A stretch of 64,000 nt of DNA, taken from an uncultured Phascolarctobacterium sp. Lineage in GTDB: Bacteria > Bacillota > Negativicutes > Acidaminococcales > Acidaminococcaceae. Every line of letters starts with the position of its first letter. Within the stretch, counting starts at the first letter, position 1. The notes beneath the pieces were generated by a model, which searched no databases, was not told where the DNA came from, and worked only from the letters and a program-made list of their open reading frames with translations. Position numbers and translations under genes: made by a program. This document shows positions 1 through 64,000 of the stretch, piece by piece. Location of the stretch: the NCBI GenBank assembly GCA_949288065.1, contig CASEIL010000002.1, forward strand, positions 62,001 to 126,000, given 5' to 3'.

Positions 1-75
1 AACCTTTTCTTCAAAGCCTGCCAGCGCTTCCGGGCTGTAAACGCCGGTGCCGCCGATAATTGCTATTTTGCGCAT
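1..75 (-). CDS. 5'-methylthioadenosine / purine nucleoside phosphorylase family protein, N-terminus only (cut by window edge)
   Basis: Only the first 25 codons are present. The translation opens with MRKIAIIGGTGVYSPEAL, the N-terminal phosphate-binding strand and IGGTG loop typical of MTA phosphorylase and related type-I nucleoside phosphorylases. The start ATG lies one base downstream of the stop codon of the HAD gene, so the two are almost certainly co-transcribed. By family, the enzyme would split methylthioadenosine or a purine nucleoside using phosphate. The substrate cannot be decided from this fragment. Confidence 0.7.
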   Translation of the reverse strand, partial: MRKIAIIGGTGVYSPEALAGFEEKV

Positions 76-76
76 G

Positions 77-739
77 TTAATCCTCCTGTTTATTTAAAGT
101 ATCTATCAAAGTCAGTAAATCAGTCATTTTGTTCAAAACGTAATCGGGTTTGCCCTCGGTTAAAATGTAATCCCAGTCAAAGCTGGTATAACGCACGGCG
201 GCAGTCTGACAGCCTGCGCCGCGGGCACTTTGCAAATCAAAGGGGCTGTCGCCGACTGCAAGGCACTCTGCCCCGCTTAAGCTAAGCTGCTTTAGTGCCA
301 TCAGGCTTGGGCCGGGCAAAGGTTTGTTTTCGGCGCAATCGTCGCAGGCGATGATAGTATCGAAGTATTTTACTAAATCATAGCAACCAAGGTCGCGTAT
401 TGCCGCCGGTCGCTTTTTAGAAGTAACAACGGCCATTTTAATGCCGCGCTGCTTTAACGCTGCTAAAGTTTCTGCAACGCCGTCGATGCCTTCTATCAGT
501 TCATCGTGCCGCGTGCGCTGATACGCACGGTAGGCATCGCAGAACTCGTCCGCCATTTCCTCCGGCATGTAAGCAGTAACGGCGGTGCGCATCGGCAGCC
601 CAAAACCTGCAACCAGCTCGCTGTCAGCCGGCACCGGCAGGCCAAACTTCTTAAACGTGTGGCGGAACGATTCCAAAATCAGCGGCGTGGTGTTTACCAA
701 CGTGCCGTCAAGGTCAAACAAAACTCCCTTTATCTTCAC
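77..739 (-). CDS. HAD-superfamily phosphatase, PpaX/Gph-like
   Basis: A 220-residue protein of HAD subfamily IA. Motif I is FDLDGT near residues 8-13, with nucleophile D9 and acid/base D11. A helical cap follows, then motif II in VVTSKK and motif III as VGDSPFD. Length and order fit PpaX (pyrophosphatase) or phosphoglycolate phosphatase; the sequence does not separate them. The start is GTG, supported by AAGGAGA about five bases upstream. It sits directly upstream of the nucleoside phosphorylase gene and may remove phosphate products from the same pathway, which is inference. Confidence 0.85.
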   Translation of the reverse strand: MKIKGVLFDLDGTLVNTTPLILESFRHTFKKFGLPVPADSELVAGFGLPMRTAVTAYMPEEMADEFCDAYRAYQRTRHDELIEGIDGVAETLAALKQRGIKMAVVTSKKRPAAIRDLGCYDLVKYFDTIIACDDCAENKPLPGPSLMALKQLSLSGAECLAVGDSPFDLQSARGAGCQTAAVRYTSFDWDYILTEGKPDYVLNKMTDLLTLIDTLNKQED

Positions 740-820
740 AAAAATCTCCTTACAAATTTTTAAACTTTATCATTTAATGATAACACAAAAACTCCTTAAA
801 ATAAAGATTTTGCAGCCCTG

Positions 821-2371
821 TCAATATTTTTCCAAAATCATTATGCCGTCTTTTTCTTTTACAATCCTTACGTTTTGGATTGCTTCCGGGTTTTCAAGGC
901 GTTTATATTCCAAACGGCGCACTACAATGTATTTGGGCGCTGCATCGGTAATGGCGTTCTTTAAAGCGTCGGTTTTAGGCAGCATCTCCTCGCCCGCTAT
1001 GCCGGTGTAATACATAAAGCCGGGGCGCAAAAACTTATCGACGTAAACGGTTTTAGTGGTGTCGCAGCCTGCCATATATTCAGCCGCCATGGTTTTAACG
1101 CTAAAGCGGTCCGCCACGGGCGGCAGGATGAACGAAAATGCCACCAGCATGGTTAAAAAGCCCATAGCTGCGTGCAGGTAGCCTGCAAAAATTACATCGC
1201 GCTCGCGCCACAAAAACCACAGTATTACAAGCCCGATAACAATGGTAATGCCGCTAAGTACGCTGGCCTCCAGCGCTGCTTCCGGCAGTTGCTGACCGCC
1301 GATAAACCAGCCCGCGCCCAAAAGGCCAAACATTACAACCGTGCCAATAACCCAGCTCGTCAGCGATTCGCCGCGCTGGCTCTCTAAACGTGCAATGTTC
1401 CAGCCGACGATGATGGCCAGCGCCGGAAACATGGGCAGAATGTACGATACCAGTTTAGTCTGCGAAACGCTGAAGAACAGCAGCACAAACAGCCACCAGA
1501 TATTAAAGAACGACATTTTTACCAGCTCGTCGCTGCTGGCTTCCGAAATGGACGCACGGATGGATTGCAGCAAAATGCCCGTCCAAGGGAACATGCCAAG
1601 GATGATTACCGGCAGGTAATACCACCACAGCACGCGGTCGGGATGTTCCGGCGTGGTAAAGCGTGTAAGGTTATGGAAGCCTAAAAAGGTATTAATAAAT
1701 TCCATGCCGTGTACCTGATACATTAAGTAGTACCACGGCGCGGCAATGGCAAAATACAGCGCCAGCCCGCGGATAACGTGCATTTTTAAAATCTCGCGCA
1801 GATTGCCGGTAAACAGCAAATGCAAAAAGATAATAGCGCCCGGGAACACAATGCCGATAGGCCCTTTGGTTACGGTTGCCAGCGCCATGGCAATGTACAT
1901 TACCCAATACCACTTATGCATGTAGCACAAAAGCGCCGCCGTCATAAAAAACAGCAGCGTGGTATCGGTAACGGCGGCCTTGCCGAGATAGAAAAACTCC
2001 ACGCAGGTGGTTAAAACGATTGAAGCCCAAAAGCCTGCCCGTTCGCTGAAAATATTGCTGACGGAAAAATACAGCATTACCGCAGTACCGACTGCCATTA
2101 ACGCAGCCGGGAAGCGCGCCGCTGCCTCGCCGTCGCCAAAAAGGCCGATGGAGGCGGCAACCAGCCAGTAATACATCGGCGGCTTGTCGTACCAGTAGTT
2201 ATCAAAAATGCGGGGCGATAAATAATCGCTGTATTTAATCATCTCGCGCGCCGTTTCGGCATATACCGGCTCGTCCGGGTCGAACAGCGGTACGGAGCCA
2301 ATGCCCCATAAAATGGTTACCAGCGCTAAAACTGCAATAATAATCAGGCTTTGGAGATTCAAATTTTTCAT
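821..2371 (-). CDS. ArnT/PMT-like family 39 glycosyltransferase (integral membrane)
   Basis: A polytopic membrane protein of about 516 residues. Its first periplasmic loop carries the acidic GT39 motif DPDEPVYAETA near residues 31-42, where aspartate and glutamate are catalytic in ArnT and protein mannosyltransferases. Around ten further hydrophobic segments and a soluble C-terminal part follow. Family members move a sugar from a polyprenyl-phosphate carrier to lipid A or another envelope acceptor. The ATG overlaps the epimerase TGA by one base (TGATG) and is preferred over the TTG one codon upstream. It is the last of four envelope-sugar genes in a row. The donor sugar is unknown. Confidence 0.85.
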   Translation of the reverse strand: MKNLNLQSLIIIAVLALVTILWGIGSVPLFDPDEPVYAETAREMIKYSDYLSPRIFDNYWYDKPPMYYWLVAASIGLFGDGEAAARFPAALMAVGTAVMLYFSVSNIFSERAGFWASIVLTTCVEFFYLGKAAVTDTTLLFFMTAALLCYMHKWYWVMYIAMALATVTKGPIGIVFPGAIIFLHLLFTGNLREILKMHVIRGLALYFAIAAPWYYLMYQVHGMEFINTFLGFHNLTRFTTPEHPDRVLWWYYLPVIILGMFPWTGILLQSIRASISEASSDELVKMSFFNIWWLFVLLFFSVSQTKLVSYILPMFPALAIIVGWNIARLESQRGESLTSWVIGTVVMFGLLGAGWFIGGQQLPEAALEASVLSGITIVIGLVILWFLWRERDVIFAGYLHAAMGFLTMLVAFSFILPPVADRFSVKTMAAEYMAGCDTTKTVYVDKFLRPGFMYYTGIAGEEMLPKTDALKNAITDAAPKYIVVRRLEYKRLENPEAIQNVRIVKEKDGIMILEKY

Positions 2372-3306
2372 CAATTACCTTCCTTCCGGCGGAGTAAATA
2401 ATCCTTATAGGTTTGGGGTATGCCCTTTTCAATGTCCATCTGCGGCACAAAGCCAAGCAGCGCCTTGAGGCGCTCGTTGCTTAATACCGAGCGGAAAATA
2501 TCGCCTTCGCGTTCCGGCGCATAGTTAACAGCTAAATCATGCCCGTAAGCCTTTTTAAACGCGCCTAAAAGCTCGTTCAGAGATGTTTCCCTGCCGGTAG
2601 AAATATTAATAATGTTAAAGCCCTGCAAGTCAAGCGCTTTAGCGGCAGCCTTAGCAATATCGCCCGCGTACACAAAATCACGCGTCTGCTCGCCGTTGCC
2701 AAATACCGTCAGCGGCTTATCCTGCACCAGCAGCTTGCAGAAAATGCTGATAACGCCGCCTTCCCCGCCTTCGCCCTGGCGCTCGCCGTATACGTTGGCA
2801 AAGCGCAGCACAATGCTGTTTAAGCCGTACAGCTCGTTGTAAATGCGCAGGTAGTGCTCGCTAGTCATTTTGGTAATGCCGTAGCACGAGGTTGGCACAA
2901 GCGGCAAATCCTCCGTCAGCGGGATGTTGGGGTTATCACCGTACACAGCCGCGCTGGAGGAAAATACAATCGTTTTTACGCCGTATTTGCGGCAGCATTC
3001 CAAAATATTAAGCAGCCCGATGAGGTTGGTGTTGCAATCCTCCTGCGGGTGTTGCAAGGAATACGGTACCATAGTCTGCGCCGCAAAGTGAATAACAGCG
3101 TCAAATTTTTCGGCGGCAAACAGTTGTTCAACCGCCTGTAAATCACAAATATCGCCCACGCACAGCTTAATGCCCTGCGGGACGTTCTTTTCTGAACCGG
3201 TGGAAAGATTATCAAACACTACCGTTTCATACCCGCCCTGCTCGCTAAGATAAGCCAGAAGGTGCGAGCCGATAAATCCGGCGCCGCCGGTAACAAGAAG
3301 CTTCAT
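2371..3306 (-). CDS. NAD-dependent nucleotide-sugar epimerase, GalE-like extended SDR
   Basis: A 311-residue extended short-chain dehydrogenase. The N-terminus has the Rossmann motif TGGAGFIGS (residues 6-14). The catalytic set is visible as FSSSAAVYG (about 115-123) and YGITK with Y142 and K146. Such enzymes epimerise or otherwise modify UDP-sugars in the cytoplasm, using bound NAD. Its place between the flippase-like gene and the GT39 gene suggests it makes the sugar donor for that module. UDP-glucose 4-epimerase is the likeliest reaction, but UDP-hexuronate or dehydratase relatives cannot be excluded. Confidence 0.85.
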   Translation of the reverse strand: MKLLVTGGAGFIGSHLLAYLSEQGGYETVVFDNLSTGSEKNVPQGIKLCVGDICDLQAVEQLFAAEKFDAVIHFAAQTMVPYSLQHPQEDCNTNLIGLLNILECCRKYGVKTIVFSSSAAVYGDNPNIPLTEDLPLVPTSCYGITKMTSEHYLRIYNELYGLNSIVLRFANVYGERQGEGGEGGVISIFCKLLVQDKPLTVFGNGEQTRDFVYAGDIAKAAAKALDLQGFNIINISTGRETSLNELLGAFKKAYGHDLAVNYAPEREGDIFRSVLSNERLKALLGFVPQMDIEKGIPQTYKDYLLRRKEGN

Positions 3307-3309
3307 TCT

Positions 3310-4305
3310 CTATCTCTCCTTCAAATTATTTGCGGACATAATGTTAGAGCCGAACGCGCGGATGGAAACAAACGCGCCCAAAAGGAACGGAAAATATTCC
3401 GCCGTAAAGCGCCACAAAACCGCCATAATGCCAACCATGCCTTCCGGCAGCATAGCGGTAAACAGCACTAAAAAGCCTGCTTCGGCAATGCCGCTGCCGC
3501 CCGGCGTCGGTGAAAAGTACAGCACAAGGTTTAACAGCACCATGCGCCCCATCACCTGTAACCAGTCAAACTGGATGTTCATGCCTAAAAAGAACATCGG
3601 CACCGTGGCGTAAATGCCCAAAAGGCTCAGGCCCGATTCGATAAAGGCGCGCAGAACCTTTACCGGGTGCTTGCCGATAATAAACGAAGCCTTTTTAAAT
3701 TCGTAATAGCTGTTAAAGCATTTGCGCCGGTAATCGTGCGAAAGTTTGCCGGTAAGCGCTACCAGCCAGAATTCCGGGTAACGCGTGCGCATTAACAGCA
3801 CCACCGCCACCGGTATGGAAATAAATATTACCGATACGGCGGCGATAACCGCAGGCGGCATCCATTCGCTCAAAAAGGCGTCGTTATACAAAACAAACGG
3901 CACCAGCAAAATTAAAAAGGTTATCGACATAATTGTACGCACAAAAACAATTACCGTCGCCTTGGCAACCGGCACATTAGCGCGTTTCATAAACATAATC
4001 TGCGCTATGGCGCCGCCGCTGGCACCCGGCGTAAGCACCGCCAGAAAGTAATTGCTTAAAACTACATTGATAACCTCTTTAACGCTCAGGCGTTCATCGG
4101 TTACGCGCGCCAGAGTCATCAGCCTCAGGCCGTCAAAAATAAGCCCCACAGCCAAAATGCCAAAGGCAGCCGCAATGCTCCAGGGTTTAAACATGGTTAA
4201 ATACTGAAGCGCCCGTATATCAAATGTAAAGTAAATAACCGCCGCTGAAATGAGGACAATAATTACAAAAACCAGCAGCAGCCTGCGCAATAATTTTTTG
4301 TTCAT
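3310..4305 (-). CDS. Lysylphosphatidylglycerol synthase TM-region / AglD2-like flippase-domain membrane protein
   Basis: A 331-residue protein with about eight transmembrane segments. It carries the family's conserved loop LTPGASGGAIAQ and, near the C-terminus, SPTPGGSGIAEAG. These place it in the UPF0104/PF03706 family (MprF flippase domain, AglD2). Members without the synthase domain are usually found with polyprenyl-phosphate glycosyltransferases and are proposed to move lipid-linked sugars across the membrane. It is packed within a few bases of the epimerase downstream and the deacetylase upstream, which supports a role in the same glycolipid pathway. Confidence 0.82.
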   Translation of the reverse strand: MNKKLLRRLLLVFVIIVLISAAVIYFTFDIRALQYLTMFKPWSIAAAFGILAVGLIFDGLRLMTLARVTDERLSVKEVINVVLSNYFLAVLTPGASGGAIAQIMFMKRANVPVAKATVIVFVRTIMSITFLILLVPFVLYNDAFLSEWMPPAVIAAVSVIFISIPVAVVLLMRTRYPEFWLVALTGKLSHDYRRKCFNSYYEFKKASFIIGKHPVKVLRAFIESGLSLLGIYATVPMFFLGMNIQFDWLQVMGRMVLLNLVLYFSPTPGGSGIAEAGFLVLFTAMLPEGMVGIMAVLWRFTAEYFPFLLGAFVSIRAFGSNIMSANNLKER

Positions 4306-4307
4306 AA

Positions 4308-5153
4308 TTAAAGCCCGCCAAAATTAATCAATTTTATTTCGTGCTCTTGTACTGTTTTTTTGTTGGCTGCGTCTAAAAACGCATTAAGCTCATCATGCCA
4401 ATGATAACCCCATTTAAACTTTTGTGCAAGCAAAATATTATTGCTGCCGGGGTGCGTCATAATTTCGCTTGTGCCTTCGGGCAGGTTTTGCAAAATGTTG
4501 GCAACCAATGCTGCGTTTAAATTGCCGCCTGCCAGCATGCCAAAAAAGTGCTGCGGGTAAATAAGCCCTGCCCTTTTAGCCTTGGCTTTGGCCAGCATGG
4601 TGCAAAAGCTCAGGCCGTCGCGGCCGATTTTTCTGCCAAGCCCTGCCTTAAAGCCGCCGCTCCACAGCATGCCCTCGCCCGGCATCCTTATTTTGCTAAT
4701 GCCGTATTCGCCGCACAGGCGGATTACCAGCCCGGCAATGCCCGGCAAAACGTGCATGTGCTGATGGCTGTCGATATGTGTCGGCACAATGCCGGCTGCC
4801 AGCACCTTTTCAATTTGCGCCCGCAGCTCTTTTTCAACCTCAGCCTTCTTTATACTATCAGTATACCATTTTTTTATAAAAACTGTATAATCTTCTGTAA
4901 AAACTCCCTCGGAATTTAATAAAGAATTTATACCGCTACGGCAGACGGGTTTAACGCCGCCTACCAAAGTCAGATGAATGCCAACGCCAAGCGAAGGTGT
5001 TTCCTTCGCCAGCTGCACTGCTTCCGCAAAAGCGGGTGCGCTCGGCATCAGCGAGGTGCTGGTAATCATCCCGCGGCGGTGCCCTTCAATAATTCCTTTA
5101 TTAATCAGTGGGTGCAGGCCGAAATCATCGGCGTTAATTATCAGTTGTTTCAT
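4308..5153 (-). CDS. YdjC/ChbG/HpnK-family carbohydrate deacetylase
   Basis: The start is set at the ATG of MKQLIINADDFG, with GGAG eight bases upstream, not at an in-frame upstream codon inside the end of rnhC. The protein is about 281 residues. NADDFG supplies the metal-binding aspartate, and DSHQHMHV supplies the histidines of the YdjC fold. Characterised relatives deacetylate diacetylchitobiose (ChbG) or acetylglucosaminyl hopanoid (HpnK). With GT39, epimerase and flippase-like neighbours, a deacetylation of a lipid-linked amino sugar is a reasonable inference. Confidence 0.85.
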   Translation of the reverse strand: MKQLIINADDFGLHPLINKGIIEGHRRGMITSTSLMPSAPAFAEAVQLAKETPSLGVGIHLTLVGGVKPVCRSGINSLLNSEGVFTEDYTVFIKKWYTDSIKKAEVEKELRAQIEKVLAAGIVPTHIDSHQHMHVLPGIAGLVIRLCGEYGISKIRMPGEGMLWSGGFKAGLGRKIGRDGLSFCTMLAKAKAKRAGLIYPQHFFGMLAGGNLNAALVANILQNLPEGTSEIMTHPGSNNILLAQKFKWGYHWHDELNAFLDAANKKTVQEHEIKLINFGGL

Positions 5154-5163
5154 GGTTGCTCCG

Positions 5164-6081
5164 TTAAATACGTTTATAGTTGGCAAAATGCAGTTTTACA
5201 AAATTGCCCAGCGCCTCTTTGCCCAGTTTGTTTGCCAGCAGTTTGGCGCAATCCGTCGCTGCATTGCCGCCGCCCTTGGGCAGATGCATACCTGCCTGCG
5301 CTTCCAAATCCGCCATAATGCGCAAAAATTCGGCGCGCGCCAGTACGGATGCTGCCGCAACGGCAATATCGGCTTCCGCCTTAGGCATTTGCACCACATT
5401 GACGTGCGGGAATTTGGCATTGACCATGCCGCGGATGTTATTATGCACGGCAAAACGGTCTACCAGCGCGTAGTTGCACGCCGGGTATTTTGCCAGCGCT
5501 GCGCACAGCGCCGCCGCATGCCCGCTGCTTAACAAATGGTTAAGGTTCTGCCCGGCGGCTTTAATTTGCGCATAACGGTAATTATACATTTTGGGTGTTA
5601 GTGCCAGCACCGCGCTGCTCACGGCAGTCTGCTCAATCGCCTCGCGCAGCTTTAAAACGTCCTTATCGCTTACAACCTTGCAATCCTTTACACCAAGGCT
5701 GAAAAGCTGCGCCGCGCTTTTTTCGTCGCAGATAACAGCGGCAACAACCAGCGGGCCAAAAAAATCGCCCTTACCGGATTCGTCGCTGCCTGCCCACACG
5801 CCCTTAAACTCCGGCAAATTTTTCAAAAGGCAGTAGTCTGCGCCATCTGCGGCTTCTTCCGCTATCAGTGCTTTGCACTTATCTGTAAAGGCAGCGTTTT
5901 TGCCGCTCCACACCAATTTTAAGCCTTTTTTGCCGTTGTAAACGGAAAGCGTTGCCTTAGCACCGCCGCTGGTCAGCACCAGCTGTTTGCCGTATTGCAG
6001 CGGCTTTTCTTCTGCGGCAATGCCGTTAGCGTTAAAAATTTTTACCAAACCTGCTATATAAGCAGCAAAATCAGTGCTCAA
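5164..6081 (-). CDS. rnhC: Ribonuclease HIII
   Basis: The enzyme cleaves the RNA strand of RNA:DNA hybrids. The N-terminal part of about 80 residues matches the TBP-like substrate-binding extension that separates HIII from HII. The catalytic core begins at GSDESGKGDFFGPLVVA, the HIII form of the first DEDD motif, and a later VDRFAVH segment carries another acidic residue. I take the start as TTG at 6081, because GGAGG lies six bases upstream. The open frame continues to another TTG at 6099 without a ribosome-binding site. It overlaps the larC end by 11 bases. Confidence 0.92.
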   Translation of the reverse strand: MSTDFAAYIAGLVKIFNANGIAAEEKPLQYGKQLVLTSGGAKATLSVYNGKKGLKLVWSGKNAAFTDKCKALIAEEAADGADYCLLKNLPEFKGVWAGSDESGKGDFFGPLVVAAVICDEKSAAQLFSLGVKDCKVVSDKDVLKLREAIEQTAVSSAVLALTPKMYNYRYAQIKAAGQNLNHLLSSGHAAALCAALAKYPACNYALVDRFAVHNNIRGMVNAKFPHVNVVQMPKAEADIAVAAASVLARAEFLRIMADLEAQAGMHLPKGGGNAATDCAKLLANKLGKEALGNFVKLHFANYKRI

Positions 6082-7474
6082 GTTCGGCCTCCGCTGCAAT
6101 AATTGCCTGCTGCATTACCTTTTTCAGCGGCAGGTTCGCGCTTTGCGCCAGCTTGCGGCAATCTTCAAATTCCGGCGCAATGTTTAAAATTTTGCCGCCC
6201 GCCTCGGAATATTTTACTTTTACATTGCCCTGCGGCAGAGTTACATTAATAAAATTTCTTTCACAGCAGTGGCGCGCAACTTCGTAATAGCGCAGGCCCA
6301 AAGTAGTGGTTTCTGTTAAAATAATCTGTTCCAGCACCGGCAAAGCCTGTGGCTGCATTAAAACAGAAAGCATCTGTGCCGGACGGCCCTTTTTCATAAT
6401 AATAGGCGTAATCCACGCGTCCAGCGCACCGGCTACCATTAATTTTTCCTGCACATAGGGCCAAACCTCGCCGCTCATATCGTCGATGTTACACTCCGCC
6501 ACAATCAGCCCGGTGGAGTGCGCCTCGTTCATCGTGCCCAAAGTTACACGCAGTACGTTGGGTATTTCAAGGTTGTGCGTGCCTGCGCCGTAACCGATTT
6601 TTTCAGCTATAAAGCCCTTCGGCATATCGGCAGAAGGCTTAGCCAGCGCCGCCATCAGCGCTGCGCCGGTCGGCGTTGTAAGCTCGCGCTCAACGCTGCC
6701 TTTGGCGTGCAGCAGCCCGTGCGTTAAAAGCTCTGCCGTGGCGGGAGCAGGCACCGGCATTAAACCATGCGCGCACTGCACAAAGCCGTAACCGGTTTTA
6801 ATTTCCGATACATAAATTTCTTCAATGCCCAAATTTCCCAGCGCCAGGCAGCTGCCCACAATATCAATAATGGTGTCGATAGCGCCCACCTCATGGAAAT
6901 GCACTTCTTCCAGCGTTTTGCCGTGCACTTTCGCCTCGGCCAGCCCCAAAATACGGAATACCTCCACAGCCTTAGCCTTAATGTTACTGCTTAAATCTGA
7001 ATTTTCGATGATAGTTTTAATTTCAGTAAAGCCCCTGTGCTCGTGGTGATGATGATGCACCTCTGCACCATCGTGTGCATGGCAGCAGGCGTGCTCATGC
7101 GTATGCCCTTCGCCGTGCTCGTGGCAGTGCCCATGGTGATGAGCTTCCGCATGTTCATGCTCATGGTGGTGCCCATGCTCACCAAATTCACCGTGATGAT
7201 GATGGCAGTGGTGCCCTTCACCTTCGTGGTGATGGCAATGGCCGTGTTCCTCCAGCTCTGCCGCTTCCACTACGCCCGGCACCTTCACGTTAAAATACGC
7301 AGCGTTAATGCCGCATTTATCGGCGCGGGTGTTCATCAGTTCGTACTCGCCCAAATTCATTTTTTGCAGCTCAGCTGCGATATAATCCGCGTCAGCGCCC
7401 AAATCAAGCAGCGCGCCCAGCAGCATATTGCCGCTGATGCCGGAAAATGCTTCTATGTAAAGTGCTTTTTTCAT
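6071..7474 (-). CDS. larC: Nickel-pincer cofactor nickel-insertion protein LarC
   Basis: LarC is a CTP-dependent cyclometallase that inserts nickel into the dithiolated pyridinium precursor of the LarA cofactor. The N-terminus YIEAFSGISGNMLLGALLD is characteristic. Residues 77-147 form an expanded histidine-rich region with 34 histidines and several cysteines, presumably storing or delivering nickel. At 467 residues it is longer than usual only because of this insert. Both halves of LarC are in one frame; in Lactiplantibacillus plantarum they are joined by a programmed frameshift. The start follows GAGGTGA and lies four bases after larB. Confidence 0.93.
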   Translation of the reverse strand: MKKALYIEAFSGISGNMLLGALLDLGADADYIAAELQKMNLGEYELMNTRADKCGINAAYFNVKVPGVVEAAELEEHGHCHHHEGEGHHCHHHHGEFGEHGHHHEHEHAEAHHHGHCHEHGEGHTHEHACCHAHDGAEVHHHHHEHRGFTEIKTIIENSDLSSNIKAKAVEVFRILGLAEAKVHGKTLEEVHFHEVGAIDTIIDIVGSCLALGNLGIEEIYVSEIKTGYGFVQCAHGLMPVPAPATAELLTHGLLHAKGSVERELTTPTGAALMAALAKPSADMPKGFIAEKIGYGAGTHNLEIPNVLRVTLGTMNEAHSTGLIVAECNIDDMSGEVWPYVQEKLMVAGALDAWITPIIMKKGRPAQMLSVLMQPQALPVLEQIILTETTTLGLRYYEVARHCCERNFINVTLPQGNVKVKYSEAGGKILNIAPEFEDCRKLAQSANLPLKKVMQQAIIAAEAELEH

Positions 7475-7478
7475 GTTC

Positions 7479-8234
7479 TCACCTCATGTGGTTAATAATG
7501 CTGGCCATGCGCCCTGCGCCGAAGCCGTTATCAATATTTACAACCGCCACGCCAGCAGAACAGCTGTTCAGCATGCCCAAAAGCGCAGAAAGGCCCTTAA
7601 AATTAGCGCCATAGCCAACGCTTGTAGGCACGGCGATTACCGGTTTATCAACCAGCCCGCCGACAACGCTTGCCAGCGCGCCTTCCATGCCCGCAACGAC
7701 GATAACAACATTCGCCTCGCGGATAATGTCAATTTTGCTGAACAAGCGGTGGATGCCAGCCACACCGACGTCATACACACGCTTAACGGTGTTGCCCATA
7801 ATCTCTGCCGTCAGCGCAGCCTCCTCCGATACCGGCAAATCGCTGGTGCCCGCTGTTACCACGGCAATGTAGCGGCTTTCATCCTTCGGCAGCGGTTTGC
7901 GCTCAATTTTAATAAAGCCTGCGTCCTTGTAGTATTCGGCGTCCGGCACAACAGCTTTAACGGCGGCAAATTTTTCTTCATTCGCACGCGTGCCGATAAT
8001 ATTATCGTGCACCTCCGCCAGGCGCGACATTATCGCCGCTGTCTGCTCCGCCGTTTTGCCCTCACAGTAAACCACCTCAGCAAAGCCCTGCCGCAGACTG
8101 CGCTCGTGGTCAATCATGGCAAAGCCAAGGTCAGTGTATTCGCTGCTGTGCAGCTTCTTTAAAAACTCCGCATCGCCAATGCGGCCGGCCTTAAAATCGT
8201 TTAAAAGCTCGTAAACCTGCTGTTTATATTCCAT
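7479..8234 (-). CDS. larB: Nickel-pincer cofactor biosynthesis protein LarB (pyridinium-3,5-biscarboxylate mononucleotide synthase)
   Basis: LarB carboxylates nicotinic acid adenine dinucleotide and hydrolyses the phosphoanhydride, the first step of the nickel-pincer cofactor. The C-terminal two thirds is a PurE/AIR-carboxylase-like domain with VVTAGTSDLPVSEEAA and VVAGMEGALASVVGG. The N-terminus MEYKQQVYELLNDFKAG fits the family, so the start is placed at the ATG at 8234 with AAAGGA upstream. It is the first gene after a good promoter and is followed four bases later by larC. The LarA-type clients lie about 15 kb upstream. Confidence 0.92.
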   Translation of the reverse strand: MEYKQQVYELLNDFKAGRIGDAEFLKKLHSSEYTDLGFAMIDHERSLRQGFAEVVYCEGKTAEQTAAIMSRLAEVHDNIIGTRANEEKFAAVKAVVPDAEYYKDAGFIKIERKPLPKDESRYIAVVTAGTSDLPVSEEAALTAEIMGNTVKRVYDVGVAGIHRLFSKIDIIREANVVIVVAGMEGALASVVGGLVDKPVIAVPTSVGYGANFKGLSALLGMLNSCSAGVAVVNIDNGFGAGRMASIINHMR

Positions 8235-8275
8235 TTCACACAATCCTTTATGCAAAAAATTCCTCTAACTATATA

Positions 8276-8305
8276 ATTATACAACTTAAAGCAGGCTCAT
8301 AGCAA
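8276..8305 (-). promoter_or_regulatory. Predicted sigma-A promoter for the larB-larC-rnhC operon
   Basis: On the minus strand, TTGCTA (8300-8305) and TATAAT (8276-8281) are separated by 18 bases, leaving a leader of about 35 bases before larB. No strong terminator was seen between pilO and larB, so read-through from the pilus genes is also possible. Confidence 0.5.
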
Positions 8306-8324
8306 GCAGTTCAATTACTTTGCT

Positions 8325-8891
8325 TTATTTTAAGGCGTAGGCGGTTAAATCTGCCGTTAAAAGCACCTCGCCGTTCGCTCCCTCTGCCGCGCGCTCAAGC
8401 ACAACATTACTGACGGAAACAAGGCGCTCGCCATTTTGCAATTCATCCAAAAACGCCGCCGTTTTATAAAAATTGCCGCGGGCAGATATTTTAAACGTCA
8501 GCGCCTCGTAATTTGTTTTAGCCTGTTTAGCGTCCGTTACCGGCTTAATGCTTTCGATGCGCAGGTTATGTTTAGCGGCAAGCGCCGTGTATTCACGGAT
8601 GAGTTCTGCCGCCGTAACATGCTGCGGAATTATTTGATACGCTTTTTGTTTGGCAATTTGCTGCTCTGCAAGGAAGGCACCGTAATTACTGTTTGCAGCC
8701 GCAAAATTTTGGTAAGCCGTTAAACGCTGCTCCTCTTGCCTTAAAAGTGCTTCCGTTGCCGCAATTTTGTTCTGCAAAACGTCAATAGCAAAAATTTTTA
8801 CCAAAAAGCAAAACAGCAGCGAAAAGATAAGCAGCAAACAATATTTATCGCTGCGTTTCAGTCCTTGCAGCTGCAAATATAATTCCTGCAT
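8325..8891 (-). CDS. pilO: Type IV pilus inner-membrane alignment protein, PilO-like
   Basis: A 188-residue bitopic protein beginning at the ATG of MQELYLQLQGL, with AAGGTGA nearby. One transmembrane helix (about residues 16-34) follows a short cytoplasmic tail, then a coiled-coil stretch and a periplasmic part typical of PilO (IPQHVTAAELI, FYKTAAFLDELQ). PilO pairs with PilN in the inner-membrane platform of type IV pili. The gene starts four bases after the pilM-pilN fusion gene ends. Sequence identity in this family is low, so the name rests on length, topology and neighbours. Confidence 0.78.
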   Translation of the reverse strand: MQELYLQLQGLKRSDKYCLLLIFSLLFCFLVKIFAIDVLQNKIAATEALLRQEEQRLTAYQNFAAANSNYGAFLAEQQIAKQKAYQIIPQHVTAAELIREYTALAAKHNLRIESIKPVTDAKQAKTNYEALTFKISARGNFYKTAAFLDELQNGERLVSVSNVVLERAAEGANGEVLLTADLTAYALK

Positions 8892-8895
8892 TGGT

Positions 8896-10326
8896 TCACC
8901 TTCTTTCCCACAGCACGCTAAAGGCAGCAAGCGTTCTGCCCTCTGCCTGTACGGTTTTTAATTCAGTCAGCTCTGTATGGGCGCTGTTTTTGTGTTTAGC
9001 AAGGCGGTCAGCAAAATCAACGGCCTTATCCATATTCACCGCGCTGCCGCTGATTTTTATTTGCCCTGCCTTGCTGCTTGCTTCTGCCTTTTCCAGCCAG
9101 CAGCCGTTTGGCATAGTTCCACTAATATCTGCCAGCACCGCATTCCAGTTAATTTCGTTAGTTTTTAAGCGCTCCGCCAGCTTTAAACGCTTGTTTATTT
9201 GTGCATTTTGCAGAGCTGCCTCGTCATAACGCTCCTGCCATTCGCCCATGGCGGCAATTTGCTGCTGCACGGCTTTAACCTCGCTTTGCATTTTGTAAAG
9301 CTGCACTAACTGCAAGCCCCAAAGCGCCAAACAGCAAACTGCCAAACCAACTGCCGCCGCACGGTAAACCTGCCATTTGGGCAGGCTCAAGGTATTTTGT
9401 TTAGGCGGCATTAAATTTAAAGCCTCGCCATTTGCAAAGCACAAGGCAGCGCCAATAGCAGCGGCAAATTTGTTCAGCTGCTTTACGCAGGCAGCGTCCA
9501 AACCTTCTGCAAAGCCAATGCTGTGCGCAATGTCGTTTACAGTTACCGTTAAGTTTAACTGCTCTTGCAAGGCTGCTTGCAAATTCTTATCTGCCTCGCC
9601 ATTAATGATAAGCCGCTCAAACTCAATATCGGTATTTGCAAATTGCACTGCTTCAATTTCCGCAGCCAAAGTTTCTATATCAAGTTCGCCGTTAAACTCC
9701 CTTTGTGCAACCGGCATAGCGTTTATAAATGCACTTAAAGTAATACTGCTGTCACTTACATCAAGCAGTAAAAAATTACGGCAGCCCTTAACAAAAGTTT
9801 GCTGCACTGCCTGCGGGCGTAAATAAACACCGCACAGCGTTAAACCTGCCTGTTCGGCAGCACCGGCAAAAACATCAGCAATATGCTGCGGCATTACGGC
9901 GCTGATAGTTTTGTTTAAGCCCTCCTGCGGCTTTTGTAAATACGCCGTTGCGTAGTAAAAACTATCCGGCTCACTGCCAAGCTCCTGCGCCAGTTCCCAA
10001 CGTGCTGCTTCGTACAGTTCGCCCTCACTCATTTTGGGCAGCTGTAAAGTAAGCAGGGCGCTGTTTGCAGCACCAACCGTAAACACCAGCGCGCCGCTGT
10101 TAAGCCCATACTTTTTTAATAAACCGCAAATAAACCCGGCCGTAGTGGTATTAAAGCCGCTTTCTGCAAGCTCCGGCGGCAGCTCATCAAGGTATAATGC
10201 CGTTACTACCGGCTTTCCTTCCCTGCACTTAATAACAGCTGTTTTTACACTGCCGCTAATATCAATGGCGATAATCTGTTTATATTTTTTCTGCATCAAT
10301 ATTGCTAATAATTTTTTGTAATTCAT
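8896..10326 (-). CDS. PilM-PilN fusion protein of the type IV pilus assembly platform
   Basis: Residues 1 to about 300 form an actin-like PilM domain, opening with IIAIDISGSVKTAVIK as its phosphate-1 loop. Residues 303-308 read LNLMPP, matching the short cytoplasmic motif of PilN that normally docks into PilM. A single transmembrane helix (322-343), a coiled-coil stretch and a PilN-like periplasmic domain follow. The two proteins are usually separate. The joint is in frame with no sign of a lost stop or start. It lies between the prepilin peptidase and pilO genes and is probably co-transcribed with them. Confidence 0.82.
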   Translation of the reverse strand: MNYKKLLAILMQKKYKQIIAIDISGSVKTAVIKCREGKPVVTALYLDELPPELAESGFNTTTAGFICGLLKKYGLNSGALVFTVGAANSALLTLQLPKMSEGELYEAARWELAQELGSEPDSFYYATAYLQKPQEGLNKTISAVMPQHIADVFAGAAEQAGLTLCGVYLRPQAVQQTFVKGCRNFLLLDVSDSSITLSAFINAMPVAQREFNGELDIETLAAEIEAVQFANTDIEFERLIINGEADKNLQAALQEQLNLTVTVNDIAHSIGFAEGLDAACVKQLNKFAAAIGAALCFANGEALNLMPPKQNTLSLPKWQVYRAAAVGLAVCCLALWGLQLVQLYKMQSEVKAVQQQIAAMGEWQERYDEAALQNAQINKRLKLAERLKTNEINWNAVLADISGTMPNGCWLEKAEASSKAGQIKISGSAVNMDKAVDFADRLAKHKNSAHTELTELKTVQAEGRTLAAFSVLWERR

Positions 10327-10344
10327 CCCAAACTTCCCTAAAAA

Positions 10345-11103
10345 TTAAAATAAATTCCAGTAAAAACTTAACAGGTATGGCGCATACAGCACTGTTACAA
10401 AAGCTGCTGCGCACAAAAATGGGCCGAAAGGTATTGCCTCTTTGCCTGCTTTACTGCCGCTAACCAAAAGTACGGCGCTGTAAATACCGCCAGTAATAAA
10501 CGCCAGCAGCAAAAACATCAGCGTTGCGTCCACGCCAAACCACAAACCCACTGCAGCGCTAAATTTAACATCCCCGCCGCCCATGCCGCCGCGGCTAATC
10601 ATAAAAATGGCAAGCATTATGCCAAAGGCTATAAGCCCACCAAACAGGCTATCCGTAATGCCGCCCGGCAGATACAGCCCGCCATACATTAGGCCGCCTA
10701 CGGCAACAACAAAAATCAAAGCATCTGGTATTATCTGTACCTGCCAGTCAATAAGCGCTATTAAAAGTAAAATGCCTGTCAGCATAAACAACAGCACAAC
10801 CTCCAGCCCCGGTGCAGTCTGCCATCCGCACAAGGCAAAGGCTATGCCGCCGGTAAGTTCTGCCCACAGGCAAGTGCTGCCAATAGCTGCGCCGCAGTAA
10901 CGGCAGCGCCCGCGCAAAAACAAATAACTGAACACCGGCACCAAATCACGCGCCGCCAGTTTGTGCCAGCAAGCATCGCAGGCTGACCTGCCGCTAATAC
11001 TGCGCCCATTAACCAAACGCCCGGCACAGCAGCAAATAAAGCTGCCCATTATCGTGCCCAGCACAAAATAAAAAAGCATCCACCAAAACAAACAAATCAC
11101 CAA
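10345..11103 (-). CDS. pilD: Prepilin peptidase / N-methyltransferase (A24 family)
   Basis: PilD cleaves prepilin leader peptides and methylates the new N-terminus. The protein has about eight membrane segments. The catalytic aspartates are D119 in ALIDWQVQIIPD and D178 in GMGGGDVKF. Two CxxC pairs (C42/C45 and C67/C70) form the zinc site of the long-form enzyme. The start is uncertain: TTG (11103), GTG (11100), a second TTG (11091, GGTGA five bases upstream) and ATG (11079) are all in frame; I keep the longest because it gives a full first helix. No pilin gene is nearby. Confidence 0.88.
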   Translation of the reverse strand: MVICLFWWMLFYFVLGTIMGSFICCCAGRLVNGRSISGRSACDACWHKLAARDLVPVFSYLFLRGRCRYCGAAIGSTCLWAELTGGIAFALCGWQTAPGLEVVLLFMLTGILLLIALIDWQVQIIPDALIFVVAVGGLMYGGLYLPGGITDSLFGGLIAFGIMLAIFMISRGGMGGGDVKFSAAVGLWFGVDATLMFLLLAFITGGIYSAVLLVSGSKAGKEAIPFGPFLCAAAFVTVLYAPYLLSFYWNLF

Positions 11104-11142
11104 ATAATTAAAATTACCGCGCTAACAAGGCGCAGCCCTATC

Positions 11143-11172
11143 ATTATAATAGAAAAACACCGGCCAATGCAA
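11143..11172 (-). promoter_or_regulatory. Predicted promoter of the pilD-pilMN-pilO operon, inside the pyr terminator
   Basis: TTGCAT (11167-11172) and TATAAT (11143-11148) are spaced by 18 bases on the minus strand, about 40 bases upstream of pilD. The -35 box lies in the loop of the terminator that ends the pyrimidine operon, so termination and re-initiation are compactly nested. Confidence 0.4.
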
Positions 11173-11189
11173 TAAACATCAGCCGGTGT
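11153..11189 (-). terminator. Intrinsic terminator of the pyrimidine operon
   Basis: Reading the minus strand downstream of pyrE, ACACCGGC pairs with GCCGGTGT across a loop of about 17 bases and is followed by TTTTTC. Confidence 0.8.
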
Positions 11190-11217
11190 CACAAATTCGT
11201 TAAATTTTAAATTATTA

Positions 11218-11793
11218 TTACTTGCCGGTGCGGCCGCGTTTGGTAAACGGCTTGCCTTCCTTGCAAAGCGGGCAGTCGTTCGGGTCGTAGGTCGGCACGT
11301 CAAGGTGCAGCAATGCTTCGGTACGCATGCCAAAATCAACCTTGCCGCCGCTGCGGTCAACCAAAAGGCCAATGCCAACCGGCACGCCGCCGTGAGCCTT
11401 AACAACCTCCAGCACCTCTTTAACGCTGCCGCCGGTGGTTACAATGTCCTCAACAATCAGCACGCGGGTGCCTTCCGGAATCTGGAATCCGCGTTTTAAA
11501 GTCATTTTGCCGTTTTCGCGTTCGGTAAAAATAGCGCGGGTGCCCAGCGCTTTGCCAACCTCGTGCGCCAGCAAAATGCCGCCGGTCATAGGGCCCACAA
11601 CAAGCTCCACATTGTCGGCTGCATAGCGCTCTGCCAGCTCCTGGCACAGCATTTCCGTATATTTAGGGTGCTGCAGCACGTTAAATTTTTCAACATACAT
11701 CGGGCTGTGAAGGCCGCTCGTCAGCAAAAAATGCCCGTGCAGCACGGCCTGGGTTTCCTCCAGCAGCTGCATTACTTCTTTTTCCTGCATCAT
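11218..11793 (-). CDS. pyrE: Orotate phosphoribosyltransferase
   Basis: Joins orotate to PRPP to form orotidine monophosphate, step five of UMP synthesis. The type-I PRTase motif VLIVEDIVTTGGSV is present, as is the flexible-loop region TERENGKMTLKRGF. Length (191 residues) is normal for the Firmicutes form, and the C-terminus carries a CPLC pair. The start follows GAGGTG with an eight-base spacer. It is the last gene of the pyr operon, four bases after pyrF and just before an intrinsic terminator. Confidence 0.95.
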   Translation of the reverse strand: MMQEKEVMQLLEETQAVLHGHFLLTSGLHSPMYVEKFNVLQHPKYTEMLCQELAERYAADNVELVVGPMTGGILLAHEVGKALGTRAIFTERENGKMTLKRGFQIPEGTRVLIVEDIVTTGGSVKEVLEVVKAHGGVPVGIGLLVDRSGGKVDFGMRTEALLHLDVPTYDPNDCPLCKEGKPFTKRGRTGK

Positions 11794-11796
11794 AAG

Positions 11797-12510
11797 TTAT
11801 ACACCTCTTATTTCTGCTGCAATGCTTTGTGCCGCAGCTATTTTATCTTCTGCTTTGGTAATGGGCCTGCCCACAACAATATGGGTCGAGCCGTTTTTCA
11901 GCGCGCCTGCCGGTGTGGCAATCCTGCTCTGGTCGTTAACGGCTGCGCCCGCAGGGCGGATGCCCGGCGTAACAATCAAAAAGCCTTCGCCGCACGCCTC
12001 GCGGATAGCTGCCGCCTCCTGCGGGGATGCGACAACACCGTCCATGCCAGCTTCTTTGGCCAGTTTAGCCAAAGCGATTACCTGTTCGGCAATGCTATTT
12101 TTATAATTAAGGTCTGCGTACTGCTCGTCGTCGATACTCGTCAGTACGGTAACGGCAATCAGTTTCGGCGCAGGGCGTCCCAGCTCTGCCGCCTTGGCAT
12201 GCACAGCCTTAACTGCTTCCTGCATCATCTTTTTGCCGCCGATAGCATGCACATTCAGCATATCAGCGCCCAGCACCGTCAGTACGGAAAGCGCGCTGGC
12301 AACCGTGTTGGGAATATCGTGCAGCTTCAAATCCAAAAACACTTTTTTGTTATTAGCCTTTAAAAAGCTAATCATTTCGCTGCCTGCGGCATAGTAAAGC
12401 TCCATGCCAACTTTATAGTGGCAAACAGCGTCGCCCAGTTCCTTAACGCAGGCCTTTGCCAAATCAGCGGTCGGAAAATCAAGCGCCACTATTAAACGTT
12501 CATCACTCAT
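11797..12510 (-). CDS. pyrF: Orotidine 5'-phosphate decarboxylase
   Basis: Decarboxylates OMP to UMP, the last step of de novo synthesis. The catalytic lysine/aspartate signature FLDLKLHDIPNTV is intact, and VTPGIRP and the C-terminal VVGRPI phosphate-binding loops are present. The 237-residue length is standard for the short bacterial group. It is packed between pyrD and pyrE with three-base gaps, so translation is probably coupled. Confidence 0.96.
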   Translation of the reverse strand: MSDERLIVALDFPTADLAKACVKELGDAVCHYKVGMELYYAAGSEMISFLKANNKKVFLDLKLHDIPNTVASALSVLTVLGADMLNVHAIGGKKMMQEAVKAVHAKAAELGRPAPKLIAVTVLTSIDDEQYADLNYKNSIAEQVIALAKLAKEAGMDGVVASPQEAAAIREACGEGFLIVTPGIRPAGAAVNDQSRIATPAGALKNGSTHIVVGRPITKAEDKIAAAQSIAAEIRGV

Positions 12511-12513
12511 GGT

Positions 12514-13476
12514 TTACTCCTTTCCGCTGCGCAGGGCAAAGCTGCCTTCCGGCAGAGCCGCGCCAATCATATCGGTCAGTTTGTTAATGCCGTGCCTGTC
12601 CATATAAGCCAGAATGCCGTGGCTGATGGTTTCGGCAATAGCCGGATTGCGGAAGTTGGCCGTGCCAACAGCAATGGCGCTGGCGCCGCACAGGAAGAAC
12701 TCAATCGCGTCCTCCGCCGTTTCGATGCCGCCCATGCCGATGATAGGCACATGCACCTTCTGCGCAACTTCGTAGCACATGCGCACTGCCACCGGGCGCA
12801 CTGCCGGGCCGCTTAAGCCGCCGGTAATGTTGCCCAGCACCGGGCGCTGGCGTTCAATGTCTATCTTCATGCCAATCAGCGTGTTAATCAGGCTGATGGC
12901 GTCCGTGCCTGCTGCTTCCACGGCAAGCGCCATTTCCGTAATGCTGGTTACGTTAGGCGAAAGCTTGGTAATAACGGTTTTGCCGAAGTGCTTTTTAACC
13001 TGCTCTACTACGGCTGCGGCGCTGTCCGGGCAGGTGCCAAAGGCAATGCCGCCCTGTTTTACATTCGGGCAGGAAATGTTAATTTCCACCGCGTGTACGC
13101 CGTCCACGTCAAGCTTGTGCGCCAGCTCGCCGTATTCCTCCGGTGAGGAAGCCGCAATGTTAACGATAACGGGCACGTCATATTTGCGCAGCTTGGGCAG
13201 CGTTTCGTTTAAAAAGTAATCGCTGCCGGGGTTTTCCAAGCCAACGCAGTTTAACATGCCGGAAGGGGTTTCCACGGCGCGCTGCCCCTTGTTGCCGGGG
13301 CGCGGCAAAAGCGTGGTACCCTTAACGCATACTGCGCCAACTTTTTCCAAATCCAAAAAGTCGGTAAATTCCAACCCAAAACCAAAAGTACCGGAGGCAG
13401 TAGTAACAGGCGTCTGCATTTTTAACCCGGCAATATCAACCGCCAGGCGTCCATCATACAATTTTGCGTTTACCAT
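12514..13476 (-). CDS. pyrD: Dihydroorotate dehydrogenase B, catalytic subunit (class 1B)
   Basis: Oxidises dihydroorotate to orotate with FMN and passes electrons through PyrK to NAD. The active-site cysteine is in [11 protein letters not shown], as in class 1 cytosolic enzymes; class 2 enzymes have serine here. The FMN-binding C-terminal part includes [11 protein letters not shown] and AVGTANF. Length is 320 residues. The start overlaps the end of pyrK by seven bases, matching a 1B heterotetramer made from one transcript. Confidence 0.96.
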
Positions 13477-14237
13477 TCGCCCACCTCCTCAGCCCAAAAT
13501 ACCGGACCGTCGGTACAAACCTTTAAGCGTTTGCCAATGCCCTGGCAGGAGCACGACAGGCATGCGCCCAAACCGCACGCCATGTATTTTTCCAGCGATA
13601 CCTGGCATTTTACGTCGTATTCCTTTGCTGCTTCCGCAACGGCTTTCATCATCGGCACCGGGCCGCAAACGTAAATAACGTCGTATTTGCCGCTTGCCAA
13701 AAGTTCCGGCAGCACCGCCATAACAGTGCCTTTAGTGCCGCAGCTGCCGTCGTCGGTGGTTAAGTGCATAACCGGGCACAAATCCTCGTACAACTTCGTC
13801 CAGAACAGCTCATCCGCCGTGCGGCCGCCCATAACAATTTCAGCCTTGCCTTTGCCAAAGCCTGCCGCAAGGTACAGCAGCGGCGCAAGCCCCAGCCCGC
13901 CGCCGATAAGCAGCGGGTGCTCAGCGTTCATATCAAAGCCGCGCCCTAATGGGCCGACGATGCTTAATTTATCGCCGGAGCAGTATTCTGCCAACAGCTT
14001 CGTAGCATCGCCGATAATACGGTAAATCATCGTGATAGTGCCTTCTTTTTGGTTCACGGCAGCCACGCCGAACGGGCGGCGTAAAAGCGGCGCCGTACCC
14101 TTAAACACCTGCACATTTACAAACTGCCCCGGAACGGCAAGCTCTGCCAGCTCCGGCGCATATACTTCTATTAACTTTGTTGAACTGTTAAGGACGCGCT
14201 GGCCGATAACAGTAGCTTCAACTATTTTTTTAGGCAT
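13470..14237 (-). CDS. pyrK: Dihydroorotate dehydrogenase B electron-transfer subunit
   Basis: A 255-residue ferredoxin-reductase-like protein that links PyrD to NAD. The FAD-binding part has LLRRPFGVA and the NAD-binding part has [11 protein letters not shown]. The C-terminal cysteines in [11 protein letters not shown] plus a later CTDGPVF cysteine are the ligands of the PyrK [2Fe-2S] cluster. It follows carB by two bases and overlaps pyrD. Confidence 0.95.
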
Positions 14238-14239
14238 AA

Positions 14240-17200
14240 TCAGCCCTCCCAGGAAAGGTCCTGCAAAGCAACAATGCTTACCACGCGGCGGCGGCGCATA
14301 GCGCTCATTACATGCTGCAATTCGCGTGCCGTATCAAGGCTTGTCAGGCAGGCAATGGCGTGCTCAACCGTGGAGCGGCGGATTTTAAAGCCGTCACGTT
14401 CGGCATCGCGGCCGTGGTTTGTGGTGTTAATAACCATACTGATATGGCCTTCTTTAATTTCATCAAGAATGTTCGGGCTGCCCTCGCTTACCTTGGTTGC
14501 CACCCTTACATTTACGCCGTGGCTCTGCAAATATTCAGCAGTGCCGCCGGTTGCGGTAATTTCATAGCCCAAATCGGCAAAGCCTGCGGCAATTTCGCAT
14601 GCTTCTTCCTTGTCCATATCGGCAACAGTAATTAAAATCGAGCCTTCGTGCGGCACGTTAATGCCGGCAGCAATGCAGGCTTTATACAGCGCGCGCGAAT
14701 ACTGATAGTCGATTGCCATAACCTCACCGGTAGATTTCATCTCCGGCCCAAGGGTAATATCAACATTGCTCATCTTGTTGAAGGAGAATACCGGCGCCTT
14801 AACAGCATAGTAATCCGGGAACAGCTGCAAGCCCGGGCGGAAGCCCTGCTCGCGGATGCCGACACCCATAGCGCATTTGGTTGCTACGTCTACCATCTGA
14901 ATGGTGGTAACCTTGCTGAGGAACGGCACGGTGCGGGAAGAACGCGGGTTAACTTCAATAACGAACACTTCGTTGCGGCGCACGATGTACTGAATGTTAA
15001 TCATGCCGTGTACTTCAAGACCGAGCGAAATTCTGTTAGTGTAGTCGATAATCGTTTTAATAACGGATTCCGACAGGGTGCGCGGCGGATATACGGCAAT
15101 GGAGTCGCCGGAGTGTACGCCGGCGCGTTCAATATGTTCCATAATGCCCGGGATTAAAACGTCTTTACCGTCGCAGATAGCGTCAACCTCAACCTCGGTG
15201 CCCTGCAAATAATGGTCAACCAGTACCGGGTGCTCGTGCGAAGCCTTAACGGCGTTCGTCATATAGTATTTCAGCTCGTCATCGTTGTAAACAATTTCCA
15301 TAGCGCGGCCGCCTAATACATAGGACGGGCGCACCATTACCGGGTAGCCAACGTCTGCCGCTGCCTTCAAAGCGCCTTCCGTGTCAAATACGGTATGTCC
15401 TTTCGGGCGCGGAATGTTGCAGGAGGTTAACAGTTCGTCAAAGCGTTCGCGATCCTCGGCGCGGTCAATGCTTTCCACGCTGCTGCCCAAAATCTTAATG
15501 CCTGCTTTTTCCAGCGGGCCTGCCAGATTAATGGCAGTCTGGCCGCCGAACTGCACAATAACGCCTTCCGGTTTTTCTTTATCCAGAATGTTTAAAACAT
15601 CCTCAATCGTCAGCGGCTCAAAATACAGGCGGTCGCTGGTATCAAAGTCGGTACTTACAGTTTCAGGGTTGTTATTAATGATAATGGTTTCGTAGCCAAG
15701 TTCTTTCAGCGCCCATACGGAATGTACGGAGCAGTAGTCAAATTCAACGCCCTGGCCGATACGAATCGGGCCGGAGCCAAGCACAACAACTTTCTTCTTG
15801 TCGCTAACGGCAACCTCGTCTTCTTCGGCGTAAGTGGAATAATAGTACGGCGTTGCAGCTTCAAATTCTGCGGCGCAGGTATCAACCATTTTATAGGTCG
15901 GCACAATGCCCCAGCCCTTACGCATTTCGCGTACTTCCTGCCAGGTTTTGCCAATATAGCCTGCAATGGTAACATCGGCAAAGCCCATTTTTTTAGCGGC
16001 GCGCATTAATTCTTCCGTCATCGGTTCGGTCTTAATGCGTTTTTCCATATTGACAATGTTCATAATCTTTTGCAGGAACCAGTTGTCAATCATGGTAATA
16101 TTATGCACTTCTTCAATCGTCACGCCGCGGCGGAAGGCTTCGGCGATAACAAACAGGCGCTGGTCATCAATCAGATGAATGCGGTCGTGCACTTCTTCGT
16201 CGCTCAGTGCTTTCAGTTCCGGCATTTCCAAGTGAATAAGGCCGATTTCCAAAGAGCGCACTGCTTTTAAGAGAGCTGCCTCAAGGTTTCTTTCAATCGC
16301 CATAACCTCGCCGGTGGCTTTCATCTGCGTGCCAAGGGTGCGGTCGGCGGTAACAAATTTATCAAACGGCCAGCGCGGGAATTTCAATACCACATAGTCC
16401 AGCGTCGGCTCAAAGCAGGCCGTGGTCTTTTTGGTAACGGCGTTCTGAATTTCATCCAGCGTATAGCCTGCAGCAATTTTAGTTGCCACTTTCGCAATCG
16501 GGTAGCCGGTTGCTTTGGAGGCCAGCGCCGAAGAACGGCTTACACGCGGGTTAACTTCAATTACATAATAACGGTAGGAGTTCGGGTCCAGCGCCAGCTG
16601 TACGTTGCAGGCGCCGCGTACGCCAAGCTCGCGTACAATGTCGATAGAAGCCTGACGCAGCATCTGCACTTCGTGGTCGCTCAAAGTTTGTGCCGGTGCG
16701 GCAACAACAGAGTCGCCGGTGTGTACGCCAACCGGGTCAAGGTTTTCCATCGAGCATACGGTAATGCAGTTGTCCTCAGCGTCGCGCAGAACTTCGTATT
16801 CAATTTCCTTCCAGCCGGCCACGCTGCGTTCAATCAGCGCCTGGCCGATAAGGCTGTACAGCAAGCCCTTGCTTACAATATCGTCCAGTTCTTCTTCGTT
16901 TTCGGCAATGCCGCCGCCGGTACCGCCTAAAGTATAAGCCGGGCGTACAATCAGCGGGAAGCCGACCTCACGCGCAAATTCCTTCGCGGCAGATACCGTT
17001 TCAACAATCGTGCTTTCAGGTATCGGCTGGTTAATTTTTTCCATGGTTTCCTTAAACAGCTCGCGGTCCTCGGCGCGCTTAATGCTTTCAATCTGGGTGC
17101 CCAAAAGTTTAACATTGTATTCGCGCAGAATGCCCTGCTTATCAAGGTCAATGGCAAGGTTTAAGCCAACCTGCCCGCCCAGCGTTGCCAAAAGCGCATC

Positions 17201-17449
17201 CGGGCGTTCGCGTTTAATAACGCTTTCCAAAAATTCTACGTTAACAGGCTCTACATAAACACGGTCGGCAATATGCACGTCCGTCATAATCGTTGCCGGG
17301 TTGCTGTTAACCAGCACAACCTCAAGGCCTTCTTCTTTTAAAGCGCGGCAGGCCTGCGTGCCGGAATAGTCAAACTCTGCTGCCTGCCCGATAATAATCG
17401 GGCCGGAGCCGATAACCAGTACTTTTTTTACATTTTGCAGTTTCGGCAT
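14240..17449 (-). CDS. carB: Carbamoyl-phosphate synthase large subunit
   Basis: Makes carbamoyl phosphate from bicarbonate, ammonia delivered by CarA, and two ATP. At 1069 residues it is full length, with two homologous ATP-grasp halves: [20 protein letters not shown] opens the first and [18 protein letters not shown] the second. A C-terminal MGS-like allosteric domain ends the protein. It lies directly after carA in the pyrimidine operon, so this copy is expected to serve UMP synthesis. Arginine genes are not in the window. Confidence 0.97.
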
Positions 17450-17451
17450 AA

Positions 17452-18528
17452 TCAGCGGCCTCCCATCATTTTAATAAAGCGTTCAAACAAGTATTCGTGC
17501 CCGCCGGGCCCCGGGCTTGCTTCCGGGTGGTACTGCACGGTAAAGGTGGGGTGGTCAAGGTAACGCACGCCCTCAATCGTGTGGTCGTTCAGCGAAATAT
17601 TGGTAATTTCAATATTCTTGCCTTCCAGCGATTTTTCATCAACGGCATAGCCGTGGTTCTGCGAGGTAATCATTACCTTATGCTCCAGCAAATCCTTAAC
17701 CGGGTGGTTAATGCCGCGGTGGCCAAACTTCATTTTATAGGTATCACAGCCGTTGGCAAGCGCCATCAGCTGGTGTCCAAGGCAGATGCCGAAAATCGGA
17801 CGTTTGCCGATGAATTTTTTTACTTCTTCAATAATGGAAGTTAAATCCTTCGGGTCGCCGGGGCCGTTGGAAAGGAAAATGCCGTCCGGCTGGGATGCCA
17901 GCACTTCCTGCGCGCTGGTGAAAGCCGGGAACACCGTCAGGCGGCAGCCGAAGCTTGCCAGATAATTAAGGATGTTTTGTTTAATGCCGTAATCCATAAC
18001 GGCAACGTGATATTTACCCTCGCCCATAGTATAAACTTCCGGCGTGGTAACTTTTGCTACCTGGTCGTGCACCTCCGGCAGCGCCAGCAACTTATCTACT
18101 TCTTCCTGCGGCATTTCTTCCGGCACAATAACGCCCTGCAAAACGCCGTAGTTTCTTAATTTCCTTGTAATGGCGCGGGTATCAACGCCAACAAGCACGG
18201 GCACGTCCTGCTCGTCCAAAAAGTCCTCTAAAGTTTGTTCGTTCTTCCAGTTGCTGGGATGGTCGCACAGCTCGCTGATTACATAACCCTGAAAGAAGCA
18301 CCTTCTGCCCTGGTTAAAATCCGGGTTAATGCCGTAATTGCCAACCAGCGGATACGTCATTACAACAATCTGGTCGCAAAACGACGGGTCGGTTAAGGTT
18401 TCCTGATAACCGCTCATACCCGTTGTAAAAACAACTTCGCCGACGGCGTTGCGTTTGCCGTACAAGGTTCCCTTATAAACGCTGCCGTCCTTTAAAACCA
18501 GTTTACCCTTTCTTCCTATTTGCCGCAT
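17452..18528 (-). CDS. carA: Carbamoyl-phosphate synthase small (glutaminase) subunit
   Basis: Hydrolyses glutamine and channels ammonia to CarB. The N-terminal CarA-specific domain begins [13 protein letters not shown]. The class-I amidotransferase domain carries the nucleophile in FGICLGHQ and the His-Glu pair in QYHPEASPG. Length 358 is normal. It overlaps pyrC by 13 bases and precedes carB by two, so CarA and CarB can be made in equal amounts. Confidence 0.97.
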
Positions 18529-19808
18529 ACTACACCATCTCTCATAACAAATTTACCTGCTACCATAGTGGCAACTGCTTTACCTTTGCAATGTTTGCCA
18601 TTGAAAGGAGTTACGTTGCCGCGTGTATAAAATTTCGTATTATCAACTGTCCATTCCTTGTCAAGGTCGATAACAGTTACATCTGCCGGACTGCCTACTT
18701 TTAAACTTCCAGCATTTAATGCAAAAATATTCGCAGGCGCTGTACTCATTTTATCAATAATTTCGTTAATTGTGAAGAGCCCTGTGTGATAAAGTTCAGT
18801 TAAAATTACGCCTAAAGAAGTTTCCAGCCCTGTAAAGCCGTTCGGCGCATAGCGGAACTCAACGTCTTTTTCTTCCGGCGCGTGCGGAGCGTGGTCCGTA
18901 ACAATAGCATCTGCCGTGCCGTCCTTCAAGGCCTGGCGGCAGGCTTCAACGTGGTCAAGGCTGCGCAGCGGCGGCGATACGCGCGTTGCCGTGCTGTAAC
19001 TGCTGCAAGCCTCGTCCGTCAGCGTTAAGTGGTGTACGGTAACCTCGCAGGTTACGTTTACGCCCCTTGCCTTCGCACGGCGGATAATATCCAGCGCGCC
19101 TTTGGAAGCAACGTGCGCAATATGCACATGCGCGCCAGTGTATTCAGAAATTATGCAGTCACGCGCAACGGCAATATCTTCCGAGATATACGGAATACCG
19201 GGCACACCGATGCGTGCGGAAACAGCGCCCTCGTGCATATAGCCTTCGTGGTTCAGTTCTTCTTCAATAGAGTGCGAAATCAAAACTTTATCGAAAGCGC
19301 TTACATAGCGTGCTGCCAGCAAAAACAGGCGGCTGCTTTCAACATAATGCCCATCATCGCTAAAAGCCATAGCGCCTTTTTCAGCCATATCGCCCAGCTC
19401 GGCCAGTTCCTTGCCCTGCTCGCCCTTGCTGATTGCGCCGATAACTTCTACATTTACGTAGCCTTCGCGTTTAGCGCGCTCTTTAATGCCGCTTACAATA
19501 ATGCTGTTATCTACAACCGGTTTGGTGTTCGGCATGCAGGCAATCGTCGTTACGCCGCCTGCTGCTGCTGCCATCGTGCCGGTAACAATATCTTCTTTGG
19601 CTTCCAACCCCGGCTCACGCAGATGGGTGTGAACGTCAACAAGGCCCGGTGCAACAACAAGTCCAGCAGCGTCAAAAACCTCATCGGCAGCGGTTTCGAT
19701 GTTTTTATCAATCGCAGCAACAACGCCGTCCTCAATCAGCACGTCCATTACTGCGTCAAGGTTTTGCGAAGGGTCAACCACACGTCCGTTTTTAATTAAT
19801 GTTTTCAA
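18516..19808 (-). CDS. pyrC: Dihydroorotase
   Basis: Cyclises carbamoyl aspartate to dihydroorotate. The metal-binding DVHTHLREPG motif is intact, and later histidines in LISHSIE and VHIAHVAS plus TDHAPHAPEEK complete the binuclear zinc site. At 430 residues it is the type-I (Firmicutes) enzyme. It overlaps pyrB by 17 bases and carA by 13. Confidence 0.96.
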   Translation of the reverse strand: MKTLIKNGRVVDPSQNLDAVMDVLIEDGVVAAIDKNIETAADEVFDAAGLVVAPGLVDVHTHLREPGLEAKEDIVTGTMAAAAGGVTTIACMPNTKPVVDNSIIVSGIKERAKREGYVNVEVIGAISKGEQGKELAELGDMAEKGAMAFSDDGHYVESSRLFLLAARYVSAFDKVLISHSIEEELNHEGYMHEGAVSARIGVPGIPYISEDIAVARDCIISEYTGAHVHIAHVASKGALDIIRRAKARGVNVTCEVTVHHLTLTDEACSSYSTATRVSPPLRSLDHVEACRQALKDGTADAIVTDHAPHAPEEKDVEFRYAPNGFTGLETSLGVILTELYHTGLFTINEIIDKMSTAPANIFALNAGSLKVGSPADVTVIDLDKEWTVDNTKFYTRGNVTPFNGKHCKGKAVATMVAGKFVMRDGVVCGK

Positions 19809-20748
19809 TTTGTTTCCCTCCTGTCAGCGTTAAGAACAGCAAAGCCATGCGCACTGCAACGCCGTTTTGCACTTCGTCCCTGATTTTGGCGTTATCGCAG
19901 TAGCCAACCTCCCACGAAATTTCAAGACCGCGGTTCATCGGGCCCGGGTGCAGGATGGTTACGTCCGGTTTGGCCAGCTTCAGGCGTTTATCGTTAATGC
20001 CAAAAATTCTTGCATATTCGCGTGCAGACGGGAACAGCCCCTTCTGCTGGCGTTCCAGCTGAATACGCAGAATGTCGATAACGTCCGCGCCTTCAATAGC
20101 GTCCTCAACACGCTTGTGCACGGTTACGCCCAGTGCTTCAATATCGTGCGGAATTAACGTCATCGGGCCTGCAACGTGCACATCGGCGCCCAGCTTCGTC
20201 CACGCAGCAATGTTGGTGCGGGCAACGCGGCTGTATAAAATATCGCCGATAATGGCCATTTTTAAGCCCTTAAAATCCTTGCCCTGCTCGCGGATAGTGA
20301 ACATATCCAAAAGTCCCTGCGAAGGGTGGGCATGTGCACCGTCGCCGGCGTTGATAATAACGGCGTTGGAAACCTCCGCTGCATAAGCGGCAGCACCTTC
20401 AATCGGATGGCGCATAACAATCGCGTCGCAAGCCATGGACTGCACGGTAAGAATGGTGTCGCGCAGGCATTCGCCCTTAACAACGCTGGAGCTGGAGGTA
20501 GTAATGTTTACAACGTCCGCCCCCAAATATTTGCCTGCCAGCTCAAACGAAGTACGCGTTCTGGTGCTGGGCTCGTAAAACAAATTGATGATAGATTTGC
20601 CACGCAGCGAGGGAACCTTTTTGATGTCACGCTTCATAATTCTTTTCATCTCGGCTGCGGTTTTAAGAACCAGCTCGTATTCCTCAACGGAAAGCGAATC
20701 AAGGTCCAGTATATCTCTGCCGCCGAGAGAAACTGTTGCTTTTGCCAT
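19792..20748 (-). CDS. pyrB: Aspartate carbamoyltransferase catalytic subunit
   Basis: Condenses carbamoyl phosphate with aspartate, the committed step. The carbamoyl-phosphate loop FYEPSTRTRTSFE and the HPIEGAA segment (a variant of the usual HPxxG) are visible. No regulatory subunit gene (pyrI) follows, which fits the trimeric Firmicutes enzyme. It is the first gene of the operon, preceded by a PyrR-type attenuator, so uridine nucleotides should control all eight genes at this point. Confidence 0.96.
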   Translation of the reverse strand: MAKATVSLGGRDILDLDSLSVEEYELVLKTAAEMKRIMKRDIKKVPSLRGKSIINLFYEPSTRTRTSFELAGKYLGADVVNITTSSSSVVKGECLRDTILTVQSMACDAIVMRHPIEGAAAYAAEVSNAVIINAGDGAHAHPSQGLLDMFTIREQGKDFKGLKMAIIGDILYSRVARTNIAAWTKLGADVHVAGPMTLIPHDIEALGVTVHKRVEDAIEGADVIDILRIQLERQQKGLFPSAREYARIFGINDKRLKLAKPDVTILHPGPMNRGLEISWEVGYCDNAKIRDEVQNGVAVRMALLFLTLTGGKQIENIN

Positions 20749-20800
20749 TGCAGAAACCTCCTGTTTTTTAATTTAAACCTGCGGGCTAAGCCGCATATTT

Positions 20801-20905
20801 GCAAAAATAAAAGCCTTCCGGTCCCCATGAGGATAGGAAGGCTTGTAGTACAAGTTACCTAAAAGTCTACCTTACAGTCTCACAGGACCGATTTAAAGGT
20901 ATTAG
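20801..20905 (-). promoter_or_regulatory. PyrR-type attenuation leader of the pyr operon
   Basis: Read on the minus strand, the leader holds ACCTT...AAGGT flanking CGGTCCTGTGAGACTG, which matches the PyrR binding loop of Bacillus-type anti-antiterminators. Downstream, AAGCCTTCC pairs with GGAAGGCTT and is followed by TTTTATTTTT, the terminator (20801-20844). The CGGTCC of the PyrR loop is the exact complement of GGACCG in the terminator region, giving the competing antiterminator. By the Bacillus model, UMP-bound PyrR would stabilise the first hairpin and allow termination. No pyrR lies in this operon. Confidence 0.85.
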
Positions 20906-20944
20906 ATTTAAAAATTGTACTAACTTGATAAAGCTAAATTTATT

Positions 20945-22318
20945 TCACCTTAACTCCATCAACGCCACCGTTTCCACATGATGCGTCATCGGAAACATGT
21001 CAACCGGCTGGGCTTTGATTGCTTGGTAGCCGTTGTCGGTTAAAAATGCCATGTCGCGCGCGAGTGAGGCAGGGTTGCAGGATACATAGACGATTTTTTT
21101 AGGTTTCACTTCGGCGATGGCTGCCAGCACTTTTTTGTCACAGCCTGCGCGGGGCGGGTCCAACAATACAACGTCCGGCGCAACGCCACTGTTTAATAGT
21201 GCAGGCATTTCTACCGCAGCATCGCCGCAAATAAACTGCGCATTGGTAATATTGTTTGCCGCTGCATTGGCGTTGGCGTCTTTAATGGCAGGCTCTACAA
21301 TTTCTATGCCGTACACTTGGCGTGCCTTTTGCGCAAGATACAAAGAGATTGTACCTGTGCCGCAGTAGCAGTCGATAACGGTTTCTCCCCCGTTTAACGC
21401 AGCAAAAGCAAGCGCCGTGTCATAAAGCTTTTCGGTCTGCTCGCTGTTAACCTGAAAGAACGACAGCGGCGAAATGCTGAATTTTAAATTGCCCAGCTTA
21501 TCTTTAATGGAAGCCTTGCCGTACAGCACGCGGTTTTTGCTGCCCATAATTATATTGGTGCGTTTTTTGTTAATGTTCTGCACAATGCTTTTTAGGCCGT
21601 TAACCTCAGCCTTCAGCATGGTCACCAGCTCGCCTGCGTGCGGAATATCATAGCAGGCGGTGATGATAACGGCCATTACTTCGCCCGTCCTTACGCCCAC
21701 GCGCCCCATAACGTGGCGCACTACGCCCTTGCCGGTCGTTTCATCGTAAGCGGCAATGTTAAACTCATCCATCCACTTGCGTACCACCTGCATAATGCGG
21801 TTGTTGGCCTGCTTTTGAATGATACAGTCGTCGATATTAATTACGTTATGCGTCAGCGCGGCATAACAGCCGATGTTTATTTTGCCGTCCGCCTTAGCGG
21901 CTGGAAACTGCATTTTATTGCGGTAATGCCACGGGTTTTGCATGCCGATGACGGGCAGCACCTCGCAGCCTGCAATATGCCCGATGCGTTCCAATGCGTC
22001 CTGCACCTGCTTGCGTTTCACTTCAAGCTGGCCTTCGTAGCTTAAATGCTGCAGCTGGCAGCCGCCGCATTCGTTATAAAACGGGCAGGCAGGCTCAACT
22101 CGCTGCGGTGAGGCTTCTATTATTTTTACAATTTTGCCGCTGGCATAGGATTTTTTTACCACAAACAGTTCTGCCAAAATAGTTTCGCCCGGCAGTGCGC
22201 CCTTAACAAAAACAGTAAAGCCTTTGGCTTTGCCCACGCCCTCGCCGCTGCTGCCAAGGCCGGTTATTTTCAGTTCAACAGTATCTTTAATCTTAAAAGG
22301 AGGTTGTTCTTTTGCCAT
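20945..22318 (-). CDS. rlmD: 23S rRNA (uracil-C5)-methyltransferase, RlmD/TrmA family
   Basis: A 457-residue SAM-dependent RNA methyltransferase. An N-terminal TRAM domain (first 60 residues or so) is followed by the iron-sulphur cysteines CPFYNECGGCQLQ. The Rossmann part has DCYCGTGTISL and LLDPPRAGCDKK, and the catalytic cysteine is in VYVSCNP. Family members make m5U in 23S rRNA; the Firmicutes RlmCD form does two sites, and the exact site cannot be read here. It ends 196 bases before pyrB and starts 10 bases after the exported-protein gene. Confidence 0.88.
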   Translation of the reverse strand: MAKEQPPFKIKDTVELKITGLGSSGEGVGKAKGFTVFVKGALPGETILAELFVVKKSYASGKIVKIIEASPQRVEPACPFYNECGGCQLQHLSYEGQLEVKRKQVQDALERIGHIAGCEVLPVIGMQNPWHYRNKMQFPAAKADGKINIGCYAALTHNVINIDDCIIQKQANNRIMQVVRKWMDEFNIAAYDETTGKGVVRHVMGRVGVRTGEVMAVIITACYDIPHAGELVTMLKAEVNGLKSIVQNINKKRTNIIMGSKNRVLYGKASIKDKLGNLKFSISPLSFFQVNSEQTEKLYDTALAFAALNGGETVIDCYCGTGTISLYLAQKARQVYGIEIVEPAIKDANANAAANNITNAQFICGDAAVEMPALLNSGVAPDVVLLDPPRAGCDKKVLAAIAEVKPKKIVYVSCNPASLARDMAFLTDNGYQAIKAQPVDMFPMTHHVETVALMELR

Positions 22319-22328
22319 TTTTACACCT

Positions 22329-23393
22329 CTACATGCTGCCGTTTTGCATCCAGTACAGCCTGATGGGCAGATTGGACGCTCCCGGCGGCGACCAGATAAA
22401 GCTGTATGTGCCCGGCTCTAAATCGCCCAGTTTTAACAAATCGTCATAGCTGTCGCCGATAGCGACTTTATTTTGCGGCAGCGGAATCAGCTTTTCCTCG
22501 CCCGCTTTTTTCAGCACGCCGTAACCGGCGAACAGGCCGCCCAGCGGATTAAGGTACAGCGCCGAAGGCTTAGTGCCGCTGATAGTAAAATCTACCTTAT
22601 AAACCACGCCGTAGTTGCCGTAGTTCACGGCTTCCAGCCCGGTCGTGCCGTCCTTGCCGCGCGCAAAGCCCTGCTCTTCGGAGGCCAGCTCCAGCATATA
22701 CACGCCGCCATTGTCGGTGTTTATCGGCTGGACCACGTTGTAACTCCAATCGGCGTTGTTAAAAGTGCCGCGCAGCGGGTGCTCGTCCATCGGCTGCACC
22801 GGCGCGTATTCGTTATAAAGCTCGTAATTAGTGTTTTCGTCGCACATAACAACGCTAATTTCTACCGGCTTATCGGTGTGCAGGTCAATGGTACCCACCA
22901 AAAGCTGCTGCGGCTCCAACACATAGCCGTTAGTGGTAAGCAGCTCTACATTATCGCCAAAGCCAAGGGTGCCGCTTATTTCCTGGTGGCTGCCGCTGAA
23001 ATATTTTTGCTGGCTTTCTTTGCCGACCTTTAAATAATGCCAGCCGGCGTTGCCGATGCTGTTGTTGATAACTTTAAAATCCGTCGGGCGCAGCGCCTCG
23101 TTTTTTAAAATAACTGCCAGCTTTTTGTTGGTTTCCATGGCGTTAACATGATGGAAAAAGATTCTTACATCGCCGCTGACGGTATCGCGGTACAGCACGC
23201 CGTTTTTATAAACCATTTCCGGGCTGTCCGAAAAAATCAGCGTCGAGCCGGACGTGGTCTGCGCTGCTTTAACTTCGGTATAATTTTCCGGCAGGCCTTT
23301 GCCGGTAATAAGCTCATCAGCCATAGCTGCGCTGCAAGGCATTAATAACATACCTGCCGCCAGCAGGCTTAAACAACTATTTTTTAAGTTCAC
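22329..23393 (-). CDS. Exported protein of unknown function (354 residues)
   Basis: I do not recognise a family. A clear signal peptide (hydrophobic residues about 8-23, then SAAMA-DE) predicts export. The rest is rich in glycine, asparagine, tyrosine and aromatic residues with alternating hydrophobic positions, consistent with beta-sandwich modules. There are no transmembrane segments, no LPXTG and no lipobox. The start is GTG, with GGGG eight bases upstream. It has its own predicted promoter and is followed closely by rlmD, which seems functionally unrelated. Confidence 0.85.
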   Translation of the reverse strand: MNLKNSCLSLLAAGMLLMPCSAAMADELITGKGLPENYTEVKAAQTTSGSTLIFSDSPEMVYKNGVLYRDTVSGDVRIFFHHVNAMETNKKLAVILKNEALRPTDFKVINNSIGNAGWHYLKVGKESQQKYFSGSHQEISGTLGFGDNVELLTTNGYVLEPQQLLVGTIDLHTDKPVEISVVMCDENTNYELYNEYAPVQPMDEHPLRGTFNNADWSYNVVQPINTDNGGVYMLELASEEQGFARGKDGTTGLEAVNYGNYGVVYKVDFTISGTKPSALYLNPLGGLFAGYGVLKKAGEEKLIPLPQNKVAIGDSYDDLLKLGDLEPGTYSFIWSPPGASNLPIRLYWMQNGSM

Positions 23394-23434
23394 AATCGTT
23401 ACCCCGCTTAAAATTTGTAATAAACATGCTTAAT

Positions 23435-23464
23435 ATTATACCACAAAATAAAGGCACCATACAA
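23435..23464 (-). promoter_or_regulatory. Predicted promoter of the exported-protein/rlmD transcript
   Basis: TTGTAT (23459-23464) and TATAAT (23435-23440) are separated by 18 bases, about 42 bases upstream of the GTG start. The -35 box lies within the terminator hairpin of the larA operon. Confidence 0.55.
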
Positions 23465-23481
23465 TTTTGTATGATGCCTTC
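23449..23481 (-). terminator. Intrinsic terminator of the larA triplet
   Basis: AAGGCACCATAC and its near-complement around a short loop at 23451-23480, with one mismatch. It is followed on the minus strand by TTTATTTTG. It lies 10 bases after the last larA stop. Confidence 0.8.
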
Positions 23482-23490
23482 TGTAATTTA

Positions 23491-24792
23491 TTATTCTTCA
23501 ATCATCGGCACGGTGTTGGCTGCGTGCTGCATTACATTAATGGTGTAATCGGTTTTGCCCTCTTCCTGCAATTTCTTCTGCGCCAGCTCCCACGCTTCGG
23601 CAATGGTTGCCACAGGGATTTGCCCAGTTTTGCGTGCTGCCTCGAAGTTTTCGGGCTTGGTTACAAGGTAAACGGTGTTTTCGCGGCACAGGCTGGCCAG
23701 CACAAACGCTACATAGAACGGAATGCTGAATTCCTCGCGCAGTGCCTTTTCCATGTCGGTTAAATTGTCAAAGCGGAAGCTTTCCATATAAGCGGGCGGG
23801 TCGTTAATTTCGCGTGCTTCCAGTGCGGCGATTAAAATGCCGCCTTTTTTCAGCGCCAGCGTGGAGGTATCATAGGTTTTGCTGCCCTGATAAAGGTTGA
23901 TGTCTTTCGGGAAGCCGCCCGGCGATGCGATTACGACATCGGCGCGGCCTTTGCATTTAACGCCCTGAATTTTCAGTACTTCTTTGGTGCCTTCAAGCCA
24001 TGCGTCATACCAGTGGCCGCCCACGATTTTAGCAAAATCGCCGTCGTTATCCAACACGTTGTTTACCAAAAAGCACGGGTTAATAAACTGGCACGCTGCG
24101 CACAGCTCTTCGTGGAAGCGGTTGCCTTCGATATTTGCGGTTTCTACGCCCGGGTATACGCCGCCGCCAAATTCATCGGCCAGTGCCAGAGAATGGTGTT
24201 TTTGAATGGTTTCTTCGCTGGCAACGCCCGGCAGAATGCTTTTGCGCCCGCCGCCATAGCCTGCCAAAAGATGTACGGTAATGCCGCCGGTAAGGATTAC
24301 CTTGTCGGCGTCGGTAACGTGTTTGTCAATCCACACCGGCACGCCGCGCGGGGTGTCGCCTACATGCACGCAGACGGATTCTTTACTGCTGTGCTGGTAA
24401 ATTTTGATGCGGTCCACAACCTCCTGCCCGCATACTATAACGTCTTCCTCGTGGGTTTGCGGGCGGTGCGTGCCCTGCGCAACAACAATGCTGATGTCCT
24501 CATCGGGAATGCCTGCAAGGTTCAGCTCGTTAACGATATGCACCAGAATCTGGTCGGTATGCACAAGGCGGGTAATATCGCTGACAACGATTGCTACCTT
24601 TTCACCTTTGTTTACGCACTGCTGCAAGGGTTTGCTGTTAATAGGCTCGCGCATTGCTTTTAACACTGCTGCTTTAACATCGGTAATTTTTTCGCTTTCG
24701 TTGCCTTCAATAACCTGCAAAATATGCTCTTCCGGCAGCGCAACCTCCTGGTAAGTATCGCCAAAGCCAAATTTAAAATTTTTTAATGCCAT
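23491..24792 (-). CDS. LarA-family nickel-dependent hydroxyacid racemase/epimerase, third paralogue
   Basis: A LarA-type enzyme that uses the nickel-pincer cofactor to epimerise a 2-hydroxyacid by hydride transfer. I place the start at the second ATG (24792), because AAGGAAG abuts the first ATG but lies six bases before this one. With that start the key residues fall at H109 (QGTHRP), H174 (ITVHLLAG), K184 (GGGRK) and H200, the positions of catalytic and nickel-binding residues in L. plantarum LarA. It has VHLL where paralogue 2 has PHLF, so substrate may differ. Last gene of the triplet. Confidence 0.88.
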   Translation of the reverse strand: MALKNFKFGFGDTYQEVALPEEHILQVIEGNESEKITDVKAAVLKAMREPINSKPLQQCVNKGEKVAIVVSDITRLVHTDQILVHIVNELNLAGIPDEDISIVVAQGTHRPQTHEEDVIVCGQEVVDRIKIYQHSSKESVCVHVGDTPRGVPVWIDKHVTDADKVILTGGITVHLLAGYGGGRKSILPGVASEETIQKHHSLALADEFGGGVYPGVETANIEGNRFHEELCAACQFINPCFLVNNVLDNDGDFAKIVGGHWYDAWLEGTKEVLKIQGVKCKGRADVVIASPGGFPKDINLYQGSKTYDTSTLALKKGGILIAALEAREINDPPAYMESFRFDNLTDMEKALREEFSIPFYVAFVLASLCRENTVYLVTKPENFEAARKTGQIPVATIAEAWELAQKKLQEEGKTDYTINVMQHAANTVPMIEE

Positions 24793-24826
24793 AATCATCT
24801 TCCTTTCCCTTAATAATTTATGTTAA

Positions 24827-26116
24827 TTAATCAAAAAACGGTATCGTTGCCATGCCGTGCGGAATGATATTAACAGTGTAATCTTCTTTGCCGACAATTT
24901 TTTCAGCCATAGCCATTGCTTCTTCCAGCGTCGCTACCGGCACGGCGCGCGTTTTGCGTGCCGCTTCAAAATTTTCCGGCTTCGTTACTAAAATAATGGT
25001 AAAGCGTTCTGCTAAGCAGCAGGTGTAAAACGCAACGTAAAACGGAATACTAAAACCATCGCGCACATCCTGCTCCATCTGTTTCAAATCATCGTAGTGG
25101 AAGCAGTTAAAGTATACCGGCGGTTCCGTCATGTCCTCACATTCCAGCACGGCGATAATAACGCCGCCCTCTTTCAGGGACATCGCAGCAGGCACATAGG
25201 CCTTCATGCCCTGATACAGGTTCATATCGCGCGGGAAGCCGCCGCCGCTGGTAATGGCAATATCTGCCCTGGCTTTGGCGGTAACGCCCTGCTGCTTCAG
25301 CACAATGCGCGTGCCCTCCAGCCACGCCTCGTGCCAGTGCCCTGCCGCAATGGCGTAAAAATCGCCGTCAGCATCCATAATGGCGTTTACTAAAAAGCAG
25401 GGGTTTAAAAGTGCCGTCGCGTCGCACATATCGTCGCTGACGCGGTTATCCCACGTTTTGGCAAGGCAGGTGTCGGGGTTAATGCCGCCGCCAATAGTGT
25501 CGCTCAGCGCCATAACGTGGTTGTGGTTAATGGTTTGCGCTGCCGCGATGCCGGGCACTACGCTTTTGCGCCCGCCGCCGAAGCCTGCAAACAAATGCGG
25601 GGTAATGCCGCCGGTAAGGATAACCTTATCCGCTTCAACCGCGCGCTTGTCAAGATATACCGGCGTGCCGCGTTTGGTAGTGCCAAGGTACACATTCTTT
25701 TCCATATCGTAAGCGTCGTGGTCGTAAACCTTTAAGCGGCTGTATAAATCCTCGCCCAAAATAATTTTCTTCTCTGCTTCCGTGTTGGCGCGGTGCGTAC
25801 CGGCAGCGACGATAATGCAAATATCATCGTCCGGAATGCCGGCGTCGTTCAGCTCGCCCACCACAATGGGCAGGTATTCGCTGGTTTTGGTCCACGCACG
25901 CGTAATATCACTGACGAGGATAACCACCTTGTCGCCCGGCTGAACAACCTCGCGCAGCGGCGCACTGCCCACAGGATTGCGGATAGCATCCAGCACCGCT
26001 TGTTTTAAATCGGTAATTTTTGCTTCCGGCTCGGCGTCGATAATTTGCAGCACCTTGTTTTCATCAAGCATAATGCTTTGCTCGCCCTTGCCGTATTTTA
26101 ACTTATATTCTTTCAT
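24827..26116 (-). CDS. LarA-family nickel-dependent hydroxyacid racemase/epimerase, second paralogue
   Basis: A 429-residue LarA homologue. H108 (AGTHRA), H174 (ITPHLFAGFGGGRK), K184 and H200 match the L. plantarum LarA numbering exactly, and DITR (70-73) supplies the substrate-binding Asp/Arg pair. The PHLF context is that of the best-known lactate racemases, so this is the best candidate for a true lactate racemase in the set; that is inference. It begins nine bases after the first paralogue ends and lies about 35 bases before the third. Confidence 0.88.
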   Translation of the reverse strand: MKEYKLKYGKGEQSIMLDENKVLQIIDAEPEAKITDLKQAVLDAIRNPVGSAPLREVVQPGDKVVILVSDITRAWTKTSEYLPIVVGELNDAGIPDDDICIIVAAGTHRANTEAEKKIILGEDLYSRLKVYDHDAYDMEKNVYLGTTKRGTPVYLDKRAVEADKVILTGGITPHLFAGFGGGRKSVVPGIAAAQTINHNHVMALSDTIGGGINPDTCLAKTWDNRVSDDMCDATALLNPCFLVNAIMDADGDFYAIAAGHWHEAWLEGTRIVLKQQGVTAKARADIAITSGGGFPRDMNLYQGMKAYVPAAMSLKEGGVIIAVLECEDMTEPPVYFNCFHYDDLKQMEQDVRDGFSIPFYVAFYTCCLAERFTIILVTKPENFEAARKTRAVPVATLEEAMAMAEKIVGKEDYTVNIIPHGMATIPFFD

Positions 26117-26125
26117 TTATCTCGC

Positions 26126-27424
26126 TCACTTATCCAAAATGGGCAGCGTTGCCGAAGCATGCCCCATAATTGTAATTTTGTAATCTTCTTTGTTGTTTTT
26201 CTTTAAATCTTCCTGCACCAGCTGCCACGCCTCTTCCAGCGTTGCCACCGGCGTTTGCCCTGTTGCGCGCACAAACTCAAAGTTTTCGGGCTTCGTTACT
26301 AAATAAGTGTGCAGGGAGTTTACTATGCAGCGCGTTTTAAACGCCACAAAGGCGGGAATGGAAAAATCGGCGCGCACATCCTTTTCAAATTGCAGAATGT
26401 CGGATTTGGAGAACCAGTCCGTAAAAATGGCAGGCTCTTTAATGTCGGGGCATTCCAGCGTGCAGATGAGGTAACCGCCGGGCTTAACGGCAAAAACGGC
26501 GTTCATATGCGCCTTGCAGCTCTGGTAAAGGTTAATGTCCTTCGGGCTGCCGCCGGCAGAAGCAATAACAACGTCCGCCTGCTCCTTAATATGCACGCCT
26601 GCCATCGCCAGCAAATCGGCGCAGCCTTTTTCCCAGGCCTTATACCAGTGCCCTGCCACAACCTCGTGCAGGTCGCCTTCGGGGCTGAACACCATATTCA
26701 CCAAAAAGGCGGGGTTAATTTTGGCGCACACCTCGCTCATATCCTCATGCAGCGGGTTGCCCTCCAAAACGCCGGTTTCACACAGCGGGTTGCAGCCTGC
26801 GCCAACCTCGTCAGCCAACGCCATGGCGTGATTGTGCATAATGGTTGCGTGCCCACTGACGCCCGGCATAACAGCCTTGCGCCCGCCTCCAAAGCCTGCC
26901 ATCGGGTGCAGGGAAACAGCGCCGGTAATGATAATTTTATCGGCCTCAGCCACGGTTTTATCAATCAAAACAGGTGTGCCGCGGCTGGTAACGCCAAGGT
27001 CAACCAGCTCGTCGTTATTGCGGCAATCGTGCTGGTGGATTTTTATGCGTTTTACAATATCTGCACCACAAACCAAAACGTCCTCCTCTGGCGTATGGGC
27101 GCGGTGCGTACCCGTTGCCACAACAATGGTAATGTCCTCATCCGGCACGCCGCCGGCATTAATTTCGTCGATAGCCACCGGCAAAAAATCGGCCGTGCGC
27201 ACCAGGCGCGTAATGTCGCTTACTATAACGGCAACCTTATCGCCCTTTTGCACAACATCTTTCAGCTGCGCACTTTCAATCGGGCTGCGCAGTGCTGCCA
27301 GCGTTGCCTCTTTAATATCGCCGGCAACGGCAGCTTTATTGCCGTGAATGTCGTACAATATATGTTCTTCCGGCAGCATTACCTTCTGGCAGCCGCTGCC
27401 ATACGGGAGAGTGTATTCCTTCAT
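26126..27424 (-). CDS. LarA-family nickel-dependent hydroxyacid racemase/epimerase, first paralogue
   Basis: A 432-residue LarA homologue and the first gene of the triplet. Key residues are H107 (TGTHRA), H173 (SLHPMAGFGGGRK), K183 and H199, with DITR at 70-73, so catalysis and nickel-pincer binding should be possible. SLHPM differs from the PHLF of paralogue 2 at the active-site histidine. The start ATG follows AAAGGAG with a good spacer. The LarA superfamily includes lactate, malate, phenyllactate and sugar-acid enzymes, and this sequence does not decide between them. The triplet starts back to back with ssrA. Confidence 0.88.
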   Translation of the reverse strand: MKEYTLPYGSGCQKVMLPEEHILYDIHGNKAAVAGDIKEATLAALRSPIESAQLKDVVQKGDKVAVIVSDITRLVRTADFLPVAIDEINAGGVPDEDITIVVATGTHRAHTPEEDVLVCGADIVKRIKIHQHDCRNNDELVDLGVTSRGTPVLIDKTVAEADKIIITGAVSLHPMAGFGGGRKAVMPGVSGHATIMHNHAMALADEVGAGCNPLCETGVLEGNPLHEDMSEVCAKINPAFLVNMVFSPEGDLHEVVAGHWYKAWEKGCADLLAMAGVHIKEQADVVIASAGGSPKDINLYQSCKAHMNAVFAVKPGGYLICTLECPDIKEPAIFTDWFSKSDILQFEKDVRADFSIPAFVAFKTRCIVNSLHTYLVTKPENFEFVRATGQTPVATLEEAWQLVQEDLKKNNKEDYKITIMGHASATLPILDK

Positions 27425-27462
27425 TGTTCATTCTCCTTTTTTGCTAATAGTGATATAAATAT

Positions 27463-27503
27463 ATTATAACACTTATGGGCTGAAAAAAGAAAGCGGCGCG
27501 CCG
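27463..27503 (-). promoter_or_regulatory. Candidate larA-triplet promoter with upstream GC palindrome
   Basis: TATAAT (27463-27468) lies about 40 bases upstream of the first larA start; no good -35 box is seen at 17-18 bases. Just upstream, at 27494-27503, is the perfect palindrome CGGCGCGCCG, in the place where an activator site would be expected. A weak -35 with an upstream palindrome suggests activated transcription, but this is only an inference. Confidence 0.35.
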
Positions 27504-27537
27504 TTTTTGTTTTGTTTTAATTATTTTTGTTTTTTAG

Positions 27538-27567
27538 TTGTACATTCTGTTACAGATATGCTATAAT
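27538..27567 (+). promoter_or_regulatory. Promoter of ssrA
   Basis: TTGTAC (27538-27543) and TATAAT (27562-27567) with an 18-base spacer. The predicted start near 27575 lies about 17 bases before the mature tmRNA 5' end, as expected for a 5' leader that is trimmed. Confidence 0.7.
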
Positions 27568-27591
27568 ATCTTAATGAAATTCACTTACCTC

Positions 27592-27919
27592 GGGGATGTA
27601 CTGGTTTCGACGGGGATAGGTGTGGTATGATAAGCGAGCCGTGTTTCCGTCAGCACGTTAAACGGCGGACGTTTAAAAATAAACGCTAAAGCTTAATGCT
27701 ACGTCCTTTCGTTCCTTTCCTGCGGGAATGATATGGACGCCAACAGCAGGATACTCTTAAGCCGTTTCCCGGAGGCTTAAGGGGAAACCTTTCGGGATAG
27801 CGACAAGATAACCCGCCATCAGGTGATTTTGAAGCGAAATAAAAAATGATGCGCTGCGCTCGGAGAAAGTTATATTGCAATATTTTCGGACAGGGGTTCG
27901 ACTCCCCTCATCTCCACCA
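27592..27919 (+). ncRNA. ssrA: Transfer-messenger RNA (tmRNA), one-piece
   Basis: Both tRNA-like halves are canonical: GGGGATGTACTGGTTTCGAC at the 5' end, and a T-arm with GGGGTTCGACTCCCC then CATCTCC-A-CCA encoded at the 3' end. The acceptor stem pairs GGGGATG with CATCTCC. A first pseudoknot can form from TCCGTC (27646-27651) and GGCGGA (27664-27669). Helix 5 forms from CGTCC/TCGTTCC and GGGAATGA/GGACG. The expected resume codon is GCT at 27685, 15 bases after the pseudoknot, but the frame then reads AAA GCT TAA. The tag would be only Ala-Lys-Ala, and no ALAA-type ending exists in any frame. At 328 nt the RNA is somewhat short. Confidence 0.93.
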
Positions 27920-28015
27920 TGTCGGCGGATATTTGATGCTGAAATTTTCTTTTTCAAGGTCTGCTTTGAATCCGAAATATTTTCTACATCAAGTTAAATA
28001 TATATTGTAAAATTC

Positions 28016-28056
28016 AAAAAAGCTGATTACAGTTTGTTCTGTAATCAGCTTTTTCT
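28016..28056. terminator. Bidirectional intrinsic terminator between ssrA and rpe
   Basis: A perfect 12-bp stem, AGCTGATTACAG (28021-28032) with CTGTAATCAGCT (28039-28050), is flanked by A and T runs on both sides. It can end ssrA transcripts on plus and the def-to-rpe operon on minus. The stretch 27920-28015 before it holds nothing else I can identify. Confidence 0.88.
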
Positions 28057-28086
28057 ATGCCAGTTTTTAGTTTTGAGTTTTACTTT

Positions 28087-28731
28087 TTACGCTTTTAAAC
28101 TTACGATGGCAGCGGCAGTGTCTTCCGCTCCGTAAACATAGCTGCCTGCCACTAAAATGTTAGCGCCTGCCTCGCGTACAATTTTGCTGGTTTCGGCGTT
28201 AATGCCGCCGTCCACCTGAATATCAAGGCTTAAACCTTTTTCGTCTGCCATTTTACGCAGCGCAGCAATTTTAGGCACAACGCTTGATATAAACTTCTGC
28301 CCGCCAAAGCCGGGGTTAACCGTCATCAAAAGCACCATATCGGCGTCGCTTAAAACCTCCTGCACCATGCACAGCGGCGTTGCCGGGTTCAGCGCCACGC
28401 CCGCTTTTACGCCCTTACTTTTAATATATTGCAGGCAGCGGTGCAAATGTTTGGTTGCCTCGGCGTGCACCACAATCATATTGGCGCCTGCTTTGGCAAA
28501 ATCGTCGATGTAGGTTTCCGAGTGCTCCACCATCAGGTGGCAGTCAAAAAACATATCCGTCACCTTGCGGATTTTTTCAACAACCGGCGCTCCAAAGGTC
28601 AGGTTCGGCACAAAATTACCGTCCATAACGTCGATGTGCACCCAGTCGGCACCGGCAGCTTCAATCTTTTTAATTTCGTCTGCCAGAAAGGCAAAATCAG
28701 CCGATAAAATAGAAGGGGCAACCTTAATCAT
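28087..28731 (-). CDS. rpe: Ribulose-phosphate 3-epimerase
   Basis: Interconverts ribulose 5-phosphate and xylulose 5-phosphate. The TIM-barrel opens [31 protein letters not shown] carries metal and catalytic residues, and [13 protein letters not shown] the phosphate-binding loop. Length 214 is standard. It overlaps rsgA by four bases and is the last gene of the def-to-rpe operon, the same terminal position as in Bacillus subtilis. Confidence 0.96.
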
Positions 28732-29612
28732 CTTTTACCACTCTTTTCTTTCAGTAATTTTATTTCGTCCAAAATTGCAAGGTACGATTCATAGCGGCTG
28801 GCAGCAATCTCGCCTGCTGCCACTGCGTCCTTTACGCCGCAAACCGGCTCGTGCGTGTGGGTACACGGCACAAACTTACAGCCGTGCTCAAAATGCTTAA
28901 ACTCCCTAAAGTATTTATAAAGCTCGCGCGCGTCGATGTTCTCGGCCAGCAAATTGCCAAAGCCCGGCGTATCTGCCAAATAACCGCCATTAAACGGTAT
29001 CAGCTGCGCAAAGCGGGTTGTGTGCCGCCCGCGGCCGATTTTTTCGCTGACGCGCCCCGTTTGCAGGGCTATGCCCGGCTGAATGGCGTTAAGCATGGAT
29101 GATTTGCCGACGCCGGACGGGCCTGCAAAGGCGCTGATTTTACCGTTTAAATAGCTGCGCAGTTCATCAATGCCGTTGCCGTTAACAGTAGAAACGGCAA
29201 ACACCCTGTACCCCGCCAGCCTGTAAACAGCAGCAATTTTTTCCAGCGCTTCTGCGCTGACAAGGTCGGTTTTATTAAGGCACAGCACTGCTTCAATACC
29301 GGCGCGCTCGGCAAAGGCCAGCATTTTATCTGCCAGCAGATAGCTGAAATCCGGGTCGCAGCAGGCAAAAGTAATCACCACGCAGTCAAGGTTTGCCATG
29401 GCAGGGCGCTCCATAAAGTTGCGCCGCGGCAATATCTTTGTTATCATGCTTTCGCCATCAGGGTTAGCCTCAAATTCCACCATGTCGCCAGTAACGGCAC
29501 TAAAGCGTTCCTGCTTCATTTTGCCTTTAATTTTGCAGGTTACAATTCCGTTTGCCTGCGTTTCTACATAATAATAGCCGTTAAAATTTTTAATAATGCG
29601 GCCGCTCGTCAC
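28728..29612 (-). CDS. rsgA: Ribosome small-subunit-dependent GTPase RsgA
   Basis: A circularly permuted GTPase for 30S maturation. An N-terminal OB-fold ([14 protein letters not shown]) is followed by G4 (LNKTDLV) before G1 ([14 protein letters not shown]) and G3 (DTPGFG). The C-terminal zinc region holds [14 protein letters not shown]. The start is GTG and overlaps the prkC stop (GTGA). It follows prkC/prpC as in other Firmicutes, where RsgA is linked to the kinase pair. Confidence 0.95.
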
Positions 29613-31510
29613 AGCTGTTTCTCCTCAATCAGTTTATTATCGCAGTAAAATTTGGCAACTGCGTTGCCGCTTACTTCCACCTTCTGGCGGATGCGCACGC
29701 CTTCGCGCTTGGTGCCTTCGTAAACCTCGCGCTCACCGTCGTCGTCGCTTACAACAATGCGTACCTTTTGCTTTTTATTGCCTTCCGGCACTACAAATTC
29801 GGCGTATTTGTTTTCAGATTTTGTCCCCACGCCGTCAGCAACGCGCAGCACAACTTCCGTGCTGTTTAAAACCTTGCTGCCTTCCTTCGGCGTAATGCCA
29901 AGCACTGTGCCTGCAACCTTACGGCTGCCTACGGACTGCGCCTTAACATTCTTAAAGCCCAGCTGCTCCAGCGCCGTCATTGCCTCGCCGGAGGCTTTGC
30001 CAACCACAGTGGGAATGGTTACTTCCTTCGGCTTTTCGGAAATTACCAAATTAATTTTAGTGCCGTGCTCAATTTTTTCGTTGGCTTTCGGCGATTGTTC
30101 AATAACAAGGCCGCTGCCGTCGTCGCGGAACACGGTTTCTACCTTGCCGAGCGCAAGTTCCTTGCGTTCAAGCATTTTCTGCGCGTCGGCCAGCGTTTTG
30201 CCAGCCAGGTTAGGCACTTCCACCATCTCTATGCCCTTGCTGACGGTTAAATAAACGGCGCTGCCTTCCTTGCGCATTTCGTTGCCCTCCGGGTCCTGCT
30301 TCAGCACCAGCCCGGGGGTTACTTTATCGTCATAGGCTTCCTTAAAGGTTATGCTAAAGCCTGCGTTTTCCAAAATCTGCTGCGCTTCCACCACGGTTTT
30401 GCCTGTAACGTCCGGCACTTTAACCGTGTCGCGGCTGAACACGTTGCCAATCAGCAAAAATACTGCGCTCAGCACCACAACCACGGCTGCCAGCATAATT
30501 TGCTGGTGGCGCGTAAGCTGCATGTTTTTCAAACGCTCTACAAGGCTCTGCTTCTCTTTTTTGGCGCGGTGCGGGGTTTCCGGCACCGTCATCACAATGG
30601 TTTCCTCCGGCGCTTCCGGCTCGTCGTAAACAATTTCTGTTGCTTCTGCCTCAGCCAGCGGGTAAGCCTCTTCGTCTTTTTCTTTTTCCAGCTTGTTTTT
30701 AATATTGTTCAAATCCTGCCACATTTCGTCCGCGGTAGCGTAGCGTTTGGTTAAGTCCTTCGCCAGTGCCTTGTCGATAACGTGCTGCAAACAGTGCGGC
30801 AGCCCATCCACATAAGTGCTGAGCGGCGGCTGCGTTTTTTCAACGTGCATCATCGCTACGGCAACGGCGGTGTTGCCGTCAAAAGGCACATGCCCCGTCA
30901 GCATTTCGTACAGCACAATGCCCAGCGAATAAATATCGCTCTGCGCCGTTATCTGCTTGCCGCTGGCCTGCTCCGGCGAAAGGTAATGCACCGAGCCGAT
31001 AACGGAATTGGTGTACACCATCGTCATGCTGCTAATCATGCGGGCAATGCCAAAATCGGCAATCTTCGGCATCATGTGCTCGGTTATTAAAATATTGTGC
31101 GGCTTAATATCGCAGTGAATGATATTGCGTTTGTGCGCGTGGCGCAGCCCTGCCGCAATCTCGCAGGCAATGTGCACTGCCCAGTAGGGCGAAAGGCGGC
31201 CTTTTTCTTCCAGCAAATCCTTCAGCGTTTTGCCTTCCACATATTCCATAACGATAAAGGATTTGCCGTCCTCCTCGCAAACGTCAAAAATGTTGATGAT
31301 GGACGGGCTGGAAAGCCTTGCCGCCGATTGTGCCTCGTGCTTAAACTGATTTAAAAGGGTTTTATCGTCGTTAAACTGTGCGCGCAGCACCTTAATGGCA
31401 ACCTGCCTGTTTAACAGCAAATCCTCGGCAAGATAAACCTCGGCCATTCCGCCCGAACCAATATGGCGCAGGATTTTATAACGCTGTTTTAAAATTGTTC
31501 CGTTGTCCAT
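29609..31510 (-). CDS. prkC: PASTA-domain eukaryotic-type Ser/Thr protein kinase
   Basis: A 633-residue membrane kinase. The cytoplasmic domain has GSGGMAEVYL, K40, HCDIKPHN (catalytic D134; the usual arginine of HRD is cysteine) and DFGIA (152-156). One transmembrane helix spans about 338-358. Three PASTA repeats follow (from about 361, 428 and 494), then a C-terminal tail of about 70 residues. By family it senses peptidoglycan fragments or lipid II and regulates wall growth and translation. It starts one base after the phosphatase gene ends. Confidence 0.95.
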   Translation of the reverse strand: MDNGTILKQRYKILRHIGSGGMAEVYLAEDLLLNRQVAIKVLRAQFNDDKTLLNQFKHEAQSAARLSSPSIINIFDVCEEDGKSFIVMEYVEGKTLKDLLEEKGRLSPYWAVHIACEIAAGLRHAHKRNIIHCDIKPHNILITEHMMPKIADFGIARMISSMTMVYTNSVIGSVHYLSPEQASGKQITAQSDIYSLGIVLYEMLTGHVPFDGNTAVAVAMMHVEKTQPPLSTYVDGLPHCLQHVIDKALAKDLTKRYATADEMWQDLNNIKNKLEKEKDEEAYPLAEAEATEIVYDEPEAPEETIVMTVPETPHRAKKEKQSLVERLKNMQLTRHQQIMLAAVVVVLSAVFLLIGNVFSRDTVKVPDVTGKTVVEAQQILENAGFSITFKEAYDDKVTPGLVLKQDPEGNEMRKEGSAVYLTVSKGIEMVEVPNLAGKTLADAQKMLERKELALGKVETVFRDDGSGLVIEQSPKANEKIEHGTKINLVISEKPKEVTIPTVVGKASGEAMTALEQLGFKNVKAQSVGSRKVAGTVLGITPKEGSKVLNSTEVVLRVADGVGTKSENKYAEFVVPEGNKKQKVRIVVSDDDGEREVYEGTKREGVRIRQKVEVSGNAVAKFYCDNKLIEEKQL

Positions 31511-32239
31511 TTATATCTCCTCCGCCTTAAAATCAAGCAAAATTACCGAAACATTATCACGCCCGCCGTTGTTCAGCGCCAGCTCTATCAAAGCGTCCGC
31601 CGCTTTTTCCGTATCGGCTTCCGCCAGCACGGCAGCAATTTCTGCGTCCGTCGCCATGTCGCTCAGCCCGTCGCTGCACAAAAGCAGCCTGTCGCCCTGT
31701 TCCAGCTTAAAGCTGAACACGTCCGATTCCAGCTCTTCATCCGCACCGACGGCCCTTAAAATTACGTTGCGCTGCGGGTGGCGACGCGCTTCTTCCGAAG
31801 TTATATCGCCCTTGCTTAACAGCTCCGCCACATAGGAATGGTCCTGCGTTATCTGCTTTAAGCTGCCGCCGCGCCATAAATACAGGCGGCTGTCGCCGAT
31901 ATTCAGCGCATAAGCCAAACCGTCCGCCGCTAAATAAACGGCCACCAGCGTTGTGCCCATGCCTTCGTAATCAGGTTTTTGGCACACTATGCTGCGCAAA
32001 TGGCTGTTTGCTTCGGAGGCGGCCTCTTTCAGCGCCGCGCAAAGCTCAGCGCCGGTCAGCCCGGCAAAGCCCTTTTTGGCCTCCTGCAATACTTTAATTG
32101 TTTCCACGCTGGCCACTTCGCCTGCCGCATAGCCGCCCATGCCGTCGGCAATGGCAAACAAATCCGGCATATCCGTCAAAACGGCGTCCTCGTTGGTGGC
32201 ACGCACCAAACCAGCGTTGGTTTTACTGACCGCTATCAT
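31511..32239 (-). CDS. prpC: PP2C-type Ser/Thr protein phosphatase, partner of PrkC
   Basis: A 242-residue metal-dependent phosphatase. The metal-binding motifs are ADGMGGYAAGEVAS near the N-terminus, CSDGLSDM, and the C-terminal GGRDNVSVILL. The N-terminus also carries the usual AVSKTNAGLVRATNEDA. It reverses PrkC phosphorylation. Immediately adjacent to prkC, and downstream of rlmN, as in Bacillus subtilis. Confidence 0.95.
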   Translation of the reverse strand: MIAVSKTNAGLVRATNEDAVLTDMPDLFAIADGMGGYAAGEVASVETIKVLQEAKKGFAGLTGAELCAALKEAASEANSHLRSIVCQKPDYEGMGTTLVAVYLAADGLAYALNIGDSRLYLWRGGSLKQITQDHSYVAELLSKGDITSEEARRHPQRNVILRAVGADEELESDVFSFKLEQGDRLLLCSDGLSDMATDAEIAAVLAEADTEKAADALIELALNNGGRDNVSVILLDFKAEEI

Positions 32240-32250
32240 ACAGCGCCCCC

Positions 32251-33306
32251 TTAATGCCCGGCATTATTTTTATTAAACTTGGCCCGCAGCTGCCCGCAGG
32301 CTGCGTTAATATCCTTGCCCATCTCCTTGCGGATGGTAGCGTTAATTTTATTTTTCTGTAAAACTTTTAAAAATCCTTCAATGCGCTTAGCAGAAGGGCG
32401 TTCAAAGCCCTTTTCCGGCACCGGATTGGCCGGAATTAAATTTACCGAGGCGTGCTTAAATTTTAAATAATTACTTAAAAGCTGCGCGTCCTCCGGCGAA
32501 TCGTTTTTATCTTTAATCAAAATATATTCGTAAGTTACCTGCCTGCCGCCCGCCTGCGCGTATTTTTCCGCTGCGGCGATAACCTCTGCAAACGGATAGC
32601 CCTTATTTACAGGCATCAGCTCCGTACGCACGTCGGTTTTAACAGCGTGCAGCGAAATCGCCAGGTTCAGCGGCAGCGCTTCCGCCGTCAAACGCTCAAT
32701 GCCCGGTATAATGCCGCAGGTAGAAAGCGTCATGTTGCGGTAGCTCATAAACAGCGTGTCCTCGCGGTGCAAAAACTTCAGCGCGCCAATAACAGCGTCG
32801 TAGTTCAGCATCGGCTCGCCGCTGCCCATAACCACAATGCGGCTTACCTGCTTGGGCGCTACAATGGCGTTAAACAAATACACCTGCATAATAATTTCGG
32901 CGCTTGTTAAATTGCGCACGCAGCCGTTCAAGCCGCTGGCGCAGAACGCACAGCCCATAGCGCAGCCCACCTGGCTGGATACGCAAACGCTGTAACCGTA
33001 ATCGTGGTGCATTAAAACCGTTTCCACGGAGTTGCCGTCCATCAGTTCCAGAAGCAGCTTTTCTGTCAGGCCGTCGCTTGACTGCCAGCGCGTTAAAATT
33101 TTCACCTGCGCAGGCAGCACGGTAAAATGCTCTTCCAGCACGGCAATATCGGCTTTGGAGATATTGTGCATATCCGCAAATTTAAAAACGGATTTTTTAT
33201 AAAGCCACTGGTAAACCTGCGCCGCACGAAACTTCTTTAAGCCAACCGCCAAAAATTCCTGGTGCAAGGCTTCAAGTTCCAGCCCAAAAATTTCTTTTTT
33301 CATCAA
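32251..33306 (-). CDS. rlmN: Dual-specificity 23S rRNA / tRNA adenine-C2 methyltransferase
   Basis: A radical-SAM enzyme making m2A in 23S rRNA and some tRNAs. The cluster motif is CAMGCAFCASG. The family's SGEPMLNYDA and the C-terminal cysteine region (DINAACGQL) that forms the methyl-carrying cysteine are present. The 351-residue length is typical. It sits between rsmB and prpC with small gaps. Confidence 0.95.
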   Translation of the reverse strand: MMKKEIFGLELEALHQEFLAVGLKKFRAAQVYQWLYKKSVFKFADMHNISKADIAVLEEHFTVLPAQVKILTRWQSSDGLTEKLLLELMDGNSVETVLMHHDYGYSVCVSSQVGCAMGCAFCASGLNGCVRNLTSAEIIMQVYLFNAIVAPKQVSRIVVMGSGEPMLNYDAVIGALKFLHREDTLFMSYRNMTLSTCGIIPGIERLTAEALPLNLAISLHAVKTDVRTELMPVNKGYPFAEVIAAAEKYAQAGGRQVTYEYILIKDKNDSPEDAQLLSNYLKFKHASVNLIPANPVPEKGFERPSAKRIEGFLKVLQKNKINATIRKEMGKDINAACGQLRAKFNKNNAGH

Positions 33307-33308
33307 AA

Positions 33309-34679
33309 CTACTCCTTGCGCCGCATTGCGCAGATATAAAAGCCGTCCACATTATCGCGCTGCGGCAAAAGCTGAAGTTCGTTCACCGTTTCGCCCGTCA
33401 GCGGATGCTTAAACCCGGCATATTCAAACTTCGGGTTAGCCGCTAAAAATGCTTTGGTAAGCTCACTGTTTTCAGCAGGCTCCAAAGTGCAGGTGCTGTA
33501 CACCAGCGTGCCGCCCGCTTTAACATAACGCGCCGCGTTGCGCAAAATGGCCTTTTGCAGCGGCGGAAATACCTCTAAATCATTTTTAGTTTTACGCCAG
33601 CGCGCTTCGGCACGGCGGCGCAAAACGCCAAGCCCGCTGCACAGCGCATCTACCAGCACGCAGTCGGCGGTGTTTGCCCAGTCCGGCTTGTAAACAGCGG
33701 CATCCTGCAAAACAGGCTTTATAATGCTAATGCCCAAACGCTTGGCATTTTCTTCAATCAGTTTAATTTTGTGCGCGTGGATGTCGCAGGCGTAAATAGT
33801 GCCTTTATCCTGCATCAGCTGCGCCAAATGCGTGGTTTTGCCGCCCGGTGCCGCACATAAATCATACACCGCCATGCCCGGCTGCGGGTTTACCACGTGC
33901 GCCACCAGCATACTGCTTTCGTCCTGCATATAGCAGCTGTCCGGGTGCCGCTCCATAAACGCCGTCAGCCCCACTGTTTTAGTACAAATAATTCCTTCGG
34001 CGCACCATCGGGAGGGCTCTGCCTCAAAACCGGCCTGTTTTAAATTTGCCAAAAGCTCCTCGCGCGTCGTTTTTAAAGTGTTCGTGCGCAGGGTAAGCTG
34101 CGGCGGCAAATTATCATATCGGCATAGCGCTTTTGTTTCTTCCATGCCAAACTGCGCTGCCCAGCGTTTAACCAGCCATTCGGGGTGAAACTCCATCAGC
34201 GCTACGCTTAAAGCTGCGTTGTCGCTTTCAGCCGGGAACACAATGCTTCCTGCTTCCTTGCTGCGCACGGCAGAACGCAAAATGCCGTTAACAAATTTGG
34301 CCGTGCCTAAATGGCTGCACGCCTTGGCAAGCTCCGTGCTTTCGTTGCACGCTGCCGATGCGGGCACTTTATCCAGATAAAACAGCTGGTACAGCCCCAT
34401 GCGCAAAATATTAACAATCGCCTTGTCAATTTTGTTTATTGGACGGGACGATAACTGCGACAAAAGCCAGTCCAAAGTACCTTTAGCCTTTACGGTACCA
34501 TAGACCAGCTCTGTAATAAACCTGCGGTCCCTGTCGTCGCAGCTGTGGCTGCGCAGGGCTTTGTTCAAGGCAATGTTAGCGTAAGCGCCCTCGTCCAAAA
34601 TGGCGCAGATAACCTCCAGCGCAATTTGCCTTGCCGATTTCTTTTTATTTTTATTGTTTTGCTTTTGTTTTACTGCCAT
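33309..34679 (-). CDS. rsmB: 16S rRNA (cytosine-C5)-methyltransferase RsmB
   Basis: A 456-residue protein with an N-terminal NusB-like RNA-binding domain (ARQIALEVICAILDEGAYAN) and a C-terminal SAM-dependent domain. The SAM loop is DLCAAPGGKTTHLAQ; the two family cysteines are in DALCSGLGVLRR and YSTCTLEPAENS. It methylates C967-equivalent in 16S rRNA. It starts inside the 3' end of the DUF116 gene with a 29-base overlap. Confidence 0.95.
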   Translation of the reverse strand: MAVKQKQNNKNKKKSARQIALEVICAILDEGAYANIALNKALRSHSCDDRDRRFITELVYGTVKAKGTLDWLLSQLSSRPINKIDKAIVNILRMGLYQLFYLDKVPASAACNESTELAKACSHLGTAKFVNGILRSAVRSKEAGSIVFPAESDNAALSVALMEFHPEWLVKRWAAQFGMEETKALCRYDNLPPQLTLRTNTLKTTREELLANLKQAGFEAEPSRWCAEGIICTKTVGLTAFMERHPDSCYMQDESSMLVAHVVNPQPGMAVYDLCAAPGGKTTHLAQLMQDKGTIYACDIHAHKIKLIEENAKRLGISIIKPVLQDAAVYKPDWANTADCVLVDALCSGLGVLRRRAEARWRKTKNDLEVFPPLQKAILRNAARYVKAGGTLVYSTCTLEPAENSELTKAFLAANPKFEYAGFKHPLTGETVNELQLLPQRDNVDGFYICAMRRKE

Positions 34680-35451
34680 CTGCTTCCTCAGTATCTAAAA
34701 AGTCTAAAATTGCTGCTTCCACCTTGTTAATATCCACGCGCGTGTTAAAGCACGGGCCAAACGGCCTTTCGTTCAGCACGCCTATAACCGGCAGCGGGAA
34801 CACGTCCTGTATGCCGCTGGTTAAATCGCGCTCGCACGCTACGGCAATAATCGCCTTAGGGCGGATTTGCTTAACCATTTGCCGTGCCAGCGTGCCGCCC
34901 GTTGCCACGCCCACGTGGATGCCGTATTTATGCGACAGACCCAACAGCGCGCCGACGCTGCACCCGCCGCACTGGCGGCAGTTTTCGATGTTGCGCGTTA
35001 TTTTATGCACGCAGGTATCAAGCTGAATGCAGTGCGGGGTTAAAATCATAATGCGCGAGGCGGGCACCTTTATTTTGTGCTGCCTTACCAGATGGTTGCT
35101 CACTTCTATAAACGACTGCTCTATCCGCTGGCGCGGAATGTTAAAAATGCGCCCCAGCCCAATGGCAAACGGAAACAGCATATTAACGGCCTTCCACGCC
35201 CAAAAGTAAAATGTTTTGATAATAGGAAAACCTAAAATTGCCAGCACAATGGCGCACACTGCCGCTAAAAGCCCCAGTGCTACTACAATGCCGACGCTGC
35301 CGAACAGCATGGGCAGCGTTTTGTTGATTTGCGCCAGCCCCGGCAACGCCACGCGCCAGCACAGGTAAATGAACAGTGCGCCCAAAAAGGCACTGCCTAA
35401 GGTTAAAGATACAAATATGCGTTTTTTAGGTTTTAAAACACTTTCCATCAT
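34651..35451 (-). CDS. DUF116 family membrane protein
   Basis: A conserved protein of unknown function found between fmt and rsmB in many clostridia and relatives. Two hydrophobic segments near the N-terminus anchor it. The soluble part has clustered cysteines (LDTC, then NCRQCGGC), suggesting a metal or iron-sulphur site, and ends with a charged tail. An in-frame TTG lies four codons upstream, but I prefer the ATG at 35451, one base after the fmt stop. The ribosome-binding site is weak for either, so coupling to fmt translation is likely. Confidence 0.85.
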   Translation of the reverse strand: MMESVLKPKKRIFVSLTLGSAFLGALFIYLCWRVALPGLAQINKTLPMLFGSVGIVVALGLLAAVCAIVLAILGFPIIKTFYFWAWKAVNMLFPFAIGLGRIFNIPRQRIEQSFIEVSNHLVRQHKIKVPASRIMILTPHCIQLDTCVHKITRNIENCRQCGGCSVGALLGLSHKYGIHVGVATGGTLARQMVKQIRPKAIIAVACERDLTSGIQDVFPLPVIGVLNERPFGPCFNTRVDINKVEAAILDFLDTEEADGSKTKAKQ

Positions 35452-35452
35452 G

Positions 35453-36391
35453 TTAGTTTTCAACGCCTAAAATATCTCCTGCATTAATGCCGCGCCCGTT
35501 GCAAAAAACAGCCGCCGGCATACGTTTTTTTGATTCCGGCTGCACTTCCGTTACCAAAAGCGCGCCGCTGCCGCAGGCTACCTTAAAGCCTGCTTTGTTA
35601 AGCTCCAACACTTTGCCCGGCGTGCCGCTGCCCTCAGCAAGCTGCGCCCGCCAGATTTTCAGCCTTTTGCCGTCCGGCAGGGTGGTTACAGTGCCCGGCG
35701 CAGGGTTAAAGGCGCGGATTTTGTTATGGATTTGTTCTGCCGGTAAAGTCCAGTCAAGAATTTCCATATCGCGCGTCAGTAAATGCGCATAGGTTGCTTC
35801 GTCGTTATTTTGTTTTTCGGGCGTTACTTCGCCATTTTTAATTTTTTCAATCGTTGCCAGCAAAAGCTCGCCGCCCGCTTCCTTCAGCTCGTCGTGCAGC
35901 TCGCCCTGCGTCATTTCCGGCGTAATGGCAACGCTCACCTTCGTCAGCATATCGCCGGTGTCCATGCCAATATCCATCTGCATAATGGTTACGCCGCTTT
36001 CTGTTTCGCCGTTTAAAATGGCGTAATGTATCGGCGCAGCGCCGCGGTATTTCGGCAGCAGCGAGGCATGCACATTAATGCAGCCGTATTTTGGCATTTC
36101 CAAAATCTCCTTCGGCAAAAACTGCCCAAAGGCGGCCACTACAATTAAATCCGGCGCCAGGCCGCGCAAAAGCTCAATTACTTCCGGAGCCTTTACACGC
36201 TGCGGCTGGTAAACCTCATAGCCGCGCTCCAAAGCGTATTCCTTCACCGGCGTCATCAGCATTTTCTGCCCGCGCCCTTTCGGGCGGTCCGGCTGGGTAA
36301 ATACGCCTACTATTTCATCTGTGCCCCGCTCTGCCAGCGCCTTAATGCTTGCCACGGCAAAATCAGGGGTTCCCATAAATACAATGCGCAT
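35453..36391 (-). CDS. fmt: Methionyl-tRNA formyltransferase
   Basis: Formylates initiator Met-tRNA. The N-terminal hydrolase fold begins MRIVFMGTPDFAVASIKAL. The catalytic region has NVHASLLPKYRGAAPIHYAI with the conserved Asn and His, and DTGDML carries the Asp. The C-terminal OB-like domain ends the 312 residues. It is five bases downstream of def, the enzyme that later removes the formyl group. Confidence 0.96.
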   Translation of the reverse strand: MRIVFMGTPDFAVASIKALAERGTDEIVGVFTQPDRPKGRGQKMLMTPVKEYALERGYEVYQPQRVKAPEVIELLRGLAPDLIVVAAFGQFLPKEILEMPKYGCINVHASLLPKYRGAAPIHYAILNGETESGVTIMQMDIGMDTGDMLTKVSVAITPEMTQGELHDELKEAGGELLLATIEKIKNGEVTPEKQNNDEATYAHLLTRDMEILDWTLPAEQIHNKIRAFNPAPGTVTTLPDGKRLKIWRAQLAEGSGTPGKVLELNKAGFKVACGSGALLVTEVQPESKKRMPAAVFCNGRGINAGDILGVEN

Positions 36392-36396
36392 TTTTG

Positions 36397-36864
36397 TTAC
36401 TCCCTGTCAACTTCCTTCGGCATTAAAACCTTGGCCTTGTCAATAAACAGCACACCGTCCAAATGGTCCAGCTCGTGCTGGATGCACACTGCCAAAAGCC
36501 CGTCCGCTTCAATCAGCATTTTGTGCCCCTTGCGGTCGTAATATTCGCAGTGCACAATCTCGGCGCGCTCCACTTCGCCCTCATAATCGGGCACGGAAAG
36601 GCAGCCTTCCGGGCCGACTGCTGCGCCCTCGCGGTAGGTAATAACTGGGTTAATCATTTCAATTAAGCCCTCGCCCACGTCGATAACCACAATGCGCTTT
36701 AACACGCCAATCTGCGGCGCCGCAAGGCCTACGCCGTTAGCGGCATACATAGTTTCTGCCATATCGTTCAGCAGGCGCTGGGTTTTCTTGTCCATGCGTT
36801 CCACGTTCTGTGCTTTCTGGCGCAGCACAGGGTCGCCTGCAACTAATATTTTTAACTTGCTCAC
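36397..36864 (-). CDS. def: Peptide deformylase
   Basis: Removes the N-formyl group from new proteins. All three metal-site motifs are present: GVGLAAPQ, EGCLSVP and QHELDHLDG. The 155-residue length and sequence fit the type-1 enzyme. It is the first gene after a plausible promoter, and the operon then runs to rpe, nine genes later. Confidence 0.96.
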   Translation of the reverse strand: MSKLKILVAGDPVLRQKAQNVERMDKKTQRLLNDMAETMYAANGVGLAAPQIGVLKRIVVIDVGEGLIEMINPVITYREGAAVGPEGCLSVPDYEGEVERAEIVHCEYYDRKGHKMLIEADGLLAVCIQHELDHLDGVLFIDKAKVLMPKEVDRE

Positions 36865-36898
36865 ATTAGCCTCCTAAAAAATCACTCTCTAAATATTT

Positions 36899-36928
36899 AT
36901 TATAACACAAAAAAGCGGCGGCGGGCAA
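36899..36928 (-). promoter_or_regulatory. Predicted promoter for the def-to-rpe operon
   Basis: TTGCCC (36923-36928) and TATAAT (36899-36904), spaced 18 bases on the minus strand, about 30 bases upstream of def. priA ends only 22 bases further upstream, without a clear terminator. Confidence 0.45.
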
Positions 36929-36949
36929 TTTTAAAGCACGTTAAACGGG

Positions 36950-39127
36950 TCAACGTCTTTCAATCTGCACGCTTTTAACCAGCACGTTAACACGGTACAA
37001 ATCGCGCACCTTGCCGATAATCCCAGCAAATGGGCCAAACACATCGGCATCCATGCCTTCCGCCTTCTGGCGCAAAAAATCCGTCAGCCCCTGCGCGGTG
37101 TCGTTGGCACGCGCTTCGTCCTTATCCCACACGGTTATTTTTAAAAACGCCGCATAGGGCGGATAATTCAGTTCGCGGCGGCGCTCCAGCTCCTCCTGCG
37201 CAAAGGTGTCGTAATCCTGTTTGGCGGCAAGCTGAACGGTACGGTTATCCGCATCGTACACCTGCAAAATAACGTGGCCGGGCTTATCGCCGCGCCCGGC
37301 ACGACCTGCCGCCTGCGTTAAAAGTGAAAACGCCCGCTCCGACGCGCGGAAATCCGGCATGTTCAGCGCCGAATCTGCCGAGAGCACGCCGACCAGCGTT
37401 ACGTTAGGTATGTCGTGCCCTTTGGCAACCATTTGCGTGCCGATAAGCACGTTGTATTTGCCGCTGGCAAACGCGCTTAAAATTTCTTCGTGCGCAAATT
37501 TGCGCAGCGTGCTGTCCTGGTCCATACGCAAAACCCTAACCTCCGGCAAAGCAGCAATCTGCGCCTCTGCCTTTTGCGTGCCCGTGCCGAAAAATTTTAT
37601 GCGCTTGCTGCCGCACTTGGGGCACTCCGTAGGTATGGGCATGGTGTTGCCGCAGTAATGGCAGCGCATAGCCTTGCCTGCTTCGTGGTACACCAGGGCA
37701 ACGGCGCAGTGCGGGCAGGTAATCGTTTCGCCGCAGTCGCGGCACATTACAAAGGTAGAATAGCCGCGGCGGTTTAACAGTACAATGGCCTGCTCGCCCG
37801 CAGCGGCAGTGCGCACCAACTCCTGCTGAAGCGTACGCGAAAGCACTGAAAAGTTTTTCTCCTGCAATTCCTTACGCATATCTACAATCTGTACTTCCGG
37901 CAAGGGCTGCCCGTTAGGGCGTCCGGTAAGCCGCAAATGCGTAAAACGCTTCATTATGGCGTCATAATAGCTCTCTATCGACGGCGTAGCGCTGCCTAAA
38001 ATAACGGGCACGCCAAAATAAGCGGCACGGTGCAGGGCTACCTCGCGTGCGTGGTAACAGGGGCGCTCCTCCTGCTTGTAACTTTGGTCGTGCTCTTCGT
38101 CGATAATTACCAGCCCCAAATTAGCAAACGGCGCAAACACTGCCGAGCGTACGCCAATTAAAATCTGCGCCTCGCCCGTGCGGATTTTGTAAAACACGTC
38201 CGCCCTTTCGCTTGCAGATAATTTACTGTGCACAACGGCAATGCTGCCTTTAAACCAGCTTTGATAGCGCTTTACAATCTGCGCCGTTAAGGCAATTTCC
38301 GGCACCAGCACAAGCACCTGCCTATCCTTTGCCAAAGCGGCTGCCGTTAAGTTTAAATAAACCTCCGTTTTGCCGCTGCCGGTTACGCCCTGCAATAAAA
38401 AGGTTTCCTGCCTGCCTTCGTTAATGGCTTTGGCAACGGCGTTAACGGCGTTTTGCTGCTCATCCGTCAGGCTAAAGCTTTGCTTTAACGCTGCCGCGCT
38501 GGCGTAGCTGTTACGCAAAACACGCTGCTCACTGCGGCTGCACCAGCCTTTTTGCACTAACGCGCGCAAAACAGCGGCGCTAAAGCCTTCTTCCTCCAGT
38601 TCTTTGCTTGTCAGTTCACGCCCTGCTTCCGCTAAAAACTGCAAGGCTGCCATCTGCGCCTTAGCGCGTTTATTGCCTTCTGCCAGCGCCTGCCTGCCGC
38701 TTTCGGTAATGGCGTAGCAGCTTTGCGTCTTTTCCTTCAAGCGGTTTTCCAGCTCGTAATATAAAAGTTTGCCGTCGTCGCCATACACGGCGTGGCGTTT
38801 AATGCTGCTTTTGCCGGGTATAAAAAGGCGCATCGCCTCTGCCAGCGGGCACATATAATAGCCTGCCAGCCAGCGCGCCGCTTCCAGCATTTCCTCATCA
38901 AACCACGGCTCAGTGCCAATAACTGCCTGCACTTCCTTGTAGTTTTCCGGCTGCGGCAAATCCTTGCCTGCCTCGCCCACCACAAAGCCTTCCGTTGTCT
39001 GCCGCGCAAACGGCACAATTACGCGCCACCCTGCGCCGATATAATTAAACTCCTGCGTCAGCGCATAGGTAAACTGCTTAAACAAATTTTTAACCGGTAA
39101 ATTTATAGCAACATTAACGTATCTCAT
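36950..39127 (-). CDS. priA: Primosomal replication-restart helicase PriA
   Basis: Restarts stalled forks by binding D-loops and loading the replicative helicase. I place the start at the ATG of MRYVNVAINLPV (39127), where GGAG lies five bases upstream and the family N-terminus begins; the frame stays open 24 codons further up. Helicase motifs are GVTGSGKTEVYL (Walker A) and DEEHDQSYKQE. Two zinc modules are clear: CRDCGETITCPHC and CHYCGN...CPKCGS. Length is 725 residues. Confidence 0.95.
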   Translation of the reverse strand: MRYVNVAINLPVKNLFKQFTYALTQEFNYIGAGWRVIVPFARQTTEGFVVGEAGKDLPQPENYKEVQAVIGTEPWFDEEMLEAARWLAGYYMCPLAEAMRLFIPGKSSIKRHAVYGDDGKLLYYELENRLKEKTQSCYAITESGRQALAEGNKRAKAQMAALQFLAEAGRELTSKELEEEGFSAAVLRALVQKGWCSRSEQRVLRNSYASAAALKQSFSLTDEQQNAVNAVAKAINEGRQETFLLQGVTGSGKTEVYLNLTAAALAKDRQVLVLVPEIALTAQIVKRYQSWFKGSIAVVHSKLSASERADVFYKIRTGEAQILIGVRSAVFAPFANLGLVIIDEEHDQSYKQEERPCYHAREVALHRAAYFGVPVILGSATPSIESYYDAIMKRFTHLRLTGRPNGQPLPEVQIVDMRKELQEKNFSVLSRTLQQELVRTAAAGEQAIVLLNRRGYSTFVMCRDCGETITCPHCAVALVYHEAGKAMRCHYCGNTMPIPTECPKCGSKRIKFFGTGTQKAEAQIAALPEVRVLRMDQDSTLRKFAHEEILSAFASGKYNVLIGTQMVAKGHDIPNVTLVGVLSADSALNMPDFRASERAFSLLTQAAGRAGRGDKPGHVILQVYDADNRTVQLAAKQDYDTFAQEELERRRELNYPPYAAFLKITVWDKDEARANDTAQGLTDFLRQKAEGMDADVFGPFAGIIGKVRDLYRVNVLVKSVQIERR

Positions 39128-39198
39128 ACCTGCTCCAAATAACAATAGTATTATATATATTCTCGCAGCGGCATTAAAATCCTTTAAAAATTTGCGCA

Positions 39199-39240
39199 AA
39201 AAAGAGGCACTACCGGCTTTTGCCAGCAGTACCTCTTTAA
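39199..39240 (-). terminator. Intrinsic terminator of metK
   Basis: On the minus strand, AAAGAGG-ACTGCTGGC pairs with GCCGGTAGT-CCTCTTT around an AAAA loop, with one bulge or mismatch. It is followed by six T residues. It lies 18 bases after the metK stop and upstream of priA. Confidence 0.88.
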
Positions 39241-39257
39241 AATTTTAGTGCTAAGCC

Positions 39258-40436
39258 TTACAGGCCTGCCTGCTCGCGCAGAGTTTCTGCCTTATCGGTG
39301 TGTTCCCACGGCAGGTCAACATCCGTGCGGCCAAAGTGGCCGTAAGCAGCAGTTTGTTTGTAAATCGGGCGCAGCAAATCCAGCGTTTTAATAATGCCGG
39401 ACGGGCTGAGCGAAAAGTTCTTTTTAATCAGCTCGGCAATTTTGTCGTCGTCAATTTTGCCGGTGCCGAAGGTATCAACCAGAATGGAAACCGGCTGAGC
39501 AACGCCGATAGCGTAAGCCAGCTGAATTTCGCATTTATCTGCTAAACCTGCGGCAACTACGTTTTTAGCAACGTAGCGTGCAGCATAAGCAGCGCTGCGG
39601 TCAACCTTCGTGGGGTCCTTGCCGCTGAACGCGCCGCCGCCGTGACGTGCCATGCCGCCGTAAGTATCGACGATAATTTTGCGTCCGGTCAGGCCGCTGT
39701 CACCCTGCGGGCCGCCGATAACAAAGCGTCCGGTCGGGTTAATATAATATTTGGTAGCATCGTCCAGCATTTCTGCGGGCACAACGGGTTTAATAACCTG
39801 TTCCATAATGTCCTTGCGGATTTGTTCCAAAGTAATTTCCGGCGCATGCTGGGTGGAAATTACAATCGTGTCGATGCGTACGGGTTTGCCGTCATCGTAT
39901 TCTACGGTAACCTGGGTTTTGCCGTCCGGGCGCAGGTAAGGCAGCACGCCGGTTTTGCGCACTTCCGCCAGGCGGCGGGAAAGTTTATGTGCCAAAGATA
40001 CAGGCAGCGGCATATATTCCGGGGTTTCGTTGGTGGCATAACCAAACATCATGCCCTGGTCGCCCGCGCCGACTTCGTTTTCGTCAGCCTTGCCTTCTTT
40101 GGCTTCCAGCGATTTATCAACGCCCATGGCAATATCGGCAGACTGCTCGTCGATAGAAATCAGCACGCCGCAGGTGTTGCCGTCAAAGCCGTATTTAGCA
40201 CGGTCGTAGCCGATGTTGATAACGGTTTCGCGCGCAATTTTCGGAATATCTACATAGCAGCTGGTCGAAATTTCGCCCACAACATGGATTTGCCCGGTTG
40301 CCACAACGGTTTCGCAGGCAACGCGGCCATGCGGGTCTTCTGCCAGAATGGCATCCAGCACGGCATCGGAAATCTGGTCAGCAATTTTATCAGGATGCCC
40401 TTCCGTAACAGATTCGGAAGTAAATAATTTTCTCAT
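39258..40436 (-). CDS. metK: S-adenosylmethionine synthetase
   Basis: Makes SAM from methionine and ATP. Signature motifs are [13 protein letters not shown] near the N-terminus, [12 protein letters not shown], and [16 protein letters not shown]. Length 392 is typical. It stands alone behind a SAM-I riboswitch, so expression should fall when SAM is high. In Bacillus subtilis metK is elsewhere; here it lies between coaBC and priA. Confidence 0.97.
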
Positions 40437-40456
40437 TCTGTTCCTCCTTGTAAATA

Positions 40457-40482
40457 AAAAGGCGCTCTCTTATGAGAGCGCC
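40457..40482 (-). terminator. Riboswitch-controlled terminator before metK
   Basis: GGCGCTCTC and GAGAGCGCC around ATAA form a perfect 9-bp stem followed by TTTTT, about 20 bases before the metK start. This is the expression platform of the SAM-I riboswitch. Confidence 0.9.
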
Positions 40483-40499
40483 GCTGTATTATACCGACA

Positions 40500-40604
40500 T
40501 TCTCATCTCTCGATTATCTCGCAGGACTTAGCACCGTTTGCCCAGGGGCATGGTTGCTGCGGTTTCATTGGGCCAATCCCTCCACCAGCTCTTGATGAGT
40601 AATT
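40500..40604 (-). promoter_or_regulatory. SAM-I (S-box) riboswitch
   Basis: The minus strand contains the S-box signatures in order: CTCATCAAGAGCTGGTGGAG, GGGATTGGCCC, ATGAAACC, GCAGCAACC, then GGTGCTAAGTCC. GATGAG closes the P1 stem with CTCATC. It is followed by an intrinsic terminator and metK. By the known mechanism SAM binding stabilises P1 and permits termination. P1, P2, P3 and P4 regions are all recognisable, so the aptamer looks functional. Confidence 0.95.
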
Positions 40605-40619
40605 TTCAATTACTATGCT

Positions 40620-40648
40620 ATTATATCTAATTTGTTTAAAAAAGGCAA
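40620..40648 (-). promoter_or_regulatory. Promoter of the metK riboswitch transcript
   Basis: TTGCCT (40643-40648) and TATAAT (40620-40625) with a 17-base spacer, placing the start about 10-15 bases upstream of the S-box P1 stem. Confidence 0.7.
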
Positions 40649-40651
40649 CAA

Positions 40652-41851
40652 TTATTTCTTCAAACGCATTACCGTATTTAAAAGCTCTTCCGCTACGGCG
40701 GATTTTGCCATTTGCGGCAGTTCCTTAATGCTGCCGTCCGGGAAGATGAGCTTAACGATATTCGTTTCGCTGCCAAAGCCCGCGCCCTGCATGGTAACGT
40801 CGTTAGCGACAATCATGTCAAGGTTCTTCTTAGCGATTTTTTCTTTGGCGTTGTCGATAAGGTTCTGCGTTTCGGCGGCAAAGCCCACCAGAAACTGTTT
40901 GGTTTTGCGTTCGCCCAGCGCCTTTAAAATATCCGGGTTCTTATCCATAACCACAGTTAAGGCGTCGTCGGTTTTCTTTTTTATCTTCTGCGCTGCCACG
41001 TCGTGCGGGCGGTAATCCGCCACAGCGGCGGCTTTAATAACAATGTCGCAGTTATCGTAAACGGCAAGGCAGGCGTCCATCATTTCCTGCGTGGTTTCTA
41101 CGTTCACCACTTTCACATTCGGCGGCGGCACCAGCGCGCTCGGCCCGCTTACAAGCGTAACCTCTGCGCCGCGCTCTGCTGCTGCCTGCGCAATGGAATA
41201 GCCCATTTTGCCGCTGCTGCGGTTGCCAACGTAGCGCACCGGGTCAATCGGCTCGCGCGTACCGGCAGCCGTTACCAGCACCTTCAGCCCGCGCATATCG
41301 CCTTCTGCTTTGGCAAAAAAGTCCTTCACAAAGTTCACAATACCGGCAGGCTCAGGCAGCCTTCCCGCGCCTACCGCACCGCAGGCCAAAACGCCGCTGG
41401 CAGGCGGCATTACAACAACGCCGCGGCTTTGCAGCTTGGCAATGTTCTCCTGCGTGGCAGGGTTTTCATACATGTGCGTATTCATGGCAGGGCACACAAT
41501 AATGGGGCTGTGCGCTGCCAAAAGCGTCGTCGAAAGCAAATCATCGGCAATGCCGTAAGCCATTTTGGCAATAATGTTCGCCGTTGCCGGTGCAACCAAA
41601 AACAGGTCTGCCCAATCAGCAAGGGCAATGTGCTCCACGTTAAATTCCTGGTTGGCGTTCCACATGCTTACCGCCACCTGGTTGCCGCTGATTTCCTTAA
41701 AAGTAAGCGGCGTTACAAACTGCTGGGCGTGCTCCGTCATAACAACGCGCACCTCTGCCCCCTGCTTGCGCAGCTTGCTTACCAAATCAACAGCTTTATA
41801 AACGGCGATGCCGCCGGTAACTCCCAATACAATTTTTTTACCCGTTAACAA
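40652..41851 (-). CDS. coaBC: Bifunctional phosphopantothenoylcysteine decarboxylase / phosphopantothenate-cysteine ligase
   Basis: Two successive steps of coenzyme A synthesis in one chain. The N-terminal flavoprotein half (CoaC) opens IVLGVTGGIAVYKAVDL and has PAMNTHMYENPA with the catalytic region. The C-terminal half (CoaB) contains VTAAGTREPIDPVRYVGN and AAAVADYRP. The 399-residue length is normal. It follows rpoZ by 14 bases and ends just before the metK promoter. Confidence 0.95.
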   Translation of the reverse strand: MLTGKKIVLGVTGGIAVYKAVDLVSKLRKQGAEVRVVMTEHAQQFVTPLTFKEISGNQVAVSMWNANQEFNVEHIALADWADLFLVAPATANIIAKMAYGIADDLLSTTLLAAHSPIIVCPAMNTHMYENPATQENIAKLQSRGVVVMPPASGVLACGAVGAGRLPEPAGIVNFVKDFFAKAEGDMRGLKVLVTAAGTREPIDPVRYVGNRSSGKMGYSIAQAAAERGAEVTLVSGPSALVPPPNVKVVNVETTQEMMDACLAVYDNCDIVIKAAAVADYRPHDVAAQKIKKKTDDALTVVMDKNPDILKALGERKTKQFLVGFAAETQNLIDNAKEKIAKKNLDMIVANDVTMQGAGFGSETNIVKLIFPDGSIKELPQMAKSAVAEELLNTVMRLKK

Positions 41852-41865
41852 GGCCGGCGCCTCCC

Positions 41866-42060
41866 TTATCTGGCTTTATTACGCTCGTAGGTAATGGTGT
41901 CGTTGGCAATTTCCTTCAGCGCCATGCTTACCTCTTTTTCCGGCAGGTTCTGCCCGGGCACGGTCAGTTCGCGCGCGCGTTTGGCTGCCAGCATGGCAAG
42001 GGTGTATTTGCTGTCTACTTTTTCGGTTAAATAGTCAATAGAAGGGTCTACCATAGTCAT
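41866..42060 (-). CDS. rpoZ: RNA polymerase omega subunit
   Basis: A small protein of about 64 residues that helps fold the beta' subunit. MVDPSIDYLTEKVDSKYTLAMLAAKRARELT matches the omega N-terminal fold, including the helix around AAKRARE. The start is taken at 42060, nine bases after AGAGGA; an upstream in-frame codon lies within gmk. The gmk stop is five bases away. Position between gmk and coaBC is the conserved Firmicutes order. Confidence 0.92.
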   Translation of the reverse strand: MTMVDPSIDYLTEKVDSKYTLAMLAAKRARELTVPGQNLPEKEVSMALKEIANDTITYERNKAR

Positions 42061-42065
42061 AAAAA

Positions 42066-42686
42066 TCAGTCCTCTTTTCTGCAATGGCAAATTTCATCAA
42101 TAATAAAATATGTGCGGGCTGCGCGGTAGCGTTCGGCTTCCATAACCGTCAGCACCTTTTCCGTAGCCTTTTCAGCAATGTCGTTAACAATAATATAGTC
42201 ATATTCACTGGCGTAAGCAAGCTCGCCCGTGGCGGATGCAAGGCGTTTTTTTATAACCTCCTCGCTGTCGGTGCCGCGCTTGTAAATGCGCGAAGAAAGC
42301 TCGTCCAAAGAAGGCGGCACAATAAACACAAACACGCCGTCCGGGAAGCGCTTTTTAATCTGCAATGCGCCCTGAATATCAATTTCTAAAATTACGTCCT
42401 TGCCCTGTTCCAGCAGCTCCATAACGTAATCGCGCGGCGTGCCGTAATAATTGCCGTAAACCTCGGCGTATTCCAAAAGCCCGCCTGCTGCAATCATGGT
42501 CTTTACTTCTTCCACAGTTTTAAAAAAATAATTAACGCCGTCAACTTCGCCCTCGCGCGGTGCGCGGGTTGTAACAGAAACCGAATAGCCAATATCCGGC
42601 AGTTTGTTCCTCAGCATCTGGCAGATTGTACCCTTACCGGCGCCGGACGGCCCCGACAAAACCAGCAGTAATCCTTTTGGTTTCAA
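42066..42686 (-). CDS. gmk: Guanylate kinase
   Basis: Phosphorylates GMP to GDP. The P-loop is LSGPSGAGKGTI; SVTTRAPREGEVDGVNYFF is the GMP-binding region, and EIDIQGALQIKK follows. Length 206 is typical. Downstream of remA and upstream of rpoZ, as in Bacillus subtilis. Confidence 0.96.
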   Translation of the reverse strand: MKPKGLLLVLSGPSGAGKGTICQMLRNKLPDIGYSVSVTTRAPREGEVDGVNYFFKTVEEVKTMIAAGGLLEYAEVYGNYYGTPRDYVMELLEQGKDVILEIDIQGALQIKKRFPDGVFVFIVPPSLDELSSRIYKRGTDSEEVIKKRLASATGELAYASEYDYIIVNDIAEKATEKVLTVMEAERYRAARTYFIIDEICHCRKED

Positions 42687-42711
42687 ATTAAGCCCTCCCC
42701 TTTGTCAGCCG

Positions 42712-42972
42712 TTATTCTTCATCCTCATCGCCGCTCTGCACAAGCCTGTTGGCAACGGTTTCCGGCTGTACGGCCGATAAAATAATGTGCCCGCTGTCGG
42801 TTACAATTACCGCGCGCGTCCTGCGCCCGTAGGTTGCGTCAATCAGCGTGCCGTTGTCGCGCGCTTCCTGAATAATCCTTTTTATCGGCGCGGATTCCGG
42901 GCTGATAATGGAGATAATCCTGTTAGCCGCCACAATGTTGCCAAAGCCTATGTTGATAAGCTTAATATCCAA
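42712..42972 (-). CDS. remA: RemA/DUF370 family DNA-binding regulator
   Basis: An 86-residue protein with the RemA signature [27 protein letters not shown] and [11 protein letters not shown]. In Bacillus subtilis RemA activates matrix and osmoprotection genes by forming a ring around which DNA can wrap; in an organism of this type the targets are unknown. It lies between yicC and gmk, the conserved place. Confidence 0.92.
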
Positions 42973-42987
42973 TACTACAACCTCCTT

Positions 42988-43884
42988 TTACTCAATATTC
43001 TGTATCTGTTCCCTGATTTTTTCAATTTCAGCTTTAATATCTACCACCAGCTGCGCAATGGTGTAATCGTTAGCCTTGCTGGCAATGGTGTTCGCCTCGC
43101 GGTTAAACTCCTGCACTAAAAAGTCCAGCTTGCGCCCTACCGGCTGGTCAAGGTTAATAATTCCCCTGAACTGCTTGATATGGCTCTTTAAGCGCACAAT
43201 CTCTTCCGTAATGCTGGTGCGGTCGGCAAAAATGGCAACCTCCTGCAGCAGCCTTTCCGGCTCTACGCTCTGGTTATATTTTTCCAACAAATCGTTAATA
43301 CGCTCGCTTAAGCGCTCCTGGTATTCTTCCACAACCTGCGGCGAACGCTCTTCAATCTTCAAAAGCTTTTCTTCAATTAAAGCCGCGCGCTTGATAAAGT
43401 CGCCGTAAATATTGCCGCCTTCTGTTTCGCGCATCGCCACAAGGTGGCCGATAGCCTGCTGCAAAGCCTGCTCCAGCTGCGGCCAGATGGTTTCCACATC
43501 AAAAAAGCCTTCCTTAACGCTGATAACGTCAGGGCAGCGCGCCAAATACAAAACCTCGGCCTGTTCGGCCATTTTGTATTCCAGCCCTGCCGCCTCGGCT
43601 ACCTCCTGCAAGGCATTGTGGTAAGCCGCCGCCAGCGCCTTATCCACCTTAATGGTGCCCAGCCCGTCGTTTACATAATCGGCCGTAATAAAAACATCTA
43701 TGCGTCCACGGTTAATACTGCGCAAAATGGTTTTGCGTATCCTGTCCTCCAGGGGATTTAAAAAGCGCGGCAAGCGTACAGCAACCTCGTTGTAGCGGTG
43801 GTTCACTGTTTTCATCTCAATCGTTGCCGAAAACTTTTCGTCCTCATATTCGCCGCGGCCAAAGCCAGTCATACTTTTAAGCAA
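42988..43884 (-). CDS. yicC: YicC/YloC family endoribonuclease-like protein
   Basis: A 298-residue conserved protein with the family opening KSMTGFGRGEYED and the C-terminal LDFLVQEFNREANTIASKAND. E. coli YicC has RNase activity linked to small-RNA decay; the role in this group is not established. The start is TTG at 43884, because GGGAGG lies seven bases upstream; an internal ATG four codons later has no such site. It is the first gene of the yicC-remA-gmk-rpoZ-coaBC operon. Confidence 0.9.
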   Translation of the reverse strand: MLKSMTGFGRGEYEDEKFSATIEMKTVNHRYNEVAVRLPRFLNPLEDRIRKTILRSINRGRIDVFITADYVNDGLGTIKVDKALAAAYHNALQEVAEAAGLEYKMAEQAEVLYLARCPDVISVKEGFFDVETIWPQLEQALQQAIGHLVAMRETEGGNIYGDFIKRAALIEEKLLKIEERSPQVVEEYQERLSERINDLLEKYNQSVEPERLLQEVAIFADRTSITEEIVRLKSHIKQFRGIINLDQPVGRKLDFLVQEFNREANTIASKANDYTIAQLVVDIKAEIEKIREQIQNIE

Positions 43885-43923
43885 AATAAAACCTCCCGCC
43901 GCATTTCTAAATTGATAAATATG

Positions 43924-43976
43924 TTGTATACTTATTCTTGAAAATATATTATACCTTATTCTGCCCTCAATCGCAA
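43924..43976. promoter_or_regulatory. Overlapping divergent promoters for yicC (minus) and rqcH (plus)
   Basis: Minus strand: TTGCGA (43971-43976), 17-base spacer, TATAAT (43948-43953). Plus strand: TTGTAT (43924-43929), 17-base spacer, TATTAT (43947-43952). The two -10 boxes occupy almost the same base pairs, so polymerase can probably bind in only one direction at a time. Confidence 0.65.
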
Positions 43977-44016
43977 ACGAAAAACGTAAATTTTAAAAGC
44001 AAAAAGGAGAATTTCC

Positions 44017-45753
44017 GTGAATTTGGAAGGAATTACCATAAACCTCTTAACAACAGAGCTGCAAAAGCGCCTTTTGGGCGGCAAAATCTACAAGGTTTTT
44101 ATGCCCAACAAAAGCTGCCTTTTGCTTCTTATTAAAACAGAAAGCACTACCCTCGCCTTAACAGCGGATTTTGCGGGCGGCTCGCCCTATTTATACCTGC
44201 CGGAGAAAACACCGGAACGCCCCGACACGCCGCCTGCCTTTTGTATGCTTTTGCGCAAACACCTTGAGGAAGGGCGCATTACCAAAATCGAACAGAGCGG
44301 GCTGGACCGCGTGATTGCAATGGAAATTTCCAGCATCGGCAGCGCGCGGCAGATTATAACCAAACAGCTGGTGTTTGAGCTGACCGGCAAAAACGCCAAC
44401 ATTATTTTTACCGCCGACGGCATTATTTTAGACAGCCTTAAGCACGTTAACAAGGCGCAAAGCAGCTACCGCCAAATTTTGCCGGGGCTGCCCTACATCG
44501 CACCGCCGCCGCAAAACGGGCTGAATATTTTAACTTCCGCCCCGGCGGATATTGTTAGTACCGCGCAGGCACTTCCGCTGGCGCCTGCTAAAGCCTTAAT
44601 TGCCGCTACGACCGGCATCGGCCAGTACACAGCGGCGCAGCTTTTAAAAATTGCAAGTATTGATGCGGGCAGCAGTATTAACGACAGCAACGCCCCGCAG
44701 CTTGCCAATGCCATCGCTGACTTGCAGCAAAATATTAGCGAAGCTAAAGCAGGCAATGCGCTGGTGTACGCCGTTATTACGCGCACCAACAGCGTTAAAA
44801 CCGTGCTGCCGTTTAAACCCGTGCAGCTTGCCGAAGGCGAAAGCGTAAAAGAGTTTGCAAGTTTAAACAGCGCCATAAACTTTGCCCAAAGCCTTGCGCC
44901 CGTGCTGCTGCCGGAGCAGGAGCTGTTAGCTAAAACCGTAACTGCCGAAACGGAAAAGCTGGTTAAAAAAGCCGCCGTGCTGCGCGAGGAGCTTGCCGCT
45001 GCGGAGGACGCCGAACAGCAGCGCATTATTGCCGATACGCTGATGGCGAACCTGTACCGCATACCTAAAGGCAGCAGCAATATTACGGTGGAAAATATTT
45101 ACGACGGCACGCCGCTGGTTATTGCCCTTGCGCCCGATTTAACCGCCAATGAAAACGCGCAGAAATACTACAAACGCTACAACAAGCTGAAACGCGCGCA
45201 GACAGAAATTAAAGAGCAGCTGAAACTGACGGAAGAAGCGGTTGAGTATTTAGGCAGCATCGACGTAGCGTTAAAGCTTGTGCAAAGCCGCGCTGAAGTG
45301 GCGGAAATTAAAACCGAACTTGCAGCAGCAGGCTTTATAACAATTAAAAACACCAAAAACAAAATGCCGCAGGCCAAATCCACGCCTACTGTAGTTAAGC
45401 TTTCGGAAGATACCACGCTGTACATAGGTAAAAATAACAAACAGAACGATTATGTTACTTTCTCTATCGGCAGCGGCAACGATTTATGGTTCCACACCAA
45501 AAACATCCCCGGCTCGCACATTATTTTAAAAACAACCCTGCCCCAGCCGGAAGAAGCCGATATTAATACCGCCGCCAGCATCGCCGCTTACTTTAGCAAG
45601 GCGCGCGGCGGTAGCAACACGCCGGTGGACTGCACGCTGCGCAAGTTTGTTAAAAAGCCAAGCGGCGCCAAACCAGGCTTTGTAATTTACACTAACCAAA
45701 CAACCCATTATGTTACGCCGGACGAGGACGAAATAAAAAAGCTGCTGAAATAA
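44017..45753 (+). CDS. rqcH: Ribosome-associated quality-control factor RqcH (NFACT protein)
   Basis: By family, binds stalled 50S-peptidyl-tRNA complexes and adds C-terminal alanine tails. The 578 residues hold an NFACT-N domain (MNLEGITINLLTTELQKRL), a helix-hairpin-helix and long coiled-coil middle part, and the C-terminal NFACT-R domain with YVTFSIGSGNDLWFHTKN and GSHIIL. The start is GTG or ATG-equivalent at 44017 after AAAGGAG. It is the counterpart of Bacillus yloA and, as there, neighbours yicC, but is divergent here. It works in parallel with tmRNA, which is also encoded in this window. Confidence 0.94.
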   Translation: MNLEGITINLLTTELQKRLLGGKIYKVFMPNKSCLLLLIKTESTTLALTADFAGGSPYLYLPEKTPERPDTPPAFCMLLRKHLEEGRITKIEQSGLDRVIAMEISSIGSARQIITKQLVFELTGKNANIIFTADGIILDSLKHVNKAQSSYRQILPGLPYIAPPPQNGLNILTSAPADIVSTAQALPLAPAKALIAATTGIGQYTAAQLLKIASIDAGSSINDSNAPQLANAIADLQQNISEAKAGNALVYAVITRTNSVKTVLPFKPVQLAEGESVKEFASLNSAINFAQSLAPVLLPEQELLAKTVTAETEKLVKKAAVLREELAAAEDAEQQRIIADTLMANLYRIPKGSSNITVENIYDGTPLVIALAPDLTANENAQKYYKRYNKLKRAQTEIKEQLKLTEEAVEYLGSIDVALKLVQSRAEVAEIKTELAAAGFITIKNTKNKMPQAKSTPTVVKLSEDTTLYIGKNNKQNDYVTFSIGSGNDLWFHTKNIPGSHIILKTTLPQPEEADINTAASIAAYFSKARGGSNTPVDCTLRKFVKKPSGAKPGFVIYTNQTTHYVTPDEDEIKKLLK

Positions 45754-45757
45754 AAAA

Positions 45758-45802
45758 TGGCTGCACCCTTAAAGCATTAGCCTTAAAGGTGCAGCTTTTT
45801 AA
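45758..45802. terminator. Bidirectional terminator between rqcH and pilT
   Basis: GCTGCACC...TTAA pairs with TTAA..GGTGCAGC around a short loop, flanked by A-rich and T-rich runs on both sides. The plus-strand T run overlaps the pilT stop codon, so the convergent genes share it. Confidence 0.85.
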
Positions 45803-46833
45803 TTTGCCGCTAAATATTTATTTAACAAATCTGCGTCAAAGGCATGCTGCTGTGCCGTTTGCCGCGTAATTTGCCCGCGCCGCACAAGCTCTGCCAGCGC
45901 AAAATCCATACACTGCATGCCCTGCTGCCTGCCGCTTTGCAAATAGCTTGCCAGCTGGCAGGCCTTGTTTTCGCGTATCAGGCTGCGCACTGCCGGTGTT
46001 GCCACAAGCACTTCAAAAGCTGCTGTGCGCCCGCCGTTAACATCCGGCACAAGCTGCTGGGCAATAATGCCCTGCAAATTTTCTGCCAGCTGAACTCGTA
46101 TTTGTTGCTGCATAGCTGGTGCAAATACGTCCGTCAGGCGTGCCAGTGCTGCTGCGGCACTGCGCGTATGCAGGGTTGCCAGCACCAAATGCCCGGTTTC
46201 TGCCGCCGTTACGGCGATGTTAATTGTTTCCGCGTCGCGCAGCTCGCCTACTAAAATTACGTCCGGGTCCTCGCGCAGGGCGGCACGCAAGCCAAGCGCA
46301 AAACTTTGGGTATCGCTGCCAACCTCCCGCTGGTGGATGATACTTTGTGCGTTAGTAAATTTATATTCCACCGGGTCCTCCAGCGTAATGATATGCGCGC
46401 GGCGGCTCTGGTTAATGGCTTCTACCATCGCCGCTAAGGTTGTGCTTTTGCCGCTGCCGGTCGGGCCTGTTACCAGCACCAAACCGCTGCGCAATTTGGT
46501 AAAGCCTGCAACCGCAGGTGGTACGCCCAGCTCTTTTAAAGATGGTACTTCGTTTTTAATCAGTCTTATGGCTGCGACCGGTTTGCCGCCTTGCAGGTAA
46601 ATGTTTATGCGCAAGCGGCATAAGGCTTCAAGTTCGCAGCTAAAATCAAGCTCGGTTTTTAAATCAGTGCTTTCCGTTCCTGCCAGCGCTAAAATATCTG
46701 CGCTGCTGATTACCGGCAAAGCATTTTGCGTTGCTAAAACACCGTTAACCCTAAACACCGGCGGCTGCCCTGCCGTTAAATGTATGTCCGAAGCGTTTTG
46801 CGCCAGCGCATTTTTTACAATCCCTTTTAACAT
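45799..46833 (-). CDS. pilT: Type IV pilus retraction ATPase PilT
   Basis: A hexameric motor that depolymerises pili. The N-terminal domain has SDIHLTAGQPPVFRVNG. Walker A is GPTGSGKSTT, the Asp box is TLEDPVEYKF, Walker B is DPDVILVGELRDAETI, and the His box TGHLVLATLHT follows. Length about 344 is typical of PilT. The second of two adjacent ATGs is better spaced from AAGGAG. It begins 10 bases after pilB. Presence of a PilT points to retractile pili and argues against a plain type II secretion system. Confidence 0.92.
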   Translation of the reverse strand: MLKGIVKNALAQNASDIHLTAGQPPVFRVNGVLATQNALPVISSADILALAGTESTDLKTELDFSCELEALCRLRINIYLQGGKPVAAIRLIKNEVPSLKELGVPPAVAGFTKLRSGLVLVTGPTGSGKSTTLAAMVEAINQSRRAHIITLEDPVEYKFTNAQSIIHQREVGSDTQSFALGLRAALREDPDVILVGELRDAETINIAVTAAETGHLVLATLHTRSAAAALARLTDVFAPAMQQQIRVQLAENLQGIIAQQLVPDVNGGRTAAFEVLVATPAVRSLIRENKACQLASYLQSGRQQGMQCMDFALAELVRRGQITRQTAQQHAFDADLLNKYLAAN

Positions 46834-46842
46834 CATTTCTCC

Positions 46843-48033
46843 TTAATAAGCGGCGCGCAGCAGCTCATCCACCGTAGTGTAACCCTGCAAAACCTTGGCC
46901 GTGCCGTCCTCTTTAATACTCACTGCACCGAAACGGCGGGCCTCGTTAAACAGCGCGCCCTCCTGCGTTTCCTTCACAATAAATTGTTTCAGTTCCGGCA
47001 GCACCGGCATTACCTCCTGCAAGGCCATGCGCCCAAGGTAACCCGTGCCGCGGCACTGCCCGCAGCCCGCGCCTTTGTACAGCGTCAGCTCTGCATTGGC
47101 ATCTGCTTTTAAATACGCCTTTTCTGCTTCGCTTGCCGCATACGCCGTTTTGCAATGCGGGCAAATGCGCCGCACCAAACGCTGGGCAACTACTCCGCGC
47201 AAGGCGCTGGCCACCAAAAACGGCTCAATGCCCATGTCAATAAGGCGCACCACCGCGCCAGCCGCACTGTTGGTATGCAGTGTGCTAAACACCAAATGTC
47301 CCGTCAGCGCCGCGTGGATGGCAGTCTGCGCCGTGTCAAGGTCGCGTATTTCGCCAATCATCATAATGTCAGGGTCCTGCCGCAAAATACTGCGCAGTCC
47401 ATTAGCAAAAGTCAGCCCTGCCTTTTCGTTAACCGCCACCTGGTTAATGCCTTCAATGCGGTATTCAACCGGGTCTTCCACCGTTACAATGTTGCGCTCG
47501 CTGCTGTTCAGCTCCGTCAGCGTTGCATACAGCGTAGTTGTTTTGCCGCTGCCCGTCGGCCCTGTTAGCAGCACAATGCCGCTGCCGTAAGTATAAAGGC
47601 TGCGGTACAGTGCTAAATTCTGCGGCGTAAAATTTAACTCCGCCATCTTCAGCGCAAAACGCTCACGGTCCAAAATGCGTATCACCGCCTTTTCGCCCAA
47701 AATTGTCGGCAGCGTCGATATACGCAAATCCACGCCGCGCCCGTCCAGCTGCAGCTTAATGCTGCCGTCCTGCGGCAGGCGCTTTTCGGCAATGTCCATG
47801 CCTGCCAGCACTTTAATGCGCGAAACCACTGCCTGCATAACAGGCTTCGTCAGCTGCGCCGCCTCGTACAAAACACCGTCGCAGCGCAGGCGCACGCGCG
47901 CCCCGTCCGCCTCCGGCTCAATGTGGATATCGCTTGCGCCGCCCTTAACAGCCTGCGCAATAATGCCGTCCGCCATTTTAACAGCGTTATCATCTGCCGC
48001 GCCAAACAGCGGCTTTTTCGTTTGGATAATCAA
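46843..48033 (-). CDS. pilB: Type IV pilus extension ATPase PilB (short form, no N-terminal MshEN domain)
   Basis: A GspE/PilB-family motor with SDIHIEPEADGARVRLRCDG, Walker A GPTGSGKTTT, Asp box TVEDPVEYRIEG, Walker B DPDIMMIGEIRD, and the zinc cysteines CPHC and CGQCRGTG that mark PilB rather than PilT. I place the start at TTG (48033), seven bases after GGAGAG. The frame extends to an ATG at 48099, but that stretch contains the promoter. The resulting 397 residues lack the N-terminal domains of standard PilB, which binds c-di-GMP or PilC in other systems. Confidence 0.88.
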   Translation of the reverse strand: MIIQTKKPLFGAADDNAVKMADGIIAQAVKGGASDIHIEPEADGARVRLRCDGVLYEAAQLTKPVMQAVVSRIKVLAGMDIAEKRLPQDGSIKLQLDGRGVDLRISTLPTILGEKAVIRILDRERFALKMAELNFTPQNLALYRSLYTYGSGIVLLTGPTGSGKTTTLYATLTELNSSERNIVTVEDPVEYRIEGINQVAVNEKAGLTFANGLRSILRQDPDIMMIGEIRDLDTAQTAIHAALTGHLVFSTLHTNSAAGAVVRLIDMGIEPFLVASALRGVVAQRLVRRICPHCKTAYAASEAEKAYLKADANAELTLYKGAGCGQCRGTGYLGRMALQEVMPVLPELKQFIVKETQEGALFNEARRFGAVSIKEDGTAKVLQGYTTVDELLRAAY

Positions 48034-48070
48034 ATTCTTCTCTCCGTCCCTAAAAAATTGCAGCCCTATT

Positions 48071-48099
48071 ATTATAACCAGCCAAAACAATATCATCAA
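48071..48099 (-). promoter_or_regulatory. Promoter of the pilB-pilT operon
   Basis: TTGATG (48094-48099), 17-base spacer, TATAAT (48071-48076). It would start transcription near 48064, about 30 bases before the TTG start of pilB. Confidence 0.65.
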
Positions 48100-48119
48100 G
48101 CAAATTTTTGTGCTATAAT
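48091..48119 (+). promoter_or_regulatory. Candidate promoter of the pilP-like/secretin operon
   Basis: A perfect TATAAT (48114-48119) has a poor -35 match, TATCAT (48091-48096), at 17 bases. The -35 regions of this and the divergent pilB promoter overlap, so the two pilus operons may be controlled together. Confidence 0.45.
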
Positions 48120-48166
48120 ATTTAACTGAAATTGCGGATACAGAAGCTTTACTGGAGGAATAGCTT

Positions 48167-48607
48167 CTGAAAAACTATAACTTACAGCGCCCGCCCCTGT
48201 TTTTATGTACGCTTATCGGCGCGGCGCTTACACTTGGCGCAGTGCATTTTGCGCTTACCGGCAGGGCACAGGCCTTTGCGTCAGGCACGCAGGCAGCTTA
48301 CACCCCCATTACGCTGCCGCAGCCGCCCGCTCACGCGGATAAGCCCAAACGTAACCCCTTTCTGGCGCCGGCTAAGCCGAAAGCATTGGCAACTGTGATA
48401 GCGCCGCAGCCTGTTTTAAAAGGCATTGTGCAAAACGGCAGCGAGAGTATGGCGATTGTGGAATACGCCGGAAACAGCGGCTATTACAAGGCGGGCAGCA
48501 AAATAGGCAGCCTTACCATAGCCGCGGTTGAAGAAAGCAGCGTGCTTTTAAGCAGCGGCAAACGGTTAAGCTTACCCGCAGGAGGTGCGCCGTATGCCCA
48601 AAAATAA
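48167..48607 (+). CDS. PilP/GspC-like inner-membrane pilus protein with a CTG start
   Basis: The first in-frame ATG-like codon is GTG at 48242, but translating from CTG at 48167 gives a 146-residue bitopic protein: KNYNLQRPPLFLCTLIG and a transmembrane helix, a proline-rich linker (LPQPPAHADKPKRNPFL), then an HR-like domain (LKGIVQNGSESMAIVEY, GSKIGSLTIAAV, SGKRLSLPAGG). GGAGG lies eight bases before the CTG, and the frame is closed by TAG just upstream. In type IV pili PilP links the inner platform to the secretin, matching the gene directly downstream, which overlaps by 14 bases. Confidence 0.75.
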   Translation: MKNYNLQRPPLFLCTLIGAALTLGAVHFALTGRAQAFASGTQAAYTPITLPQPPAHADKPKRNPFLAPAKPKALATVIAPQPVLKGIVQNGSESMAIVEYAGNSGYYKAGSKIGSLTIAAVEESSVLLSSGKRLSLPAGGAPYAQK

Positions 48608-49844
48608 AATCTGCGCCGCGCTGGCGTTACTTTTAACTGCCCTGCCGCTTACGGCTGCTGCCGCAGGCATTACGCTGAACGTGCGCGACGGTCAGGTACG
48701 CGATGTGCTCGGTTCAATATCGGCGCTTTCCGGCAAAAGCATTGTTGCCGACAGCAGCGTGCAGGGTACCATCACGCTCGATTTAAAAGACGTGCCCTTT
48801 GACACTGCCCTGCGCATCGTAACCGCCGCCAAAGGCTTAAGCTACCGCCTTACCGGCGATGTTGTGCTAGTTGGTTCAGCCGCCGGGCTGGAAAAATTTA
48901 ACGACACAGCCAGTGTTATTAAGCTGAACTACGCCAAAGCGGACGAGCTTTTGCCGGCGCTGCAAACGCTGATTGGCAGCAGCAGCAAAATAAGCACCGA
49001 CAGCGTTACCAACAGCATTATTTTTACCGGCACCCCCACCGACGAAGCACGCCTGCGCAGCGCCCTGAGCGAGCTGGACGCCGCTACGCAGCAGGTAACG
49101 CTGGAAGCCAAGATCATTGCCGTTAACCGCGAGGACAGCAAAAACCTGGGCATTAACTGGAGCTGGGACGACATTCCGCAAAACAGCAATTACTACGACG
49201 ATTATGACAACGATAACGACAGCAGCGACGAAAGTTTCGGCGGCGTGGTGCACTTCGGCGCAAGCTACGAGTTCCGCTTTAACGCTGCCTTAAACGCGCT
49301 GTTTGCGGAAGGCAAAGCCAAAATTTTAGCAACGCCGCGCATTATCACCGTGCCTGGGAAGCAGGCTTCTATTTTTATCGGCGACCACATCCCCGTGGTA
49401 ACGGAAAAGATTTCCAACGCCGTTACTACCAGCTCGACCGATTATGTCGATGCAGGCATTAAGCTGCAATACACACCCATTGTCAGCAGCGACGGCTTAA
49501 TAACCTCTGTTGTGCATACGGAAGTCAGCACCCCCACGCTGATTAGCGAGCTGAAGAACTACAAAATAACCAGCCGCACGGCTGATACCACTGTGCGCAT
49601 GCGCAACGGTGAAACGCTTGTTATCGGAGGGCTGATTAACGAGGAAGAGCAAAAGCGTTTGCAAAAGGTGCCGTTTTTATCAAACATTCCGCTTTTGGGC
49701 GAGCTGTTTAAAAACCGCACCACCACTAAAACCAAAACCGAGGTTATAATGATTTTAACGCCGCATTTAACTGAGGCAGGAAAGTCACCGGCAATTTATA
49801 ACACTAATTTGCTGGATGAACACGTTTTTGAACAACAAAACTAA
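48594..49844 (+). CDS. pilQ: Secretin (PilQ/GspD family outer-membrane channel), compact form
   Basis: A 416-residue exported protein that should form the outer-membrane pore for the pilus. After a signal peptide (ICAALALLLTALPLTAAAA) come an N0/STN-like region (ITLNVRDGQVRDVLGSISAL), one N1-type domain, and the secretin domain with VPGKQASIFIGDHIPV and the signature VRMRNGETLVIGGLINEEE...VPFLSNIPLLGELF. Full PilQ is much longer, with AMIN and several N domains; this is near the minimum. The ATG at 48594 follows GGAGGT. Confidence 0.92.
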   Translation: MPKNKICAALALLLTALPLTAAAAGITLNVRDGQVRDVLGSISALSGKSIVADSSVQGTITLDLKDVPFDTALRIVTAAKGLSYRLTGDVVLVGSAAGLEKFNDTASVIKLNYAKADELLPALQTLIGSSSKISTDSVTNSIIFTGTPTDEARLRSALSELDAATQQVTLEAKIIAVNREDSKNLGINWSWDDIPQNSNYYDDYDNDNDSSDESFGGVVHFGASYEFRFNAALNALFAEGKAKILATPRIITVPGKQASIFIGDHIPVVTEKISNAVTTSSTDYVDAGIKLQYTPIVSSDGLITSVVHTEVSTPTLISELKNYKITSRTADTTVRMRNGETLVIGGLINEEEQKRLQKVPFLSNIPLLGELFKNRTTTKTKTEVIMILTPHLTEAGKSPAIYNTNLLDEHVFEQQN

Positions 49845-49857
49845 AAAACGCAAAATT

Positions 49858-49898
49858 AAAACCGCACTCAAAAGGTTTGCGCCTTTTCGTGCGGTTTT
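49858..49898. terminator. Bidirectional terminator between the secretin and gntR genes
   Basis: AAAACCGCAC pairs with GTGCGGTTTT, with an inner AAAAGG/CCTTTT extension, and sits between the two convergent genes. Confidence 0.88.
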
Positions 49899-49903
49899 GC
49901 CAT

Positions 49904-50575
49904 TTATTTTTGCCTGCCTTCTATAAACTGCATGGCAGCGTTAAAGGTATTATCAATGTGCAGCGCCATGGCGTTTTTGGCTGCGTCCATATCGCGCGCC
50001 GCCACCGCCTCGTAAATGCGGCGGTGCTCCAGCACCGTTTCGGTGTAGCGGCTGCGGCTGGAAAATATTGCCTGCATACCAAAACTTTTGCTTTTATCGC
50101 GCATCTGCCCTATTAAATCCCGCAGCAGCGGGCTGCCAGCTATTTTGAGCAAAATGCCGTGGAACTCCACATCGTAGTCGATGAACTCTTCCACAACCGG
50201 CTCGTCGTTAACAAGCAGCGCCTCCTGCTTCTGCATACTTGCGTGCAGCTCAGCCAAAAGCGGCGGCGTTATGCGCTGCACCACGGCTTCCATTACCATA
50301 ACCTCCAGCGCTTTGCGCACGCGGAACACGTCCTTTAAATCCTCCAGCGACATCTGCTTAACCAAAATGCCCTTGTAAGGTACGTATTCCACCCAGCCTT
50401 CCGCCTCCAGCGCCTTCAGCGCCTCGCGCACCGGCGTTTTGCTTACGCTCAGCTCCTGCGAAATTTTCTTTTCGTTCAGCACGGTGTTGTGCGGGTAAGT
50501 TTGATTGATAATATCCTCTTTAATAATTTCGTAAATCTGGTCCTTTAAGGACTTTGCCTTTTGCAGCTGCTTCAT
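49904..50575 (-). CDS. GntR-family transcription regulator, FCD (FadR-like) subgroup
   Basis: A 223-residue regulator. The winged helix holds LKDQIYEIIKEDIINQTY, KKISQELSVSKTPVREALKALEAEGWV. The C-terminal all-helical FCD domain has DYDVEFHGILLKIAGSP and LEHRRIYEAVAARDMDAA, with Asp/His residues that usually bind a metal and an acidic ligand. It is the last gene of the nitrilase-DUF2848-permease set and also has a possible promoter of its own. FCD regulators usually repress the catabolic genes beside them; the palindromes at the operon promoter are candidate sites. Confidence 0.92.
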   Translation of the reverse strand: MKQLQKAKSLKDQIYEIIKEDIINQTYPHNTVLNEKKISQELSVSKTPVREALKALEAEGWVEYVPYKGILVKQMSLEDLKDVFRVRKALEVMVMEAVVQRITPPLLAELHASMQKQEALLVNDEPVVEEFIDYDVEFHGILLKIAGSPLLRDLIGQMRDKSKSFGMQAIFSSRSRYTETVLEHRRIYEAVAARDMDAAKNAMALHIDNTFNAAMQFIEGRQK

Positions 50576-50605
50576 AGTTTGTTCACTCCAAATATCTTTG
50601 CTTAC

Positions 50606-50634
50606 AGCATATCATTTATTTGAGGAAACTACAA
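50606..50634 (-). promoter_or_regulatory. Possible internal promoter for gntR
   Basis: TTGTAG (50629-50634) and TATGCT (50606-50611) with a 17-base spacer lie between the permease stop and the regulator. This would let the regulator be made when the operon is off. Confidence 0.4.
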
Positions 50635-50639
50635 CTGCC

Positions 50640-51893
50640 TTAAATAATAAAGGTTAAAATAAAGCAGGCTGCTGCGCCGACAAGCATTGCCGGGCGCTGG
50701 TATCTGTTAGCAAGCTTCTGCACTGTGCCCGGGATAACGCCTGCCACAACAGGCAGTGCCGTTAACGCGCCGCCGCTTAAGAACAGCTGCATTACCGCAG
50801 CGCCGGTAATAGCGGCGAAGCTGGTTGCCAGCGGGTCGCAGCCCATATCCAGCACGATTTGCGTAAACGGCAGGATAATCGGCGCCGACGCCGCGTAGGA
50901 CTGCGTAACCAGACCGGCTGTAAACGACGCCAGGAACAAAAGCTGTATCGGCGCCAGCGACAGGTACGGGCGCACATATTCAGCAATAAGCGTTACCAAA
51001 CCAACTTTAGTAATTACGTTGGACATAAACATTAAGCTGATGATTGCAACGATAGGAATTGCAATTTGCGTTACACCGCTGACCATGGCTTTTTCGCCGT
51101 CAGCAAGGCTCATGTGCGTCATGATAATTACCAAAATACCGCAGAACATGCCAACCAAAAATACCGGAATGCCTGCAAAAAAGGCTACGCACAAAACCAA
51201 AAACGGAAAGAACGCCTTTTTAAAAGAAGGAGAACCCTCTGGCAGCGGCTCAAACGAACCGTCGTCGTCTGTTTTAATGCCGATGCCTTCGGCGATAAGT
51301 TCGCGTTTGGCGCGGTAATAGCAAAATACATAAATCCAGATGCTGCCGATTAAGCCATACATATTAATCAGGCCAAATTTTACGCCGGTAATTGCCAGAA
51401 TGGCAAGATATGTAGGATGCGTAAAGCTACAGCAGTTGGCAACGGTATTAGCTAACGAAATAATACCGGCTGCTTTATTCGGCGTAAGCCCTAAACGCAC
51501 TGCCGCCGGGCCTGCAACGGTAGCGGTAATTACCGGCTGCGTAAACGCCGTTAACGCTCCCAGCATGGCAGCAGCCAAACCTGCCGCCGTAGATACGCCC
51601 GGTGCGCCGCCCTTTTTGCGCCCAAAATCAACAATATGCCAGATAATAACATCCATATAACCACATTTTTGCATAATGCCGATAAACAGCAGCACGCCCA
51701 GCATATCGACAATAACAGGGTTTATGGAAGCAATCAAAAGCTTCTGCACGGTAATCTCGGCAGTGCCCGTCAGCGGAAAGCCTGCCGCAAAGCACGCCAG
51801 CGCCGAACCAACCGTCGCCGTTATATACAGCGGTGCCCAACCAGCAATCATTACCGCCAGCGTTAAAACCATAATTATCTGTGCTAATTCCAT
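50640..51893 (-). CDS. Permease of the ion-transporter (IT) superfamily, substrate unknown
   Basis: A 417-residue membrane protein with about 11-12 hydrophobic segments in two halves separated by a charged cytoplasmic loop near residues 210-235. The two helical-hairpin regions are visible as AFTQPVITATVAGPAA and later VTQSYAASAPIILPFTQ, in the style of dicarboxylate or gluconate-type secondary carriers. I cannot assign a substrate. It is between DUF2848 and gntR, so it probably imports the compound handled by the two upstream enzymes. Confidence 0.82.
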   Translation of the reverse strand: MELAQIIMVLTLAVMIAGWAPLYITATVGSALACFAAGFPLTGTAEITVQKLLIASINPVIVDMLGVLLFIGIMQKCGYMDVIIWHIVDFGRKKGGAPGVSTAAGLAAAMLGALTAFTQPVITATVAGPAAVRLGLTPNKAAGIISLANTVANCCSFTHPTYLAILAITGVKFGLINMYGLIGSIWIYVFCYYRAKRELIAEGIGIKTDDDGSFEPLPEGSPSFKKAFFPFLVLCVAFFAGIPVFLVGMFCGILVIIMTHMSLADGEKAMVSGVTQIAIPIVAIISLMFMSNVITKVGLVTLIAEYVRPYLSLAPIQLLFLASFTAGLVTQSYAASAPIILPFTQIVLDMGCDPLATSFAAITGAAVMQLFLSGGALTALPVVAGVIPGTVQKLANRYQRPAMLVGAAACFILTFII

Positions 51894-51935
51894 GCCCTCA
51901 CTTCCTTTTCAATTCACAACACAGCTCAGCTAAAA

Positions 51936-52607
51936 TCAATGCTCTTCAATAACCTTTACCTTGTAGCTCAGGCAAATTTCCCTGCCCAGTTTTTCGTCCA
52001 CCAGCTTGCAGCTGAACTCCTCGCCGAATTTAAAGCCGTCCTTTAAGGGCACAGTGCCGGTGTAAATAAGGCTGTTATCAATGTCGATTTCCTCTTTCAG
52101 CTCGTCCATAATGCGCTGCATCGGCAGCAAATCGCTGGTTACGCCGCACTGGTATTCCACGGTTTTGCCATCTACAACCTGCGTGGAAACCAGCTTAATA
52201 TCGTCAAAATGGTCTTTAATTTCATCATATTCCCAAAAATCCTGCGCATAAGGTTTAAGGCAAACCTGTTTGGATTTATGGATGCTTACGGCTTCCAGCT
52301 CCCTGTCGGTGTGGTCGCTGCCCACGCCGATATAAATTTTGCCGTCCTTTAGCAAAATTAAATATTCAACCTCGCCGCTGGTTTTATCGCCGATAACTTC
52401 AATTTCCTTTTTATCAGTCAAAATCTGTTTTTCGCACTGATACAGCACCGGCACCTTGCGCGGGCATTTAATGCCTTCCGCCTCCAGCTCGTGAATATGC
52501 TCCATCGTTTTTTCAATATCCTTGCCGGCAAAGCCAACTACTAAAAGGTTTTGCAATTCCATTTCTTCCTGGCGGGTGCCTGCTTTGGTAATTACGTTAA
52601 ATTTCAT
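51936..52607 (-). CDS. DUF2848 family protein
   Basis: A 223-residue cytoplasmic protein with the family features VVGFAGKDIEKTMEHIHELEAEGIKCP and VGVGSDHTDRELE. DUF2848 proteins resemble the fumarylacetoacetate-hydrolase fold and are predicted hydrolases or lyases of small oxo-acids, but no member is known to me to be characterised. It starts 18 bases after the amidohydrolase gene and precedes the permease by 42. Confidence 0.85.
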   Translation of the reverse strand: MKFNVITKAGTRQEEMELQNLLVVGFAGKDIEKTMEHIHELEAEGIKCPRKVPVLYQCEKQILTDKKEIEVIGDKTSGEVEYLILLKDGKIYIGVGSDHTDRELEAVSIHKSKQVCLKPYAQDFWEYDEIKDHFDDIKLVSTQVVDGKTVEYQCGVTSDLLPMQRIMDELKEEIDIDNSLIYTGTVPLKDGFKFGEEFSCKLVDEKLGREICLSYKVKVIEEH

Positions 52608-52625
52608 AATTCGTTCCTCCTTAAT

Positions 52626-53417
52626 TTAAACATGGTAATATTCCGGTTTACGGTCGCGGAAAACATTAATGCTTTCGCGGATGCCTTTAATTACGTCCAA
52701 ATCAATTTCGCCAACCTGTATTTCTTCTTCCGTGCCAAGGTGGCAAATTTCTTCGCCCCACGGGCTGATTAACAACGAATTGCCGCCGTATTTTGTTTCG
52801 CCTGCATAACCACAGCCGTTAACAGCGCACAGGTACATCTGATTTTCGATAGCGCGCGCCGTGTTAAGCGTTACCCAGTGCAGCTTGCGTATAAGCGGCC
52901 ACTGCGCCGGAATAAAGAATAAATCCACGCCCTGCACCGTCGCCGTGCGGATAAGCTCAGGAAAGCGCACATCGTAGCAGATAACCATGGAGCAGCTGAT
53001 GCCGTCCAGCTTAAACAGCTTAACCTGCGTGCCGCCCTTAAAATATTTGTGCTCGGCAGATGGCGTAAAGCCGTGCACCTTATCGTATTCGCACACGCAT
53101 TCTCCTTCGCGGTTAAACACATACGCCGTATTGTAAACAGCGCCGTCTTTTACATTGGCCACGCTGCCTGCCACAATGTTTACGCCGTGCTTTTTGGCAA
53201 AGCTGCCAAACACTTCTTTGGTTTTGGCGCCGTCAACGTCCGCCAGCTCCTGCAAATTTTCTGTCGGGAAAAAGCCCACGTTCAAGGTTTCCGGCAGCAC
53301 CAAAATATCAGGCTTTTCTGCCATGGCTTTTTCCATCAATTCCACCGCGTGGGCAAAATTTTTCTCCGGTTCTGCCATTGCCACATCCATCTGGATGAGG
53401 GCAATTTTTTTCTTCAT
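52626..53417 (-). CDS. Nitrilase-superfamily carbon-nitrogen hydrolase
   Basis: A 263-residue cytoplasmic amidase-type enzyme. The Glu-Lys-Cys triad is recognisable: ILVLPETLNVGFF, YDKVHGFTP and ICYDVRFPEL. Sequence resembles the omega-amidase (Nit2) and N-carbamoyl or deaminated-amide hydrolases; the substrate is not known. The start is at the ATG of MKKKIALIQMD, eight bases after GGGAGG; the frame runs further upstream through the leader and should not be used. It is the first gene of the operon, behind a structured leader. Confidence 0.9.
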   Translation of the reverse strand: MKKKIALIQMDVAMAEPEKNFAHAVELMEKAMAEKPDILVLPETLNVGFFPTENLQELADVDGAKTKEVFGSFAKKHGVNIVAGSVANVKDGAVYNTAYVFNREGECVCEYDKVHGFTPSAEHKYFKGGTQVKLFKLDGISCSMVICYDVRFPELIRTATVQGVDLFFIPAQWPLIRKLHWVTLNTARAIENQMYLCAVNGCGYAGETKYGGNSLLISPWGEEICHLGTEEEIQVGEIDLDVIKGIRESINVFRDRKPEYYHV

Positions 53418-53443
53418 AACAACCGCCTCCCGCCGATAAAATA

Positions 53444-53577
53444 AAAACGCTTTCGCAAAACGGTTGTCCTGCAAAAGCGCCCTTGCTTTATTAACGCACA
53501 GCACCTTGCCGCAAACCGTTCTGGTATTTGCTTATCAAAGTGCTGCAAGCATCAAATGTGATATGTGATATATCACT
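53444..53577 (-). promoter_or_regulatory. Structured 5' leader with intrinsic terminator (candidate attenuator or riboswitch)
   Basis: The transcript of the amidohydrolase operon begins near 53577 and passes a hairpin, CGCTTTTGC with GCGAAAGCG (53444-53480), followed by TTTTTATTTT, before the ribosome-binding site. Upstream, AACGGTT can pair with AACCGTT in the terminator loop, and GCAGCAC with GTGCTGT forms a separate stem. These mutually competing elements suggest conditional termination. I do not recognise a known riboswitch class, and no small peptide frame was identified. Confidence 0.55.
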
Positions 53578-53612
53578 AATATTAGTATAACTTGTTTTGT
53601 ATTTTCATGCAA
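53565..53612 (-). promoter_or_regulatory. Promoter and overlapping operator palindromes of the amidohydrolase operon
   Basis: TTGCAT (53607-53612), 17-base spacer, TATACT (53584-53589). Two perfect 12-bp palindromes overlap each other by two bases: ACTAATATTAGT (53575-53586), touching the -10 box, and GTGATATATCAC (53565-53576), at the predicted start point. They are likely repressor sites, most simply for the GntR protein of this operon. Confidence 0.6.
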
Positions 53613-53667
53613 GCCTAAAAAATAAAAAACGCCGCCGGCAAATACATAGCAGCGGCTCAATTCACGC

Positions 53668-53697
53668 TTGTTTTTTATCCGCTTAGGCGGATATAAT
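53668..53697 (+). promoter_or_regulatory. Promoter of the DUF6125-like gene with an inverted repeat in the spacer
   Basis: TTGTTT (53668-53673), 18-base spacer, TATAAT (53692-53697). The spacer contains ATCCGC-TTAG-GCGGAT (53677-53692), a perfect 6-bp inverted repeat running into the -10 box, a likely operator. Confidence 0.6.
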
Positions 53698-53722
53698 AAA
53701 AGTAAAAACGGGAGGCGGTTGT

Positions 53723-54238
53723 ATGGTTAACGAAACTTTAAAGGATTTTAGCAAAGAACAGTTGATTGAACTGATAGAAAATTACTGCAAAAACTGGCTG
53801 GCGATGGACGGCGTGTGGTTTCAATCCGTTGAGCAAAAATACGGCATGGACGAAGCAATGGAGCACGACTGCGCCATTTGGGAAAAGTTTACCGTTATTG
53901 AAGCCAAACGCATTAAAACATTTTTAAACCTGCCGGAAGAAGCCGGTATTGAAGGCTTGCGGCAGGCGTTAAAGCTGCGACTGTATGCCAACATTAACCG
54001 CGATGAAATTGTTACCGAAGGCAACAGCCTGATTTACCGCACAACAGAGTGCCGCGTGCAGCACGCCCGCAGCAGCAAAGGCATGGACTTGCACCCGTGC
54101 AAAGCCGTGGGCATTATTGAATACGGCCTGTTTGCCAAAACTATCGACAGCCGCTTTAGCTGCGAATGCGTAAGCTGCTACCCCGATATTACCGATAACA
54201 CCTGCCACTGCGCGTGGAAGTTTACGCTTAACGCTTAA
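53723..54238 (+). CDS. DUF6125-like cysteine-rich cytoplasmic protein
   Basis: A 171-residue protein with no signal peptide or membrane segment. The N-terminal half is helical and acidic. The C-terminal half has conserved-looking cysteines: TECRVQHAR, LHPCKAVGIIEYGLF, RFSCECVSCYPD and NTCHCAWKF. This pattern resembles the DUF6125/ATC-hydrolase-like family, which I recall only loosely. Function is unknown; a metal site or redox role is possible. GGGAGGCGGTTGT directly precedes the ATG. It converges with, and overlaps by four bases, the next gene. Confidence 0.75.
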   Translation: MVNETLKDFSKEQLIELIENYCKNWLAMDGVWFQSVEQKYGMDEAMEHDCAIWEKFTVIEAKRIKTFLNLPEEAGIEGLRQALKLRLYANINRDEIVTEGNSLIYRTTECRVQHARSSKGMDLHPCKAVGIIEYGLFAKTIDSRFSCECVSCYPDITDNTCHCAWKFTLNA

Positions 54239-54876
54239 GCGGCGGGAGCTTTTTCAGCACCGTTTGCTGTAAATTTATACGCAGTTTTTTCTTCCAGCGT
54301 TATTACTGTGCCGCCTGCTTTCCACGGGGCGGCCTTTTTTAATGTGCCGGCCGTTACCAGCCCGTGCTCATCAAAATAAACGCGGGTGCCTTTCTTAAAC
54401 TCCACAAAACCTGCATTGCTGTTATCAGCCATGTTCTGCTGCCAGCCAACCGGGCGCAGCTGCGTGTCCTCAGCCAGCGTGCCCTGTTTGCTAAAGGTAA
54501 CGGCGGTGTTATCCTTATAACGCAAATGCCCGTAGCTTGAAAGCGCTATGTTGTAAACGCCGCCCGGCCAATAGCGGTGGTGCCGCGGAAACCAGCCCCC
54601 TCCAGTGTAAGCCGAAACAAAATAATGGTCGTTAATAATGCGCTGCCAGCCCTGCGGGCGCAGGTAGGTGTCGTCTGCCAGCGTGCCGCTGATAACCTCG
54701 CCAAAATCGTTCAGGCGCACGGCTGTTTTCTTTTTAAATTTAATCGTATCGCCCACGCTCCACCCCTGCGGGTGCAGCTCCTCCTTTTTCTCTAAAGTGC
54801 GGCTGCTGTCCGCCCAGGCGCTGCCGCAAACCGTAAAACTTAACAGCACTGCAAGTGCCAGTAATTTTTTAAGCAT
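54235..54876 (-). CDS. Exported repeat protein with LRPxGW motifs, unknown function
   Basis: About 213 residues with a signal peptide (KKLLALAVLLSFTVCGSAWA). The mature part repeats a unit that ends in (L/H)-(R/P)-P-x-G-W: ELHPQGW (36-42), TYLRPQGW (73-80) and TQLRPVGW (141-148), each preceded by a KxxTAVxFxxxG strand pair; a degenerate unit follows near 164-188. This looks like a small beta-repeat envelope protein. I know no function for it. The ATG at 54876 is preferred because GAGGTGA lies five bases upstream and contains the alternative GTG. Confidence 0.82.
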   Translation of the reverse strand: MLKKLLALAVLLSFTVCGSAWADSSRTLEKKEELHPQGWSVGDTIKFKKKTAVRLNDFGEVISGTLADDTYLRPQGWQRIINDHYFVSAYTGGGWFPRHHRYWPGGVYNIALSSYGHLRYKDNTAVTFSKQGTLAEDTQLRPVGWQQNMADNSNAGFVEFKKGTRVYFDEHGLVTAGTLKKAAPWKAGGTVITLEEKTAYKFTANGAEKAPAA

Positions 54877-54969
54877 AGCAATCACCTCTTGGCTTTATTG
54901 TACTATTATTGCCGCCGCAAAATTGTGAAAATATTAAAAATTATGCTTTCCGGTCTGTGCCGGAATAAA

Positions 54970-55002
54970 CAAAAACAGCGCCCCCGTTTAAAGGAGCGCT
55001 GC
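54970..55002 (-). terminator. Intrinsic terminator of fabK
   Basis: On the minus strand, CAGCGC-CC pairs with GG-GCGCTG around an A/T-rich loop and is followed by TTTTTG, 13 bases after the fabK stop. Confidence 0.8.
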
Positions 55003-55014
55003 TTTAATTTTTAA

Positions 55015-55959
55015 TTACAGCTCGATATTTTTAGCGTTAGCAAGGGTTTCTCTTGCTTCGGCGATGAGTTTTTCCATAACTTCTTTGCACGGCAGGATTT
55101 CGTTCAGCACGTTAAGGCTCTGGCCTACCATTACAGCGCCGTGTTCAATGTCGCCTTCTACTGCGCCGCGGCGGTTGGTGCCTGCTGCAAAATCGTTCAG
55201 TTCCTGCTGCGGTGCGCCTGCGCATTCTTTAGCAAGGTATTCTTTGGTAAATTCGTTTTTCAGGCAGCGTGCTGCGCTGTTGCGGCTAAAACCGGTAACG
55301 GCGGAATCGGTATCGGTAGCGTCGATAATAGCCTGTTTAGCACGCGGATGGGTGGGGCATTCGGTAGTAAGAATAAAGCGGGACCCCATCTGTACGCCGT
55401 CGGCGCCCATCAAAAGCGCTGCTGCAATGCCGCGTCCGTCGGCAATGCCGCCTGCAACCAGTACCGGCACGTTTTTAATCAGCGGCAGTACGTTGGTCAT
55501 CAGCGCCATGGTGGTTTGCTGGCCGATATGGCCGCCGCCTTCCATTCCTTCAATAACCATTGCGTCTACGCCTGCTGCTTCCACACGTTTAGCCAGTTTT
55601 ACGTTCGGCACAACAGGAATAACCTTAATGCCTGCGCTGTGCAGCTTTTCGATATGCGGCACCGGGTTACCTGCGCCAAGGGTTACAAATGCAACCTTTT
55701 CCTCGCAAACAACTTCGATAATTTCGTTTACGTTCGGGGCCATCAGCATCAGGTTAACGCCGAAAGGTTTATCGGTTAAGCTTTTGCATTTCTGAATTTC
55801 GGCCTTCGTCCATTCGGTAGTGCGGCCGCCGGTAGCGATAATGCCTGCGCCGCCTGCGTTGGAAACGGCAGCAGCTAAATTAGCGTCGCTCGTCCATGCC
55901 ATGCCGCCCTGAATAACAGGATATTTAATGCCTAAAAGTTCGGTAATTTTAGTTTTCAT
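55015..55959 (-). CDS. fabK: Enoyl-ACP reductase II (FabK) / nitronate-monooxygenase family flavoprotein
   Basis: A 314-residue FMN enzyme that should reduce enoyl-ACP in fatty-acid elongation. The opening GIKYPVIQGGMAWTSDANLAAAVSNAGG, the PFGVNLMLMAP segment, EGMEGGGHIG with the catalytic histidine, and VAGGIADGRG with GADGVQMGSRF match FabK closely. No other fab genes are nearby, so a nitronate monooxygenase remains possible but less likely. A TATAAT at 55995-56000 precedes it, with a TGTATACA palindrome (55988-55995) at the predicted start point, a possible operator. Confidence 0.85.
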   Translation of the reverse strand: MKTKITELLGIKYPVIQGGMAWTSDANLAAAVSNAGGAGIIATGGRTTEWTKAEIQKCKSLTDKPFGVNLMLMAPNVNEIIEVVCEEKVAFVTLGAGNPVPHIEKLHSAGIKVIPVVPNVKLAKRVEAAGVDAMVIEGMEGGGHIGQQTTMALMTNVLPLIKNVPVLVAGGIADGRGIAAALLMGADGVQMGSRFILTTECPTHPRAKQAIIDATDTDSAVTGFSRNSAARCLKNEFTKEYLAKECAGAPQQELNDFAAGTNRRGAVEGDIEHGAVMVGQSLNVLNEILPCKEVMEKLIAEARETLANAKNIEL

Positions 55960-56035
55960 TCTATCTGCACCTCTTAATTTAAAATCTTGTATACATTATA
56001 CTATATCACTGCCTGTTTGGCTATACGCGCCAAAA

Positions 56036-59000
56036 TTATTCACATTTTTTGCAAAAATAACTGTACGGGCAGGTGCGGCAGTAATCGGTGCGGCAGGCAA
56101 AATCCGCCTCCTGCGTTTTGGCAAACAGCTCTTTTAATTCTGCCGCCAGCTCGTTTGCGTCAAAATCCTCCGGCAGCGCCAAACGCACGCAGCCGCGCAA
56201 AAAATGCAGCTCCGCACTTTTAACAGGCCTGCCCAGCATTTGCTGCACCGCCATTTTATACAGCGCCAGCTGATATTCATAGCCTTTAGGCAAGCCCTCC
56301 GGCACGCGGCCGGTTTTGTAATCTATCACCGTTACGCTGCCGTCGCCGTTATAAACAATGCAATCTATAAAACCGTGGCAGCCAGCTTCAATGCCATAGC
56401 TTGTAAGCAGCGGCAGGTTAAACTCAACCTCGTGCAGCTGCTTTGCGCCCAGCCCCGGGTACAGGCTGCTTTGTAAATAGCCCGTCAGCAGCTCTTTGGC
56501 TTCCGCCAGATTTTGCAGCGGCACATTATTATTATACGCTGCCTGCATTAACGCTTTATGGGCGTCGCCGTTATATTTTTCCAGCGCCGCGTGGATTAAG
56601 GTACCCAGCGTACGCGCATCCATGCCGCTGCTGCCTTCCTGCTGCGGCTCCACCACCGGCATTTGCAAAACATAATGGTAGTAGTAGCTGCGCGGGCAGA
56701 TTTGGTATTGCTGCAGGGACGAAGCTGAAAAGCCCTGCTGCCACCCTTTGCCGTAGCCAGCCAACGGCGCAGTGTTTTGCAAAACGCCATCGGTAATTTC
56801 AATGCTGCTGCCTGCTTCCGCCTGCCCCACAGGCATTACTACATCGGCGGCGTCGATGCCTTCAATACTGATGCCCTCGTAATCCTGCCAGATGTTTTGC
56901 AGTTTTTTAAACCACGAAACTGTTTTGGGTGCAGTTTTGGTAACCTTCGTCACGCCGGACATTATCAGCCTGTCCTTGGCGCGCGTCATGGCAACATAAA
57001 ACTGCCGCTGCTTTTCAGCGTTTTCCAGCTCCGCATCCAGCGCTTTTATTCTGGCAAACACGCTGCTTTCTTTCAGCTCGCCGTTAATATTCGCCTTAAT
57101 GCCCAGCCCGATATTTTTATCAAAGTTGATGCTTGCGCTGTTCTTTTTTACACCGGCATCCAGTCCGGGCAAAATAACCACGGGGAACTCCAGCCCCTTG
57201 GATTTATGGATGGTCATAATGGTAACAGCCTGCTGTTCACTCTCAAGCAGCGCCGCTGCCTCGCGGGCATTGTTGGCGCGCAGTTTGCGGATGTTTTCCA
57301 GATATTCGCGCAGCCCGCCCTGCGTGCGCAGGCAAAAATCACCCGCCAGGCTGAACAACTTTTTAAGATTGGCAAGCTGCTCCTCGCCGCCCGGCTGCGC
57401 TGCAAGTACGGCATTAAGGTTCAGCGTGTTTTTAATGTATTCCAGCAAATCCGCCAGCGGCAGCGCCAAAGAGGCATTGTAAATATTTTGCAGCGCTTCC
57501 GCGCAGTAAGCAAGCTGCGTTTTAGTGCCTTCACTTAAATATGCAGGCCAGCTGCGTTTTTGCAGCAGCTGCCACAGGCTTTCAATGCCGTCATCCTGCA
57601 TTTTAAAAAACAGCGCCGTCAATGTTTCATCATCCACCGCAAAATACGGCGAACGCAGCACGCCTGCCAGTTCCAAATCGCGGCGGCTGTCGGCGCACAC
57701 CGTTAAAAGGTTTACAAAATCAATAATTTCCTGCCGCGCATAAAAGCCCTTGCCGTCCAGCACGCTGCACGGTATGCCAGCTGCCTTCAGCGTGCTTTCG
57801 TAAACAGCGGCACTGGTCAGCGCCCGCAGCAAAATAACCATATCGCCGTAAGGCACGCCCTCGCTGTGCAGGGCGTTTATTTTTTGCGCAACAACGCACG
57901 CCTCAGCCTGTTTGGGTTCAAGCTGCGCCGTCTGCGCGTCGTGCATAACAACCAAAAGTTCAGGCAGCAGTTCTGCCGTGCGGTTCGGCTTCAGTGCTTC
58001 AAAAAATACGTCCTTCGTTTCGTCCAGCCCCAGCAAATCGGGAAAGGTTTCGTTGCACAAATCCAAAATCTTATCTACCGTACGGAAGTTGTCGTCCAGC
58101 ACAAGGTTGCTGCCGCCGCCCGCGCCAATATCCCTGCGCACGCGCGCAAACACGTTAACGTCCGCCCCGCGGAAACGGTAAATGGATTGCTTCGGGTCGC
58201 CCACCACAAACAGCTTGCCGCCTGCCAGCCGCTCCTTATCGTCGCCGCACAAAAGGTAAACTATCTCGCGCTGGCGCTCGTTAGTGTCCTGAAACTCGTC
58301 CACCATAATGTATTTAAAATTTTGCTGGTATTTACGGCGGATATCAGGCGAACCCTGCAAAAGCTTTAACGCCAGCGCTTCCAAATCGTCAAAGCCAATG
58401 AGGTTCTGCTCTGCCTGCCTTGTCTTAATAAATTCCGCGCACGCTGCAATAACCTCCTGCCACGCCGCTACCAGCTCTTTGGCCTGCGCGTCAATAACAG
58501 TTTGTATAATTGCAGCCACACAGGATTTGGCTTCCGCAGCAACGGTTTTATATTTTTTGTTGCCGGGTTTCATGCCGGTAATATATTTATTTAAAATTTC
58601 CCTGCTTTCCGCCGATTGAAATGTTCCAATGGCATCTTTTATAAGGTGGTAATTTTCTTCCAGCTCTTTTAATTCCGGATATTTATCACTGTAAGCAATT
58701 AATTCGTCCAGTAAAGAAAGAAACTCAATTTGTTTTTCGGTAACAATATTTTCGTTAATCTCATAAGCCGCCGCTAAATCGCCAAACGCCAAAACTTCAT
58801 CAGCCCTGGGCTGAATTGCCATGAGCTGCGCCTTAAAACCAGCCACTCCGTAAGCGCGGATGAGCGTTTGCACAGCGGCATTTGCTTCTGCCAGCGCTTT
58901 TTTGATGTAGCTTGTAACGGAGTCCTCCAAAAACTCCTGCATATCGTTTTCTTCCGCCACGTTAAAGGCAGGGTCAAGCTCAGCCTCCACGGGGTTTTCC

Positions 59001-59347
59001 TTTAAAATGCCGTTGCAAAAGCCGTGAATGGTGCTGATGCGCGCCTGATCGAAGCCCTGCCGCTGCTCCTGCCAGAAGGCTTTATTAAGCGCGTCCTCTT
59101 TTTCCAGCTCGTACAGTCGTTTGCGGATGCGCTCTTTCATTTCGGCGGCAGCCTTGCGGGTAAAGGTTATTGCCAAAATCTCTTTGGGCTGCACCGCGCG
59201 CTGCGGGCTTTTAAGCCCCTGCGCCAGTATATTGATGAAGCGCTCTACCAGTACGCGCGTTTTGCCGCTGCCCGCGCCCGCCGATACCGATACGTTGCAG
59301 TGCAGGGTGTTGATGGCCGCCGCCTGGTTTTCTGTAAAATTAAACAT
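56036..59347 (-). CDS. addA: AddA helicase-nuclease subunit of the AddAB recombination complex
   Basis: A UvrD-like helicase with C-terminal nuclease, acting in double-strand-break repair with AddB. Walker A is SVSAGAGSGKTRVLV, and IMVDEFQDTNERQ and VVGDPKQSIYRFRGAD are helicase motifs. The nuclease part has VTVIDYKTGRVPEG, and the protein ends with the cysteine cluster CRTDYCRTCPYSYFCKKC. The start is set at the ATG of MFNFTENQAAAI (59347), after GGAGGT. The gene overlaps the end of addB by eight bases. Length is about 1103 residues. Confidence 0.93.
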   Translation of the reverse strand: MFNFTENQAAAINTLHCNVSVSAGAGSGKTRVLVERFINILAQGLKSPQRAVQPKEILAITFTRKAAAEMKERIRKRLYELEKEDALNKAFWQEQRQGFDQARISTIHGFCNGILKENPVEAELDPAFNVAEENDMQEFLEDSVTSYIKKALAEANAAVQTLIRAYGVAGFKAQLMAIQPRADEVLAFGDLAAAYEINENIVTEKQIEFLSLLDELIAYSDKYPELKELEENYHLIKDAIGTFQSAESREILNKYITGMKPGNKKYKTVAAEAKSCVAAIIQTVIDAQAKELVAAWQEVIAACAEFIKTRQAEQNLIGFDDLEALALKLLQGSPDIRRKYQQNFKYIMVDEFQDTNERQREIVYLLCGDDKERLAGGKLFVVGDPKQSIYRFRGADVNVFARVRRDIGAGGGSNLVLDDNFRTVDKILDLCNETFPDLLGLDETKDVFFEALKPNRTAELLPELLVVMHDAQTAQLEPKQAEACVVAQKINALHSEGVPYGDMVILLRALTSAAVYESTLKAAGIPCSVLDGKGFYARQEIIDFVNLLTVCADSRRDLELAGVLRSPYFAVDDETLTALFFKMQDDGIESLWQLLQKRSWPAYLSEGTKTQLAYCAEALQNIYNASLALPLADLLEYIKNTLNLNAVLAAQPGGEEQLANLKKLFSLAGDFCLRTQGGLREYLENIRKLRANNAREAAALLESEQQAVTIMTIHKSKGLEFPVVILPGLDAGVKKNSASINFDKNIGLGIKANINGELKESSVFARIKALDAELENAEKQRQFYVAMTRAKDRLIMSGVTKVTKTAPKTVSWFKKLQNIWQDYEGISIEGIDAADVVMPVGQAEAGSSIEITDGVLQNTAPLAGYGKGWQQGFSASSLQQYQICPRSYYYHYVLQMPVVEPQQEGSSGMDARTLGTLIHAALEKYNGDAHKALMQAAYNNNVPLQNLAEAKELLTGYLQSSLYPGLGAKQLHEVEFNLPLLTSYGIEAGCHGFIDCIVYNGDGSVTVIDYKTGRVPEGLPKGYEYQLALYKMAVQQMLGRPVKSAELHFLRGCVRLALPEDFDANELAAELKELFAKTQEADFACRTDYCRTCPYSYFCKKCE

Positions 59348-62300
59348 TGTCCTCTGCACCTCCCGCATTTTTGTTGTAACGGCAAATATCGCGCGCCGGG
59401 CAGTACGGGCTGCACTGCGTGTTGGGCTGCACCTTAAAATCCCCGCCCTGCATGGCGCCTACATAGCTTGCAATAAACTGCTGTGCCGCCGTGCAAAATT
59501 CCTGCCAGTCCTTAGGCTTGGCATTCTTGCCTGCAAACGGCGGTTTGGCAGCGGCATCAAAAAACACGCCGCCCTGCCGTTCGGCCTCCATAAACGAAAA
59601 ATAGCCCCCGCCTGCCACGCTTTTATCTTTCGTAAGCTGCTCTGCTGCAAGCAGGTACAGCGGCAGCTGCATATCAAGCCCGCGCTCCATTTCCACAGCG
59701 GCAGGCGTAGCTTTGCGCTTGTAATCCGTAACGTAAAGGCTTACGCCGTCGCTGTCAATGCGGTCAATGCGCCCCTGCAAATTAATCTTCTGCCCGTTCG
59801 TGCCAGCCACGCTTACGCCCAGCCCCGTACCCGGGCCGAACGGCAGCTCCACAGCGGCAGGCTTATAGCCATACCACAATTTGCTGTAAGCATATTCCGC
59901 CGCCACAAATTTAGTAAGGCAGTCCACCAGCTGCTCCTTCTGGTAAGGCAAAAACACGGTGTCCTTCAGTTTGCCACTCTTTTCATATCCTGCACTGAGC
60001 GCCGCAAAAATCTCCTGCATTTCCGCCTGCAAAGCGCTTAAATCACAATCCGCAAGGCGCTTATTGCAGTAACGCCCGGTAAATTCCGCCGCGGCGGCGT
60101 GCAAAAGGCTGCCCTCATCGGCAGGCTCAAGGCTTTCGTCCGCCTCGGCGTATTCATTTTGCCGCCACAGGTAATTAACCAAAAACTTAAACGGGCACGC
60201 GGCATAGGTTTCCAACCGCGAGGCGCTGAAGGTGCTGCCCAGTTTTTTGCCAAGCTGCGCCAAAAGATCATCGTTTTGCAGCACGCCGCTGTATTCGTTA
60301 AACCCGCTGGCGCGGATGTAATCTACCCCGCTGCGCTGCTGCCAGTAGGGATACTGCTGCGCCAGCCATTTGTTACTGCCATCCGCAGCGGCAAGCCTTT
60401 CTGCCAGCTCCAGAGGCGAAAGCGCCTCTCCTGCGCTAACATAGGGGCAGCTTTGGCTTTTCAGCGAATTATCCGCAAAAGTGTTCTGCAAAAGTTCCAC
60501 ATAAGCAGAGGCTCCGCCGCTATCATCGCTGTACCAGCTTACCGTCAGCGTGTTAAGCGCGGCGGCGCAGGCAGCAGCAAAAAAGTAGCGGTCCTCGTTC
60601 AGCCCGGCAATAGTGCTTGGCAAATCCACGCCCAGCGTTACCAGCATGGCACGCTCGTAATCGTTATAAATCCAGTTTTCGCTTTTTAATGCGGGGAACT
60701 CGCCCTCGCGCACGCCTAACAAAAAAACGTGCTTATAATAAACGCCCTGTATGTTGGCGGCTTCCGTTATCAGCACGCCGCCCATATCGCCCTTTTGCAG
60801 CACCAGTTCCACGCCCTGCACCGCTTCGTAAAACACAGCGGCAAAATCCTGCGCGGTTATTTTTTTGTGCAGCAGCCCGCCCGCTTCGTAATCGGCTTGC
60901 AGCTGCGTTAAAATTTCTTCTAATTTAGCCTGTGCCAGCACATAGTTTTTTACGGCGGTGTAATCTGCCGTGCCGTTCTGGCAGGCCGTACCCACAAGCT
61001 GCGCCGTGTTCAGCTGCTGCAAAGCATCGACCGCCGCTGTGCAGTAATCTGCCACGCCCGACATTTGCGGCAGGCTGTCTGCCAGCGCCAGCAAACGCTC
61101 CAGCTCCTGCCTGCCGTCCTCATCCAGCACAGCAAGGCAGTCCTCCTTAAACGCCGCCTCGCTCTGGTAAAACTTATCAGCTTTCAGGCGCAGCAAACGC
61201 TCCGCGTCAAACGCAAACAGCATTTTAACGGCGCGGCACCCCAAAAGCTGCCACAAGGCTTCTGCACCGGCGGCAGGCGTGTTTGCCGCCGCTTTTTTTA
61301 GCAGCAAATATAAAAACTCCGTCAGCGGCTCGTTGTTCAGCTTCGCCGTCTGCGGCAGCGAAACCGGTATGCCGTACTCGTCGCTTAAATTGCGCAGGCC
61401 TGCGTAAAAGCTAAAATCGCGCAGCAAAATTAAAATATCGCTGCATTTTTCGCCCTGCTGCAAAAGCTGCTTAACGCTGCGCAAAACGGTGCGCAGTTTC
61501 TGCTCGCGGCTCGCCGCCTCGTAAAGCGTTATGCTGCTGCCGCTGTATGCCGTTTTGCTTTCGCCGCCCAAATTTTCCGTCAGCACTTTCAGCATCGCGT
61601 CTTGCTGCGGCACGGGCGGGTTTAATTTTTCCGGCTGCAAAAAGCCGCTTAAATCCACAAATGTGTTTTGCGCAGCCGTAAAAAGCTCCGGCCGCCTTGG
61701 GTCGTACATCAGCCCGACGTTAATGCCGCAGTGGCGTTTCAGCTCGCGCAAAAGTTCTGTCTGCAAGCCGTCAAAGCGGTAAAACTCGCTAAAATACAAA
61801 TGCCGCCACGGCACCACCGGCTTCTCCTGCTGCAAAACGTAAACGGCCAGGCGGTACAGACCTTCCACGTCAAACCAGTCCTCCGCCTTCAGCCTGCTGC
61901 GGTAGGCGGTGTACACGGCGGCAATTTCGCGGTCTTTTAAGCCCAGTTTGCCCTGCCTGTCCCAGCTCGCCAGCGCCTCGCAAATCTCTTCCATTTTAGC
62001 GCCGCTGCGCGATAGCTGCCCCATCAGCCCGGCGACGGCTTTTACAAAGCCCTTCTTTTCTGCCAGCACGCTAAAATACGGCAGCTGCTGCGTTTCGGCG
62101 TAGCCCTTTAAAATTTCTTCGATGATAAGTTCCTGCGTGCGGCGCGAAATGCGTTTTAAATTGGTGTAGCCGTTGGCATTTAACAGCCCGCTTGCCACAT
62201 CGTCAAAATTTTTTACGCGCACCGCGCCCTCTTTACAGGCACGGCTTTGCAGCACGCCGCTTGGCAAAACCAAAAGGCTTTCTTCCTGCCCGCTGCGCTC

Positions 62301-62363
62301 AATCTCTTTTATAAAATATTCCCTGGCGCTGCACCCCAGGGGGACATAATAAAGTTTATTCAT
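59340..62363 (-). CDS. addB: AddB-like helicase/nuclease subunit without a Walker A motif
   Basis: A 1007-residue partner of AddA. The C-terminal nuclease has LQGRIDRIDSDGVSLYVTDYK and is closed by the iron-sulphur cysteines (TYAACPFKF earlier, then QCSPYCPARDIC). The N-terminal region (YYVPLGCSAREYF ... LVLPSG) aligns in style with AddB/RexB helicase-like domains but has no GxxxxGK loop, so it is unlikely to bind ATP there, as in RexB. GGAG precedes the ATG. It is the first gene of the addB-addA pair. Confidence 0.88.
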   Translation of the reverse strand: MNKLYYVPLGCSAREYFIKEIERSGQEESLLVLPSGVLQSRACKEGAVRVKNFDDVASGLLNANGYTNLKRISRRTQELIIEEILKGYAETQQLPYFSVLAEKKGFVKAVAGLMGQLSRSGAKMEEICEALASWDRQGKLGLKDREIAAVYTAYRSRLKAEDWFDVEGLYRLAVYVLQQEKPVVPWRHLYFSEFYRFDGLQTELLRELKRHCGINVGLMYDPRRPELFTAAQNTFVDLSGFLQPEKLNPPVPQQDAMLKVLTENLGGESKTAYSGSSITLYEAASREQKLRTVLRSVKQLLQQGEKCSDILILLRDFSFYAGLRNLSDEYGIPVSLPQTAKLNNEPLTEFLYLLLKKAAANTPAAGAEALWQLLGCRAVKMLFAFDAERLLRLKADKFYQSEAAFKEDCLAVLDEDGRQELERLLALADSLPQMSGVADYCTAAVDALQQLNTAQLVGTACQNGTADYTAVKNYVLAQAKLEEILTQLQADYEAGGLLHKKITAQDFAAVFYEAVQGVELVLQKGDMGGVLITEAANIQGVYYKHVFLLGVREGEFPALKSENWIYNDYERAMLVTLGVDLPSTIAGLNEDRYFFAAACAAALNTLTVSWYSDDSGGASAYVELLQNTFADNSLKSQSCPYVSAGEALSPLELAERLAAADGSNKWLAQQYPYWQQRSGVDYIRASGFNEYSGVLQNDDLLAQLGKKLGSTFSASRLETYAACPFKFLVNYLWRQNEYAEADESLEPADEGSLLHAAAAEFTGRYCNKRLADCDLSALQAEMQEIFAALSAGYEKSGKLKDTVFLPYQKEQLVDCLTKFVAAEYAYSKLWYGYKPAAVELPFGPGTGLGVSVAGTNGQKINLQGRIDRIDSDGVSLYVTDYKRKATPAAVEMERGLDMQLPLYLLAAEQLTKDKSVAGGGYFSFMEAERQGGVFFDAAAKPPFAGKNAKPKDWQEFCTAAQQFIASYVGAMQGGDFKVQPNTQCSPYCPARDICRYNKNAGGAEDNV

Positions 62364-62389
62364 AATTTTGCTCCAAGGTTTTTCTTTTT

Positions 62390-62419
62390 ATTTTACCATA
62401 AAACAATGACAAAGCCCAA
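62390..62419 (-). promoter_or_regulatory. Possible promoter of addB-addA
   Basis: TTGGGC (62414-62419) and TAAAAT (62390-62395) with an 18-base spacer, about 30 bases upstream of addB. Confidence 0.4.
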
Positions 62420-62450
62420 AACCAAAATTTGCTAAAATCGCTCAATAAGC

Positions 62451-62480
62451 AGTGTACACTATTTAAAGCATTAACGTTAA
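62451..62480. promoter_or_regulatory. Two short perfect palindromes upstream of the GntP-family permease
   Basis: AGTGTACACT (62451-62460) and TTAACGTTAA (62471-62480) lie in the intergenic region between divergent addB and the permease. They are candidate operators; no convincing plus-strand promoter could be fixed relative to them. Confidence 0.35.
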
Positions 62481-62583
62481 CTCTATGTTAAATTTTTCAA
62501 ATAATAATTTACATTTTCTTAAAAAAGTAGTATTCTATATAAGAAATTTTAAATCTTTTTTAAACCAAGGGGGAATTTTTATT

Positions 62584-63972
62584 ATGTCAGGTTTAGGTTT
62601 AATGATAGCGTTTTTAATTGCTATCATCGTGATGATTGTTGCTATTTCCAGATACAAGATTCATCCGTTCCTGTCGATTATGACAGTATCGCTTGTGCTG
62701 GGGCTTGTTGCCGGTATTCCGCTGGTGGACACCAAGGTTGACGGCAAAACCGTGCAGGGCATTGCCACCGTTATCGGCTCCGGCTTTTCCGGCACGTTTA
62801 CCAGCATCGGTATCGTTATTATTTTAGGCGCACTTATCGGCGGCATTTTGGAAATTACCGGCGCTGCCTTTAAACTGGCCGACCTCATCATTAAATTAGT
62901 CGGCAAAAAGAACCCGGAACTTGCCATCGAACTGATGGGCTGGGTTGTTTCCATCCCTGTTTTCTGCGATTCTGGCTTTGTTATTTTAAACCCTATCCGC
63001 AAGGCGCTGGTTAAACGCACCCTTGCCTCCAGTGCGGGCATGTCGGTTGCCTTAAGCGCAGGCCTTTATATTTCTCACGTTTTCATTCCCCCTACGCCGG
63101 GCCCTATCGCTGCGGCTAACACGCTGGGCGTCGGCAACAACCTGCTGCTGGTTATCGCCATGGGCGCGGTTGTTTCCATCTTCCCGCTTATTGCGGGCTA
63201 CTGCTTTGTTAAATACATTGGCAAAAAAGTTAAAACACCGGAAGATATTAACGACGGCGAAATTGTAAAAACCTACGAGGAAATTATGGCCTCCCATAAA
63301 AACATTCCGGGCGCGTTCATGTCGCTGGCGCCGATTGTTATCCCTATTTTGTTAATGGCTTTGGGCTCCATCAGCAACATGGCTAAATGGACCGGCATTG
63401 TCAGCGAACTGTGCGTATTTTTGGGCACCCCGGTTATCGCGCTGGCAGTTGGCGTAATCTTTGCCGTTATTCAGCTGGTAAGTTCCGGCAAAACAAGTGA
63501 ATTTTATGAACTGACCAACGAAACCTTAAAGGTCAGCGGCCCGATTTTGTTTGTAACCGCAGCGGGCGGCGTTTTGGGCAAGGTTATTGCCGTTAGCGGC
63601 ATGGTGCAGTACATTACCGCCAACGCTGGTATTTTGGAAACCATCGGCATTTTCTTCCCGTTCATCCTTTCGGCTATCCTCAAAACCGCGCAGGGCTCTT
63701 CCACCGTTGCGCTTACCACTACCGCAGGCATTGTAGCTCCGCTCCTCGGCGTGCTTGGGCTTGATACCCCGATGCTTACCACCCTTACCGTTATGGCCAT
63801 CGGCGCAGGCGCAATGGTTGTTTCGCACGCTAACGACTCCTACTTCTGGGTTGTTACCAACTTTGGCGAAATGACTCCGGACCAGGGCTACAAAACGCAA
63901 ACCGTCTGCACCCTTATCCTCGGCCTTGCCTCCATGGCAGAAATCTGGCTGCTCTCTCTCGTTTTAAGATAA
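62584..63972 (+). CDS. GntP-family gluconate/hydroxyacid permease
   Basis: A 463-residue inner-membrane carrier with about 12-13 helices. GntP features include SRYKIHPFLSIM, SIPVFCDSGFVILNPIRKAL and ISHVFIPPTPGPIAAANTLG, and the C-terminal TAQGSSTVALTTTAGIVAPLL with VVSHANDSYFWVV. Family members import gluconate, glycerate or related sugar acids with protons. The start is at ATG 62584 with GGGGGAAT upstream; the open frame upstream is A/T-rich non-coding leader. A gene starting 13 bases after its end is presumably co-transcribed. Confidence 0.92.
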   Translation: MSGLGLMIAFLIAIIVMIVAISRYKIHPFLSIMTVSLVLGLVAGIPLVDTKVDGKTVQGIATVIGSGFSGTFTSIGIVIILGALIGGILEITGAAFKLADLIIKLVGKKNPELAIELMGWVVSIPVFCDSGFVILNPIRKALVKRTLASSAGMSVALSAGLYISHVFIPPTPGPIAAANTLGVGNNLLLVIAMGAVVSIFPLIAGYCFVKYIGKKVKTPEDINDGEIVKTYEEIMASHKNIPGAFMSLAPIVIPILLMALGSISNMAKWTGIVSELCVFLGTPVIALAVGVIFAVIQLVSSGKTSEFYELTNETLKVSGPILFVTAAGGVLGKVIAVSGMVQYITANAGILETIGIFFPFILSAILKTAQGSSTVALTTTAGIVAPLLGVLGLDTPMLTTLTVMAIGAGAMVVSHANDSYFWVVTNFGEMTPDQGYKTQTVCTLILGLASMAEIWLLSLVLR

Positions 63973-63985
63973 CAGGAGCCGCACC

Positions 63986-64000
63986 ATGAAAAAAATCCTG
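63986..64000 (+). CDS. Start of a gene downstream of the permease (cut by window edge)
   Basis: ATG at 63986 follows AGGAG with an eight-base spacer, and the visible codons read MKKIL. A glycerate or gluconate kinase often follows GntP-type permeases, but five residues cannot support a name. Confidence 0.5.

Follow-up and report, generated by a model that had tools for sequence, protein, structure and literature searches.

In trans-translation, the stalled ribosome is freed and the broken protein is labelled, both at once. Laboratory alleles already separate rescue from labelling. A natural case, if true, would reveal which of the two functions selection retains, would put the requirement for helix 5 of the transfer-messenger RNA (tmRNA) to the test, and would amount to a system that releases unfinished proteins without a destruction signal. 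This is the question raised by the ssrA gene of an uncultured Phascolarctobacterium, located in a 64,000-nt stretch of contig CASEIL010000002.1 (hereafter the window, whose numbering is used throughout unless the contig, C2, is named). The original prediction, made from the letters alone, was that its tag is reduced to Ala-Lys-Ala-stop. We will examine the gene, the deletion and the host partners of the system, and then weigh what this locus most probably encodes.

The identity of the gene comes from the RF00023 model, which covers 27592-27919 on the plus strand over its whole length (1-374) and scores 179.6 bits where the cut-off is 47. This is the single match above the cut-off in the genome, the gene being single-copy; ARAGORN gave no report of an ssrA at these positions. 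As read from the sequence, the acceptor stem contains the G-U pair G27594-U27913, as for alanine charging, which is predicted here, and the CCA end lies at 27917-27919. The hexamers of the promoter-like site and their spacing are identical in five sister species. The outer stem of pseudoknot 2 is formed by CGTCC 27702-27706 and GGACG 27735-27739, and its loop TCCTGC 27718-27723 can pair with GCAGGA 27746-27751. The private substitutions of the window lineage fall in pseudoknots 3 and 4; in particular, the pair 27758/27779 of pseudoknot 3 has changed on both sides, from A-U to U-A, as expected under selection for structure, and this selection may predate the deletion described below. The terminator-like hairpin resembles one found downstream of ssrA in genome G003. 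Apart from the deletion, the gene looks like a working one in its promoter, G-U pair, pseudoknots and terminator, and the rest of the RNA is intact. Structurally, the 328-nt RNA remains a tmRNA, the ALAA-like end of the tag being a functional feature. The features of the locus are collected in Table 1.

Table 1. Features of the ssrA locus and of the rqcH-like gene, in window coordinates.
Feature	Position	Strand	Basis or detail
Promoter-like site	27538..27567	+	TTGTAC 27538-27543, 18-nt spacer, TATAAT 27562-27567
ssrA (tmRNA)	27592..27919	+	328 nt, CCA encoded; RF00023 full model, acceptor pairs read from sequence
Tag frame GCT AAA GCT TAA (Ala-Lys-Ala-stop)	27685..27696	+	Alignment to the five sisters
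TGCTA, 3' half of helix 5 without partner	27697..27701	+	Alignment with relatives
Pseudoknot 2	27702..27751	+	Single-strand fold, Rfam alignment; loop complementarity seen in the sequence
Pseudoknot 3 stem CTCTTAAGCC/GGCTTAAGGG	27754..27783	+	Private two-sided change
Terminator-like hairpin GCTGATTACAG...CTGTAATCAGC, then T-run	28025..28064	+	Sequence comparison
rqcH-like gene (NFACT family)	44017..45753	+	Pfam NFACT_N 1.4e-103

The five closest genomes (Phascolarctobacterium/Acidaminococcaceae) show about 82-89% identity over the DNA near ssrA, which places the window in a separate species of the genus. All five of these sisters carry AAAAATAAAC GCT AAA AAC GAT TAC GCT TTA GCA GCT TAA TGCTACGTCC, that is AKNDYALAA-stop, where the window has AAAAATAAAC GCT AAA GCT TAA TGCTACGTCC, that is AKA-stop. 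The difference is one clean in-frame block of 18 nt (AACGATTACGCTTTAGCA), absent between AAA and the second GCT and leaving the junction GCTAAAGCTTAATGC. Tag codons 3-8, six of the nine residues, are thus gone, and with them most of the ALAA degron; the stop is kept. The loss of sequence that had been suspected from the gene length is therefore a deletion relative to the sisters, of exactly 18 nt and not of the 20-30 bases proposed. Since the bases 5' of the deletion are identical in all five sister species, the position of the resume codon (GCT, 27685-27687) is not in doubt. The in-frame stop TAA lies at 27694-27696 as predicted, and no other placement gives a standard tag. None of the reading frames from pseudoknot 1 to pseudoknot 2 yields an ALAA end. 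What the original prediction had observed is confirmed; its interpretation is partly supported.

The same deletion reaches beyond the tag. In this family, helix 5 is formed by TTAGCA-GCTTAA-TGCTAA, its loop containing the stop codon, and it is paired in every aligned relative that has both strands. Only one compensatory change, U-A to C-G in G011, is seen among them, this slight covariation being due to an arm that is nearly invariant and coding. In the window, the 5' strand was lost within the 18 nt, so that the helix with the stop in its loop is absent; at most three pairs (AGC/GCT) are still possible in its place. The original prediction had described helix 5 as readable and as starting five bases after the stop. 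Half of it is in fact missing, and the helix seen there belongs to pseudoknot 2, as its outer stem. The unpaired 3' strand shows no drift, which means that the deletion is either recent or not real. In Escherichia coli, mutations that break helix 5 cause a substantial drop in tagging, which compensatory changes reverse (PMC1168896).

A tag of this kind stands alone among the main tmRNAs compared. Tags were read in 50 relatives, almost all from the class, and each of them terminates in ALAA, AMAA or AYAA. In the class sample, 141 genomes have a tmRNA match, with lengths of 337 to 354 nt except for the window, G036 and G071. The two latter were considered as parallel cases and discarded, as both have a normal tag (G036, 329 nt, is cut by a contig end; G071 has 323 nt). 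The same holds for seven other matches of 327-330 nt (G174, G195, G292, G242, G201, G277 and G278), all with standard ALAA tags, and the shortest main tmRNAs of the phylum sample carry standard tags as well. All the Bacillota main tmRNAs whose tag was read have a standard AA-type end, the reading there being that of the best-scoring frame, which over-extends some tags upstream and serves only for the presence of this end. Neither the literature examined nor the main tmRNAs of the sampled genomes yielded a natural tmRNA with a comparably short tag. For scale, the tmRNA Website, as summarised in its published account, holds 1716 sequences with 734 unique tags (PMC4383926).

The phylum sample contains one exception, which is not a main tmRNA. 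G225, which has a normal tmRNA (AEENYALAA), also carries a second, paralogous and GC-rich one (L150:201-529(-), i.e. G225:C4:30153-30481) of 329 nt and 144.9 bits, devoid of helix 5 and of any ALAA-like tag, with a possible frame GAV-stop or a 15-residue non-standard peptide. From its sequence, it is possibly an independent tagless tmRNA. Phages, plasmids and 60 related genomes yielded no full relative of it. Second tmRNA-like genes also occur in G171 and G243 (L152:201-552(+) and L151:201-552(-)); the G243 copy has a degenerate 5' end and a tag-like end ANDNYVVAA.

The host partners of the system are in place. SmpB is full length (C2:167718-168149) and differs from that of G003 by 44 synonymous and 8 non-synonymous codons; smpB is without sign of relaxation. 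ClpX is intact in the genome. The RF-1-domain proteins of the genus number only two, both the size of RF1/RF2, and no ArfB-type back-up was found among them. The rqcH-like gene, which had rightly been placed 16 kb away, possibly provides a separate C-terminal tagging route. RqcH tags chains on obstructed large subunits, and not the products of tmRNA; that it compensates for the lost tag is only a possibility.

We consider it most likely, with middling confidence, that this is a real tmRNA gene with a recent 18-bp in-frame deletion, i.e. a natural tmRNA that rescues ribosomes without labelling. If the gene is expressed, its alanyl-charged RNA bound by SmpB would still enter stalled ribosomes, and GCT 27685 would be placed as the resume codon. 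The ribosome would add the alanine of the charged RNA, then Ala-Lys-Ala, and stop at the UAA of the fourth codon. Ribosomes would thus be freed, and the product, with ...AAKA at its end in place of ...ALAA, should escape ClpXP. The geometry seems compatible with such a function: when UAA occupies the A site, the stem of pseudoknot 2 would start some 12 nt away from the first nucleotide of the codon in the P site, close to where the mRNA enters. In favor of this reading, we count the clean in-frame gap, the stop and the promoter that were kept, the compensatory pair, SmpB, ClpX, the lack of ArfB and of any intact tag elsewhere, and the absence of other clean deletions of this size in the aligned DNA described below. 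Against it, we count that the tag is kept in all the 50 relatives read, that helix 5 is broken and that its 3' strand is undrifted.

The prediction that rescue could still work is upheld as a possibility by analogy with Helicobacter pylori, in which the SsrA-STOP allele (stops at codons 2 and 3) supports viability and ribosome rescue, whereas the loss of the resume codon is lethal (PMC2584231). We also count this analogy in favor of a tmRNA restricted to rescue. In both cases, the resume codon is kept, a stop lies within the first few codons and the degron is absent. However, the H. pylori allele is a laboratory substitution with its stop at codon 2, whereas the window gene has a presumably natural deletion, a stop at codon 4 and a damaged helix 5. 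In H. pylori, the truncated tag has a cost in terms of stress tolerance and competence (PMC2584231). With the usual tmRNA of Phascolarctobacterium (RF00023, AKNDYALAA), the window gene shares the tRNA-like ends, pseudoknots 1-4, the resume codon and what lies upstream, the stop and the smpB partner; it differs by the missing 18 nt, which in the usual RNA supply codons 3-8 of the tag and the 5' half of helix 5. Natural decay of trans-translation parts is also found in Carsonella, Hodgkinia and hemoplasmas, and some Carsonella tags end in lysine (PMC4131195). Those genomes, however, are extremely reduced or host-bound and lose the gene or parts of SmpB, whereas the 1.8-Mb gut bacterium of the window lacks only most of the tag. 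More tentatively, a free-living gut bacterium may, at the species or strain level, have a tmRNA that rescues ribosomes yet adds only AKA, and evolution may be able to separate rescue from tagging and to dispense with helix 5.

The deletion is known from one genome assembly, 87.6% complete, of this 1.8-Mb gut bacterium, and with a sole source it may be an artefact or belong to a dead gene. The stronger of these two alternatives, which we hold to be less probable than a true deletion in a working gene but still a serious contender, is an assembly or read error, or a minority variant taken as the consensus, in an organism that truly encodes AKNDYALAA. Indeed, the single assembly is in 44 contigs, and the deletion falls among the most conserved positions of ssrA. 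Moreover, the deleted block has one arm of an inverted repeat, GCTAAA/TTTAGC, which folds in a relative; such a structure can cause skipping during amplification, and could have favoured a genuine loss of the block or an error in the reads. The collapse of a repeat, which had been put forward as the main competing explanation, is unlikely: the deletion ends have only 1 nt in common and thus form no direct repeat, and the block itself is not a repeat that would allow a simple graph collapse. Only the other kinds of assembly or read error keep some weight. Against them, the contig is without any N, and about 116 kb of alignment with two relatives contains no clean deletion of at least 9 nt with perfectly matching flanks other than the ssrA gap, two further deletions of 12 nt being in-frame differences in divergent coding sequence. 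Genes are nearly all full length against the two relatives, with lengths (compared on non-overlapping ORFs) within 10% in 43 of 47 and 79 of 85 cases, and in most exceptions it is the copy of the window genome that is longer. With so few exceptions and a sole clean gap, the assembly is not prone to errors of this type. A second ssrA copy or an intact tag elsewhere in the genome was also considered, and neither is present; no contig holds the intact tag, even when allowing 2 mismatches. The tag region gave no match in viral contigs, and related DNA in plasmids amounted to a 27% match only.

We find it unlikely that the deletion is real and the gene on its way out, the loss of the tag and of half of helix 5 having left a poor or inactive RNA whose role is taken over by RqcH and RF-dependent factors. 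The E. coli helix 5 mutants and the presence of RqcH would agree with this, as would the loss of ssrA or smpB in some bacteria (PMC4131195), but the RNA is otherwise undamaged, smpB is unrelaxed, ArfB is missing among the RF-1-domain proteins, and the reported losses belong to strongly reduced or host-bound genomes. Lastly, resumption in another frame to give a longer, different tag is very improbable: the +1 frame is open for 24 codons from the resume site (LKLNATSFRSFPAGMIWTPTAGYS), but the upstream sequence is that of the sisters, in which GCT is used at this place, and no frame provides an ALAA-like end.

Around the gene, synteny with all sisters breaks just 3' of ssrA and its hairpin (27920-28063, i.e. 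C2:89920-90063). The distance between ssrA and smpB is about 0.5 kb in the relatives; in the window genome, smpB is 78 kb downstream. Several blocks of the contig are reordered relative to the relatives, without inversion, and the relatives also differ among themselves at the breaks. No long repeats were found at the synteny breaks, nor any link between the break and the 18-nt deletion. Directly upstream of ssrA and divergent from it are three tandem LarA-like genes (lactate racemase family; 23491-27424(-)), and such genes adjoin ssrA in the sister species too. Further along the window, an ordinary SAM riboswitch (RF00162, 80.5 bits, 40500-40601(-)) is located directly upstream of metK (39258-40436, minus strand).

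Follow-up and report, generated by a model that had tools for sequence, protein, structure and literature searches.

Organization and distribution of the operon

The window, a stretch of 64,000 nucleotides (64 kb) from a gut bacterium, an uncultured Phascolarctobacterium sp. whose source genome comprises 1.83 Mb in 44 contigs, carries a four-gene operon on its minus strand. The operon codes for a nitrilase-family amidohydrolase (CN_hydrolase, ATG start, 52626..53417; PF00795, E 9.5e-46), a DUF2848 protein (51936..52607; PF11010, E 2.2e-51), a membrane permease with a weak resemblance to CitMHS (50640..51893; PF03600, E 0.12) and a GntR/FCD transcription regulator (49904..50575; PF00392 and PF07729). 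The 417-aa permease has no Pfam match above threshold, CitMHS being the best, and sequence comparison gave no convincing relative of solved structure. The nearest loci with this operon belong to two uncultured Phascolarctobacterium, G005 and G003 (the same contigs as L040 and L041, respectively), in which the nitrilase is 94% identical. DUF2848 occurs in 16 of 380 genomes of the class, and in three of the six genomes of the genus among those listed. From a reading of protein starts, DUF2848 at L056-L060 also stands beside further transporter and enzyme frames, which we take to be TRAP-type and Nramp-like transporters and an asparaginase-like frame.

DUF2848 is not mentioned in any of the 5.39 million open-licence papers searched, and for this reason the control of its operon could reveal the substrate of this protein family. 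In the titles and abstracts surveyed on Phascolarctobacterium riboswitches and attenuators, nitrilase or omega-amidase leaders and PyrR, nothing concerned this leader.

Promoter, structured leader and terminator

All elements of the putative attenuator lie on the minus strand, and the leader that they delimit is structured and about 135 nt long. Its promoter consists of a -35 element TTGCAT (53612-53607), a 17-nt spacer and a -10 element TATACT (53589-53584), and has a counterpart at the same place in G003 and G005 (TTGCAG-17-TATACT); as a simple promoter scanner did not list TTGCAT-17-TATACT before the nitrilase operon, the call rests on reading and on this conservation in two congeners. Judging from the position of the promoter, transcription would start near 53577, about 7 nt past the -10 element. 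Immediately downstream lies a palindrome, GTGATATATCACATATCAC (53558..53576, approximately +1 to +19), of which GATATATCA-ATATC is kept in the congeners, both of whose leaders contain a related palindrome. This palindrome is probably the operator of the operon's own GntR/FCD regulator. A palindrome resembling TGGTATACCA can also be read before the nitrilase gene in G378 and G379, where it is accompanied by a divergent GntR-like frame.

Downstream of the palindrome, the leader folds into a hairpin, the putative anti-antiterminator (53498..53546), made of a lower helix P1 (53546-53536 with 53508-53498), an internal loop and a second stem on top, P2 (53531-53511). An intrinsic terminator follows, CGCTTTTGC/GCGAAAGCG plus a T run (53443..53482), whose end is 25 nt from the nitrilase ATG at 53417; between them is a ribosome-binding site, GGGAGGCGG (53423..53431), with GGAGG 8 nt upstream of the ATG by our reading. 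The right-hand neighbour, a DUF6125 gene extending from 53723 on, is divergent, and the terminator therefore has no gene to end. We considered an in-frame extension of the nitrilase through the terminator up to a GTG at 53504 and rejected it; by reading, the congeners have no start codon there, hence the choice of ATG 53417 as the start.

The whole leader folds at -59.0 kcal/mol (z -7.51), which none of 200 shuffles equals, and the corresponding z values in the two congeners are -5.23 and -4.33; the 53-nt hairpin stretch reaches z -3.40 in the window and -4.64 and -3.39 in the congeners. These results bear out the first-pass annotation, which had described a promoter, about 130 nt of structured leader and a terminator before the ribosome-binding site with no same-strand gene upstream to terminate. 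They also show that the GCAGCAC/GTGCTGT stem that it proposed is real and forms part of P1, an 11-pair helix. The layout is that of a generic attenuator, with a promoter upstream and an intrinsic terminator before the first gene. A search of the window with Rfam revealed no family at threshold on the nitrilase leader, while tmRNA and the SAM riboswitch were detected elsewhere; likewise, none of the 4227 families provided a known aptamer at threshold for the leaders of the window, G003 or G005.

Reading of the intergenic terminators identified two further leader terminators, not located at gene ends, in the 64-kb window, those of the SAM riboswitch leader and of the PyrR leader of pyrB. The latter, which precedes pyrB-pyrC-carA-carB (20806-20903, minus strand), scores 42 bits and stays under the Rfam cut-off of 54, as do real pyrB sites in the genus (40.6-42 bits). 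Among 41 related genomes, 34 have a match to the PyrR family (RF00515) at E<=0.01 and 7 pass the cut-off, so that most PyrR sites of these relatives escape detection at the Rfam threshold.

Conservation of the leader within the genus

In G003 and G005, the operon is likewise preceded by a leader that adopts this fold. A covariance model built from these two leaders alone, structure included (106 positions), finds the window leader over its whole length with 47.0 bits (E 1.7e-7 in 131 kb; E 2.4e-6 within the window's own genome). The corresponding sequence-only model yields 31.6 bits over positions 6-84 of 106, structure thus adding 15 bits. In the three-row alignment, which, having been fitted to the model, is biased in its favour, 80 of 80 cells are paired and three P1 pairs are changed on both sides, whereas only 42-55% of cells pair in slid controls with the partner shifted by 1-3 columns. 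The shuffle control is modest, since the alignment has three rows (covariation as strong as that observed arises in 18 of 500 shuffles), and the 97% identity of two of the three leaders leaves about two independent observations. The promoter, hairpin and terminator are conserved in three species, and the helix is kept through paired changes. The covariance check that had been suggested for homologous leaders is therefore positive, in three species of one genus only.

Conservation is unevenly distributed along the leader. An internal loop/P2 core, ATAAGCAAATA (11 nt), and TTTGC are identical amid variable stems, the P1 strands being identical at 5 of 13 and 8 of 12 positions. In contrast, the 3′ side of the internal loop reads GG in the window but AGA in both congeners, and each of the three leaders has a different hairpin apex. 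Between the window and a congener, the 5′ arm of the terminator is identical at 10 of 10 positions, compared with 1 of 21 in the loop and 7 of 10 in the 3′ arm, the pattern predicted for a 5′ arm that serves two pairing partners.

Searching the 380 genomes of the class with the leader model returned matches at E<=1 in 39 genomes, in which the three nitrilase leaders, all of one genus, are the only convincing copies. Six of the next loci (L065-L070) were inspected and rejected as family members because they read as ordinary gene-end terminators.

Alternative pairing between hairpin and terminator

All three leaders allow the hairpin's 3′ strand to base-pair instead with the terminator, along its 5′ arm and loop. 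In the window, the 5′ half of this candidate antiterminator is AACGGTTTGCGGCAAGG (53504..53520) and its 3′ half lies inside the terminator 5′ arm and loop (53459..53477). We compared the pairing with that of shuffled sequences (2000 each). Shuffles of the terminator arm pair as well in 370 cases for the window, 1 for G003, 8 for G005 and 129 for the pyrB leader; for shuffles of the hairpin strand, the counts are 245, 5, 39 and 175, respectively. The terminator-arm test is weak, given that the real pyrB leader itself scores 129 of 2000, and so is a null drawn from other hairpins of the window (63 hairpins from a loose finder that gave 129 candidates, many of them intragenic, with the native hairpin included). 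Hence the complementarity of AACGGTT (from 53520) to AACCGTT (53465-53459) reported in the first-pass annotation is true but does not rise above chance in the window copy alone, and the argument rests on its equivalents in the congeners.

For the half-made transcript, predicted energies favour the hairpin form over the antiterminator by 4.0 kcal/mol in the window, 3.5 in G003 and 7.8 in G005. Calculated in this way, the PyrR leader that precedes pyrB in the window comes to 2.5 kcal/mol, so that the energy balance does not speak against a switch, and does not fix the default state as on or off either.

Leader terminators before the operon in other families

We extended the comparison to orthologous operons, starting from the 12 of 17 DUF2848 matches that have a nitrilase frame directly upstream or were already in the examined operons (G096, G042, G047, G310 and the second copy of G048 were left out). 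L043, which has a 70% identical nitrilase and in which no DUF2848 frame was seen, was added to make 13 operons. A script requiring a hairpin and a T run at -12 kcal/mol or better retrieved seven (the window, G044, L042/G331, L043, G328, G329 and G098). G098 was dropped, its hairpin lying inside an upstream GntR-like frame, and G003 and G005, both missed by the script because of an A between stem and T run, were added by reading. In total, 8 of the 13 orthologous or near-orthologous operons have a hairpin and T run before the nitrilase start, compared with 6 of 22 control genes of the window with a gap of at least 60 nt, these including the nitrilase, SAM and PyrR leaders.

By eye, the leaders of orthologous operons in other families are unrelated to those of the genus, or there is none. 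G044, from another family and with a nitrilase 77% identical, has a promoter and a terminator, but its leader is not matched by the two-congener model and the pairing of its candidate antiterminator does not exceed chance (162 and 206 of 1000 shuffles). In G328 and G329, about 25 nt separate the -10 element from the hairpin, which by our reading leaves no room for an antiterminator. At L051, L052, L042 and L043, the hairpin and T run are located 17-23 nt upstream of the nitrilase start, some of them about 25 nt past the -10 element. A leader terminator thus recurs before the nitrilase operon; a shared mechanism does not follow.

Proposed mechanism and alternative explanations

A conserved promoter, two-sided changes in the helix, a terminator and an alternative pairing in three species uphold the attenuator layout recognized in the first-pass annotation. 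We propose with moderate confidence that the leader is a transcription attenuator of the nitrilase/DUF2848/permease/GntR operon, predicted to work by a switch between hairpin and antiterminator; it is probably specific to this lineage and located below a probable GntR operator at +1. RNA polymerase would start near 53577. With the hairpin closed (P1 with P2), the terminator would form and transcription would stop before the ribosome-binding site (off), whereas in a hairpin that has been opened or has yet to close, the 3′ strand would pair with the terminator 5′ arm and loop and the operon would be read (on). A factor stabilizing the hairpin would then repress the operon and a factor opening it would activate it, while binding of GntR at +1 would constitute a second regulatory layer. 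We infer the switch, its direction and the type of its effector. Two observations weigh against a switch: the alternative pairing of the window is at chance, and the antiterminator of G005 is 7.8 kcal/mol weaker than the hairpin.

A rival explanation is that the leader is unregulated, with a hairpin and terminator that lower or stabilize expression to a constant degree, regulation being left to GntR at +1 alone. We regard this as rather unlikely but of appreciable weight. The operon encodes a GntR regulator, the palindrome at +1 to +19 has a related one in the congeners, the alternative pairing does not exceed chance in the window, and the hairpins and T runs of G328 and G329 leave no room for a switch. 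Nevertheless, a 49-nt hairpin kept through paired changes, together with the 11-nt identical ATAAGCAAATA, exceeds the needs of a plain terminator, and the antiterminator pairing beats shuffles in both congeners.

Another possibility is a novel class of metabolite riboswitch, in which P1, the internal loop and P2 would form the aptamer and the ligand would be an amide, a keto acid or a compound related to ammonium. The identical core and its TTTGC partner amid variable stems, the lack of a matching Rfam class, and an operon that joins an amidase-like enzyme to a permease are compatible with this idea. We nonetheless consider it unlikely, as the hairpin is small and no copy was found outside the genus in the 380 class genomes. 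Moreover, the unconserved internal-loop 3′ side (AGA versus GG) and the apex, different in all three leaders, argue against a classical metabolite pocket. The size of the hairpin and the variable 3′ side of its loop are also the reasons why we favour an RNA-binding protein over a metabolite as the effector. The first-pass annotation had left the choice between a riboswitch and a protein-controlled attenuator; the attenuator layout stands, and the classical pocket is what the variable loop and apex count against.

We deem it very unlikely that the locus is a small RNA gene placed by chance before the nitrilase gene. A promoter, two hairpins and a terminator do make up a complete short transcript unit, but the ATG follows the end of the terminator by 25 nt, an interval in which no second promoter was recognized by reading, and in all three species the leader accompanies this operon.

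RF00515 ranks at or near the top of the 4227 families for all three leaders, with 24.0, 19.7 and 17.0 bits, below the cut-off of 54, and this ranking led us to test for PyrR membership. A diverged PyrR-binding attenuator would tie the operon to UMP levels. The genome does encode pyrR (NF003549, 261 bits, cut-off 138), the antiterminator is arranged as in the pyrB leader, and the congeners contain CCTTTA...AAAGG, reminiscent of the lower stem of PyrR sites. However, 24 bits amounts to noise in the source genome (E ~0.37). We searched 41 relatives for PyrR sites and examined 30 loci of 56 listed places; CCUUU(U)AA...CCNGNGAG is present in 30 of 30 of these Negativicutes sites and, by reading, in none of the three leaders, which lack both the bulge and the loop (the window has CCAGAACG, G005 has CCAAAAGG and G003 has none). 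A class model of the PyrR hairpin, built from 24 of 25 distinct hairpins (the incomplete L095 was left out), gives pyrB 45.5 bits and nothing else above 12.1 in the window, L040 and L041; none of the three leaders appears among its hits with E up to 10. The signature count and the class model both led us to reject membership, and we consider a diverged PyrR site highly improbable. The view that the class is not a recognized one is therefore sustained: no Rfam family reaches threshold, and the nearest, PyrR, fails on its defining motif. Leader-peptide attenuation is scarcely credible, for although each leader contains short frames, none is common to all three and none was seen with a convincing ribosome-binding site.

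Beyond the proposed attenuator itself, we advance a broader conjecture that we hold only tentatively, as more doubtful than credible: a new attenuator class restricted to the genus, whose hairpin with the fixed ATAAGCAAATA/TTTGC core may reuse the PyrR switching geometry for another effector, other Negativicutes families having apparently placed their own unrelated leader terminators before this uncharacterised amide-metabolism operon. Should the leader turn out to respond to an amide, a keto acid or ammonium, the pathway would be identified by its effector.

Comparison with known systems

The proposed attenuator shares mutually exclusive leader structures with TRAP, LicT/SacY and ANTAR-type systems. 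In the stretch examined, no regulator gene of these types was seen in the operon, and their hallmark RNA sites were not recognized in the leader by reading, the models used being those of Rfam. Like the SAM riboswitch of the window and other terminator-type riboswitches, the nitrilase leader has a terminator that immediately precedes a metabolic operon's ribosome-binding site, but unlike them it has no known aptamer at threshold. The PyrR attenuator (RF00515) differs in its operon, its upper stem, its CNGNGA-type loop and its CCUUUAA internal bulge, the latter two being absent from the nitrilase leaders, which in turn carry additional unpaired nucleotides in the internal loop, on its 3′ side. 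Yet the two resemble each other in the 4-nt 5′ internal loop, in similar length and energy balance, and in a hairpin 3′ strand that alternatively pairs with the terminator 5′ arm and loop. If a protein proves necessary, the leader would show that the switching geometry of PyrR has been put to new use with a different recognition element.
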